Shown piece by piece: positions 1 to 64,000 of a stretch of 64,000 nucleotides of DNA. The stretch is from Owenia fusiformis (lineage: Eukaryota; Annelida; Polychaeta; Sabellida; Oweniidae): assembly GCA_903813345.2 (NCBI GenBank), contig CAIIXF020000007.1:9429730-9493729 (forward strand), written 5' to 3'. How positions within the stretch are numbered: position 1 is the first letter of the stretch; each line of letters begins with the position of its first letter. The translations under genes and the position numbers were made by a program. A model generated the notes under the pieces. The model worked only from the letters and a program-made list of their open reading frames with translations, was not told where the DNA came from and searched no databases.

Positions 1-1250
1 TATTACATAAAAGCTCTACGTATAAGGAATCTTATTTGAGGCTAATTATGGATAACAAAAAATCATACTTTATCAATGATTATGTGCCTTCTGAACCTTT
101 TGTTCGCAAATCTGTAGGTTTTCTTATACATGTTATACTGACACACGTTTGTGATAAAAATGTCATAGAGATTCTGCAAAAAATCGTACCTTCGAGGTTC
201 CGAAGTGGCATCCGTTTAGTTAACTTGTTTGAAGAAAAAATACATTTTCGGATGCAGGGATTTCTCTTGCTTGAGAAACGTTTTATGACCTAAAGGAAAC
301 GCATGCTTGCATAATATGTTTTACTATTATTTAAGAAAAATGGAAACGTTGAAATGGATGTGGGTGTGTTCCGAGACAAGAAGTTCCAACACATAAACAC
401 TGCTTACGTGGATGACAATGGAAATGCTACTAAACAAGATGGATACTAGAATTTTGTTAAGGCGAGGATGAAAATGACATGACACTTATCAAAATATCTG
501 GGGATGTCACTACTTCCATCTTTAAATAACATTTGAAACAGTTATCATATAGCCTCTAACATTTATTCTCCGGGACATTTATGAACATTTATGAACAACG
601 ATGCAACGTATATTTCATCAATATATCAAATATGAATGACATATTAAGAGGAAATAATTATTATAGTGACTTACTCCTTATATTCAACTACAAAACAATT
701 TTTGAATGTGTAATTGTAAAAATGATTTGAAAAAAGAACGATTAGAGTACTATATAAAATGTCAGACATTATGTATATATTTATCTTGAAAGTGCTATTA
801 TGGAATAAATGGACCAGAATTTTCCATTGGTGGTCTTATGGCTCTTATCGATCTCTGTCCGATGCACAATAAAAGTGCAATAAAAGTGCATAATTTCACA
901 GTGTAGACTCATTCACTCTGTTACCCAAATGCAAAGTGAGAGAGATGCTATGTATATCAGAATGTCTGGTGACTATATCAAGAGAAACTCTAGCAAAAGT
1001 CATGGCCACGGAGAATTGAATTATATTATATGGTACTTTTTCTGAAATGGATAGAATACACGGGTGTTAAGCAGACCCGATGATAGCTTGAGGATCCACA
1101 TTGAGCTGAACATACCGACGAGCTCGCTTATATACATTTAGGCCAGTCAATTGGTGATCTGACAAACTGGCAATAGTTTTGAAACATGGTTTAATATGTG
1201 AATTCATATGTATGTAGCAACATATTAAAAATAAAGGAAAATACAAGTAG
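1..1250. other. Intergenic, no gene recognised
   Basis: AT-rich sequence with only short, low-complexity open frames on either strand. The longest, about 85 codons near the left edge, matches no family I know and lacks a convincing splice or promoter context. A short duplication of the word ATAAAAGTGCA lies near 868-890. Nothing else is visible. Confidence 0.6.
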
Positions 1251-1254
1251 TGGA

Positions 1255-2800
1255 CAAATATGAAATTTAACTTTGGTAACCCCACCCCAATTTTGACTAG
1301 GGTTAATGTAAAAAGAGTAATTTCTCCATGTTCGAATAGTTTTTCCATGTTTGGATGTTGTATTAGTTTTAGGGAAAAAATTCAGATTGTATTTAAATCT
1401 ACTTTTAATGCTTTTGATGCCAAAAATTGACAATTTACCTCCCAAAAAACACAAAATATGTCTTAATATGGCCAAAACATTATATTATAATGTATATATT
1501 TCTGAATTGCTTCATCCAAGAGTCGTGAAAAAACATATAAACATATAAAACACCAACATCTCAACTTGCATTTTGAGGAAGAATGACATATTGGAATTTT
1601 TTTGCCCCGTCCACTTTTGAGGTGACCTTACTTTTGCTGTATAACTTCCAATATATGCACCATATGTGCTCTTTCATAATGCAACAAAGTGATGCATGTA
1701 TCCTGTCATAAAAATAACTTTTACTGGCGTTATGACCCTTGTTTTGTTAAAAATCTCCAAATACAGTACCTTGGAAACAAGCTGAAATATTATTGTGCAA
1801 TTACTGGTTAACGAAAACAACTAAGATATTACATCTTCATAGCTTTAATCAAGTCTTATTTGAGGATATAACATATTTTTAACCCACATACACTATCTCT
1901 TAGTTTTTTGATCATCATTAAATAGGTTTTTAATAATATAATAAAAACACTATCGCCATCTATAGTCCAAGGGTTGATTAGTTAATCAAAGTTTGTTACA
2001 GTAAAACCTTTTTATCTACCATCAGAAGTAAATACCTAGTACAAAATTTGTTTGAAACAAACAAGTTTGTTTCATTAACATCCACTTTGTACCTAAAAAA
2101 GTAGTTACCCTTGAACATGGAAATATAACCTAAAATATAAATATACACCATTTTATACCATGATCACTGGGATACCACTGTGGTAGCCAAATTGTTATAC
2201 ACACAAAATTTCAGCTGAATTGAAGGGTATTAAAGAAAGTTAGAGCAGATAGTGCATTACTTCTGGGACAACCCTCGTATGTATTGGCCATCAATAAAGT
2301 TGAAAACATTTCTAGAAATATTGCATATCTTATGAGTTATTTAACAAAAGTAAGGTCACCAGAAAAGAGGGTGGGGCGAAAATGAAATCATCAATTTTTA
2401 GTCAGAAATGGAATTCCAAACTCCAATAAAAGATAAATGTTGAATGAATTAAGTCTTGAATACTAATTCACGGCATATCTTGAAAGTTATTAAGCAAAAC
2501 TAAAGTCACCGCCAAAGTGGGTAGGGCAAAAATGTAATTTTCAAATCTTAATCAAAAATAGGTGTTCAAACTCTAGTAAAAGCTAAATATTATAAAATAT
2601 GTATTGATCATTAATTAAAATTAGTCTTTTAAAAGAAACTCTGCATATCTTGTAATTCATTTAGCAAAAGTAAGGTCATCCCAAAAGTGTATCACCATGA
2701 TTTTCTTTATCAGTTTTAAACCAACCAATCTCGAAATATAAGCACAGATACATGATAGTTTGACCATAAAATGACCTTTTGGGGGTATTTGGGGGCGGAA
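1255..2800. repeat. Degenerate ~155-bp module repeat with inverted copies
   Basis: A module with the signature GCATATCTT, a run near AGCAAAAGTAAGGTCACC and then GTGGGGCAAAAATG recurs in direct orientation at about 2325, 2475 and 2643. It appears inverted at about 1595-1660, where TTTTGCCCCGTCCAC is followed by GGTGACCTTACTTTTGCTG. A weaker inverted trace is near 1265-1300. Copies have drifted a lot, so this is an old foldback-like or tandem repeat. Around 2260-2280 the words GGGACAACCCTCGTAT resemble the terminus of a mariner-type MITE. No coding potential is seen. Confidence 0.45.
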
Positions 2801-3032
2801 ATAGATTTTCAAAAAGCCTCAAATGGAAGTAAAAAGTGATTAAAATTTATTCTGAGTCATTCTTCTATGATAATACAACAGAAAAATCTGATAAAACTAT
2901 TATTATATATAAAACAAATATCTTGAACACATAGTCAAATTTAAGGGTAGGCTGTAAGGGGTACCTTTGAAGTAAGATTTAACATTTGTCCACTAATTAT
3001 ATTATCCTATATTTTTGATATGTAATAAAGTG

Positions 3033-3221
3033 ATTAAATTGATTCACAAATGACAATTATAAAAGTACGATATTTACATAACAAGTTAATTAACCCCTCT
3101 GTGACTAATATAGAATAAAGTACAAAACCAATCTTCTGTTTGGGTCAAGTAGAACTTTATCAAGATTACGTAACTTTACGTAACTAATAGTTAAGTTGTT
3201 TACAAATTTTAATTTCTACCC
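3033..3221 (-). repeat. Split direct repeat, copy B2
   Basis: About 189 bp, the second copy of the repeat at 4775-4959 in the same orientation. It lies at the presumed outer end of the retroelement. The intervening A2 segment is about 4324-4774 plus 3222-3237, split by the mariner-like insertion. Confidence 0.85.
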
Positions 3222-3237
3222 CTACACTAACAAACTA

Positions 3238-4323
3238 CAGGGTGGGCCAAAACAATTTGCAACCTTTTTAGAAGGCAAATAAAGTATCATAACATTATGG
3301 TATTGACATGAATTTTTTTACAGAAACTTAAGGATAGGCATATTGTACCATTCAAATACTTAAGCTAATACTGAATTCAAATTTTTTTGTCAGATGTTGG
3401 AATATTAATGGTAAATTGTTCATTTGTCCGAGATTTACAATTTTTCCTTGAAAATCTGACTTTCTATGATTTTATGTGATCAACAATAACACATTCATTA
3501 TGTTTACTAAATCTGCTACAATCTTTGATAGCTGTTTAACCAATGTCTAGTACAGGTTTATATCAGTATCTAGTCACTATGGCAATATAGTTACACTGTA
3601 TTAATTATTTATTAAACAAATGTTCTATGCATCCGCCTTTCACCTTCACAATCACATGGAGACGAGAACTGAACTGGTCAATGGCGAGATCCAGCAGTTC
3701 TTGTGGTAGTCGTCTCCACTTATCCTGCAGAACTTCTTATAGTTGATCAATAATTTGTGGGGTATATCCATTAACTACAATACATTGCTCCAGGTGCCCC
3801 CATGTGTGATAGTCCCAGGGGTTGGCATCTGGTGTATTGGGTGGCCAATCGACTCGGGACTAATCTTCTTCAAAAGGTACATCTTTCAAGAATGGGGGCT
3901 CTTTCATCCCCAAGTGATTACATATCCCAGCAGGATAGCGCTCCTGACCATAGGCCAAAATTCACTATGGAATATCTGGAGCAAAATACCCCTTGATTCA
4001 TTAGTTCTGATGAATAGCCGCCCAATACACCAGTTAACAAATATTGCAGCAGATTTAGTGAACATAATAAATTTTCTATCCATGATCACATGAAATTATA
4101 GAAAATCACATTTTCTAGGAAAATCGGTAAATCTCGGACACATGAACAATTTACCATTAATATTCAAACATCTGACAAAAAAATTTGAATTCAGTATTAG
4201 CTTAAGTATTTGAATGGTACAATATGCCTATCCTTAAGTTTCTGTAAAAAAAAGTCATGTCAATACCATAATGTTATGATACTTTTTTTGCCTTCTAAAA
4301 AGGTTGCAAAATCTTTTGGCCCA
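3238..4323. mobile_element. Mariner/Tc1-like element with ~225-bp terminal inverted repeats
   Basis: The ends are CAGGGTGGGCCAAAACAATT on the left and an inverted copy ending GGCCCAC on the right, each extending about 225 bp (3238-3460 and 4100-4323). A TA dinucleotide flanks both sides. The core holds transposase remnants in opposite orientations. The plus strand around 3918-3996 reads QQDSAPDHRPKF, the central DDE-family block. The minus strand around 3860-3620 reads WPPNTPDANPWDYHTWGHLE, which in an intact gene lies downstream on the same strand. The element is therefore rearranged and non-autonomous. It sits inside the A2 segment of the retroelement and so is the younger insertion. Confidence 0.85.
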
Positions 4324-4774
4324 CTAATGTTCTACTTAGATAAGCAAAGCTATTTCCAGAGTTGAATGCGATGTTGAACTTTTAAACGTCACTATTGACA
4401 GATTGTGCTATAGCTAATGGCCCATTGAGTGCCATAATAATTCAGAGTCATACGATTGCTAAAACCATGATGATTGAGTGTCATAAACAATAATGATCAT
4501 TGCTGTGATAAGTGGGTGGGTGGAAATTCAAGATTCAATTATCATGCTAAGTCTTTGTCAGCTAGAACAAGAAGCAACTAACTAAACTGGTCTCCTGGCC
4601 ACATGGCTAGGAAGACTGAAACAAGATATCTGCCCTTACAGTAAATTGCAGGTAACACATTTAGTCCAATGAATAGTACAATAATAAATGCTAATTAGAC
4701 ACTGATCAGCAGGTCAGTAATACCTTACATAATTTGCTCATACTTTAGATTAAGTTTAATTACTTAAACTTTTA

Positions 4775-4959
4775 ATTAAATTGATTCACAAATGACAATT
4801 ATAAAAGTACGATATTTACATAACAAGTTAATTAACCCCTCTGTAACTAATATAGAATAAAGTAAAAAAAACAATCTTCTGTTTGGGTCAAGTAGAACTT
4901 TATCAAGATTACGTAACATTACGTAACTAATAGTTGTTTACAAATTTTAGTTTCTACCC
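4775..4959 (-). repeat. Split direct repeat, copy B1
   Basis: About 185 bp starting right at the end of the recombinase frame and nearly identical to 3033-3221. Shared landmarks are TTGATTCACAAATGAC, TTAACCCCTCTGT, CTTCTGTTTGGGTCAAG and TTACGTAACTAATAG. Confidence 0.85.
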
Positions 4960-5439
4960 AAAATGCCCAAACGGGAGGTAGGTTTTGAGGGGAGATTCTT
5001 GAGTAGAGATTTTGCAAGATTTATTTTTGTTATCTGAAAAAGTCAGGTATTCTTTATAACAATCAGAACGCCAATTCCCTTGAATACGAATTAGTTCATG
5101 ACTTGCATTTTGAGAAAGTGCAAAACTTGCCCCTCCTCGGCGGAAGCTATGCCCAGAGTAACTGCTACCTGGTAGACCAATTGCATTAAGACATGATCTC
5201 AGTCGACTTGTGAAAAAGGAATAAGTCAGGGGTGCAAATAAGGACTGTTTAGTGGTAATTACAAAAGCAGGGCCCTGAGTGGGACTTTGAGATGTACATT
5301 GGAAGGCCCACAGAATTGCATGGACAGGACATAGGGGATACCCTGGGTTAAGATGCAGTGGCACATGAAGAGTGTGGTCTGCTCTACGCCTGTGGAATGG
5401 ATAAAGCATGGCTTAGACGTTTGGTTTGATCTTTTGGCA

Positions 5440-5621
5440 TTTAATCTTGAATGTTTGCAATAACATTGTAATATTGATGCTATTTATGAATTCATATAAG
5501 TGTCTCATAAGCCGGCATCGGCTAGAGGTTTTTAATTAATGTATTTTAGTATTGTATTTTATTGTATATGTATGAACCTGTGACACTATAATAAACTATA
5601 TAAACTAAACTAAACATATAA
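5440..5621 (+). mobile_element. LINE-like 3' tail
   Basis: The stretch CATAAGCCGGCATCGGCTAG, a TATTGTATTTTATTGTATATG run, GTATGAACCTGTGACACTAT and a simple ATAAACTATATAAACTAAAC tail look like the 3' end of a CR1/RTE-type LINE in marine invertebrates. No reverse transcriptase is joined to it, so the copy is strongly 5'-truncated. Family assignment rests on memory of similar tails, not on a search. Confidence 0.5.
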
Positions 5622-6898
5622 CTGTAACAGCTCCGGTCTTAATCCCGAAACTGCCACGTACGGCCTGCCCAATCAATCAATTAACCAATACTACAACAAA
5701 GCAACCCGTACAAACAAACAAACAAACAGGACCGAACAAGCAAACAAGTGGTAGCGTGGTAAGCTGAACGGCCATGGCAACGTAGTGAATCGAATTTGAG
5801 CTGAATGCTAAGATTGATTACTGGACTATGTGTAAGGTGCTGCCATCTTTGAATGGACACAAAAGTTGAAAACACTAATTGAACAAGAATGATTTGGAAC
5901 AGAATGAAGAAATGAAGTTAGGAAGATATCAGAAATTTAATTATAGGGCCATTTTACTGTTACTCCATCTAAATCACCAATCAATGACTAAAAACAATCA
6001 ACACGACAAATCAAGTAAAATTTTAAAGTTTAATTGTAAATAAATACTTATGATCTGGTTTTACATCAGTCTTATCTATCAAATGAAAATCACAGGAAAT
6101 TACATGGCAGAAAGATTACAAATGACTTAAGTAAGATGGCGGCTATATGAGCGCTTACAATTAGAACAACATAAATTTCAACGTTCAAAAGCGAGTGTCA
6201 AAAGGTGGCGCTGTGTAGAATCTCACCTGCGCGCTGAGCATATCAAAAAACTAGGCCAGATCTTCCAGCCAAAAATTACATAATTCTAGCAAAGAAAATC
6301 AATCACAATAGATCAACTATTCCAAATAACCAAATTAAATACACACTCAGTTGACTCGAAGTCAAAGACAAAATAAAAGCGGAAAATATTCACCATATTT
6401 CTTCAAATATGCTCAGTGCTGCAGTGGAGTTCAAATATTAAAATACAACCTCAGTTTTGCAGCCACTCGACTCTCTCCATCCCTCTGGCTGCCATAACGA
6501 TCGATCAGGCCTGATCAAGTGTCGAAAGTAATCAAAATATCCAATATTTTCAAAACTGCCTCGTGAGTAATATGGCGCCAACTCTCTTCTCGCCGTCTCT
6601 CGCGAGAGATCAACCCTTACAGAATAAAATGTTAAAATACCCTGGCAAAACAAATGTACTGAATACAAAAGCTATATAGCTCTAGCAGCTATTACCCTGA
6701 CCCTGCAGCGGAACTATTCGCGCTGTAGAGCAGAAGGAAAGTAGCGACACCGGGTGCCAGGTTGGCAATTTATGTAAGAGTAAAATATAACTAGCTAACC
6801 CAGGGTCGCTACATAACTGAAAGCGAGGCCGAGTCACGTGACAACCAGGAACGACCGCTACATCTATCGGTAAGCTGTTTCAGTAAATAACGCCACTT
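5622..6898. other. Intergenic, no gene recognised
   Basis: Somewhat richer in CpG than its surroundings, for example near 6570-6610 (GCCGTCTCTCGCGAGAGAT) and 6700-6860. A short (CAAA)n run lies near 5711-5728. No coding frame with family resemblance was found. The segment could be degraded mobile DNA, but no ends could be identified. Confidence 0.5.
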
Positions 6899-6902
6899 AG
6901 TA

Positions 6903-7886
6903 GAATTACACCTATTTCATGGCTAAAGGCGTTTTCAAGGCGTTTTGGGTAACGTAGGCTAGAAAACCGCAATCCTGATTACACCAGAATTTTAAAAGCG
7001 CCTTGAAGACAACTTTTCGTGATTACACTTGATTTTTCTAAAGCGCTGTTAGACTGATTTAAGACAAAAATTTGCCATCAACCATCGCATTTGCATCAAA
7101 ATCTGCTATTTAGATATACACTTTCAACTTTACCATCTCTGGAGATTCAAAATGATCCGATACTGTATGTTCCTTTTTTCTTAAATCGTATTCAATCTAC
7201 CTCTGGCGTTAACAAATATGTGCTAAAGAAAGCATGGAAAACAATGCACAAGCGCGCAAAGAGAGAAGCTCGGTCGTTAGGAGAGATCCAAGAGAGATCC
7301 AGTAAAATGAAGATGGTACTTTTGTTGGGGCTGTTTGGCATCCTTGGTAATATGGGACAGGAACGAACGATCTCGTCATTTTTTTTACTTCATTGTAGAG
7401 AGGTAATTTCAACTATTCAATCATCCCCTCCCCTCGCCTTCCTCAATCTACAATAGTACCGGAATTTCTCGTATATAAGCCCTGGGCGTATAACTGAAAG
7501 AAGGGGTAATTTCGTCCGTTATTTTATCATTTTTTATACGCCCATGGGCGTATAAATATAAGACTTTAGATTGAGTTTTGCACAATATTTGAATTTTGTT
7601 TTTTGAAGTTTCCTCCACACCGGAAATCAATAACATGCTTGATGCTCATGCGCAAATATAGTTTTCGTTCAGTGTAAAATCGAGTTAAAGCGCCTTGAAA
7701 ACCAATCGGTATTACACCTACACGTTAAACCGCCTTTGGGTGTGAAAGCGGTTTTTAATGACTAGGGGTCTGGGAGGATTACAAAAGCGCTTTTCTAAAT
7801 CCGCGATCGTGATTACACCTGACTCTAAAGGCGGGTCGAAACCCGATAGGATTTTAAAAAGCGCTTTTACATCGTAGGTGTAATTC
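6903..7886. repeat. Inverted-repeat element rich in ATTACACC words
   Basis: The ends share GAATTACACCTA in inverted orientation (6903-6913 and 7876-7886). Internally the words GATTACACC or ATTACACCT and AAAGCGCCTTGAA or AAAAGCGCTTTT recur on both arms (6915-7060 and 7680-7870), so the arms fold back on each other. The core (about 7090-7650) has an open frame of about 121 codons that resembles no transposase I recognise. This is probably a non-autonomous DNA element of unknown superfamily. No target duplication could be fixed with confidence. Confidence 0.55.
7533..7556. repeat. 24-bp perfect palindrome
   Basis: The sequence reads TTTATACGCCCA then TGGGCGTATAAA, a perfect 24-bp inverted repeat with no loop. 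A second half-site GGGCGTATAA lies upstream near 7487. It lies in the core of the ATTACACC element. Confidence 0.95.
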
Positions 7887-10790
7887 CACCTATTGTGTTG
7901 TTCAATATGGATTATATGCAATTTATTACTTATGGATTATACAGATTTAAATAATGAGATCAGAGTGAGCTGGAAATTCTATAAATAAATATATCAGTGT
8001 ATGGATAAACTTGTTTGCTCTGTTTGTGTTTTGAAATTGAAATAAAATCATTCACAATCAAATAATCGATGAGTGGCGAGTTGAGTGCCGTTTAACCAAC
8101 ATTTATTGTAAATTCTTTTACAGTTCAGCTAGAAGTTAGTTTACACATTTTGTTTACATATTCAATGGCCTTAAACATCGGTTGCATGATTAATTCTCAA
8201 AAAGTGTGTATAAATGAAGTACCTGCATGTACCCATTAAATATAGTTACATGCTTTATCTTACATAGAGAGTTATTTCATATTCAGACATATTTAAAGGT
8301 CCCATGAAATAAAACTCTTTGACTTACAGTGTTGTGTTACTCTTTGTAATCAAGATCTGATATATTTATTTCATAATCTTATTCTCAATATATTCTTCGT
8401 TCAATTAATTCTGGATAAGGAGTGACGAATTTCACACGATGAACTATCTAAAAAGTAAACTTTGTCTGTATTCATGAAAAATAAGATTTGGGGACGGCAA
8501 GGTGAATATGATTTCAATAAGAAGACGACAAACTAAATGTGAGGAGGAATTCTCTTGTGTTATTATTTTATTTATATATAAGTTGTTATATTCAGAAAGT
8601 CTTTAAAATTCTTATTTTTTACAATAAACCCTCGCATGGCATCACGGCGTTACTGCTTGACATAAAAACTGTGAAGAAATCTAGTAACCTAACCATAGGA
8701 TCTTTAACCGATTGTAACTTTTTAGAGGAGAACGCCTGTTGTTTTATGAGTGCATTTAAAATGACCCGAAGTACTCATGATGGCCAATAATAAAACTTAA
8801 ATATGGCAAACTCCACTGTATGGAGGGCTGTATTCATCGGTCATCTTTCACTGATTCTTTCACAGAATAACTAGATAGTTCACGAACCCATCTGCACCTT
8901 TCCACATGCAGCATGCAGGCTGTATATGTTATGATTATGTATCTTTAATTTAATGTGCTTATAGTTACCACTTCTACTTAATAGATATATTCTTCATTCT
9001 GGCCTCTGATTGGAAGAATAGAGAGAATGAATCTTTTCTGACTGAAAAGTATTAAAATACGCTGATAATAAGCCAGTAATTGTTAATTATAATTCATGGT
9101 CTGGATTTTCTCGTAGTAATTCAGAAACTGGTTTGACTACCTACAAGATATCTCCCTATATAAATAACTGTTCAAAAAGCCTTTGATATTTAAATTAATT
9201 GGTGGCGGTCTTTCAGTGTGCTGTTAATGTCTGCTCGCTAAAAAACTCGTTTTTATGTGAACTAAGAGTCCGTAGCCGGTTAGGGTAATTATATAGCGTT
9301 AAGGAGACAAATATTCCAGAATCATTCGGGTTCGAGGGGCTGAGGAATTCTTATCTTCGGGAGGACGAAGGGCCTTTGATCAGGTAATGATTATTTAAAT
9401 TAACAAGATACGATAACTAAGTGAAATCAGAATAATTTATATTTTAATGCATTAAGACTTGATGGGCTATAGTTTTAATATCAATATTTTATTTTTAGTG
9501 TGCATTTATATTTTTGTCATATAGGCTCAGGATTTTGAGTTTTGGTGTATTTTTATTTTCTTGGTGACATTCTACGAGTTATTAAAGTAACATTAGTTCC
9601 AATTGAAAGTTTTCAAGATTTTTCTTGTATCAAGATGGGATGGCAGAAAAAAAATTGACAGGTTACAAGCGTATACATATGAATTTGAAGTATACAGCTA
9701 ATCTTAACATGTTAATCTGACATATCGTGGTTTGAAAATGTACAATCGGTGATCGTAAAAAGTATATATTGCTAATAAATTAGTGGAATCAAATGGAACA
9801 GATTAGCTTATTGTTATTTACGATGTCGTATAATTAATGGCTTGAGTGCAACGTTAATTTAGAGATCGTTCGTTTTTGTGATTTAAGAGTCTATTCGTAC
9901 ATAGACAAACTCAATTAAATACATTCCCGATACATGCATTCTCGACTATGTGTATTGGTTCAACTTTTTTTTATTACTACTACAAGAAAATAGAAAAACA
10001 TGGTTGTGAATGTGATATTCTGTTGGCTATGATTGGGAACTTGATTTTTAAGAAGTTTATCGTCTGCAAAGCTTCTTACGAAAGCTGACACCATTTTCTA
10101 GACAGTGGATAGTTCAATAGTGAAAAATAGTCGATTAGTACTTTGTGCATAATAGGTAGACAGGAATGTGCGTGCTGAGGCAATTCTATTTATTCACGAC
10201 AGTTTGTAAAATTTTTGATTTATGGATTTATGCATAACTTCACGTATTATTAATTATGTATTAAGGAGGTTAAAGTGCACTTCACGTATTCTTAAGTATA
10301 GTTTTAAGAACGATAACGTACAATTTATTTATCTATTTTACACTCACATCGGCGTTGTTCAGACTATTAGTTAGTCCTGGGTTCTTAAATTTAAAATTTC
10401 TTGATATAAATTTGACAAATCAATTTTAGAAAAATTAGCTAAAAAGAGAAAGTATATAACTTTAAATAAAAGTGACCCTTGATGAACCCTGCGACAATTT
10501 TACACTACTACCGTAAGAGTATATTAATAAAATATATAAATCTTACTTTTCAAAAATAAAAAGCGTGTAAATAGCCAGTAAATTTTTTTAATGAATGACT
10601 AAATCGTTATCCTCATATGAATCCATATAGTTTCCCATTGACAGAACTAAATACCGCATAACTTAAATTCGAATAGGTTTAATACTTTATAGGTTACAAT
10701 TTTTCACACATGCTTAGATCTTTGGAAGCTATGTGCATGGTGCTTCTTCTTTGTGAGGATATCCACAAAGCTAGAATTTTAAAAAAAACA
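7887..10790. other. Intergenic, no gene recognised
   Basis: About 2.9 kb of AT-rich DNA. Near 8295 the words AAAGGTCCCATGAAATAAAACT look like part of a dispersed repeat. A GC-richer patch at 9240-9386 ends in CAG followed by GTAATG and could be read as a non-coding first exon, but nothing downstream supports it. No protein family is recognised on either strand. Confidence 0.5.
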
Positions 10791-10794
10791 TTCT

Positions 10795-11165
10795 GTAAAA
10801 TGGTATAAAAGATGGGCAACTTGTCTCAAAAGCTAAAGTTAAAGCTAGGTGTACATCCAATGGCATAAAAGACAACCTTTGTCTTTATGGCCAACATTAG
10901 AAATTAGAGACAAAACTCTTGTATTTATACTTAAAACCAAGGAGAGATGTGCATTCAAAAGAACAAAAAAAATGTTGTTTGTCTTCAAACTGAAATCGAG
11001 GTGGAGCTTATAGCTAGAACTGAGGGGAAATATTCATTCAATAGCACAAGACGTGCATTCTGTCTTTATAACTATTATTGTGATGTTTTCTGGACAAGCA
11101 AATTGTGTTTATAGCTAAAACGTTCGGAAAATGTGTATTCAAAAGCACAAAAGACCCAAAACCTA
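10795..11165. repeat. Degenerate tandem repeat, unit about 95 bp
   Basis: Roughly four diverged units share the words GTGCATTCAAAAGCACAAAAGAC, TTTGTCTTTATAGCTA and AACTGAGG. Examples lie near 10850-10905, 10947-10995, 11030-11075 and 11130-11155. Divergence is high, which indicates age. Confidence 0.5.
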
Positions 11166-13805
11166 AAAATTACACAGAAAGAGGGAAACGTGGCTTACAA
11201 AAACTACAGTATAGACAGCAATCAAAACGTTGAAGTTGAAACTTTCGAACTTCTCATTCAAAACAAGTAGGATTGGATTGTATTAGAGTTAAATCGTATG
11301 TTTGCATTTCAATCAAGTAAGATTTATTTCTTTGCCAAGGAGTGAATGGTTTTCAACTTGAGTGTAAAGATTTATTCGGTTATATACAACACTAACATCA
11401 TTTGTATCAGTTTATTCATAAATTATTTTGAAAGGAGATATCTAGGCGACCTTTCACATCGTGGGTATTTACATCATTGTAAATATTATGTCTGCATTAT
11501 GTCTGAGTAGTTTTTCTACTGAAACATTATAATTCCCAAGATGGATGCATGATCAATGTGAGCCTTGTAACGATCAAAGTAGAATGTAGCCTTGTTACAT
11601 ATCTTGTCGTTTATCAATTAATATTATTTTTTGATATAGTCCAAAACGCATTTTGCAATTCCACAGATTACCACAGTTATCAACTTTAAAATGTCATGAT
11701 GCAGACTTTGAAATTTATTCTCAAACGTGTAGAAACTCACAAAGAATCAAATGATATATCAACAATTCTTGGAAATATAATCAATGAGGCACAAACACTT
11801 AAAAGATAGATGAAGGTAGTCGATGGGCGTTATACGGAGGTTTCGTCTGATAGAACCAAAAGTTTACTTATTTATCACTAAATAGCATTTCTTCACTTCA
11901 CTTATAAAGTTTGGCCGACGTCATTTGAGGATTGGTCATATTCAAAAAAACTCAAACGGCTCATCTTCCAAAAGTTCACCCATCTCAAAAACTGATCCAA
12001 TTGTAAATATTCTACAGACAGTAAGCACCCTTTACATATACATCGTATAACGTTTAAGCCAAGCAAGTCAACATGTAGAATTTTGTTGGAATGTTCTCTC
12101 TGGGTGTTTTGATGGTTTTGCATTTGTTTTAACAACAAATTGATACCAATGCCTGATGTTTTGTGATTCATCTGATCTTTATGACACCTGCTTTATTAAC
12201 AATATTTGAAATGGGCTTAGTTCTTTATCTACCTACACGAAAGGGCCTACGGTTTCTTTGATACAGAGCCATGAGTATTAGTCGGTAGGTATTTCGAATA
12301 TGTCAGGTACATGGAATGCACTTCGCTCTGAATTTGATATAATTACTAATTACAACGGTCAAAAACATTGTCCTGTTGCCGAAGCAAGCAGAAGAAAAAT
12401 TGAACTTAAATGAAGTTTCAATAGTTTTATAAAAGTACAGATGAAAAACGCATACACACTTTTACTATGGGCCATCGAGGTTGACAAGTCCCAAGACAAA
12501 TATTTAAAAAGTAAACACGTTATTTGCACTTGATTCACATACAGGATTCAGGACAGAATATTCTCTATAAAATATGATATTGTTCTTTGATTCGACCTGT
12601 GCTAATAGGAATACTAACGCAAAGTGTGAATAACAAATTTGTTTTTTATTTTTATACAAATGCGTATTCACTACACACTACAGTATTTGATTGTACATAT
12701 GTTGCAGTAACTACAAATAAACATCCCACACAATGCTTCCACATGCACTTAAAAATGCATATGGGGGAAGAGATCACGTCATATAAAAAAAGAACTGTTG
12801 TATAAGTAAATGTCAGTGTGTTCTTGCTATTGACCTAATTATTGCTGGGATGTCGGTCTACTTTACTAATCGGTTCAATATATATTCATCTCAATACTCT
12901 TGAACATCAATGAATTCCATCCTTGTTTGTAAGTCCATGTGGACTGTAAAGTGATGAATAATCAAGGGGATAACGCTTGGATTATGACGTCATGCGAAAA
13001 AATGTTCAACTCCATCTTACTAGTTATAGGTAGTATACCACATTTACAGTAGCTCAATCAAGGTTTTAGAGTTCATAAAAGCAACATAAGACCAAATAAA
13101 TCAATGCAGCGATCTCACTGTTGCAGTCGATCTCCTTGCATATGTTTAAAATTTATCTTTGTTAATGGATGCCTTAACATCAAAACTGTCGTTATCATTC
13201 TTCTCAACCCGAATATCTGCCATGAGAGTTTTTACTGTTTGAATGAATGACATTTGTTTTCATGATCCAAACATGACGTATATTTAGAATATAAAACGAT
13301 AATGAGACGTCTTGCTCATACCCGTGCTTTACCATTGCTAACAAATGTGGTTATAGAACTTTTATCATCAACCAAGAAACAATGTGACTTTTATGTGATA
13401 TACGACATTGCTTTCGGAAGAGGTGCCTAACCTATCATATTAATTCACAATTGATATGGACCAAGTGCATTTTATTTTGTTGTTTATTCTCCTCTAATAA
13501 TTTAACTTATTTTACTTTTTCCCCAAACAATCTGATTTGTGGTCAAAGAGGAGTACTACCATCTTGTGTCAATCCCATTATTGTGTCTCATGTAAATCAA
13601 TTTTCATGGATTTGAAACACTAGATCATAAGCAGTTGTCTCAGGCTGTAACGTGCTCCTTTACCAGACCTTTTTTTCTTTTTACTTCGGGATTGGATTTC
13701 GTCTGTCCCACATCATTTGAGACCGAATGCCCTCGTACGATTACTATAGCTATTTTCGATATCACGTTGAGTATCGGTTTGTTTATATTTATCATTCAAC
13801 ATATA
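11166..13805. other. Intergenic, no gene recognised
   Basis: AT-rich DNA without coding signal. A minus-strand open frame of 89 codons at 11902-12171 has no recognisable motif, signal peptide or splice context. No RNA gene, hairpin or repeat stands out. Confidence 0.5.
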
Positions 13806-13995
13806 TTGTATGAACGAAGTGTCCCTTGGTGTTATAGTCCTGGATTGTAGATAGTGAATATAAATGGTGTTAATGGAGGATGTTAGACATTGTTTCGCGT
13901 TGGATAATGGTTTGAGATAGTTGGGTTTTGTTTTAGTGACTTGAGCAGTGGAGTTTTATTTTCTTGCTGGATTCTGTAGCAATTTCTGTCCTTTA
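13806..13995 (+). repeat. Dispersed repeat, copy 1
   Basis: The stretch shares a diverged match with 18676-18790, including GTCCCTTGGTG, GTCCTGGATTGT and GGATGTTAGACATTGTTT. After the MITE in the second copy a weaker match may continue to 19430-19500 (TTTTCTTGCTGGATT against TTTTCTTGTTGGGTT). Function is unknown. Confidence 0.55.
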
Positions 13996-16900
13996 CCTCT
14001 TAAAGTGTGCTTACATACTATTAGATTGAATGTCAAGCATTCACAAACATTCACATATGGATCTCTGAGATAAGTGATAAATAGAAAATTAAACAAGAAA
14101 ACAGACAATATTAGGAATCTTTGGTTGATTTGAAACAGATTCTTAATTTAGTACCATCAAATTATAGGAGCAGCGTCGCGACAATGGTACATTTGTACTA
14201 TTGAGCAAGTTCAATAAAAGTGAAGTTCGTGTAAACAGCATGGTAAAGGATGAGACAATATTGCTATTGTTGCTATTGTTCCTCTATTTCCTACTGAACT
14301 GTTTAGTCCTAGCCTAAGCTAAATACATACGCGTCTCCTCCCATGTTCTTTCCTCCCACGCGTGAGTTTGTTAAAATGTTTGTTTTTAACTTGTTTTCGC
14401 GTTTGCATGTCGAGCCAAATAGCATCAAAGTAATTATTTTCTTCACTAACAAAAAAGGTTTGTGGTTTTAAATTATGGTTGGTTGGTTTTGAATCCCATG
14501 TGACTCATAATAGTATCTTTTGGATTAAGATGGGCGTAATCTTCAATCAAATGTGGAACTAAAATGACAATAGACAACACGTCAATGTAGCAACGCGGAA
14601 TGTCACAGTGGCTTTGTAGCTGTAGAATGTGAAAGAAAATGTCTGCGGTAGTACGGTTACTGCCGCGGTTGTACAGAAAGCGTTTACAGAAATAACTTTT
14701 TAAGTGCAAAGGTTATCATCAATCGCATAAGGTGCATCTAAAGAAAAAACATTGATTCCTTTGTATATGGTGTGTGTATTTTTCTTTTGAGAAACACATT
14801 TTATATACAATCGAAGACTTTAGTAAGGAATTTCCAAAAATTGCAAAAAAACATTATTTGTGATTTGGTAGTTTTTTAGAAAGTGATTTTTGATGATTCG
14901 GGTGGTCGAGTCTATCAAAATATCCATTGAAAACAAGTAAAACATAGTTGGAATCTCAATATCTCATTTTATGGTTTCACAGTTCCATGAGTATCCATAG
15001 TTAGTTTATAGATACAGAATTTCAAAAATTTAAATTGAATCATATCAAGATTCTGTTTTAACATATTTCGTGCATTGAATAAGACACATGTCACATAGTG
15101 GTGTTTTTAGCAATCATTGTGACAAAGATTAGTATGAGCTAAGAAATATATCGAGAAATTAAAATGTTGATTTTTATCTGTCAATCTATCTTCAAGGTCC
15201 TCAAAATGAATCATGTCACTGATGATCGTTTTGAAGTTTATTGTTTATACTACTAAATGATCAATAAAGACACTCTTGGTACCGTCATTAAGTCGATGTG
15301 ACTTTACAAGTTATAAGCTAACACTATGACAAGCTACATTAGTAACTATTAATGTAGTACACGTCAAGTCATCTTGACTTGTCTACGGGATTTAGTGAGA
15401 CGGGTGATGTGGACTTACAGTAGAACGATCTATATACGGCTTTTGATAAACTCTGATCAGAAGGAGGCTTTGACCAATACAGAACTTTTTAAAAAAATAA
15501 ATGGATGATTGTATATATTGTATTGTATTGTTAATGGTTGTATATATGCAAAGCTATTAATAAGTCTCATATATCATGCAGTCTCAGCAAATCTTTTAAT
15601 CTGCACATCGTCAATGTATACGCAAAAAGCAGAAACTAGGCTAAGTACACACATGTACATATGTTTCATGTTATGCAGAATATGATTGAATGGCATTTTG
15701 AATTATTTTAATTAAACAACCGGGACAGCCTCTGTTAAACAATTTTGAGATATTCCAATACCGATATCAATTCAGCTGAATAGGCCTTGACTTACAAAAG
15801 AAACGAAAACATGCATTTAGAATAAATAAAATAGTTTGCGCGTACTTTAAATTTAAAAGTAGGTGGAACTGGATGGTTCCTATGAATAGAAGTGGGTGTG
15901 ATGATCATATTATTCATAAAATAGCGTGCGTCAATCCCAAAATTGTCCTTTAAGATATCGCGAGATTCTAGTAACAACTCGGGCAACATTTACCACAGAA
16001 GACATCCAATGGGTAGTCTTTACCATTGAATCAACTTGCACATTGATTTGGTGACGAACAAAGAAATGTGACCTCGGGTTTGTGGCAAATAGGCCAAGAC
16101 GTAGCACAGATGGGCTCCTTTGAGAATTCATTGACAATTAAACTCCAAAACAGAAAGGAGTTGACCATATACCGCTCATTCATGTGAAATCTTGGGTGGA
16201 TTGTAATTGGTGACCTTATTTGTATTCAATCTGAGGACATAGTTAATAGGACACTATTTAATATCTCAGTCACAGACAAAAAGAGAATAACATATTCATT
16301 TTTTCAAGGCATCGGGATCCCATCTTTGCCTTACCTTATTTTACCTTTGGGTATTGTCAAAAGTAGGTATGTTTTGCGAATTTAGAAAAGGAAATAATTC
16401 AATTTTGTTTGCCCAATATTTTTCATCAGGGAGTTACTGAGTCAAATTTCAAAGACGTGCAAAAGTGATTGGTTTAAGCGAGACAGGCAGTCAAGACATC
16501 TGATGTTTTGACACGAGTTTTTTAATGTTACCCAACATTATATACATTGATAAATATACAGTTAAAGTGACACATAAGTAAAGAAAATCTCACAATCGTC
16601 CCATCATCTAAAAGGTATATTTGACGTGTATTTAGTCTATTAAACCATACGTCTTTTATTGGCCGGGGGTCACTTCAACTATGTGATCAAAGTGTCAAAA
16701 TATGTACATTTTCACTGATATAATTGCTATAACTATCTGCTTAATGTCTTATTTGAAAGTAGTACCACTTTATTTTTTATTTAGTTTTTTATTGTACGAT
16801 CAACTTCAATACATAAAGTGAATATCTAGACTGACATAGAATAATTTAGAAGGAGGTAAATATAATTTTTCAACAATATACGAGTGGTGCCAAATAAGTT

Positions 16901-18669
16901 ATGGAAGCTTTTTACACAGACTGTTTTAATTAATCAATCTCTTTGATCTATTCGCAAGAGATGTATAATTTACTTATCTTTCAACAACTTGGAGATAAAA
17001 TAAACAATGACTTTTAGTAAGCTTTATTTCCGTGAAAGGGGCACTGGTACCCAATGATACATAGTTTAATTTGTCTATTTCATAATCAAAGTTATTTTCA
17101 TATTCCATTTTCCTATAAAAGAAAGTTAATCCAACACAATTGTAAAATCCATTCTTCAACATTGTGTCAAGCTGTAGTTGCCAAATTATTACATTTTAAC
17201 TATTTCTCATAGAATTATATCCTTTGATTTATTTTTCATTTGGAATTGAATTCCGCCAAATGGCGAACACCGTCCACAAAAAAATTTGAGACTATAACAA
17301 TATTTCACCGTTTGTTGCTGTCACATTACTTAAGAAGGCGTGTATTTTGGTATGTCAATGGAAACATCTTACCATTGGACCTTTTGTATGACTAACTTGT
17401 TCATTAGCTACGAGTAAGACAAAGCAGCGCGAATTTAAAGTGACTCTGCCTTTATGCTCCCCTCCCCTCCTTCTCCTTTTTACAAAAGACACTGGTTCAA
17501 ATCGTTCTGTTTATATTCTTTTTCATATTACACCAGATTTTCCAATGCCTCCCCATCGTTTTCAAGCGTTTAAAATTCTAAATCAAATCATTCTATTTTA
17601 AACACCCCCATGAATTGATTCATAAACTTCGTGATCAAAAAGGGTTGTTTGTTTGTTTAAGAGTTAACTTATCGATTAGTCAGGTGGAGGGGTTGATACT
17701 AGGTGGTGAAATAGTCTTCCGTTATGGTATTCAGTAGGGATACCCTACTCACTGGCTGTAAGTATTCCCTATGCTACTCCTTTGCACAGTATATACATTC
17801 GTTTTTTATAATCATTTTTATAACTGTTTTCAAACGGCCATGAGAATGCTGTGATCTCGCATGATGGTACATACGTGTTAAAACTACATTTCCTATAGGG
17901 TCTTTGTACAATGAGGTGTGTTGGCCTACTCACATAGTTATTTTGCAGTTTTGACAATGAAACCACTGTATGAAAAAAAGAACCAAAAATGAACTGGTTA
18001 AACTTTTTTGTCGCATATTTCAACTACTCAAATTGTTTAATGATAAAGGAATAACATGGCTTATTTGAATCATGTTTACTCAGTTATTTTTATACACCAA
18101 GTCAAATACATATTTATAAACATGGAATGCTGTCTGACAATGAAAATAAATTCATACTTTAAATTACAGCTCCATTTAGTAATCCCGTCAATGTCTGTAT
18201 GCGCACATTTAAAACAAATTGCCTTTTTTATTCAGTCTACTAACGCCAGAGATAAAATAATTGAGTACAGTACCTAACCAGGAAGATTATTTTCAATGTT
18301 GACTTTCATGATCATTGACTTATTTTATTCTGCTCCATCGATCGACAGCCCGAAGTGTCAGTCTGCGACTGGAGGGGGGGGGGTACAATTTTTCCGGTCG
18401 ACTTCTGAGATTATACTTGTTCACCAGATGTACAACGGTCACCCTCATTGACAATTAAACACAACAACATATTATTTATATTTTACAAACTCAAAACAGA
18501 ATATTTGTTTTTTATAAATGTGCAATATTTTTTGATCCAAAATAATATTTGCCGACAAATTTTTGCAAGAACAAAATTACACGTGGAGATCATGCGATCA
18601 TCAATTTAACAAGTCTTTAAATATTTTGGGAATCTTTCTCAATTTTTCTAGAACATGTATTGTAATGAC
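13996..18669. other. Intergenic, no gene recognised
   Basis: About 4.7 kb of AT-rich DNA. Several open frames of 60-85 codons on the minus strand (around 14473-14709, 15792-16137 and 17769-18023) show no family resemblance and overlap each other in different frames. Only short simple repeats are visible, such as TTGTATTGTATTG near 15515. Confidence 0.5.
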
Positions 18670-19510
18670 TCCAGTATGAATGAAATGTCCCTTGGTGCTG
18701 GTCCTGGATTGTGATATTGGTTCTCGATTGGAGGGTGGAGTTGGATGTTAGACATTGTTTTTTTTAACGTTAGATCATGGTTTTGGATATATACAGGGTG
18801 GGCCAAAAAAACGCCACTTTTTTTTTCAAGACACTACAACTTTTTTATTTTCCAACCTACATACCTCAAATTTTGCAGTTATATAGTGCCAAGGATTCTT
18901 AGCAATAATATAATGTAACAAGTCATTCAACTTGGATTATATTTGATCTAAAAGGGGAGTTCAATTGGTCCGCCACCCTAATTGATGATATATTTTAGAT
19001 TTAGTTGCCTTGCTGATATTGCAGTATCAATGAAATGTTAGCTAAGTTTTTTCCAACCTGTCTAAATTCAAAGGTTTAGTTGAGCAATTTACTAGATTGG
19101 GTGCCTTCATACAATCTCTTGGAGACCTTCCCATACTCTATACTCACTGGAGTTTGCATCAGGGCTATTAGCTTGGCAATCATCAGGCCGTATCAGTTCA
19201 GGAACATTTTGCAAATTATGCTTATTTCTCACGAAAACCACATGTTTAAGTGAGACGCTGGTGATATATTTTATTCAAGTAAAACTGTATAATTTATGAT
19301 CCATGGCTAGATAACAACCTCAAATTATGATTTAATATCAAAAATCTAAAAAGTTATAGCATTTTGAAAAAAAAGTGGCGTTTTTTGCCCACCCTGTATA
19401 TAGGGTCTACATTTCTTATGACAGATTTACACCTACAGTTTGATTTTCTTGTTGGGTTTCTTTAAAGTTTTTAGTCACCTTTCCCTTTTGGTATTTGTGT
19501 TTATATATTT
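18670..19510 (+). repeat. Dispersed repeat, copy 2, interrupted by a MITE
   Basis: Bases 18676-18790 match 13808-13920. The likely continuation is at 19399-19510, after the inserted 603-bp MITE. Confidence 0.5.
18794..19396. mobile_element. Mariner-type MITE, 603 bp
   Basis: The terminal inverted repeats begin CAGGGTGGGCCAAAAAAACG and end CGTTTTTTGCCCACCCTG, and TA flanks both sides. The inner AAGTGGCG words and poly-T tracts are also inverted. There is no transposase sequence. The family resembles the element at 35705-35905 and shares terminal bases with those at 3238 and 23877. It interrupts the dispersed repeat of 18670-19510. Confidence 0.9.
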
Positions 19511-20902
19511 CATGGTCGACATCCATTGCAGAAATCATTAACGGGACAGTTTACTACAACAAACATAGTAGACTATAGTGGATTATAGAGTACAGTATAT
19601 CCAAACATTTTCTTTGCCGACTTATCCTGCGGAATCTGTAATTTAACTTATTTTCATGAACATTTTATATCCCTAACTCTCTGCAATAAAATATAGTGAT
19701 TAGGAAAAAGAGATAAATAATTTTAATATTTTGAAATATTTGCAGTATTTTGTTTTATAGGATATATTTTTTAGGTGAAACGCATCACATATGGTTATTC
19801 AGTGATCTCATTGACCCCACCCTATTCCTAGTTCACGATATAGTTATTATATCGATTCTTGGCCAGAATGAAAAATCATTATTCTAAGTTTCGGAAATTG
19901 AATCTCTGACTGACACATGTTTTTTTCGGAGCCCGCCTGGGTGTTTTGTATCTTGTCAAATTATAGGATAAGGAAGTAATAAATCTAAAAATGGGTGTAA
20001 CAATTACAAGAAAAAGTAATCGTTTTAATAGGATTTAACAAGTACCCAAGTTATTCAACAGGTATTTTCTAGTATTTCCACTTCTTTATATTTGATCAGT
20101 GAAAGGCTTATTTCTTTCGTTGACATTCCACAACAGGTAAACTTCCAAAATACAGGTATATACCAATACTTATCAATTAATCCTTGGTTGACAGATTCAT
20201 TTACAAGTGTATGTAGTATTCACTGGATTAAAGCACCCTGGATGCATGTTCTACAGTTTTATATTGTCAAAGACTGATGTCATCGGGGTGTGGTACTTAA
20301 TATGCGATAAGTTTAGTAATGGCCGTTAGTTATCTGATTGATTTAGGATTCACCCCGGGATATTTCCCCTGATATGGGTATACGGTTGTTTCAAAGCTAC
20401 TCTGGTACGGATATTTCCAATGTTGGTTATTTTAAGTTATTCTGATATGGTTTTAGTCTCATTTACACACAAGCCAAGAATTTGCCTACCCTGTCACAAG
20501 TCAAGTATGGCTTAATCCAGAGGGTCTATATACTTACGCCCTCGTGAGGAGTAGCCGGCTTAGTGAAATCCGCGTGTGTCTTTTTGCATACATGTCCTAC
20601 ATTAAATACTTCTGTAGAATATTTCAATAGACTGTCTTTTGAGTTAACTACGTCAACTCCACGTGCATGTAAACATTTATTTAAAATCAACATTTCTCCA
20701 TTCTTTTTAAGATTCGTAGAGGTTTTTGAATTTTGTTTTATAATACACCTCAAAAACTAACATACGAAAAGCAGTTAACTAACATTAATCCTATAGTTTG
20801 GGCGTATGTTTTAGGTACAGCATCAGAGTGAAGAGTTCTTTAGAGGCGGTGATAAAACCACCGAGGAATAGAGAAGTTTAGGGAATACACCACCATTGAG
20901 CC
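19511..20902. promoter_or_regulatory. Upstream region of the MAM/VWA gene
   Basis: No other gene is seen here. A possible TATA motif (GTCTATATAC) lies near 20525. A possible 3' splice site (GCGTATGTTTTAG) lies just before 20814, so the 5' UTR may have an upstream exon. The run from about 20814 to 20902 would then be the UTR part of the first coding exon. Transcription start cannot be set from sequence alone. Confidence 0.3.
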
Positions 20903-20972
20903 ATGGCACGGACAACACTAGTCATAATAGCATTAATCTCAGGAGTAATATATACATCAGCACAAATTACAA
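20903..20972 (+). CDS. Exon 1: signal peptide
   Basis: The exon encodes M-A-R-T-T followed by a hydrophobic core ([15 protein letters not shown]) and QIT. Cleavage after the TSA is likely. It ends in phase 1 before GTAAGT. The ATG sits in CCACCATTGAGCCATGG, a fair Kozak context. No earlier in-frame start fits a secretory leader better. Confidence 0.88.
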
Positions 20973-23900
20973 GTAAGTATACATTTTACTCACAGTGCTG
21001 ATTACAAGTCAGTATACATTTTTGCAAGTTAAAAGTAAGCATACATTTAACACACCAGCACACGATACAAAAGTATACTTCTTGTCCATCAGCCCAAGTT
21101 ACAAGTAAGTATACATGTAACACATCAGTATAAATTACAAGTAAGGATGCATTGTACACACCATCACATGGTACAAGTAGTTATATATTTTGCACATGAA
21201 CACATGAGTACAAATCAGTATACATTTACACATTAGTACAAGTTACAAGTAAGTAAGTATATTTTGGGCATCAGTGCAGGTTACATACCAGTATACTTTT
21301 TGCACAATTTTACAAATAAGTATATGTTTCATATCACCACAGGTTACAAGTAGCGATACATCAATAGAATCAACTCTATAATTTACACATTAGCACGAGT
21401 TACAAGTAATTTTGTATACGTTTTGCATATCATTATAAGTTAGAAGGCAGTTAACATTTACACTCTAGCACAAGTTAAAATGAAGTGGCACATCAGCACA
21501 AGCCCAAATAAGAGATCAATACAAAAATCAATGTAGAATAATTCACTATAGTTAAGTCGCAGACACCCACTCTCTCCTTGTTGAATGGGAAATACTGACA
21601 CACCCGGTGTAAAAGGGTAGGAGTTCCTATCAAATTATGGTCCTACTTTCCATTGATTTATATGGTGACATAAATACAACTCTTTCCCTCATTATCATAT
21701 ACGCAATCGGGGCCAGTAAGGGCCTTTAAGAAAGGGGACCATAATCCCTTGGGGACCATCATTTCTTTCACACCGGCATTATTTTAAAAATGTTCAAATA
21801 CTACTGGTTGCAAATATTGTGCAATTGTATATCCAGTGGCATATTACTGAACTATATGTTAGTTATGTACGTTTACCGTATGCACAACAGCAGCGGTAAG
21901 CAACGGGTGAATTGTACACATAAGTACACGTGAAAAATAGGTTTCAAGTTTTAAGTGATTCACCCAAACAGGCTATATATGCTATATTCATAGCCCTGAC
22001 ACCTTAGTGGATAAAGAATACATTTTTCGGATTTATTTTCGGACTCCATTATTGGCAAATTTGTTTCAAAAAATGGAATGTTGAATTCCATTTCTAGTAA
22101 GCCTGGAAGTTTTGTGAGATTTGTGGAATAAAAGTACACTCCCCTCCATACGTTTTGCAACTGGAAGTTCATTCGATAGCGTATCAAAGACGGATGATGT
22201 TTGAATCTTAAATTCTGTAGTTTGTTCCTTACCCCCTATCACACCAAACTAGTTCTTACCCGTTCTTGCCAGTCCTACGAAAACGTCGTAAAACGGGCTC
22301 AATCTGGCTGTGGTCGGGAAATATGTCTGAAATAATTAGCTTCTTCGTTTTTAAACAGTCTGCAATACGTCCATCGCGTTCGCAGTTCGTTCAGGTCGCA
22401 CCACGTCGGTGTGCAACGTCGTAGAACGCGTCCCTTAGTCTAAAAGGTCAACATGACCTGATAACAGAACGGTATGGTCGCATCGAATTTTGAATCGATT
22501 CAAAATTCTAAAATCACATTCCCGTCTGAGAATGTTCATTAAGTTCGTAAATAGACCTTAGAAAGTTGCAGCTACGTTCATTCCGTTCGCACACAGTTTA
22601 AAACCAGTTTTGAAGAACGCAGTGGCAACTTGTTTGGTGTGATAGCTATATTTTTGCTAACTCGTTCATAAGCATTGTTAAATACGTTCTTAATCAGTTT
22701 AAACCCGTTTGCAATTAGTTCTACCTCGTTCTCAACACGTCCTCAGACAGTTCAACTCGTTGTTAAAACGTCCCTAGTGGGATTGAAGTACGACGGTTCC
22801 GTTCGTAGTACGTCCAGCTCGTCGTTAGTACGTTGTCACTCGTTCTAATTGTAGAACGTGACGACCACGAGAACATTTTGAGCATTGTCTAAGTTCTAGA
22901 GGACCTACCCGTTCGAGTACGTTCGATTAAGTTTGTAAATAGATCCCAAACGGTTCTTAGTAGGTCCAGTCCGTTCGTACACAGTTGAAGCCCGTTTTCG
23001 AGAACGTAGTGAGAACTAGTTTGGTGTGATAGTAGGGTTAATTAACAGTTCGGAAATTTATTACAAATTTAATGAATTTTATTTATTCAACATAAACATT
23101 CAACATAAACAGGCTTTGTGTTACAACTATTTTAATCTATCCGCTTGGTGAAATCTTTAAAATACATGTTACATGAATCTAGACTTTTATTTTACTTATT
23201 TTAGGCACATCGTGCGGTTTCGAAGGGTTAACTGCACAATCCTCGAGTATTTGCAGTGGTTGGACTCAGGCTACCAACGACGATGCTGATTTGACTGTCG
23301 GGCAAGGTGGTACCCCTTCTGGCAACACAGGGCCCTCTGGACCGAGATCAGGAAGTAAGTATTAAAATGATATAAAGAATGAAATCCACGACGGTTTTAA
23401 AGACAAAGTAGGCTTTTAAATTTATTTATGTGTGATTAGTTAAATTATTTTAAAGTTCTCAAAGGTGTACAGTATTTAAGGAATAAAGACCGAGATTTTA
23501 TGATTTATGGCGTAATATACACCGAACATTTTATTCTGTTTATTGTTAAAAGACCGAAATCGCGTAGCGATTGAGGTCTTTGGCAAAGACCAGAATAAAA
23601 TTTGAGGTCGTATATTTGACATAAATCATTAAATCGAGGTATTTGCTACGATTCTAATATGATAACCAGACAAGAAACACAACTATTTGCATATATTAGA
23701 ATTCAATATTTGCTTAATTTTGATTTTTTCATTAACCTTATACACGGGAAATTGAACGGTGGGTCAAGTGATATGCAATTTAACGCATTGTTTTTAACAA
23801 TTTATCATTTTGGGAATATGTCCAATTGAACACCTATTTTAGAACATATACAACTATTCAAGTTATAGGAGTAATACAGGGTGACCCAAAAAAAATGCAA

Positions 23901-26900
23901 CCCTCCATTTCTTCAATATTTTTCTTAAATGTAGGTAAATTGCTCTGAGATTTGGCACACAAGAACTTCATTCAATGTGGGATACTCTGGCAAAGTTTTA
24001 ATAACGTTAGTCTTATATTGATCGAGTTATGGTTGTTTCAAAATATGCTCCATATATCGTCAATTTCGCTGAAAACAAACTTGCAATGTTCAAGGAAAAC
24101 TGTTCATAACACGGATGCATTCTTCCCCATGGGTATGGCTCAAATTTTTGCAGGAATGCTTGTTGGAGTTCTGCAATTGCAGTAGGATTATTTTCATACA
24201 CATTATCCTTTAAATAACCCCATATATAGAAGTCAGGGGCATTGAGATCAAGACTGTGGGATGACCATGGGTTCTCCATCCTAGGAGAGATAATCTCATC
24301 ATAGAAATGACTAGTGAGCCAGGCTATGCTATGATAAGAAGTGTGAGGAGTAGCCCCATCCTTCTAGAATCACTGTTCTTGTCTATTGAAGCCTGTATGT
24401 CATTCTAGAACTGCCTAGAACTTCCTGGGAATGCCAATATTGCGCTGTGTGTTAATAGTAACAGTGTTGCCATTATCAACCTCAAACCAAATGGGGCTGA
24501 TGATTTCATGTTTGGAAATTGGCAGCCCAAGCTGTGCATTTAACAGAATGAAGGGGCCTTTGAAGCACTTCATCTTGGATTTGTGATCCCAGAACACATT
24601 ATTTCTTGAGTTTACATGTTCAGAAAGAAGGGAATGTGATTCTTCCGAAAACCTAACATTGGAAATGGACGACATTTGGAGCATATTTAGGAACGACCAT
24701 AACTCTATCAATATAAGACTCTGATTATTGAAACTTTGCCAGAGGATCCCACATTGAATGAAGTCCGTGTGTGCCAAATTTCAGAGCAATTCACCTCCAT
24801 TTAAGAAAAATATTGAAGAAATGGAGGGTTGCATTTTTTTGGGTCACCCTGTAACATTATTTTTGCACATTACATGGCCACTGGCACATACCTCTGCTGC
24901 AAAATTAGAGGTATGTGCATGGAAAAGTTGATTTGATTTTAAAATAGCCCACTTGTACAAATGTGGTCCCAGATGAAAACTAGTTCTGTACATATTTCAG
25001 GTAGATATGGCTACTTTGAGGCAACGGACGTCACAGAACCAAACAAACGTGCACGAATAATTTCACCAACTTTACTAGGAACTGGTTATACCTACACTGT
25101 TTCCTATGGTTACCATATGTTTGGGAGTCATATTGGACGCGTTCGAGTTTATACAAGACAAGGAGGATCTCTAAGTGAAGTTGTAGCGGCAAGACGCGAA
25201 GGTAGACCCTTTATAACTACTTACAAAAAAAACAGATTTTACTATTTATCTCATTCCGGGACTATTGTATTGCATTGTATTATGGACTGTATTGTATTGT
25301 CTCTTTATTTCCACCTATTTAAGAAGATTAACAAATTACTTAAAAGATGTATAACTTATATTAACTGTACTACTGCTTTTTAGCCCAGTTTCATTAAGTT
25401 ATTTATTAAACAAAACTATCTTTCATTGAATGGATTTGTATTTATGACGTATCCACGTTAAGCTGGCAATGGAAATTTGTCATTTGTCATACTCCGATTT
25501 ATTTCCTAGAAACTTTGTCATGAAAATATTTGTATTTAATATTACACAGTGTTATGATGCGATTTTAGGCCAGCAGCAGACAAGTAGCAATGCTGAATGG
25601 GGCTTGTCAACGGCGACCCTGCCTTCGATTAATGGAAATTTCGAGGTGGTCATTGACATTGAGAACGGCGTAAATCCAGACCAAGGTAATGACCACCCTT
25701 TCCAGGGAGATATCGCACTCGATGACATCAATATTCAAGGAAGCACCGGGGGCGGTGACACTGGCAGTGGAGGTTAGTGCTCGCATAATATATATAAAAA
25801 TACAACAAATGATAAATGTAGATTAGAACTTGAATAATTTATTTGGAGGTACTATCTTAGCATTATTATAGACTAGGTAGCGTCATAAGATCTCAAATAC
25901 ACACAATGAATTTCCAAAATAGTAATGACATATTAATACAAAATTAAATGAGCTGAATAATCATTCAAATGTGAATTCATCAATACTTTCTTTTTCATCC
26001 CCAATGCACTCGTTCTATTTTAAAACGGTGAGTAAAATATCAAACTGCATTTACTGCATGAGCATAAACTCCATACGTCATAATACTGACGTGGTTTGTG
26101 ATTATCTGTGTGTATATCACTGCTCTCTAATACCAAAGCTATTTGCTTTAATTCCAATGCAAAACTGTTCACTTATCAGTTACAATAGCATGCTGTTGTC
26201 TGCTTTCGGTACATCGTTTGCCCTTTTGATGCATCACGAAATCCAAATTATGGATTGTATGCAAAAAAATGACGAACGAAACGCTTCAAGCAAACACGAA
26301 TGCAGATTTTGCTACCCCTTATCCCATAGTTTTCAAAAATTGTACTCATTAATTAACCAGCAGCCATACTGGCTGGATTATTTTCCATTGGAGTGGGACC
26401 TCGATGTCCTACACCAACTCTTCGGAAACAAAAAACGTTAAGAAAACATGTTTGCATTGGAAATGTTATCAAATCTGATTGTTTGAATCACGTGACGTGA
26501 GTATCTTGCATGGTTGCACTGAATAATTTTGTGTGATTATAACAAACTAATAATATGGGTAACGGAATGATACAATAATAATGAAATCATGGATGATTTC
26601 TTTAAAATGGGCACCATGTTTAATCACATAACCATTGCTAAGCTTTTGACAAATTTTGATTACCTATCATTTGAGACGATAATTTTTTTTGTATGACATT
26701 ATGTTCTACAATTTTGATTTGTGTTCTCTAATTATATGATGTGTGCTTCTAATCCTGATACCTGATTATGGTAACATATGCTCTATATTTGGGTAATACC
26801 CAGGTCATTTAACCTAGGCCCTGGTATATTATGTTAATCTAATACCCAAGGCGAGGTCTTGATTGTAAAAGTCAAGCCTTTAGGTAAGATAAGTAATAGA

Positions 26901-29900
26901 GTACTACGCATGCGCATATGGTATCATAACTCTTTGTGTCAGTTATGTATATTAAGTGGCTTAACGTGACACGTTTAGTTTTGGCACTTGTATTTTAATT
27001 TTCCACGTATGATGCACTGCACGAAAGTTAAATTGTTGTTGTCTCAATTGACACTGATCATCCTAAATGAATACTGACCTGACAAGTTCACCGAGGAACA
27101 TCGTAAAATCCCTACACTTGCGACCTGCACTAAAAAGCGTTCTATAGTAGGGATTTTACGAAATTCTTACACGGGGCGTCACATTTATAAGCTTTTTCAT
27201 AATTTTCACTTGCACAGTATGACAAAATTTTACCGATTGTTTATTTCAAACACAATGCACATATCTAAAAACGACAATTCTGCTACTCTGCAACTACTTT
27301 CTGAAAAGATACATGTAGCTCAGAAGTAAAAATGAAATCTTCTTTTTATTGATAATCTTCTGTTGAGAACGATCATGGATCACAAAACAGTTTACTAATT
27401 AAGTTTAAAAAACGTTAATGGATACCCGAATCGAATCCAATACACTACATTCGAAGAGTTGCTTGAGAATCAAATCTGATAAAGTTAACTTCATTGCTTT
27501 GGCCGGAAATGCTAGAATTGTCGTTTATTGCACAAATTCTCTTCTTTCCAATTGTGTGTTCTTTCTCTTTGTTCTTGATGAGCTCACTGCACCCATGGAT
27601 AAGTGTCCTCATTTTTAAAGTCTTTATTTGATATAATCATCGGAAGAATAAAACGTGTATAATGTCACAATAAAAACAATTGGGAGGGGGACAATAAAGA
27701 TATTGGAAACTATAGGTCAACATATCACGACATAGCATTCGTGTATTGAGTACTCATATTGTTAAAAGCAATATCTAAGCGTGGATTTCATTTTGAAATG
27801 GATACTTCATTTGATTGACCAGCTAGCCTTTACTATCTTTTCCAGCTTTAGGAGATTGTGTTGGCGGTACCGCTGATATTGGTTTTGTGGTTGACTTCTC
27901 TGGAAGTTTGGATGACACTCAGCTTCAATCAGTGTTAGATTTCTGCAAGGAACTGATACAGTTATTGGAGATAGGAGAAGACAATGTTCGCGTTGGATTC
28001 ATTTCTTTCACAAACGAAGTAATCACACGATTTAGGATGAACGAGATGTACGAAAAATCTGAAATTTTGGCTAAAATTGATCCTTTGCTGGCAAACAGAG
28101 GTATGCTACAAAACTATCCCTAAATGTTCATGAACTATTTCAGACGCCAACTTTAAATAACTAATTATGCCTGTCCATTGATTCGAAAATGGCCTTTTTT
28201 CATCCATCCAAAATATCTTCTTTTATATCAAGTATAAAGGCAATAGGTTTTAGGAACCATATAGATATAGCGATTGATTTTGTAGGAATGCACATTTTAG
28301 ACCGGGCCGATTTTAGAAAACCACACAAATATATTGTAACGGGTGGCCCAAAAATCCAACCCTCCATTTCGTGAAAAACTTTTTTTTAATGTAACAGATA
28401 TCTTAATTATTTTTCATTTACAGATAGTACACTCAATGTTGGATAATGTTATTTTCAAAATATGGTGTAGACAAAAAGTCAATGCTGGCCAAATTTATGG
28501 TGCAATCAATCTCCATTTAAGAAAATTTTTGAAGAAATGGATGATTACATTTTTGTCATCCTGTATCCTAATTCTATTTCAATCTATCTCCATTACAGGC
28601 AATAGAGGATCAACTAATCTGGCGGGAGGTTTGAACCAATTGATAGACGACCTCTTTGCTCCTGGAAATGGAGAGAGAGATGGGGTCATTGATATAGGTA
28701 TGTATTTGGTTAACTATTGAAATGAAAGACCATGGGACACTGAGGGCATGTCTTCTGTAATTCTGTTACTGTCGCCATTGCCGTTTTCTCCCAAAATGTC
28801 AAAATTTTGGCAAAGAACACTTGTAAAGAACATATAAGAATATGGGGTCAGGAGTTGAATATTTCATTATTTGTTTAATTTATAATTTGTTTTTACAAGG
28901 CTCTGTGTTGATAGGAAATATCAAAACAAATTTTATTTTTGACGAGTCCAAAATAAATTCTTATCACTCTACGTATTCTGTAATAATCATCACACCTTTC
29001 TGTGTCGCTATCAACGTGTTCAAATTTTTTAACACTAGTTTGCTCATCTCATCTGATGGCATGAGTTACAAGTTTAATAAAGTATGATGCATGGCCAATG
29101 TTTGATATATTTGGCATTGTGATATTTCGGATAGAATTTTAGTATCATGGAGCACTAAACTAATACAAAATACACAACATCACGGTATCACAACTGAAAA
29201 GAAATGAGCTGACTGGACTGAATATGATGCATTCAATATTTCTAGGTATCTGTATAACTGATGGAAAAAGTTCCTCAGATTTCCTGGGCGCGCTACCAGC
29301 TGCTATTCAAAAGATCAAGAATAGAAGTGGAATGATTCAATTTGGAATCGGAGTCAAAAATGCTGACTTCGATGAAGCCGAATTGAGATCTATTGTCACA
29401 TCTGATGCTTACTATTTTGATGTCGAGGACACTGCCAGCCTTTCGGAAATCACGGCAGAGGTTGTGCAGAAAACGTGTAAAAGTAAGACAGATTTGAGCC
29501 AAGGCAATATTCAAGATTCAGTTTTGCAAAACATCATATCACCATGAGCAACTAATGAATCTAGCCAATATATTTATACACAGTATAAGTAATTAACAAA
29601 TGTGGACAAACGAACTACGTCAGATCACTGGAAGCTTTTCTTGGAACTGTAATATTCCATAAGTAAACTCTCCATGTCCCATGTACTGTAAAAGAGAATT
29701 TGAAAGGGAATATTTGAAAGAGAATACTGATAAACAACAAAATAAACCTCTGGAATAAAATAATGCTGGCTTCTTTTTTACTTTTGTATGATAACTTTTT
29801 GTACCTAATGAATTGTTTAAAGTTATTTTTATGAAACATACATACAGTTCTCAGTTGTCGTCGTCAGTTTTTTTATTTAGATGACCATCATTATATCAGC

Positions 29901-32900
29901 ATCTTTCGAATGCAGAGCTGCAGACATCATTTACTTTGTTGCTTCCTTGTTCGGTCTTAAGGAAGAATGAAGGATATCTATGACTCTGCTTTCAAATGTT
30001 ACATAACAGAGAATTGGAAGCTGAGCAGTATATAACAGAATTATATTCCTTTGTACTCTTTGTTAAGGTACATGTGGCGAGATTGCCGACATCGTATTTA
30101 TTGTGGATGAATCGGGTAGTATCGATAACGAAAGTTTCCTTCAAATGCGAAGTTTCTTGTCCACCGTTGTTAGCCGATTCAATATTGGAGAAGAACTGGT
30201 CCGTATTGGAATAATGACATTCTCTAACCAAGAGAACATACGAGCAAGGGTTAATTTGAATGAATACGTGGCCAGTGATATACAGGATACCATAAGGACC
30301 TGGATTAGGGGAGATCTCGCTGCCACTGCTATCTCAGATGCCTTGGAATTTGCTCTGAATACGATGTTTCAGGAAGCCAATGGAGATAGGCCCAATGCCC
30401 CTAATCTAAGTGAGTACAACATTTAAAGAAATTGAGTGATGAATTGATTTTTAATTGTTCATTTATGAGGGTAACTGTATACGTATTAATAAATGCTTCA
30501 ATAATAGATCAAGTAATACACATACATGTAGGATCTAGTTCAGTTGAAGTTGTAACGCGATGCTCGTGCTTCCTACAATTATACATTCATTGTATAGTCG
30601 AGAACCTTTCTCAACATCTCTGGGATATAATTGGATAACGTAGAGCTAGAATCAATTAGACCCCTGTAATAGCCATCAAAACCGAGCTTATATCTATATA
30701 ATTGTTTCCAGTTATTTTTATCACTGATGGCGAGTCAAACCCGAAAGAAGATGCAAGGCTCCAGCGAGTGACTGATGACGTGCGTGCGCGGGGCATAACT
30801 GTGTTTGCTATTGGTGTTGGTACTGAGGTAGGCACTATTAGACAATAAAATAAAATAATAAACACCCTAAATCATCATCTTACAAGAGAAAATGCTGATT
30901 TCTGCATTTACTTTGTTGGTTCCATTGCTGACCTTATTTTACTTTTGTATTCCTTCAATGGCATGGTGAAATTAGTATCTGGTATCTGAAATGATATTTA
31001 GAATGACATGAGTGAAGAGTGAAAGCTGGGATAAAGTTTTTTGAAAAGTACATTGATCCGGTGTGAAAGAAATGATGGTCCCCAAGGGATTATGGTCCCC
31101 TTTCTTAACGGCCCTTACTGGACCCGATTGCGTATATGATAATGAGGGAAAGAGTTGTATTTATGTCACCATACTGCACCACTGGATAACGTTAGTCTAG
31201 AAACTCGCTAATCCCAGCGTCCTATGCATTGCCTTGATTAGTAGATTTTAGAAATCTCTTTATCCAGTTCTGCCTATGAGATTAGCTGGGATTTGAATTA
31301 TTGATCAGATGTGTTAGATTCGGGTGAGCGAATATATGCATTTACATAGTCAAAATAAAAATGATAGAATTTTTTAGTCCGACTGTATGTGACCATTAAT
31401 GTGTATACACTATATTTGTTCAGATCAATGAAGGTGAACTTCGACTTATGGCTACAGACCCCGATAGAGATCATTTATTCAATGTAACAAATTTCGAGAG
31501 TTTGAACCAGATTTCTCAAGCTCTAGTAGAGGCTTCGTGTGAAACTAGTAAGTAGAAACGTTCTATCCCATAGTTACCTCATTAATATTTAATATAGTTG
31601 TGATCGATCGTAATGAGAAATATAATCTTTTTCCGGCTCTTGCTTCGTTACATCATGTGGTTTCAAGCCTCGTAAAAGCTTGGTTCCCTTTAGACTAAAA
31701 GCAGTGCACAGTTCTCAATTTCTAAAGGTTGTTCGAGCTACAAGTGAATATATAAAAAGGAAGCGATCAGACTACCAGACTGGTTTTAGTTCAAATGTTG
31801 AAATTTAAGTAATTATGGACAATCAATATATAATTCTCGTTTGGCTTTTTAATGGTAAACTTTGACGAGTGGATTATTTTGTGTTTCAGCCTGCCCTGGA
31901 CCAGCTGATGTAGCCCTTCTAGTTGATTTATCAGGAAGTATCGGCCAGACTGATTTCGAAACACTTAAAACTTTCCTGAAAGATTTAGTGAAGAAGTTTA
32001 CTGTTGGACCAAATAACAATCAATTTGCAGGTAAATGTTAATCCAGGGAATGAAAAAAGTTGGTTAGCGCTTGAACACCTTGAAAAGATCTTTAATGTCC
32101 ACAGTACTTTGGTCTCTTTCTCCAACATTCATTCGGATAGATGAAACGTCTGATACACATCGGACATAGCAGTCAAGTCAAGTAACTAATTCAACATTCG
32201 ATATTCGTATGTTCATCAATATTTATTACTAAGAATGGTGCCACATTTTAAGTAAACCTCTTGTTGATTATTTTCAGTATACCTATCAGCAAACGTGTAA
32301 ATGATAATTTTGATGTTCTGTTAAATATTGTTGAAGCCACCAAATTTCTGAATTTCACTATGTCCTTGTTACCCCTTCTTCAAGAGATGTATGTTATTTG
32401 TCATTTTTCATTATGAACCAACCATATCTTTTCTTGTTTACATATCGAATGATCTTTCTGTTTTCGAATATTGACAGATGGTACTGCATTTATTTTTCAT
32501 GATATGGAGCAAACAAATACGTGTTGATTTACACTGTAATATCCTACATACTCAAGAAAATCCATGTTTTCAAATGGATTCATCCTTGTCAAAGAACGTA
32601 AATGAGGCAATGCCGTTTGAAAAACTAACAGCATGTTTCAAGTTCTTACATATGTTGGTTAAAACAAATATTTTGAAAGTTGTAATTTCGAATGTAATCT
32701 CCTACTCAATGAAAATTGTTGATATTTTCTGAATTTTTTCTTTCGGAATACACTGCACATTGCTGAATCACAGAACCTCTTGTTCGAGTTGCACGAAAAG
32801 TGTATTATTAATACTTGGCGTCGTTCGAATATTTGGATGTGATAGACGTTTTCAGTGATCTCCTACCACTGTTACGTCCAACTTAAATCTTGAAAGCCAA

Positions 32901-35900
32901 ATATGATAGTCACGAATTGATATTTAAGTCACCCGTTGATGCATACATCATATGTGTACATTAACTGTCGAATAAATGCTAACTTACATTTATATGATTA
33001 TCCACAGTTTGACTCAAATCATCAATGCTCGAAACGGTTTATCATATAACCTGGTGAGTTTAATGTTTCATTTTAATTTATAGGATTTGAGTATGATTTT
33101 AGTTGAGGCTTAAACAAAGAATTTTTCAAGAATCCTCCCTCAAAGCAGAGACATATAAAACATAAAAATAATAGCGGGTAGTTTGAATTTCTAAATTCAA
33201 AAACATATCGCCTCGTTGAGAGGTGCATACAGATTTTGGCGATCTATCATGATAAAAGGCTAAATATTGTGAAAAACACGAGTTGACAGGCTGGCATTTG
33301 GAATTGAAATTTCCTACAGAATTGTCCACTCATGTTTAAAAGTCATGTAAATGAGGTTGAACTTTAAACATCGTCCCAGTTACTGTCTATTTAGCATGGG
33401 ATCACTCAGAGAAATATTATTAATGACTTAAATCGTTAACAGTTATGTTGTATTCCAAGAAACTTATCAATTTAAAAATGCAAAATGTTCAATTTTGTTT
33501 TTCAATTATAAAAAAATGGCACCTGTGGAGAACAACGTTTGCAAAATTATTTAAAACGGAGATATTTACTTAATAATATGTAACATTCGTTGGCATGAGT
33601 CAGCGAGTAAAAAAGAAGAACATGCTTTTGATTCTATATCTTGTTCCTGGTGCCAGCGGTATATCTTAACGTACGTTTGTCATCCCGAACTCAAACATTT
33701 CGAATACTTATTTCGCGAACACTTTGTTGAGAATGGATTCTAGATGTACTCAAAATTAATACGTTAAAATGTGTATTATCATCTTAATAACTACCTCACA
33801 AATTATTTTGGAAATCAAAGATGTACGATTTTTTGAGATTTTTATTTTAGAATGTTGACTTAGTTACTTGACTTGACTGATAGATGAAAATAAATGTGTG
33901 TTAATTTCTCTTTTGGTCATGAGAATGCAAGCTAAGGGTCCTGGAACACATCTGGACAATTCACTTTAACTACCTTCATATTGCCATTTCAAATTTCAGC
34001 TATATCATTCAATGACAATACAAACATTGACTTCTACCTTGATTCATACTCAAATGTTGACGATGTTGTGAATGCGATTGAAGCACTGCAGTATACAGGA
34101 GGTGCAACAAATACGCAAGATGCTCTTCGTAGAGCCAGGTATGGATGAGAAAATAGTTTAATATTTTGAGATGGCCGTCGCTGTACCTTCTACAGTTTGG
34201 ACCATAAATAAATGAGTAGTCAATGTTCTATCACCATTTCCAAACCTTGTGGTTTGAAAGCCCATAGTTTCAATATTGTCTAGATACATGTTCTCTAAAT
34301 CTTAATAAATCTTATTAATATTTTATGCATTTTGACTGCAGACGCACCTTAATATTTTTAGTGTGCCACTGATATTAAAGTGTACGTCTTGACAATAAAT
34401 AAATAAATAATAAAATATCCTATTTAAAATCACGTTAGATTCTAAAAACTACAGATTTTCCTGGACCTACTATACTCCTCGATAATATGTCTATATAAAG
34501 TTCTATAACCCTACTATCACACCAAACTAGTTCTCACTACGTTCTCGAAAACGGTCTTCAACTGTGTACGAACGGACTGGACGTACTTAGAACCGTTTGG
34601 GGTCTATTTACAAACTTCATCGAACGTACTCGAACGGGTAGGTCCTCTAGAACTTAGAACATGCTCAAAATGTTCTCGTGGTCGTCACGTTCTACAATTA
34701 GAACGAGTGACAACGTACTAACGACGAGCTGGACGTACTTCGAACGGAACCGTCGTACTTTAATCCTACTAGGGACGTTTTTACAACGAGTTGAACTGTC
34801 TGAGGACGTATTGAGACCGAGGCAGAACTAATTGCAAACGGGTTTAAACTGAGTAAGAACGTATTAAAGACTACTTATGAACGAGTTAGCAAAAATATAG
34901 CTATCACACCAAACAAGTTGCCACTGCGTTCTTCAAAACTGGTTTTAAACTGTGTGCGAACGGAATGAACGTAGCTGCAACTTTCTAAAGTCTATTTACG
35001 AACTTCATGAACGTTCTCTGACGGGAAGGTGATTCTAGAATTTTGAATCGATTCAAAATTCGATGGCGACCATACCGTTCTGTAATCAGGTCATGATGAC
35101 CTTCTAGACGAAGGGACGCGTTATACGACGTTGCACACCGATCGTGGTACGACCTGAACAAACTGCGAATGAGATGGACGTATTGAAGACTGTTTATGAA
35201 CGAAGTAGCTAATTATTTTAGAGATATTTCCCGACCACAGCCAGATTGGGCCCGTTTTACGACGTTTTCGAAGGACTGGCAAGAACGGGTAAGAACTAGT
35301 TTGGTGTGATAGGGGGGTCACATTAAAAATGTCTAGGTGGAGTGCCAGGAACAGGTTTATGTTTGGTGCTTTATCTACAAATACTTACAACATACTTTGA
35401 AGAAACTACATGTATACAAACTAAACTTAAAACAAACGTCCCGGTCAATTATATCTCCTACTAATCTATTCAATGCAAACGTATGTCAAAGAACAACCTA
35501 ATACATTTGAATGATTTATTAAGGACTGAGGTACTTATCAGCTCAAGGGGGGCTCGTATTACTGTTCCAAAGGTAGTGATCGTTGTGACTGATGGTGTAT
35601 CCACGGTACGATATGACCGCACGCTGCCCGAGGCCCTTGAACTCAGAATCAGTGGAGCAACTATATTTTCCATTGGAATCGGTAAAGAGGTAAGATATAT
35701 GACAGATCTACAAGAAGGCCCAAAAGACGCCACTTTTTTAGAAGTGACATTACCTTTTTGTAACTTCTTAGCTTAAATACATGACATAATTTTGCAGCTA
35801 TATAGACAAGTGGGCTAGTGATCTCAGGAATAAACCATTTCATGAAAAAATAAAACAGTTCAGTTGCGTTACTTTAAAAAAGCACTTTGTAGAGCCGCCC

Positions 35901-38900
35901 TGTATTTCGTATGATCTACAAATTATACTGACAAGACAATATAATATTTTCGTTATCACATGTGTTCTGACGATACTGCTTAATTTTAGACAACGATGCA
36001 GGAACTCAATGGAATTGCTACCGATGAGGATAATGACCATGTGTTTACGGTGAACTCTTTCAATGACCTTGCCCCCATACAAGACAACATAGTTCGGGCT
36101 ATATGCAACGGTATGGAATAATTTAAATTCATATTTTCTAGGTAACAGGTTTATTATTGCTTCTAGTTTATTAAAGTGCCATTAACTCCCTATTTCATTT
36201 TGTGACGTCTTTCTCAGTATTCATTAAGACATAGTCTCGATCATTTACTATTGGTGGTGATGCGCCCTTACTACAGACAAAACAGTATTTTATAAAAAAA
36301 AAAAAAAGGTTTACAACTACATGATAAATCTACATACGATACGTTATATTGTAGCACTTGTTTAAACATGTTTATTTCTTTTTTGATTATTATTATTATT
36401 AGATTTATTTTCCCTCCATTGATTGGAGATAATATAATAATTATATATTACAGTATTATTGGATGCGTATCAAAATATAAACAATAGACAAAATAGAACT
36501 CTAATAAACACCAATAACATTATAAGTAAGATCTGAGAATTGATAAGAGTAGGTATAATACACAAATATGAATATAAGCTATGAAATACTTGGAACCGCA
36601 TACATCTTCCCCAAGGTCGATGTTGCATGACCAGGTGGTGATTCTTGCTACGTGTTAAAAAATTATATGCAATTCATTGAGCTATACATGATTTGACAAA
36701 ATAAAAATTTCCCTTATGAAAATACACCTGTATTCTATGATAACTGACGTTCCGTTGGTCACACACGGTGCCCATCACACACTCATCGTAGGGGGGCGGC
36801 CTGTTTATATATGCCTATTAACTTATACTAGGCCATAGCTATCCCAAGTAAATCTAATTGACTCCAATCCGGGCGAGGTACATGTTCTGTATAATAGTGC
36901 TCACACGTTTAAGTCCACTTTCGTTAATACAGTTGTCTCCCCCGAAGAGAGCTCGCAGTTTCATTGAATTTGACATTGCACTAATGTTTGGTACTCCATC
37001 TAGAATTGTATTTAATGTGCCCCTATTGTGAAGTCTACATTTTAAGACAAAGTGTTCAAGCGTTTCAATTTCCTCATAGCAGCTCTCACAAAACCTTGAT
37101 ATAAATTTTAATTCGAATAAAAAATCGTACTTTGATATTGTTTTCTCTATTTTTGAATAGTTCATGAATATTGCTCATTTTTAATAGACGTCGACGAGTG
37201 CCGCGTGAATCCATGCTTGAACGGAGGTACCTGCTACGATAGACTAGGAGCGTACATTTGCGAATGCCCATCAGGATTCTCTGGAAAACGATGCCAGAGA
37301 GGTAAAGAATATCTTCTAATCTCAATTTCTTATTTGTATTAGTGTTTTATTGTACAGTATTAGAGCCCGGACCCCCAAAGGGTAGCCTGTTTAGATTTAA
37401 AACATCTTTCCGAATGTATGCAATTTATGAAAAAGATGATTTAACTCTGTATTTTAAGCTTGGTTTAAAAATCAATTTGGACTAACACATTTCTGATTGT
37501 TTATTATCTGTTTACAGGTTGTGCCATCAATGCTGATATTGCGTTTGCAGTGGACAGCTCTGGTAGTCTCAGCCAAAAAGACTTTGAAACTACGCTTAAG
37601 TTTGTCCATAATGTCGTTGATGAGTTGAATATCAACAACGGAGCATCACGAGTTGCGTTGATGACATTCGCGAGCCAGGCAACAGTTATGTTCGACTTGA
37701 ACGACTTCAGTAGAAAGGCTGATGTTCTTGGAGCAATAGCGAGGGTACAATACACTGCCGGAGCTACTGACACAGCAAGTGCTTTGCAGTTGCTCCGGTT
37801 AAGTGTGTTCCAATCCCAGAATGGGGATAGGGGATCCAGTCCTAATGTCGCAATTATTATTACTGATGGTAAGTTTCTTCTTCTTTATATCACTGAAAAT
37901 GAAAAATGAAATATAGAATATGAAACACATTGAGTTTGAACAATAAACTGGAGTCAAAGGTAAGGTGGATTGTGATTGGATTCTTTAATTATTATATTTA
38001 CATGAATTAGTACAGTGAGTTGGGTTCAGCCAGAGAAACGGGAGAAACGGATCTCTATGCGGCAAGACTTGATGAGACCTTTTAGTCGTTACCCAATTGA
38101 GTTTCACGATGTCCCATGTAATATTTTTCCTCTTTTAAAATCTAACGAGATCCCGACATATCCCAATGGTGAACGTTGCATTTTATCATATATGTGTTTC
38201 TCTATTCTCTATTTCTCTAAAACTGAATATAGGAATTCAAATTGGTTTCAATAACAATAGACGTATGTTACATAACATGAATGGACAGATTTATAATTCG
38301 GACTTGTCATGCACGACATATTTTTGTTTGCAGGAAAATCCAATGTAAATAAAGAGGACACCTTACCCCAGGCTCGAACTGCGAGAGCCGCGGGTATTCA
38401 CATCTTTGCTATAGGTGTTACTAGTGGTGCAAATAAGCCAGAGCTTCGCGGAATTGCAAATGATCCAGATAGTGCCAATGTGTTCTTTGTCGACCAGTTC
38501 AGTGATTTGTCGGGCCTTATAAATAACATAGCTGATCCTATTTGCAACGGTTGGTACTTCTTATTTAATTCCCAGTTGACTTTTGCATATCGCTCTTTTT
38601 CAAAAGTTGGTAACTTAGAAATATTCCCCATGCTGTTGTTCAAACCCTTATTTAACTCAAAGATACTGGAAATACAATCAGCAGGAAATGCAGTTTTTTA
38701 AAGTTATTGGGATTCAGCTATAATTTTGAGGACTTTAAAAATGTGTCAAATGACTTCTAGTGCAGTCAGAATGTGGGTTTCAGCGTGCGTTCAGAGGGAT
38801 TTTATGGGACATAATTTTTCATGTTACTACTATGATTATACATATTTGTATGGATTATTAGATCTTAGTTTTTCAGCTTTTAGATTTTGTGGCCATTTTA

Positions 38901-41900
38901 CCCCCCATGGGCTAAAATTTGGACCCCTACTATATAATTGGGCAAAAACTCAAAAAATACTCAGTGGAATGTTTCCAAATTACTAAGTTATATTGGTATA
39001 GGCTAACTGAATGTATGATAAAAAATTCATGTCACATGGTTAACTGGTTACCATGGAAATGGATAAAACATGCCCTTCGGGTGTCAATTTTCAGGCCAAT
39101 TTTTCAGGACTGACAGAGTCATTTCATGCATATTTTGTCACCAATGTGTTAGGAAGGGTTAAAATGTCAATAGAAAACTTCTATAATATATAAGCAACAA
39201 TTGTATGTAAAGATCAGTCCACAAAACCTCAGATTTTGGCCTTGTATTGGTCCATGACTTATACAGGGGTCTATTTCATAGACTCGAGCTCCCACATTGG
39301 ATGGATGCTATAACTTTTGAAATAATGGAGATACAGGTCTCATGTTTTCAGATCTTCATAAATGGTTAGTTTTAAGTATTTTATTTTACTTTGGGAGCTG
39401 ACATGTGATGGGTTGCCATGGTAACCAGGGTTTTAGGGAAATTCCGACCCCCACATTGGATGGATGCTATAACTTTTGAAATAAGGGAGATACAGGTCTC
39501 ATTTCTTCAGATCTTCAGATCTTCATAAATGGTTGGATTTAAGTATTTTAATATACATTTGGAGCTGGTGTATGATTGGTTGCCATGGTAACCAGGGTTT
39601 TAAGGAAATCCTGACCCCGACATTGGATGGATGTTATAACTTTTGAAATAAGGGAGATTCATGTCTCATTTTTTCAGATTTTTGACAATGATTGATTTAA
39701 AGTATTGATTTAGACTTTGGGAGCTGAAATTTGATTGGTTACCATGGAAATCAGGGTTTTGTTGAAATTCAGACCTCCACAATTGATGAGCACTATAACT
39801 CTTAAATACAGCCAGATAAGATAATCTTTTCAGATGTAAGATAATAATAATATGTGTGTATTGTATTAGACTTTGGAAGCTAGGATTTATTTGTCTGCCA
39901 TGGTAACCATGTTTCATTGTCATGGTAACTGCTGTTTTCGTTTTCAGATTCACCTTTATTCTAGATAGGTCAATACATGACATGAAATACCAAATTGCTC
40001 AAAGTTACCATTTTATTCTTAATTTTGTTTTTTTTCTATTTTATATGATTTACATGCTCATGACTCAATAATACTAGAGATGCAAACATTGTTTGGCTCA
40101 TAAAATATCAAATACTAGTGAACAATACATGTATGTCTTACAATATTGCCTTATTCCATACGACTAGTTCTTACAAAAGTTCTGACTCCCTAATTTGTTC
40201 ATTTGAACTCATCATTACTGTTTTCATTTAGCACAATTTCCGCTTAACATCAATTTCTGTTGGAATGAAGGATTGTTTTGACCATTCTGGAGATAAGGAA
40301 CCTCAGGGGATATAGTCCATTCATGCAGTATTGGACTTGGCAGAATGGGTTAAGACTGGTCCCTGTGGGTTCACTGTATATAAAATTGGCTGGGGTCCAA
40401 GGCTGAACCCTCAGATATCAATATGTTCCCATCCAATCTGTCAAATTTGAATGTGTTCCGATATCAACCAAAATAATGCCCAAAAGCCATACCAAATGCC
40501 CAAATATATGACCAGTGCCATACCAAATATCCAGATATGAAAACATGGCCATTCAAAATTTCTAATGCCTCGAGAAGAAGGCAGATCATTGAGGAAAACA
40601 ACCAAAAACAACCTCACATTAAGGATATACTAGATCAATGCCATACATGTGCAACAAGTGAGGGGCAACATATTTTTCACAACCATTCCCAAATCCGACC
40701 ATTGCTATACCTCTCAAGTCATAATTTGGAGAGCATTCTCTTACCAGATCCTAAAATTTGGGTCCATTGCCATATCAAATGTCAAAAGTAACCCACCTGA
40801 GCTGAGGATCCCCTCAAGGTTTATATACAGTGAACTCCTGGGAAACGGGGGGGGGTAATGTTTCCACTTCCAAATATAAGTTTTATCATCCATCCTCTTC
40901 AAATGTTATAATGAGCAATCATTACAAGATGGAAGAGTTCATCATTTAATTCATTGCATTATATTAGCTGCTATGAAAGCAGTCAAGGACCAATCTTGAA
41001 AGATGGGAAGAGTTGAAATGTCAACACCTCCATAAGTGAGGGCAGGACTGTTCTGTTTTGGAGAATATCTTATGTGAAACAGCTCATATTGTTATCTATT
41101 GATGTAAGTTCCAAATATATTTTTGTTATTCTGCTGTACTTTTACTGGTGAACAATTCAACTTTGGATTTTATTGTGTCAGGAATTTCTATATTGATTCC
41201 TATTATGAAGAAAATAACCTTAAGAACCTCAACTGATGTGAACTCTGTCCCATTAGATGTCAGAAGCTCAACCCAACCCCTGTAGCTGCAAACCTAGGTC
41301 CTGTGTGAAGCTATATTAGCCTTCAATGCGTTTACTGGATCAGATTCCTCCAGTGCAGAAATACAACAAAACAGCAGAAATAGAAAAATAACTGCCACTA
41401 ATAGATTACGAGATGAGCTGTTTCCCATGAGATACAGAAAAAAACAGAACAGTGCTGCCCTCACTTATGAAGGTGTTGACATTTTCTTTCACATTTGAAG
41501 AGGGTAAATTATCAAACCTATGTATGGACACATTCCCACCAGCCTAAACCCAGCTCTACCATTATGCCCAACACTGCATGAATGAACTGTGAATTCCCCG
41601 ACGAATCTTTAACACAAGAATGGTCAAAAGAATCCTTCTTTCCCATAGAAATTGTTGATATTTTTAATTAAGAGGCAATTGTGGAAGATGAAAACGATAA
41701 TGATGAGTAAAAACAAGTTGGGAGTCTGAATATGTGTGAGAACTAGTAGAATGGAATGAGGCTATACTGTCAGACAAACAGGATAAATTGCTGAAATAAA
41801 GAGCAAAATGATAATTTTGAGCATTTTGGTATAAAATGTTGTGAATTGACCATTCTCAAATGAAGGTAAGACTGAAATAAAAAATTAGGGGTACCATGAC

Positions 41901-44168
41901 GATAAAACATGGTTACCATGGCAATCAAGTAAATGCCATGCTACAAAGTCTAATTCAATACACAAATCTAATTAATTTTTAAGATCTGAAATGATGATAT
42001 CTGTATCTGCTTGAATTCAAACGTTAAAGCATTTATCAATTGAGGAGGTCCAAATTTCAATAAAACTCTAGTTACCATGGTAACCAATCGAATTTCAGCC
42101 CCCAAAGTCTAATTTAATATTTATAATCAATCATTGTCTAAGATCTGAAATAATGAGACATGTATCTCCCTTATTTCAAAAGTTATAGCATCCATCCAAT
42201 GTAGGGTCGGAATTTCCCTAAAACCCTGATTACCATGGCAATCAATCATATGTCAGCTCCCAAAGTAAAATAAAATACTTAAAACTAACCATTTATGAAG
42301 ATCTGAAAAAATGAGACCTGTATCTCCATTATTTCAAAAGTTATAGCATCCATCCAATGTGGGAGCTCGAGTCTATGAAATAGACCCCTGTATAAGTCAT
42401 GGACCAATACAAGGCCAAAATCTGAGGTTTTGTGGACTGATCTTTACATACAATTGTTGCTTATATATTATAGAAGTTTTCTATTGACATTTTAACCCTT
42501 CCTAACACATTGGTGACAAAATATGCATAAAATGACTCTGTCAGTCCTGAAAAATTGGCCTGAAAATTGACACCCGAAGGGCATGTTTTATCTATTTCCA
42601 TGGCAACCAGTTAACCATGTGACATGAAATTTTTATCATACATTCAGTTAGCCTATACCAATATAACTTAGTAATTTGGAAACATTCCACTGAGTATTTT
42701 TTGAGTTCTTGCCCAATTATATAGTAGGGGTCCAAATTTTAGCCCATGGGGGTAAAATGGCCACAAATTCTAAAAGCTGAAAAACTAAGATCTAATAATC
42801 CATACAAATATGTATAATCATAGTAGTAACATGAAAAATGATGTCCCATAAAATCCCTCTGAACGCACGCCGAAACCCACATTCTGACTGCACTATTCCG
42901 ATCTCGAGCAATTTATGACACCGTTTAGAAGTAATGTTACTTCTATACTGAATTTATTATGTATTTTAGATGCTAGAGAATGCGATTCCAACCCATGTCA
43001 GTCAGGTGGACAATGTACCAGCGGTCTTAACTCCTATACGTGTGCGTGTACAAGTGGAAGATCTGGTGTAAACTGCGAACGAAGTAAGTGAACGCTTGAA
43101 ATCAGTATACCAGCTGGTATTATATTAAGTCCTCGTGTAATAAGATATTATACTCAATAAGAAAGAATTAGTCTAGCTACAAGCCCAAGTCCCTCGTCTA
43201 CTCAACTAAACACCTAGTAGTGGCGAGGAGGTCACGAGGGTTGTAGCTATTGTAGCTAGACTTAAACCGAATGGACAATATTCATTTAACATATTCTTTC
43301 GCACAACATTTTGAAGACCAACTAAAAGAACAAAGGGGATTTTTCTTAAAAGCCCAGGAAGAATATCAATCATTTCCAAACGTTAGAACAATTAAAAAGA
43401 CATATATCATTTTTTTCTTTTAACCAACTTGTACTCTTGTTTTATTCATAAACTGCTGATTTTAGTTTAGTTTCGGAACTCTAAACAAATTGTGTTGCCA
43501 TGGTGTCCTGAAACTCAAATGACCCTGGGAGTGGAACAATATATCTGAGATCTAAAATTGTTATTGTGATCATAATTATATCCATTTATCTGTTTACAGG
43601 TTGCAATGTTAGGACCGACCTTGTATTCATGATCGACACCTCTGGCAGCATTGGCCAAGATAACTTCTACACCATGCTTCTCTTCATACAAGACCTAGTA
43701 CAGAACCTTGAAATTTCCAACGGGAATGTAAGGATTGGCGCTTTCCTGTTCTCCGATCAAGCTCGAAAAGTTTTCGATCTTAACACTTACACGACAAACA
43801 AAGGAGAGATTCTTAATCATATTGGAGCCATTGAATATGATAAAGGAGCCACAAATACCCCAGCAGGATTTGAGATGATGAGAAGTATGTTCCAGGCGGG
43901 AAATGGTGCTCGCGGTGGAGTACGCCGTATTGGACTTTTAGTAACTGATGGAAGACCAACTGTTCGAGAATTTGAAACATCAGACCAGGCAAGAACCACA
44001 AAGGATCAAAATATTCGCCTCGTCTCTATCGGTATTGGGAATGAACTTGACCAGACCCAATTAAATGACATGTCATCTCAACCTTCTTCCAGCAACGTTT
44101 TTAGAGTTGCCGATTTTGCTTCTCTAGATTCCTTGAGAGAACAAATATCTGTTCTATTATGCTCTTAG
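20903..44168 (+). CDS. Secreted MAM / 5xVWA / 2xEGF protein, 19 exons
   Basis: Exons: 20903-20972, 23205-23354, 25001-25201, 25569-25772, 27846-28100, 28599-28697, 29246-29482, 30068-30409, 30712-30827, 31424-31547, 31890-32030, 34000-34138, 35524-35689, 35990-36110, 37188-37301, 37518-37868, 38334-38549, 42970-43083, 43600-44168. All introns are GT-AG, phases agree at every junction, and the sum is 3729 nt (1242 codons plus stop). Order: signal peptide (about 1-20), MAM (27-197), VWA1 (210-403), VWA2 (407-597), VWA3 (600-786), calcium-type EGF (789-825), VWA4 (828-1014), EGF (1017-1052), VWA5 (1055-1240). All five VWA domains keep the metal-binding DxSGS box and the later TDG Asp. There is no membrane segment or GPI signal, so the protein is probably an extracellular matrix or adhesion protein like matrilin or collagen VI; no exact orthologue is claimed. 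Most module-bounding introns are phase 1, as expected from exon shuffling. Confidence 0.92.
20955..21500 (+). repeat. Minisatellite of the exon-1 splice donor
   Basis: The exon/intron boundary words ACATCAGCACAAATTACAA then GTAAGTATACAT are repeated many times in degenerate form down intron 1. Examples lie near 20990-21020, 21093-21115, 21122-21150, 21225-21255, 21270-21300 and 21395-21410. Units are roughly 40-60 bp and vary in length. Several retain TTACAAGTAAG, an apparently good donor site, so the intron begins with decoy 5' splice sites copied from the real one. Confidence 0.8.
21661..21776 (-). repeat. 116-bp repeat, inverted relative to 31058-31173
   Basis: It contains GGTGACATAAATACAACTC, CTCATTATCATATACGCAAT and CTTGGGGACCATCATTTC. 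The other copy lies in intron 9 in the opposite orientation and is nearly identical. No termini or coding sequence are seen. Confidence 0.9.
22236..23032 (+). mobile_element. Composite inverted-repeat element, copy 1 (~797 bp)
   Basis: It starts CTATCACACCAAACTAGTTC and ends GAACTAGTTTGGTGTGATAG. A further GTTTGGTGTGATAG end lies inside near 22634-22647, so the element is two hairpin units (about 412 and 385 bp) fused. The interior is unusually dense in CGTTC/GAACG and ACGTC/GACGT words on both strands. A second, inverted copy is at 34514-35312. There is no transposase; the superfamily is unknown. Confidence 0.85.
23205..25772 (+). CDS. Exons 2-4: MAM domain
   Basis: Exons 23205-23354, 25001-25201 and 25569-25772. 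Landmarks of the family are SCGFEG at the start, [22 protein letters not shown], then [20 protein letters not shown], a [20 protein letters not shown] block and, at the end, [22 protein letters not shown] and [10 protein letters not shown]. All boundaries are phase 1. A Gly/Ser/Thr-rich linker ([11 protein letters not shown]) leads to VWA1. MAM domains mediate homophilic or heterophilic adhesion; the partner here is not known. Confidence 0.93.
23482..23646. repeat. Foldback hairpin in intron 2
   Basis: The arms are about 57 bp each (23482-23538 against 23590-23646), sharing CAGAATAAAAT and ATAAATCAT words in inverted orientation. A smaller nested hairpin (AAAGACCGAAATCGC with GCGATTGAGGTCTTT) forms the tip. 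Confidence 0.7.
23877..24851. mobile_element. Mariner-like element, 975 bp
   Basis: The termini are CAGGGTGACCCAAAAAAAAT and its inverse, with TA target duplications at 23875-23876 and 24852-24853. Inverted repeats run about 190 bp inward. The minus strand at 24279-24013 encodes the end of a DDE transposase ([19 protein letters not shown], then [12 protein letters not shown]). The gene is not complete, so the element is non-autonomous. It lies in intron 2 and is probably harmless to splicing. Confidence 0.88.
25773..27845 (+). other. Intron 4 of the MAM/VWA gene, no second gene recognised
   Basis: A 156-codon open frame at 25971-26441 is long for this base composition but shows no domain, has no splice or promoter context, and is treated as chance. 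A 14-bp perfect stem (CGTAAAATCCCTAC with its inverse) lies at 27102-27160. Near 26800-26880 there are short inverted words around GGTAATACCCAGG. Confidence 0.5.
27846..29482 (+). CDS. Exons 5-7: VWA1
   Basis: Exons 27846-28100, 28599-28697 and 29246-29482. The MIDAS pieces are DFSGS, the threonine of GSTNLAGGL and the Asp of CITDG. The domain ends in [12 protein letters not shown] and a TCK cysteine. Introns interrupt just before GSTN and just before the TDG strand, both phase 1. Exon 5 has two acceptors six bases apart (TTCCAG, then CTTTAG), which would add or drop two residues. A MITE ends about 35 bp before exon 6. Confidence 0.92.
28338..28563. mobile_element. Short MITE (~226 bp) next to exon 6
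   Basis: The ends CGGGTGGCCCAAAAATCCAA and an inverse ending TTTTTGTCATCCTG, with CCTCCATTTC near the left, mark a short, internally deleted relative of the 23877-24851 family. It ends about 35 bp before the exon 6 acceptor, so it may supply part of the branch-point region. Confidence 0.65.
30068..31547 (+). CDS. Exons 8-10: VWA2
   Basis: Exons 30068-30409, 30712-30827 and 31424-31547. DESGS, the Thr of AATAISDAL and the Asp of FITDG form the MIDAS set. FAIGVGTE is split from [10 protein letters not shown] by a phase 0 intron. The same intron, at the same place and phase, occurs in VWA3, which suggests that VWA2 and VWA3 arose by tandem duplication. The domain starts and ends with the usual paired cysteines (STCG and ASCET). 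Confidence 0.92.
31058..31173 (+). repeat. 116-bp repeat, second copy
   Basis: The inverse of 21661-21776, located in intron 9. It starts CCGGTGTGAAAGAAATGATG and ends GTATTTATGTCACCATA. The high similarity of the two copies suggests recent dispersal or a shared parent element. Confidence 0.9.
31890..36110 (+). CDS. Exons 11-14: VWA3
   Basis: Exons 31890-32030, 34000-34138, 35524-35689 and 35990-36110. [15 protein letters not shown] and VVTDG form the MIDAS set. This is the most interrupted of the five VWA domains, with introns in phases 1, 2 and 0. The phase 0 intron after SIGIGKE matches that of VWA2. The domain ends AICNG and runs directly into the EGF exon. Introns 11 (2.0 kb) and 12 (1.4 kb) hold no other gene; intron 12 holds the second composite inverted-repeat element. 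Confidence 0.92.
32031..33999 (+). other. Intron 11, nothing recognised
   Basis: AT-rich sequence with no clear repeat termini and no conserved coding frame on either strand. Confidence 0.5.
34514..35312 (-). mobile_element. Composite inverted-repeat element, copy 2 (~799 bp)
   Basis: This is the reverse complement of the element at 22236-23032 with only scattered differences, including the internal end at about 34902 (CTATCACACCAAACAAGTTG). It lies in intron 12, so exons 2-12 are bracketed by an 800-bp inverted pair. Confidence 0.85.
35705..35905. mobile_element. Short MITE (~200 bp) in intron 13
   Basis: GGCCCAAAAGACGCCACTTTTTT on the left and AAAAAGCACTTTGTAGAGCCGCCCTGTAT on the right are diverged inverted termini of the family seen at 18794-19396. 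There is no coding content. Confidence 0.55.
36386..37170 (-). mobile_element. 5'-truncated LINE, C-terminal ORF2 fragment
   Basis: The minus strand from 37165 to 36854 encodes about 103 residues with the zinc-binding motif common after the reverse transcriptase of many LINEs ([18 protein letters not shown]) and ends YLARIGVN. The 3' region runs down to an (ATT)n tract at about 36386-36401, which is an (AAT)n tail on the element strand. The reverse transcriptase itself is missing. The 5' truncation point falls only about 20 bp before the acceptor of exon 15. The LINE clade is not determined. Confidence 0.68.
37188..37301 (+). CDS. Exon 15: calcium-binding EGF domain
   Basis: A symmetrical phase 1-1 exon encoding [16 protein letters not shown] then [14 protein letters not shown]. 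It has six cysteines, and the DVDE start with the later Y/F position fits a cbEGF. It links VWA3 to VWA4. Confidence 0.95.
37518..38549 (+). CDS. Exons 16-17: VWA4
   Basis: Exons 37518-37868 and 38334-38549. [14 protein letters not shown] and IITDG form the MIDAS set. A single phase 1 intron falls inside the TDG codon for Gly. The second exon reads [14 protein letters not shown] and ends IADPICNG, much like the end of VWA3. Confidence 0.94.
38760..42893. mobile_element. 4.1-kb foldback element in intron 17
   Basis: The ends are GTGCAGTCAGAATGTGGG and its exact inverse, flanked by TA on both sides (38758-38759 and 42894-42895). The outer arms (38760 to about 39985 and about 41870 to 42893) are very similar over their outermost 400-500 bp. 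The inner arms are more diverged but still pair, for example 41009-41093 with 41400-41485. So nearly the whole 4134 bp is one imperfect palindrome centred near 41.2 kb. The left arm has four ~165-bp tandem modules, the right arm three, and the left arm also has an extra stretch at about 40380-40800. No transposase was recognised. The TA duplication fits a Tc1/mariner or related mechanism, but this is inference. Confidence 0.88.
39293..39960 (+). repeat. Tandem modules (~165 bp x4) with X-box-like palindromes
   Basis: The module is ACATTGGATGGATGCTATAA, GGGAGATACAGGTCTCAT, then GTTGCCATGGTAACCAGGGT. X-box-like sites are at 39412-39426, 39579-39593, 39738-39752 and 39894-39908. The inverse modules in the right arm have sites at 41912-41926, 42071-42085 and 42229-42243. 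The module word order is kept but the spacing drifts. Confidence 0.8.
42970..43083 (+). CDS. Exon 18: EGF domain
   Basis: A phase 1-1 exon encoding [16 protein letters not shown] then [16 protein letters not shown] with six cysteines. The calcium-binding start is weaker than in exon 15. It is preceded by a 4.4-kb intron that is almost all foldback element. Confidence 0.94.
43600..44168 (+). CDS. Exon 19: VWA5 and C-terminus
   Basis: A complete VWA domain in one exon. [14 protein letters not shown] and LVTDG are intact, the [12 protein letters not shown] end is typical, and the reading stops after LLCS. It is the only one of the five VWA domains with no intron. There is no C-terminal membrane anchor. 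Confidence 0.95.
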
Positions 44169-45480
44169 ATTAATAAATTTAACTCACTAACTGATCACAT
44201 GGTGGAATAGTTTTTATATCACTGTCTTAAAAATTGGAACTCTCTCGATTGAAGCTGTAAACTGGTATGTATACGATACGCATGAATGTAAGTAATTATT
44301 GCAGCGCTGTAAGAAAGTCCAAATGTACAGATTTCAGCAAACTAGATCGGAGAAAGCATTATTATTTCATATTTATCTAATTTTTATATAGCATAATGAA
44401 CATGTTTGCACAATACTCACACCATTTACTTATACCCACGGGGAAAAGGGTACATACCCGAGGTCGGTTCAAATATCATTTCAACTAAAAATGACATTCA
44501 CAACTCTTTATTTTTCTTTTGTAAACATTATATATCAATGTGTTATATTTGACCTTAGTATACTTGTGTTATGTTTGCACAGATAACAAACAATTTAGTT
44601 TTCCCTGGTTCTATGAAGAAATGTACTCTAGTGAATGAAATACTATTCAAAATAAGTAGTACTACTTTAAAATTACCATGCGTTGTGCTTCTGAAATGAC
44701 ATCATAATGGAGATAACTGATGCCAAGAAAACAATACCCATATTTGAACCTGAAGAGATGGATTTGAATCTTCCATTGACTCTGTGTCCTCTCCCTTGTT
44801 CACCTACCAGTGGAACATGGGAGTTGTGGCGTCCATGTGGTACTATTTCTGATATTGTAAGAACATAAGTGGTATATTTAAACGGTGACTTGTCCATGTT
44901 CACTCATTGGATATAAAACATAACTAAATTGAAAGAGACCAGTTTTCTACAAGATTCCTAATAATTTCTTTCACATCACGTTATATGTTTGTAATCATTT
45001 ATGAATATGTACAAAATATCATATTTTTATATATTGTACAGAAGTGTCTACTAAATATAGACACTGTTTCAATACAAAATATTATCTCAGCCAGGGATGG
45101 TCATAGAACAGCTTGGGCCTGCTTTGGCAGTAACAAGGCTTGTATGACGCTGCTATATTACTTAACGAACTAAACATCACATTTAGTTATTAAATTATGC
45201 ACTTAACTCCTTTGTTCATTTCTTATTGTTGATCCATTTTAGAATTATGAAAGCTTTTACCAGTTTTAAGTGTAAATAAGAAAAAAACATAAGGTAACCT
45301 AATATATTGGCTAGCTATTATGTACTTTTTTTTAGTTATTATATGATGTACGTTTTAATTTGTGATTGTACATTTTTGTTATAATGAATTTCAAAATTGA
45401 TTGTAAAAATGTTTGTCAGAATAATTTGTAAATAAAAATTGGATTAAGCAACAACATTTTGTATGTCTAACTATTAATTC
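44169..45480 (+). other. 3' UTR and downstream region of the MAM/VWA gene
   Basis: AATAAA occurs four bases after the stop (44172-44177), which is too early to act alone on a normal 3' UTR. A second AATAAA at 45431-45436 is followed by a TTGTATGTCTAAC GU-rich stretch and is a better candidate for the poly(A) site. No gene is seen on the minus strand. Confidence 0.5.
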
Positions 45481-45509
45481 AATTTATTGTATGGTACAAC
45501 AGGCCGTAA

Positions 45510-45990
45510 TTGGATTCAGTCAGTTTCGAAACGACAACCCCAAAATGACCATCTTATCATTAACCCAGTGTGATTAAAAACTAATCAGTTCAAGATTCAT
45601 AATTAAAGTAACCTCCCTGCATAGACAAGACTTTACAGACAAGATTTTAAGACAGAAAAACAAAAATCGCAGCCTTGCCCAGAATGCTCAAAAGCTAATC
45701 AGTTTCGGATTTACATACAAAGAAGGTTTGAAACATATCCATCAAATGGTTCGCCTGGAAACGCGTAGACAAGATTTTAGGATGGAAAATCCAAAACGGC
45801 TGCTTTAACCTTTACCCAAATTAACCAAAAATTAATAATTTCTAAATTTTCATACAATGTAACAGCCCTTAAACAGTTCGTTTCGCACTTCGATAAAGTG
45901 GAACGCCCGTCCGACCGCCCGTTTGCCCGCATCGAACTGATTACAATATAGCACCTGAGGGTTAATAAAAAGATATACAAATAGTAACAT
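45510..45990. repeat. Degenerate ~150-bp module repeat
   Basis: Words such as AGACAAGATTTTAGGATGGAAAA, CTAATCAGTT and AACCTCCCTGCATAGACAAG recur two to three times. The stretch ends in CGCCCGTCCGACCGCCCG, a GC-rich tail common next to this sort of repeat in marine invertebrates. No protein is encoded. Confidence 0.5.
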
Positions 45991-46044
45991 CATAACAACA
46001 TCGTAAATCACACATCTCTTCTATTTGCACAGTCTTGCCTCGAA

Positions 46045-46062
46045 CCCCCCCCCCCCCCCCCA
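46045..46062 (+). repeat. Poly-C run (18 bp)
   Basis: Eighteen cytosines in a row. Length is uncertain in most sequencing data. Confidence 0.9.
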
Positions 46063-46412
46063 AGTGCTGGAGTATACATCAGTCCTTTTTTGACGATAGA
46101 AGATATACCTGTAATGTACTATTTACGTTAAATATAACAAAAAATACACTTATTTAACAGCGTGGGCTTTACGCTGATATATTCAACAATTTAGTAGTAC
46201 AGTAACTTCAGTTATACCAAAGAAATCGAAAATGCTTCATTTAGCTGACAATAAATAATATTACTTAAATCAATTAAATGTAAATTGTAAAGCTTCTTAG
46301 TCCCTGCAGTTTATCTGTTTTTACTTTTATATACTCTCAGAGGACTCGAAGGACTCAATGTTCTACCTAAGTTGTCGAGTCATTATAAAGTGTCCAGGTC
46401 AGATATATAGAG

Positions 46413-46554
46413 ATTATCCTATATGAGGTTCAGGATATTGGGATTATTCCGAGGCCAATATAATATATTTGCCCGAGGGCCGCAGGTCCCGAGGGAAAAT
46501 ATATTATATTGGCCAAGGGATAATCCCAATATCCTGAACCGACTATAGGATAAT
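46413..46554. repeat. 142-bp near-perfect hairpin
   Basis: The arms are about 63 bp each, from ATTATCCTATA to GCCCGAGG and back, with a short loop around GCCGCAGGT. The stem has few mismatches (for example TTATTCC against GGGATAA). Confidence 0.9.
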
Positions 46555-46843
46555 ATGTTTATCCCATACCAATCTTGGTCATCTGGTTCACATTGTTCAA
46601 TCGTGGAAATATTTTAGAATATTCATGTCCAGTTTTGTTTTCTTGGTCGTGGGCGGGTTTTCCTGTTCCCTCAAATATTCCCACATTTATTTTCTCGAAT
46701 TTTTGATTGATTAAGTGGATGCTCCTTCCCTTTTTTAAACCATCAAACAGATCCCGATTGTCTGTGTTTTCACCATTGCCGTGTACAGTCATTACGCGAA
46801 CGTTGCACATTATGAACAAATATGCGAGCGGCGATTATGACGT

Positions 46844-46872
46844 AGCGGGCAGATATACTATATCTGCCCGCT
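46844..46872. repeat. Small perfect hairpin (12-bp stem)
   Basis: AGCGGGCAGATA, loop TACTA, TATCTGCCCGCT. A further partial copy of the arm follows (GGACGTATAGCTATATCTGCC). With the 142-bp hairpin upstream, both may be parts of one foldback element at about 46390-46940. Confidence 0.85.
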
Positions 46873-47011
46873 CGGAGCGGGACGTATAGCTATATCTGCC
46901 TGCTGATGAAAATATAAGTTTTTACAAACCGGCTTTATGTACCTGTAACACGTCCAAGTATGGGATAAAAGTATGTATGCTACCAACGTTTCTGAATGCT
47001 GGGTCTTTATA

Positions 47012-47610
47012 TAGTAATCTTCCGGACAGATATAGCTGTTCTACCAATGAATGTTTTTGAGTCATGATATAGTGTTCCGGACAGATATAGCTGTTCTACC
47101 AATGTTGTTGAGTCATGATATAGTGTTCCAGACAGATATAGCTGTTCTAACAATGTTTTTGAGTCATGATATAATGTTGTTGAGTCATGATATAGTGTTC
47201 CGGACAGGTATGGCTGTTCTTCCAATGTTGTTGAGTCATGATATAGTGTTCCGGACAGATATAGCTGTTCTACCAATGTTTTTGAGTCATGATATAGTGT
47301 TCCGGACAGGTTTAGCTATTCTCCTGGAATGTTTTGAATCGTTATATCGTGATCCGGTCAGACATAGGTATTTCACCCTTGTTAATAGTAATTATAGTGT
47401 TCCTGACAGGTATAGCTATTCTCCTGGAATGTTTTTAATCATGATATCGTGTCCCGGTCAGACATAGCTACAATGTATTCCTCATTTGTTTTTAGTTATA
47501 TGATGTGTTCCGAACATGTATAGCTATTCTTCCATTTTTGAGTCATGATTAGTATCCTGGCGAGATATGTATTCTTCATGACATAGTGTTCCGGTCGGGT
47601 AAAGCTACTC
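47012..47610 (+). repeat. 51-bp minisatellite
   Basis: The unit is GTTCCGGACAGATATAGCTG, TTCTACCAATG, TTGTTGAGTCATGATATAGT. At least five good units are followed by diverged ones. Since 51 is a multiple of three, both strands carry long open frames with 17-residue repeats, which are not taken as genes. Confidence 0.92.
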
Positions 47611-48535
47611 CGTTTATACTGCGTCCTGAAATATAAAAGAACCGTGAATGTTAATCAACTAGTTGGTGATGAACACAAATTATACATTTGATGTGTTTCA
47701 TATCCATTAACAAAAAAGATTCTATGTAAATTTTGAAAACTCTAACAATGCACTCATTTTGAAGAAATCTGAACATAACTAGCTTGCTCGTGCCAGCTAA
47801 TTTTACCGCAAACATGGGTACGATATTGTAATCAGTTTTTCAATCTATTATACATATTGTCGTTTGCTTAACATGGATATTAAGGATATCTTCCTAGTGT
47901 GTAACATTTTTCTATTTATTCAATTGTCTTCATTGTTGCAGTTCAATTATTTTTGGCTTGTCAGGGTCATGATCTGTATGTCGCGTGTGTAATGAAAAAT
48001 TTCAAGTTTGTTCTGCTTGAGACATCACTGGAAACAACGCCTGAGTGGAATGAAGCAGCTACAATGCATTGAGTCTTGGCCTTAAAGTCTTTTCACACAT
48101 TGCAATTTTTCTATTAAATCATCTAAAAGGAACGAAATCACTAAAAGAACACATTTTTGCAAGGGTCAAGTTGGCAAGTCATCAAATCTAATGTGAAAAA
48201 TCCATTCATCACCATGACAACTGTGACCTTGCATGTGTTATTGCTATTTCACACACTGTTAATAATGTGAATACTCTGTTCGGATTGGCTGGAATCTGAC
48301 ACACCTTGCCTAGCTATGTGTGAATACGTAATCGTTTCTTTTGTATACACTTACGCAAGCTCTTTATCGATAGATAGCCGTCTCCCCATGCCAAAAAACT
48401 TTTGTAAATATGTTATATTTTATCTAATAAAATCTATAGAAACTTACAGATATTCTTTGGAAATAAATTCATATTCATACAAACTGTTGACAATGGATTG
48501 TTTTTTTCAATTTTCCAAAGTATTGAAGATAATAC
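47611..48535. other. Intergenic, no gene recognised
   Basis: AT-rich sequence; only short frames of about 74 codons or less, with no family resemblance. Confidence 0.5.
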
Positions 48536-49425
48536 ATTGACGTGTCGCAAAAAACTCGCGCACGCATTGTTACACATTTTGTGGCGTAATCCAGAGGATC
48601 CTCGCTTTTAACATGATAGAATGTGACGTTTTTGAGAAAAATGTACACACATGAAAATCCTTTCGTCCTCCACATTTACCTCTATATCTCAAAACATTTT
48701 AGACGAATAACTCTGATATCATATATATATTGTTAATGGGCTAGGAGCATCATAAAACACGAATCAATTGATATTTTAGGTGAAATAAATATACGTGTTG
48801 CTGTGCTTGAAAATAGGCGAATGGCGTAAATTAGCCCTATTTTAATGAATTTTGAAAACCTTTCGTCCTCCACTTTTCCACATACAACAGAAAACACATA
48901 CTTTTGTGAACAAAATCAACTATTTATTAATAAACTAGAGTTTAGGAGCAAAATAATCATGTATGATTTATTAAAAATTGATCTCGTATTTTTTGTTTAA
49001 TGTACACCTGAAAAGTTGAAGGTACCAAAAAATGAGCAAAAAAGGTCGCTGTCAACAGATTCTATTTTTCAGACTCTATGACGTCACAATATGGGACGCT
49101 TACTAAAATTCATCCTTTGAAATAAAACTTCCATCTACCTTTATCAAGACGAAAAATAAGTATAATAGTCATATATTGGTTGAGTTATGAGCGTTTAAAG
49201 ACGAAAAATAATTCAAAATGTAACGTGTCAACATGGGATATTTGCCAGAAACGAACGCGCAAAAAATGTGAACGGAGTGTAGTTGATCTAAAATCTTCAT
49301 CGAAACAGCTTTAAAATGATATATAACTTTAATTAGAATATTATCTTATAATCCGGGGGAATCAAAGTTACATTCACGCGATACCCTTAAAAAACAAATG
49401 CGCCACCTTTTTGCGACACGTCATT
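48536..49425. mobile_element. Non-autonomous DNA element, 884 bp, 3-bp target duplication
   Basis: The ends GACGTGTCGCAAAAA and TTTTTGCGACACGTC are exact inverses, flanked by ATT on both sides (48536-48538 and 49423-49425). Internally CCTTTCGTCCTCCAC occurs twice (near 48657 and 48857). There is no transposase. The three-base duplication points away from mariner and is compatible with Harbinger or CACTA-like elements, but the short size makes that tentative. Confidence 0.7.
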
Positions 49426-49463
49426 ACTAACTAAAAAGTTACAACGGATGAAAACTGTTCCAA

Positions 49464-49483
49464 TTTTTTAGCCCACCCTGTAT
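49464..49483. mobile_element. Solo end of a mariner-type MITE
   Basis: TTTTTTAGCCCACCCTGTAT matches the right ends at 19380-19397 and 4310-4323. The matching left end was not found nearby, so it is a remnant. Confidence 0.5.
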
Positions 49484-49548
49484 ATGTATGTATCTTTTAT
49501 TTTCCAATTCATCAATGGAGTATTCAAATATTTAAAGTTGGTAGCGTA

Positions 49549-49554
49549 TTTATT
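49549..49554 (-). terminator. Possible poly(A) signal of the Gly/Arg-rich peptide gene
   Basis: AATAAA on the minus strand, three bases after the stop; a second AATAAAA lies at 49502-49497. Either could serve. Confidence 0.4.
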
Positions 49555-49557
49555 GGT

Positions 49558-49905
49558 TCAAGTAATTAATGCATTACTGCAGAACTCTTTATATAACCTG
49601 ATGAACATGTTTGTTTTAATGCGATTACCTCGTCGTCTGCCTCGTCTCCTACCTCCTCGTCTCCTTGCACCTCGTGCCCCCTCTTCCTCGGGTGGCTTTG
49701 GTCCGGGAGTAACTTCGTGGAAAAAATAAAACTCCGGTGGATACAAAAACGAGAGATCTAGACCTTTACCATAGTCTCCAAGTCCGCCACCTCCGCCATG
49801 ACCTACAATGTTTCCGAATTGTGGTGCCGCTATCGAAAATAATCCCAGTTCGCTTATACCAAAAATAGCACCTAATACAAATATACCAATTGTTAAATGA
49901 GACAT
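49558..49905 (-). CDS. Secreted Gly- and Arg-rich peptide, 115 aa
   Basis: The frame starts with a hydrophobic leader (MSHLTIGIFVLGAIFGI), then a neutral part with a five-glycine run (VGHGGGGGLGDYG), a short LDLSFLYPPEFYFFHEV segment and an acidic PPEEEG. It then has an arginine cluster built from the near-repeat RRRGGRRRGRRRG. It ends MFIRLYKEFCSNALIT. A TATAAAG box lies about 60 bp upstream and AATAAA just downstream. I do not recognise a family. The layout recalls secreted cationic peptides with a neutral or acidic propiece, or a basic matrix peptide. The stop region is less sure: an exon end at CGAG then GTAATC would truncate the last 20 or so residues and join an unseen exon. Confidence 0.55.
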   Translation of the reverse strand: MSHLTIGIFVLGAIFGISELGLFSIAAPQFGNIVGHGGGGGLGDYGKGLDLSFLYPPEFYFFHEVTPGPKPPEEEGARGARRRGGRRRGRRRGNRIKTNMFIRLYKEFCSNALIT

Positions 49906-49963
49906 TTTGTAATGTATTGTGACTTTATCAAGCTAAGAATGTTAAGATCTGTCAAGGTATTCG

Positions 49964-49971
49964 CTTTATAT
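49964..49971 (-). promoter_or_regulatory. TATA box of the Gly/Arg-rich peptide gene
   Basis: ATATAAAG on the minus strand, about 60 bp before the start codon, which allows a transcription start about 30 bp before the ATG. Confidence 0.5.
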
Positions 49972-52900
49972 GGATGATATTGCGGAAACAACATCCTGTG
50001 GCACGGAAGAGGAAGGATGAATACGCTCGAGCAGACGTTCCGTTTTCAAATGAACAGACACATATATATTTCTCACGATACATAGTTGTTGGTCTCAGAA
50101 TATATTTATCTATATTTTGAACTCAAGCCACATACGCATTGGTTAATTATATTCAATGATTATCATTTAAGAAATATATTTAGCAATGTTACGAGTAGAG
50201 TTCTGGGATTTAAATCATTGCTTTTGAAATGTTTAAATAGCGGGAAGGAATACAGAATGTCATATGCAATCTCAAAAATACATTCCAGTGATTTCTTTTC
50301 TATCTGTATTTCATTTTTCGAAAGAAGAATCCATTTGACATCTTGGAGTAAATGTAAAAGCTACTGAAGATTTCAGATGCAGAATTAATGTACAAAATAT
50401 TATCATTAATTAAAAGTGGAATCTACCCTTTTCTTATTTTGTCAGATAATTTTGTCAAATCTAAAAATCGAAAGATTATCCTGAAAAAATCAGAACTATT
50501 GGATATTTTAGAAAACTATCCTAACTTTAAGTAAATAATATTATGGATACATATTAGATTTAAACTCGGTGTTTTTCTCAAACAAAGTTACCCTTAACAC
50601 AGAATAGCCTCAAACCTTCATTCTTTCAATACACTTTATTCATTTACAAATCATCCTAACCTGAACCTCAATTTTTTCAAACACTCCCTTTCATCAATTA
50701 CATAGTACTTTGACAGTTAGGAAAATTAACCGCACATCATTTTTAGAAAGTCTGATGCTTTCTAAAGCGTTTGAATTAACGAGCTAGATAATGTGAGTGT
50801 GAGTTTGTTTTGTTCAAATAATGGTATAAAGGCTGACATTCTTTATAGAAAAAGCTCTTTGTGTCAAAGTGATCTTTAGACTCCTCAGACGATATAGTTG
50901 GTAAACGTACCTGAGTTATCGATCCAACCAAGTATGCATAGCAGGAACACATACGTCGAATACTGCGCTTATGGCCAGCTAGAAATCAGGATTATTCTGG
51001 TATACTGACCAAAATGGAGGAAATGTACTAATTTGATGATCAATTATTATCGATAATCATAATGATTGTTCACCTGCAGCTATATTGTACATCATTATTA
51101 TAACACTTTATCGAATAGAGCAGGAATGGTCCATTACTCCAATACTGACTGACCTTACCGTAGGATATCAATAGTACCACAATTTGAGGATAAATGCATG
51201 GTGAGTATGATTTACCACATTATGTTGTTAAAATGTAAAATCATCAAAGTATAGGATAACATGTTGATCATTATTATTACACACAGCTATTGCGTGTCGA
51301 TATAACAAATATAAAACTGTATGAAAAGCTATCTAGATGGGTATATGATCGTATAGAACAATGCGCTTGTTAGATGGTTAGCTAACGATGAGTTTTATTC
51401 ATATTTTAACACCAATTAAGACATCAGGATCATCCGCATTTCTTTGGTCTTCTTTGGAAGTATTGTCAAACGGATCAAAAGTATATCTTTTTAAACAAAA
51501 CAATGATAATGGCCTTTGTCATTCTTAACTATATATAGATAGTAACATCATGTGTTTAATAAAATTTCCAAAAATCAGCATTGAAAAAATGATCTTATTT
51601 TAGAGGATTCCATGTAAATGAAATGTACATGTAGTATGTTAACATATTGAGAACGACAATAAAACTCGTTACAGAATTTGTGCATGTGACAGAGATGTTT
51701 GCATTTAAGAGTATGTACCATGTAGAGCTTCATCATGGTGCTTGAAATACAAGGGTCCAGGTACAGACGATCAATTCATACAGACGTGTAGAACTTTATA
51801 CTTTTCTTCTGCTTGAACAAGCAAACCATGTTTGACTCAATTGAAATATGATACACAGTACATCAAAATTGATTTTGCATTAAAAAGTGTTATGAATACA
51901 TTAACCATATAAAAATCAATCAATACTGTACGTATTTATAGGGAATTCATCTTAAGAGACCAAAGGAACTTTAAATGGTGTTATCAGACCTATCCGTTAC
52001 GTAGACTTGGTCCCCTGGTTAGCTTTCCTCAAATCAAAGTACAGAACAATTTATGCGATTAGAAATTTAATCTCAGTAATATAAAATTGATTGTGATCTT
52101 AAAGGTAATTCTTGTCAAATGGCAAAAATAAACTATTAGTTAGTTTAGTTAGGCTACATTACATAGTAAACTCGAATACAATGGAATTATTTCTATTGGC
52201 AGGGTACCAAAGTTGGTCTTATACTTTTAGATTTAACATTGGGGCTTACGAAAACGATTGTGGATTGTGAAAGGATTTCAACGATTCATGCTTGGTTGTT
52301 GGACAACACAACGGTTGACAATAGACCCTTTAACTCGATTACCGTCCGAAACTAACAAAGCCCCCTAACCCTCTATAACATTTACAAATGGCGTCCCATG
52401 AGGCCGTTTCAAATCAAGTAAGTCGGTGTGAATTTCACCTCATGCTGTGGATTTATACTTTACAATACTACACTTGGGACAGTTGTGAAGGATGTGGGAA
52501 AATAATTTCGGAAAATTAATATGGTGATGACTGATGTATCAGAAATAGTCGGATGTACGTTTACAGTTAGGCTTTAATTTGGGGCTATGTACATTTCATG
52601 GTTATATTGTAAAATGTGTGAAATATTAAATGTGGACCGGGAATGAGGAGCACTCAAGAACATTGATTTATACGTAAATATTATATGCAAATATATAATT
52701 ATGTGAACTTAACACAATAGGTGATTTTCTACAACATTTACTGTACACTTGGCGTTCGCATTTTGTATGTATGAATATAACATAATAATGTGTGAGAACT
52801 TAATTATTTTGTGGATTTTTGAAATTATTCATTGATAAGCTGATCACAGATGTTCTGATGTGGTATGAATAATATATTAAGTTCGTCATATTACAAGCAA

Positions 52901-53292
52901 TTATTTGATAGAAATGCACAATCAGCCCCTTTAATTATGAATTATGGATCGTCTTCAAAACATTAATTATGATTTTCAATGAGTGAGACGTTTATTGAAC
53001 TTGTCTTACAATTTCCTATGGGCACTAGTCACGATAGAGGGAAACTATTAGATGTACGTTTGCGTGTACGACAAACTGAAATAAAATACATAAAGATCAT
53101 CGACTAACAAGGTTTATTTGTATAGAATGAAAAGACATTCCTTTAAAGTGGTAATACATCCAAAAATTCTTTGTATTCTTCAAAATAAAAAATGTCAATA
53201 AACTTTTACTTAAACTAGAATTTCAATTATTTATTTGTGTAGAACATTAAATTACTATAATTTAAGCATTTGAAATGATATATATTTTTTAG
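49972..53292. other. Intergenic region upstream of the synphilin-like gene
   Basis: About 3.3 kb with no conserved coding frame. Two sites look like possible 5' UTR exon ends of the downstream gene: ATGCATG then GTGAGTATG near 51199, and an ATG-containing stretch (52388-52417) ending before GTAAGTCGG. Neither can be confirmed without transcripts. Confidence 0.4.
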
Positions 53293-53410
53293 GATGTCCC
53301 TAGAGGTTAAAAGAATCCAAGGCCTGGAAATCTAAAAGGGATTTACTTCATCAATATGGAACCCGAGGAATATGACTTTGATACTTATGTCCAGGACGAT
53401 TCTTTGACAG
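53293..53410 (+). CDS. Exon 1 of the synphilin-like gene with 5' UTR part
   Basis: An acceptor-like TATATTTTTTAG ends at 53292, so this may be the second transcribed exon, with 63 nt of 5' UTR and 55 nt of coding sequence. The coding part starts at 53356 (TCAATATGG context), encodes MEPEEYDFDTYVQDDSLT plus one base (phase 1) and joins exon 2 at 54318 to give a Glu codon. The acidic/aromatic N-terminal motif supports this start over the ATG at 54269. Confidence 0.75.
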
Positions 53411-56400
53411 GTTTGTTATATAGTATACCATTTTTTTCATTTTGAAAAATATTCGACCATCACGTGGACATATCAAGGGAACCGTCTACTTATTATCCGT
53501 TGAACCGTTTTTCATATTTTGTATTTCAATAACCCTTTAAATGCACTCACTGCGACATATAAGTGACGATTTTCCGATTCAAGTGGCTCAATTTACATAG
53601 AACCCATATAAGTTCTTGGTGTGGGGCATATTTAGAAAAATAAATCCAACCAAGTTATTTGAAGACTGGGCACGCATCTTAATATCAACGAGTCAGATTG
53701 AGTGTTATTTGCATTGTTTAGCAAGTGCATATAGTGCCTTTAGGTAAACTTCAAATGAGGAACTTTTTGACATGTGTAAAGATCTCAACCCCGATAGAAG
53801 CTTATTCCAACTAAATTCTGCAAACATCCCGAGTGGTTTCCCAATAAATAGGGCATAAATCCGTTAAACTAACATTATGGCTGGAATAGAGACCCTTGGG
53901 TGGAAATGCGTCACACGCGTTCTCTTGGTCAAAATACCCTTTGAAACAAGAGATTAAAATACATACTTAAAAGATTGTTTAGCAGCATTAATATTAATCC
54001 TCGTTCCTTTTAGATAGCATCTCGTGATGAACTACATTTACGCACATTAAATATCATTATATGTATTTAAATAACGAATAGTTGTTTAACTTTGGGTTTA
54101 AGTATTTGCACATTTTATGAAAGGTCAATCCCTAAACAAAACGACTTAAATCTTTTATTTGACATTTCGAGAGCGACTCTTCTTTTGACGAATATAATAC
54201 TCTCAGAACATTATTTGCATATATTTGTAACATATCAAACACTTCTATAACAGCCCGATGAAACCAAAATGGCTGTTTCAAACGGCTTTAATAATTTTCC
54301 ACCGGGATTTCTTCCAGAGTTCGTACGAGCAAACAATGAGGTCATGAAAGTTACCGAAGAAGAGGTCGATCGTCTGCAAATTGGTGACGTCATCTCAAAC
54401 TCGTTCCAACCGTCAAACAAACGATGGAAGCGCCCTCAAATGGCTGTTAAACCAATTATCAATACAGCAGAAGATAAGGAAAAACATGTTGATGACACAC
54501 CGCTCAAATCATCAAAAAGTCTTAATGATTTGGTTTGTGAAAACGCCAAAAGAACTAGCCAATCCAATAAGAAAAAAGTGCCAAAAGAAAAAAAGAGATC
54601 ACGTAAAAAACATGTAAGTTTCGATGAAGTGGTATACTCGTCTGATCCATCTCTTGAAGGCGTCGAGCACGCACTAATAAAATCATCACTAGAACTTGAA
54701 GATTTTGACGAAATCAATATATCTCAACAGGAGCAAACAATTTCCAGAGACAGTGTTCAGACGATTAACGTGAAAGCTGATATACATAATTCTGATAATC
54801 ATACAAGTCTTCCAAATGAGAAAATGGATGCTTTAGAATCTCCCAAGGACGATACTATGAAAGACCAGAAAATTACACTCTCTGAACTCGAGGATAATTC
54901 CAAACATGGCGTCTGGAAGGTTCCGAGTGTACCAAAACAAAGTGGCTTGAGTCACAGCAATGTTCCTTCCCAATCTTTGCCAAAACAAGATATTTCTAAA
55001 GATATTAAACAAAGCAGCAGTCCTTTAGGTCAGGAATTTGGGAGATTATCTGGATATGAGAAAAAAACAACTTTTAGGAATCCTTTTCAGAGTAGAACAG
55101 TTGGTCTTACGACCACCAAAGTCAGATCAAGTAAAAAGTCATCCAGATCAAACGCTAATGTTTTACAAAAGCAGTCAGCTTTACAGACTGAAATGTTGTC
55201 TCTCGCAAGGCTGAATGAATCGGTCTCTCCACGCTCCAGAGACAGTTCAGCGTACTCAACAAGTAGCGATGACGTATTCACAGATTCCCGTGACCAGGAG
55301 TCCACGTCATCACAAAGTGGGGTGGATGATGTCGAAGGTCATGTAATACTTCAGGTTGTCTCATCTGGAAATGTCGAAGCTTTGGTTAGTATATGAATTG
55401 ACAATGTTTAGATTCTAAGCTAGGACTATCCATCTTTGAAGTTCTCTTCAAACGTAATTAAAATCATTATTTGGATTTTTACAATGGGCGCATCATTCCA
55501 AAAGGACGCAGTACTTAATGCACTTGCACAATGTAGTTAGAATTATTTGAACACATGAATACCGATGCTATTTGTCTTTTTTTAGCATAGACTCACCAAT
55601 ACTATGGACGCTGAAAACCTTGGATCTTTCTTAGATCGTCATGGCAACAATGTCCTTCATTTATGCTGCTCAAGCGGCCATCTTGAATCTTTAGAGTATC
55701 TCCACCAATATTTATCACCAACATCAACAGAAATGTTGGCAGAACAAAACAGGAAGAAACTCACCCCATTCGGATGTGCAGTAAAGGTAATGTTGCTAGA
55801 CTAAAAACATATATTACAGAGAAATATTGTCCATGCATTGTAACACCCCAGTCAATCTACACCCCGTAGATCAATTAAATCAGTGTATTTCTGCGGCGAG
55901 TATAGGAAAACTACGCTCGCCTTGCGGCCTCCGTACGGCGTATCCAGTTTTTACAGGCCGCAGGGTCGCCGTAGAAATTATAACTCGGAGTTATAGGCTA
56001 ATATGAGTTCATTTCTGAGGTCCCCGTAGAAATCAACTGGCTCAACAAGATTGAATCATTATTTGTCAATGTTTCACGATCACTTTTCATTTGATATTAC
56101 ATTCTAGCACTATGAATAACATTTATAAATTGTCCCGATGTAAATAAAATGAAAAAAGTATTATTTATCAACAGAAATTTAAAATTCACCGTGCGGCTGC
56201 CGTGGGAAATGTTACTGCTAAAGTATGAGAGCGCAGAAATTCCACGGCAAGCGTAGAAATGTTACTGGCCACAGAAATGATAGACCGCAAGGTCGGCGTT
56301 GGAAATGTGACTGGGGTGGGGTGTAAATTGTACATGTATATGAGTACATGGGGCCCTTCATACACACTTCCATACAACGGTTTGGCAACTGGAAGCCCCC

Positions 56401-59400
56401 CGATGTACTGGCAAAACCTCCAAAAAACGATTTATATTTGGTATCTTTGAAACATCAACAACAAGGTCATGGAAATCTAGATTTCAAACAACTATGTTTT
56501 ATCATGAAATTCAACGTTGACTTCCGGTTGCTAAATCCATAATAGTTCATGAAAAGAAACATTCTTATAAGGTAAAGATACATTTTAAATCTAAGTCTTA
56601 TTGATCAGAATTAACGTGAAATTCGCAAACAGTATAATACTCATATTTTCTTGCATGATGTGAGTATAATTAAAAACACACCAATTTTCCTACTTTATGA
56701 ACATCTCTATTTATCAGAGAGGCCATGTGGATTGCCTTGTGTGGTTGTTGGAGCAAGATGGCAATGAAGAAATATTAGGCAACGACACACAGAGACTTCT
56801 TCATATAGCTGCTAAACATAATCAGGTATTGTACTATTTACGATAATTAGCGATTAAGGATTTAACTGGTGCAATGTGAAATGACCATTCCTTGAAGCTG
56901 TTGCTTTCCAAAATGTGCACGAGATGCACAGCATCGAGTGATAATATTAGAACACAGCAGCTGAAACCAATGGTCATTCCACAATGGATTTAGTCTCGGA
57001 CTAAAATGTTCACATTGACAACCACATAAGGAGTGACATTGGATGCATTGATTGGTAATATAATGCACTGTAGTTATATAAAAATGCTGTGTTAACATAA
57101 CATTAATGTTGAATTGCATTGTATTGTTTCTTCAGTTTGACTGCCTCCATATTCTTGCAACCATCTTTCAAGAAGATCAAAGTGTTATAAATAGCATGGA
57201 TGTAAACCGTCTCACTCCACTACACATTGCCGCAAAGTATGGCCGACTAGAATGCATGCAGGTAATAAAACATATTACTTCTACACCATACACCCCTCAC
57301 CATAAGTTTGGAAAATGTAATGTTTATTGAATATATCCATGCTTGGTTTATATGTGAAAAATATGCGACAAAATAGAACTGTTTTTAAGAAAAGAAGAAG
57401 TAACCCACTTTAATCGTCCATAATTTCGTTATAAAATGAATTATCATTAAAAAGAGATTTGAAACTCATTTTTCTTCTAGGTACTTATTGATTTTGGTGC
57501 TGATGTGTTTTCTAAAAATGCTGATGGCCTCACCGCGAGTGAGCTTGCTTTAATAAACGGACACTCACAATGTAGCAAGTACTTACAAAGTGTGGAAACA
57601 TGTGTTGAGTTCATGGGGGAAAACATCAAACTTAAACTAGAAAATGACCGTCTGCTTGAAGAACAAAGGGAGTTTGAGCGTTTTATGAAACAGGTGGGTG
57701 AAGATTAATATCCATATGTTGTTTATCATATTATTAATCAGCTATATTGTTTCTAATTAAAATCCATATGATTTATTTTAATGCAGCTTATAAATTATCT
57801 CAAAGAATACCGATATAAGGAGCTTAATTGGCAAAATTATTTTTTAATAATCGGATTGATTTTACAATCACGATATTTTTTATTGATCAAAGCCTATGAA
57901 AATAATTACCATTATGATTTAGTCCTTGATTTTGGTCTATTGAAAACAATATTTAAAACAAATAATAATAGCAAAATGAATACTCACTAACCCAATTAGA
58001 TGTAATTATTAATAGGATCCAACTATTAAGACGACTTCAAGGTAATTACCACTCTTGATTTAGTCTCATTGATTTGGGTTTATTATAGACAATGGAAGCT
58101 GTCGCTAAGGTGTCGACTGTCATGAAAACAGCTGACAATAACGTATCCACGGTAGCTCAACTAAAACAGGAATTCGAGCACGTGACCAACAGACTCGCAC
58201 GGCAAGTGGATGTACTTTACCGAGAAAATACAGCATTAAAGCAAAATACAAATGGAGGGGTGAAAAGCAATGCCCTCGAGTAAGTAACTTACCTCATTAT
58301 GAATTCCAGAAATATTTGAAATACAGAATATAACATTTGAAATTAAGACATTTTAACTGATATTAATTATTAAGTGATTATATAAAGGCGATGGGTTCAG
58401 CCCCTGTACATAAAATACTTAGATATGGTATCTTTACTTCTGCCATCCTCTCGCCATTATTTCTGACAACCTCCCAGCGGTGTCCAAAATTCTGAATTAC
58501 CCTTGTTTCCCTTGGCAATTTCTCAAAGAAATAGACCTGCATCAACTCCCCCACTCCATTCTCATTCTTAAAATCTGCATCGGGTTATAGATGGATTGCA
58601 TGGAGTGGCAAGAGAATGCAAGAATATACCGTTAGGAGTTTGTTAGATATGATGTGAAGGTAACAGCCATGCACGAGGGGTGATCATTAAGTAACGGACA
58701 TTTTTACATAGACACTTTTATTCGTATTAATACCTGATAGGTCCTAATATTTGGATAATCCTATTTTTCATAGGAAACAAATACAGGATACGATGTGTGA
58801 TAATGTGAAACTTGGTGAGGATCTAGATAAGTTTAAAACAAATCAACCTATCGAGCCCCCAGGGTTGGCATATATCGAGGCACTACAGAACAGTTATAGT
58901 CACTTCAATACAAAACTCAACACGAGTAGGAATAGGACACAGAGGGTTAAATGCGATCCAAGGTGAGTACTTTTATCCTTGTTACAGAACAACAGCGAGG
59001 GAATGATTTTTTGTGTAATATTATATAAACGTTGTAGCTTCATACCAAGGCTTGTTCCATTAATTTGACTTGCGTTAGCCCGCGTTTTTTCTAGACTCGC
59101 GCGATGTGGCCGAAAACGACTCATTGTGAATCATTGTCCCGTTGGTTACATTGACTTCTTGGGGTATTTGGAAATCTTTGGCCATATGTTGTATATGAAA
59201 ATATGTTGCCTTGAGAGTCTCATTTAGCAAAGACTATTTAAAATATCTAAAGATCTATTATGTTGACAAAATGGTGTATAAAGTACGAAACTTGAGAAAT
59301 TTTCAAAAAGTGAAAATGGTGGTCTCCTGCTTGTCTATCCATGTGGTCACCTGTGATTAGTTGTTGACAATCTTTTACACCACTATTTTAATCATACACA

Positions 59401-60182
59401 CTGTCGGAATAAACTAACAGTTATTTCTTTTATTTACTTTTGAGATGGACTCATGTTTTCTTTTTGCTTTCAGCCATATCCGAAATGAGGTACGGTTGCA
59501 TCTCCTTCAATTACAGCTTGCCACTGTTAAAGCCACAGAAACGGCAACTGCCAATGACAATAATCACCATGGCGACCGAAACAAACCAACAGACAATAAT
59601 TGGAATGCACATAAGAATCCAGTCTGTCCCGATGACTCGCGATCGACCATAGCGCAACATAAAACGAATACAAAAGGAACTCCATTAAGTATTATAAAGG
59701 AAAACCATCTGAATGATGCCAAAACGCAAAGAAGCCGTAGCGAAGGTGATTATCCAACAACTGCAAAGACTACTGAACACGAGGTTCAAAACTCAAGAAC
59801 AGTCATTCCCCATCAACACGTTCAGTCTATCCTAAAACCAAGCGATCGAATCCAGTCGACAAGTGACCATGCTTTATTCGGGAATGGAATTAGCAATAGG
59901 CCTAACGTGTATCCAAATCACGTTCATCAAAAAAATACCAACAGGAGTAATATAATTCCAGCAGAGAACACACTGGGCCAAAGCAATATTACAAATGTTA
60001 TTAAACGTTTTGAAACACTCCAGACAAGCAATGTTGGGCGTCAGTTATCGACCACACATGATTCTCAAACTAATTATTCGCCTAGTTCTAAAGTAAGATT
60101 TCAACTAACAGATCCACCTCTAAATCAACCGAAACATAAGGCATTACATAATTCTGATGATGATGGATCTACGTCATTATAG
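53356..60182 (+). CDS. SNCAIP: Synphilin-1-like ankyrin protein, 9 exons
   Basis: Exons: 53356-53410, 54318-55384, 55586-55786, 56718-56825, 57136-57261, 57481-57693, 58089-58279, 58774-58962, 59474-60182. All are GT-AG, phases agree, total 2859 nt (952 codons plus stop) against 919 residues in human synphilin-1. Homology is clear by eye: MEPEEYDFDTYVQDD against the human MEAPEYLDLDEIDF start, DRHGNNVLHL against DENGNNLLHI, NRKKLTPFGCAVKRGHVDC against NTEKLTPAGLAIKNGQLEC, YLQSVETC against YLVVVETC, and a C-terminal KVRFQL against LRVTF. In vertebrates synphilin-1 binds alpha-synuclein, parkin and SIAH ligases. Alpha-synuclein is not known in invertebrates, so the role here is open. The protein is probably cytoplasmic; no signal peptide or membrane segment is seen. 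Confidence 0.88.
54318..55384 (+). CDS. Exon 2: disordered N-terminal half
   Basis: The exon starts after CTTCCAG and encodes FVRANNEVMKVTEEEVDRL and then about 330 polar, Ser/Lys-rich residues. Recognisable patches are KKHVSFDEVVYSSDPSLEGV, LELEDFDEI and a late Ser-rich SPRSRDSSAYSTSSDDVF stretch. It is predicted disordered and probably phosphorylated. It ends VSSGNVEAL in phase 0, just before the ankyrin block. Confidence 0.85.
55586..57693 (+). CDS. Exons 3-6: ankyrin repeats and start of coiled coil
   Basis: Exons 55586-55786, 56718-56825, 57136-57261 and 57481-57693, all phase 0. Repeats start near DRHGNNVLHLCCSSGHLESL, KKLTPFGCAVKRGHVDCL, TQRLLHIAAKHNQFDCL, NRLTPLHIAAKYGRLECM and ADGLTASELALINGHSQC. 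The helix ENIKLKLENDRLLEEQREFE begins the coiled coil, as in the human protein after VVVETC. Confidence 0.92.
55838..56326. mobile_element. MITE-like inverted-repeat element in intron 3
   Basis: The left end AACACCCCAGTCAATCTACA and the right end TGTGACTGGGGTGGGGTGTA are imperfect inverses. The body repeats GAAATGTTACTG and CGGCGTAGAAAT-type words and is GC-richer than the gene around it. It lies between exons 3 and 4 and holds no coding sequence. Confidence 0.6.
58089..58962 (+). CDS. Exons 7-8: coiled-coil region
   Basis: Exons 58089-58279 and 58774-58962, joined in phase 2. MEAVAKVSTVMKTADN and VAQLKQEFEHVTNRLARQVD show heptad hydrophobic spacing; later KLGEDLDKFK and LAYIEALQNSYSHFNTKL continue it. 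This is the equivalent of the coiled coil that follows the ankyrin block in synphilin-1. Confidence 0.85.
59474..60182 (+). CDS. Exon 9: C-terminal tail
   Basis: The exon enters in phase 2 and encodes SHIRNEVRLHLLQLQLATVK, comparable to the RELKLARLRQLMQR helix of the human protein. About 200 Asn/Thr/His-rich, disordered residues follow, including SNRPNVYPNHVHQKNTNRSN. Near the end SSKVRFQLTDPPLNQ resembles the human LKLRVTFEEPVVQ. The stop is TAG at 60180-60182. Confidence 0.88.
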
Positions 60183-60216
60183 CTTTTTATATTTTTCAAA
60201 CGTTAATATATTATTC

Positions 60217-60238
60217 AATAAAGAAGTGTTCCAATAAA
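60217..60238 (+). terminator. Poly(A) signals of the synphilin-like gene
   Basis: AATAAA at 60217-60222 and again at 60233-60238, followed by a T/G-rich stretch (GGTTTGTTTGTTATTTGG), the normal layout of a cleavage site. The 3' UTR would be short, about 60-80 nt. Confidence 0.75.
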
Positions 60239-62487
60239 AGATGTCAGACCGGTTTGTTTGTTATTTGGTCGCCGATTCAACAGCTTGGGTTAATAGAGAG
60301 TTTAAGCTTGCACTATTTTCACAACGTAAACGTGAACAGAAAGTATCGATATAGAAATGTGTATTGCGCGCATACTTTTGTATGCGCTTTAAGCGCTTAA
60401 TAGTCTACTTCAATACCCATTCATGCTTTAGAGTTTCGTGTATAGAAGGGGAAATTTGATATTTGAAATATCACGTTGGTGTCAACGGGAATCATTATAC
60501 TTATGTCTGTTGAATACTATGCTGGAGATTTTGATTCACAGTAGAATTTTTTTTCTGAAGAGGATGATGTATGTCATGCTTGTTTTAGCTCCAAATATCT
60601 TACCAAACGAGCCTGTTTAAAATATATAATCAGAAAACCAGCTAAAGAACTACCAATCGCATTTTCCATGTTGGGCATAGTCTAAGCATAAACACTGAAC
60701 GTTTATTTGAGCGGGAAAACTACTTGCAATCATGAGCCCCTCTCAATCGGTCAACAGTGTCACAAATTACAACCTTTTCCTTTGTACCTACTCACTCTGG
60801 AAAGTAAATATAACGAAAAGGAGACGAGGTAATCCCCAGATGACCATTATTCTACACGTTTATATACGAGTTCTGTTAAAACACGTGAAGCTTACCCTCC
60901 CTAGAAACAACGATAGAGGGTGTGTGTGTAGGTCCTTTCGTAACATATTCTAGTCAGGTGATCTCACGATGTGGTCCCACAATTGTTAATCAGATATCTA
61001 CATACCGCGAAACCTGATACTGCATCTAATTACCAATGGATATGATAAACCGTCACACGTGAAAATAACAAACATATTGTTCAGGTTGGTCAGATGTATT
61101 TTCAGTGGAAAGTTGGTACATGATAAGAATTTGTTGATATACATGTATATTTTCACAAACCTTCAATATTGTATCCAACGTGGATATATGACGAAATTTA
61201 GGTCATCTAGTTGAACCCCGGGCACTGTATTTATTCTCAAACTGAAACGCCAACTATTATTTTTAAATAGAAACGTGACGCAACTAACAATAACAGATCG
61301 GCATATTTACATCAAGATGGCAAGTACGTCAATATAATTTTTTTGCCTTAAGGTGTAAATGTCTCGAATGTACGGGTAATTGTACAAAATTAAATCGCAG
61401 AGAAATATACACAGTAACTCATACAGAGTCCGGACATGATCAATTTTGTCAAAACATATAATTCTACATGCATATTCAGAATATTCTTGATTCTTTAATA
61501 TGGACCATGTCGTGGTCAAACGATAGCACTGGACATTTCACGAAAACGGATACTTGGAGACTCACTAAAGAATTAAAAGGTTGAGTCCAGTCCCAAATTT
61601 TCTGACAACTATATATGTAAAGAAATTTGAACCCACTAACAAATAATAGTTTTAATTCTCACTATTAGCGTCCCCGTTTCCTATTTCATACATGAGACCG
61701 AGCAATTCGATAATAAATTCTCTGTGAGATTCGTGTAGAGCGCAACTAACAAGATGGGGTTATTTCCCGAAATATGTGCAGCCGACGATGATCTAAATAC
61801 AATTCCCATTCTTCATTTAAGAATTTTTCGGAAATCGGACCCATCACGTCATCAAGTGGACATTGTATCATTTTTGAAAATATTTAAGATCATATAGATG
61901 AACCATAAATAATTTACATAATACATCGAATAACTGGGTCTCATTTTCAGCAATTCTATGTTCTTATAAATAGATCAACCACTGTGCTCAGTCCCTTTCG
62001 TCTTGCGAAAATATAAATTGAATACAAATGTTTTACAGCCAATAAATATACACAATATTCAACTGATTTCAGTCATTAATATGTACAATCTAAATCGATA
62101 ATAAATTTTTTTTAAATACTAATCAGTTTAGGATTTCAACTGAATAAGCGGATGAAGTTACAGCTGTTAAAATACCTCAAAGAAAACAAATTAATCGTTC
62201 GTAAATATAAATGTGTAAGGAGTAACATTTTTCCTAAGCCATGTACCCAAATGTGGGCAACTCAACACGAACGGGCAATGTGAAAGAATTGTGGCCCACT
62301 TCGCCATCCGGTCAACATGTTATTTGAATTTGTCATTCCAAGCTCTGTCGAATTTGGATGATTAGTAAGGTAGATGAAATACATAATAGTATGGGAGCAA
62401 AGGTAATTCCGTGTCCTTTTTAGAGGCGAGCTAAGCGACATATATTTTTATGAACTATAAGTGATACTTACCAAGAAAAATGATGTT
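60239..62487. other. Intergenic, no gene recognised
   Basis: AT-rich, about 2.2 kb. Short open frames of about 60-73 codons only, without motif. No repeat with clear ends. Confidence 0.5.
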
Positions 62488-62833
62488 GGCAATTCTGAAT
62501 CCGCGACGGCGTTGCTATGGTAACCAAGTGAATAAGCCACGCCCACTTTTAGGGGCTCTTTTCAGTGTTTGGCCCCTATCTCCTTCATTATTGCTCAGAT
62601 TTCGATGAAATTCACACTAAATGGAAGGTAATAGATAATGCAATCAAAATATATTAAGTTGGCAATTCTGAATCCGCGGCAGCATTACTATGGTAACAAA
62701 GTAAATATGCCACACCCACTTTTAGGGGCTCTTTTCTGTGTTTGGCCCATATCTTCATCATTATTGCTCAGATTTCGATGAAATTTGCACCAAATGAAAG
62801 GTAATAGATGAAGCAATCATACAGTTTATAAGA
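62488..62833 (+). repeat. Two tandem 173-bp units with X-box-like motif
   Basis: Unit 1 starts at 62488 and unit 2 at 62661 with GGCAATTCTGAATCCGCG. Both continue through CTATGGTAAC, CCACTTTTAGGGGCTCTTTT and TTGCTCAGATTTCGATGAAA. The X-box-like word is GTTGCTATGGTAACC in unit 1 (62511-62525) and ATTACTATGGTAAC in unit 2 (62684-62697). Confidence 0.92.
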
Positions 62834-63890
62834 TATGCAAATAGGGTGATTATGACGTCATAACTCTTTGTTTTTGTGTATTTTATTTTAATCATGATAT
62901 ATAAATCTGCGAAATTATTATTTTTAAAATGGTCAATAATGCTTTTAACCAGTTAATTAGTTTATTCCTTTTAGTTGAGTTTATTAGTTTATTACATTCA
63001 TACATGTATGGTCATAAAACATTGAATAAATGTAATGAAAGTGCCCAATTAACGCTGTTGCTATGGTAACAGCAAGTAGCAAAACGATCCGCTGTAAACA
63101 AGAGAATTCTTTAGGAAATGTTACATTTTGACCATTTGACTGACATGTATTCTTTTTAAAATTTGGTGACAGAAAATAACCTAATAACTATAGAAAATTA
63201 TTCAATTTGGATTGTGTTATACTATGATGTCATAAGGGCAATTGTTAATCAGGGGCGCAGCACGCTCTCAGTGGGGGGGGGGCAGGTGGGGGGGGGTTCG
63301 ACACAATTGTTTTTAAAGATTTTGTTTAATTTTACAAAAGTAGATGCAACTTCCTTCAAAACTGAGCTAGAAGCTTCGAGTCAAATGCATTTTAAAACTC
63401 TATTTCTATCTAATGGTTCTATTTTTATTGGTTACAGGGGGGGATGCACTCATTACACCCCCTGGCTATGCCTATGTTAGCTATGGTAACCAGGTGAATA
63501 TGCCGTTCCCATTTTTCACGACTTTTCCAAAGTTTTGCTTCTATCTTTGTCATCATGATAGCTCTGGTGTATATGAAATTTTCATTAAATGGAAGTTTGC
63601 TTTTCTTGCTGGGTTTCTTTACAGTGTTTGGTCCTTTCTCTTTGGCATTTACGCTTCGATATTCATACTTCAATCAATCATATTTCTCAGCTTTGACCTC
63701 ATTTTATTGTGAATGTCAAAGGACAAGGTACCAATTTGGAATCATTTTGAGCAATTCTACCTTATTTCAAGAAAATAATCACAAAAGCAGCTATGATACC
63801 CTAACGAGTAAGCCAGTCAGTTAATCTACATTATCCATGCATTTTCTGATTCACCTGGTTACCATAGCAACATCATATTGGATTAATATA
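62834..63890. repeat. Diverged copies of the same repeat family
   Basis: GTTGCTATGGTAAC recurs near 63057-63070. A third diverged unit at about 63478-63600 reads CTATGGTAACCAGGTGAATATGCC, then ATGAAATTTTCATTAAATGGAAG. An inverted end at about 63850-63872 reads TCACCTGGTTACCATAGCAAC. The family probably forms a larger foldback element at 62.48-63.89 kb. Open frames here follow the repeat and are not taken as genes. A poly-G patch lies near 63273-63298. Confidence 0.6.
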
Positions 63891-64000
63891 ACCCCCCTCC
63901 CATAAACAATAAGATAGAACCATTAGATAGAAGAAGAGCTTTAACCCATTAGTGTCTATGTCCCGAATATGGCACGTTTTTTTAGTATATTGGAAGATGT

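Follow-up and report, generated by a model that had tools for sequence, protein, structure and literature searches.

A degenerate minisatellite spanning an exon 1/intron 1 boundary in a predicted secreted MAM/vWA protein gene of Owenia fusiformis and in its paralogue

In the annelid Owenia fusiformis, the first intron of a gene predicted to encode a secreted MAM/vWA protein opens with a tandem array whose units resemble the very splice boundary that the array adjoins, which raises the questions of whether the array was made from that boundary, when this occurred, and what the repeated splice donors mean for the message. The locus lies in a 64,000-nucleotide stretch of DNA that was analysed as a whole (hereafter, the window; GC content 31–38%), which belongs to contig C7 of a 498-Mb genome assembled in 525 contigs. 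The gene begins at 20903 and reads rightward, with a signal-peptide-like exon followed by exons predicted to encode MAM and vWA domains; six open frames, translated and scanned against Pfam, returned the MAM domain once and the vWA domain five times. We infer exons 1 and 2 from the sequence (Table 1): the 23-residue peptide of exon 1 is, as judged by eye, likely a signal peptide, and the exon 1 frame joined to that of exon 2 reads ...SAQITSTSCGFEG....

Other repeats are found in the window. An inverted pair (22232-23040 and 34506-35316; 95% identity over 811 columns) occupies two introns of the host gene and is probably a non-autonomous element. Two open frames on the minus strand within intron 2 (24013-24780) look like a mariner-type transposase broken into pieces. 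The stretch containing the vWA exons holds two tandem arrays (39291-39788 and 41913-42360) built from one unit of about 158–167 bases, which runs in opposite directions in the two (471 columns aligned at 81% identity), and a 51-base tandem array lies at 47020-47470, where periods of 72, 100, and 123 bases are reported too.

Table 1. Features of the host gene and of the array in intron 1, in window coordinates (a slash marks the exon/intron boundary).
Feature	Position	Strand	Basis or remark
Exon 1, coding part (inferred)	20903..20972	+	ATG at 20903; ends in phase 1
First array unit	20951..20990	+	last 22 bases of exon 1, donor CAA/GTAAGTAT, and intron beyond
Likely real 5′ splice site of intron 1, GTAAGT	20973..20978	+	phase fits exon 2; GTAAGT donor in paralogue too
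Intronic remainder of array	20991..21486	+	some 15 degenerate units, each about 36 bases long
In-frame TGA	20999..21001	+	translation from ATG 20903
Best-kept extra donor, CAA/GTAAGT	21105..21110	+	9-mer identical to that of the real donor; donor scan
Second kept extra donor, internally duplicated (GTAAGTAAGT)	21249..21258	+	donor scan
Exon 2 (inferred), start of mature protein	23205..23354	+	continues exon 1 frame; GTAAGT directly after

The array is continuous from 20951, inside exon 1, to 21486, as delimited by cyclic alignment to a 36-base unit (score 384, where the highest of 30 dinucleotide-preserving shuffles scored 44), and thus covers more than 500 bp of intron 1 at the place given in a preliminary description of this DNA. 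Tandem Repeats Finder independently found 6.5 copies of a 36-base unit, with 66% matches, at 21025-21255. The units are degenerate, successive ones starting 27 to 40 bases apart and being about 72% alike on average, and in this detail the preliminary description is considered overstated. The majority consensus of the intronic units agrees with the boundary (20955-20986) at 31 of 32 bases; it was taken from 14 window units from 21025 onward (the last one partial) that had been aligned to a typed consensus, which could favour the agreement slightly. Among 126,658 other 32-mers of the window on both strands, the best reaches 24 of 32. The exonic part alone (20955-20972) agrees with the consensus at 17 of 18 bases, a score reached by 0 of 63,363 other plus-strand 18-mers of the window. 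The consensus of Tandem Repeats Finder (21025-21255), which contains no boundary sequence and whose match is free of the typed consensus, agrees with 20955-20983 at 28 of 29 bases (1 mismatch).

A whole-genome search for the 29-base core, tolerating as many as 3 mismatches, gave at least 5 matches, 2 in the window array (boundary included) and 3 in the array of a paralogue (see below), and a reversed 29-base control pattern gave 0 matches; the counts are lower bounds and, as very common words were skipped in this search, no proof of rarity. By the consensus match and this pattern search, the boundary is a unit of the array: the end of exon 1 and its donor are repeated in it, as the preliminary description had claimed. 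The observation that it had named against itself, an unrelated repeat resembling the boundary by chance, is not what either comparison returned; with a background that stops at 24 of 32 and a core found genome-wide only in the two arrays, chance resemblance can be set aside as vanishingly improbable. Nor is there support for derivation of the unit from a dispersed repeat or transposon, as the 29-base pattern was found in just the two arrays by a search that skipped very common words. On its sequence, the array is in structure a boundary-spanning minisatellite, in which the unit holds exonic and intronic sequence of one boundary.

The paralogue lies on the minus strand of contig C10, where its ATG ends the match at 36219416. 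It resembles the host gene in exon 1 (92% DNA identity over 87 bases) and in exon 2, where a 54-residue stretch is 70% identical and the exon falls within a 193-column alignment of 81% DNA identity. Its intron 1 also opens with an array like that of the window; the cyclic alignment starts at base 49 from the ATG, as it does in the window, the score is 425 (vs. a maximum of 31 in 30 shuffles), and the units are spaced 25 to 44 bases apart. Four consecutive units of this array are repeated at an offset of 177 bases with 94–100% identity, and the array is interrupted by a 139-base insertion (bases 287-425 from the ATG). The inserted sequence recurs in the window at 21604-21752, just past the window array, in opposite orientation and with 86% identity, and at 31082-31154, where 73 bases align at 89% identity; these three copies look like a MITE.

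Between units, mean identity is 0.718 for the window array, 0.721 for the paralogue array, and 0.711 when units of the two are paired (first units, units shorter than 24 letters, and pairs with under 20 columns in common being omitted). Such values are expected if the units had diverged by the time of the gene duplication and no homogenisation followed. Expansion of the array thus seems to predate duplication of the host gene, after which, apart from the 177-base duplication, the array seems mostly to have decayed. Between window and paralogue, two intron stretches past the array align at 73% identity, and shorter array pieces at 65% to 89%; of the two longest array alignments, one takes in exon 1 and is at 72%, and the other takes in about 100 flanking bases, pairs units partly out of register, and is at 66%; given the content of these alignments, the comparison of rates between array and flank is rough. 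A third gene (C7:13607596) has an exon 2 that is 60% alike, and neither a matching exon 1 nor an array was recognised in the 20 kb surrounding it; there are three weaker exon 2 matches besides.

The preliminary description suggested that downstream donors could extend the leader in frame, and what lies just past the first donor bears directly on this proposal. Translation from the ATG meets the TGA after 9 sense codons past the donor, ahead of the donor of the second unit (21008), and the only GTs between the real donor and this stop are at 20977 and 20995. In the paralogue a different stop, TAG, is met at bases 79-81 from the ATG, after 3 sense codons (SKY). Use of the donor in any later unit would thus be predicted to truncate the reading frame. 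The nominal unit of 36 bases is a multiple of three, and the paralogue array is partly open in one frame for 126 codons, both as leader extension would have it, but the stops precede the second donor here and, differently, in the paralogue, and unit spacing varies at both loci; the proposal is thus contradicted, unless an extra splice inside the array were to skip the stop, and is rated very unlikely. The open frame of the paralogue (8555-8935 of locus L004, minus strand) reads STSAQVTSKNT..., the same unit frame as the TSAQITSK of exon 1, from which a stop separates it.

The preliminary description also held that each copy can carry a plausible donor, which proved too generous. In 512 intronic bases of the array (20975-21486) GTAAG occurs 5 times, where 500 shuffles yield a mean of 0.9 and never more than 4; GTAAGT occurs 3 times but in two units, a pair of the occurrences overlapping; and ACAAGTAAGTAT occurs once. 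The paralogue array has 5 GTAAGT in 787 bases. Scored with a donor matrix, 2 array sites equal the real donor, and 248 background pieces of 512 bases (array included) contain a mean of 0.08 and a maximum of 2 such sites. The unit that holds the best-kept extra donor starts at 21095 and is like the consensus at 33 of 36 positions. Together the two loci have 36 intronic units, stubs counted, of which 34 show a letter at each of the two GT positions; GT is retained in 27 of these 34, and splice signals are thereby repeated in many, not all, units, as is the case in boundary-spanning minisatellites.

A cluster of such sites might be kept by selection, the units serving as decoy donors or as a U1-binding cluster that tunes splicing or shields the pre-mRNA from early polyadenylation. 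The enrichment of GTAAG and the presence of the array in both gene copies are consistent with this idea, as is the computed pairing with the U1 snRNA of this genome: the U1 5′ end was ATACTTACCTG in the 5 of 12 loci read from that end (the other 7, on the opposite strand, showed the other end), and CAA/GTAAGTAT pairs with it except at position −1, at −8.2 kcal/mol vs. −14.0 kcal/mol for a perfect complement. Intact GTAAGT sites are nevertheless few, just two sites match the strength of the real donor by the matrix used, and copying alone accounts for the enrichment of GTAAG. Conservation of the donor core depends on the alignment. When 36 intronic units, three of them stubs, are placed on a fixed frame of 36 columns, the 11-base core scores 0.832 vs. 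0.833 for the rest, rank 19 of 36 rotations; in a MAFFT alignment limited to the 33 intronic units of 24 bases or more, which seems anchored on its middle and would therefore favour the core, the values are 0.828 vs. 0.761 (rank 5 of 26), with AAGTAAG at rank 2 of 30 and GTAAG alone at rank 14 of 32. GT ranks 7 of 35 dinucleotides in conservation, and many of the units entering these comparisons are non-independent. The alignments disagree and the effect is small, giving no reliable sign of selection on the donor core and leaving weak constraint possible; the earlier suggestion of decoys or a U1 cluster thus keeps the modest excess of the MAFFT alignment in its favour and loses to the scarcity of intact donors and the lack of core excess in the fixed alignment, and maintenance of the array by selection of this kind appears improbable. 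A cluster of U1 snRNA genes, mostly about 750 bases apart, lies at C9:23745153-23771556 and accounts for 34 of the 42 U1 matches scored, a number that is itself a lower bound.

Two further readings differ in what they make of the direction of events and of the lasting presence of the array. The array may have come first, an upstream donor having been lost and the first unit captured as the end of the exon. No outgroup speaks against such a capture, and the third gene, with its similar exon 2 and no matching exon 1 or array recognised in 20 kb, lends it some colour; the argument against it is that a single unit would have had to supply the end of the signal peptide, the right phase, and a donor at once, whereas seeding by the boundary requires just one tandem duplication, and capture is considered unlikely. 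Alternatively, the units could recruit U1 or act as unproductive donors, forming a poison-splicing brake on both paralogues that was kept through gene duplication, which we regard as quite improbable; in a variant read by eye, the segment from CATCAG to CAA/GTAAGT of a few units would be a 12-base in-frame microexon that skips the stop. The donors seem to have decayed since the gene duplication at about the pace of the remaining unit, although on one of the two alignments weak constraint is conceivable.

We favour, as probable, a boundary-spanning minisatellite that was born before the gene duplication, has since decayed, and has its first donor still in use. About 36 bases, 18–22 from the end of exon 1 and roughly 18 from the start of intron 1, would have been duplicated in tandem, most simply via replication slippage or unequal exchange, and would have expanded to about fifteen copies within intron 1 ahead of the host gene duplication; both gene copies would have inherited the array, with units decaying about as fast as the intron around them, and one internal duplication and one short-element insertion would have followed in the paralogue. 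That the boundary came first and the array second is the simplest, though unproven, reading. The first donor (20972/20973) is most likely still spliced, because it is intact and a stop is met beyond it, and occasional use of a downstream donor would introduce that stop and probably target the message for degradation. The array itself would most likely be a neutral relic. It is a modest natural experiment on the fate of repeated splice donors, which may be tolerated, used, or selected, and is a caution to gene predictors that strong donors can be tandemly copied.

The locus represents a new case of an exon/intron boundary turned minisatellite, in which the array shared with the paralogue seems to date the expansion to before the gene duplication; it is judged to be an old, degenerate member of a class that includes amphioxus “mirages,” the human ABCA7 VNTR, and IFI6. 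Repeats seeded by a splice boundary, called unusual in the preliminary description, are perhaps uncommon and yet have precedents, in amphioxus (PMC3087553; PMC3902484) and in human ABCA7 (PMC5954066). The amphioxus mirages, described for Adh3, the globins BflGb6 and BflGb9, troponin C, and PGBD5, are tandem repeats that span an exon-intron boundary and have splice signals in many copies; regular splicing is reportedly undisturbed, the clusters are unstable in length, and BflGb6 units are 81–100% alike (PMC3087553; PMC3902484). The present array likewise includes an exon-intron boundary and has splice signals in many units, but it lies at the boundary of exon 1, is common to a paralogue, and has units that are about 72% alike; the low similarity of the units suggests, for the one assembly analysed, low present activity. 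The VNTR in intron 18 of human ABCA7 begins at the splice donor of the exon, with a 25-base unit, 23.7 repeats in the reference, and a highly variable length of about 12 to 427 units, and when the donor one unit further in is used, a single unit is retained and the frame is lost (PMC5954066). Here too the array begins at the donor boundary of an exon and use of a later donor is predicted to break the frame; the ABCA7 VNTR starts at the GT, however, whereas the present array also spans 22 exonic bases and is degenerate. In human IFI6 (6-16, G1P3) the minisatellite repeats supply several donors, and two downstream units are reportedly used as such (PMC4526556); in the Owenia array any such use would be predicted to insert a stop, and productive in-frame use is contradicted by the TGA at 20999-21001.
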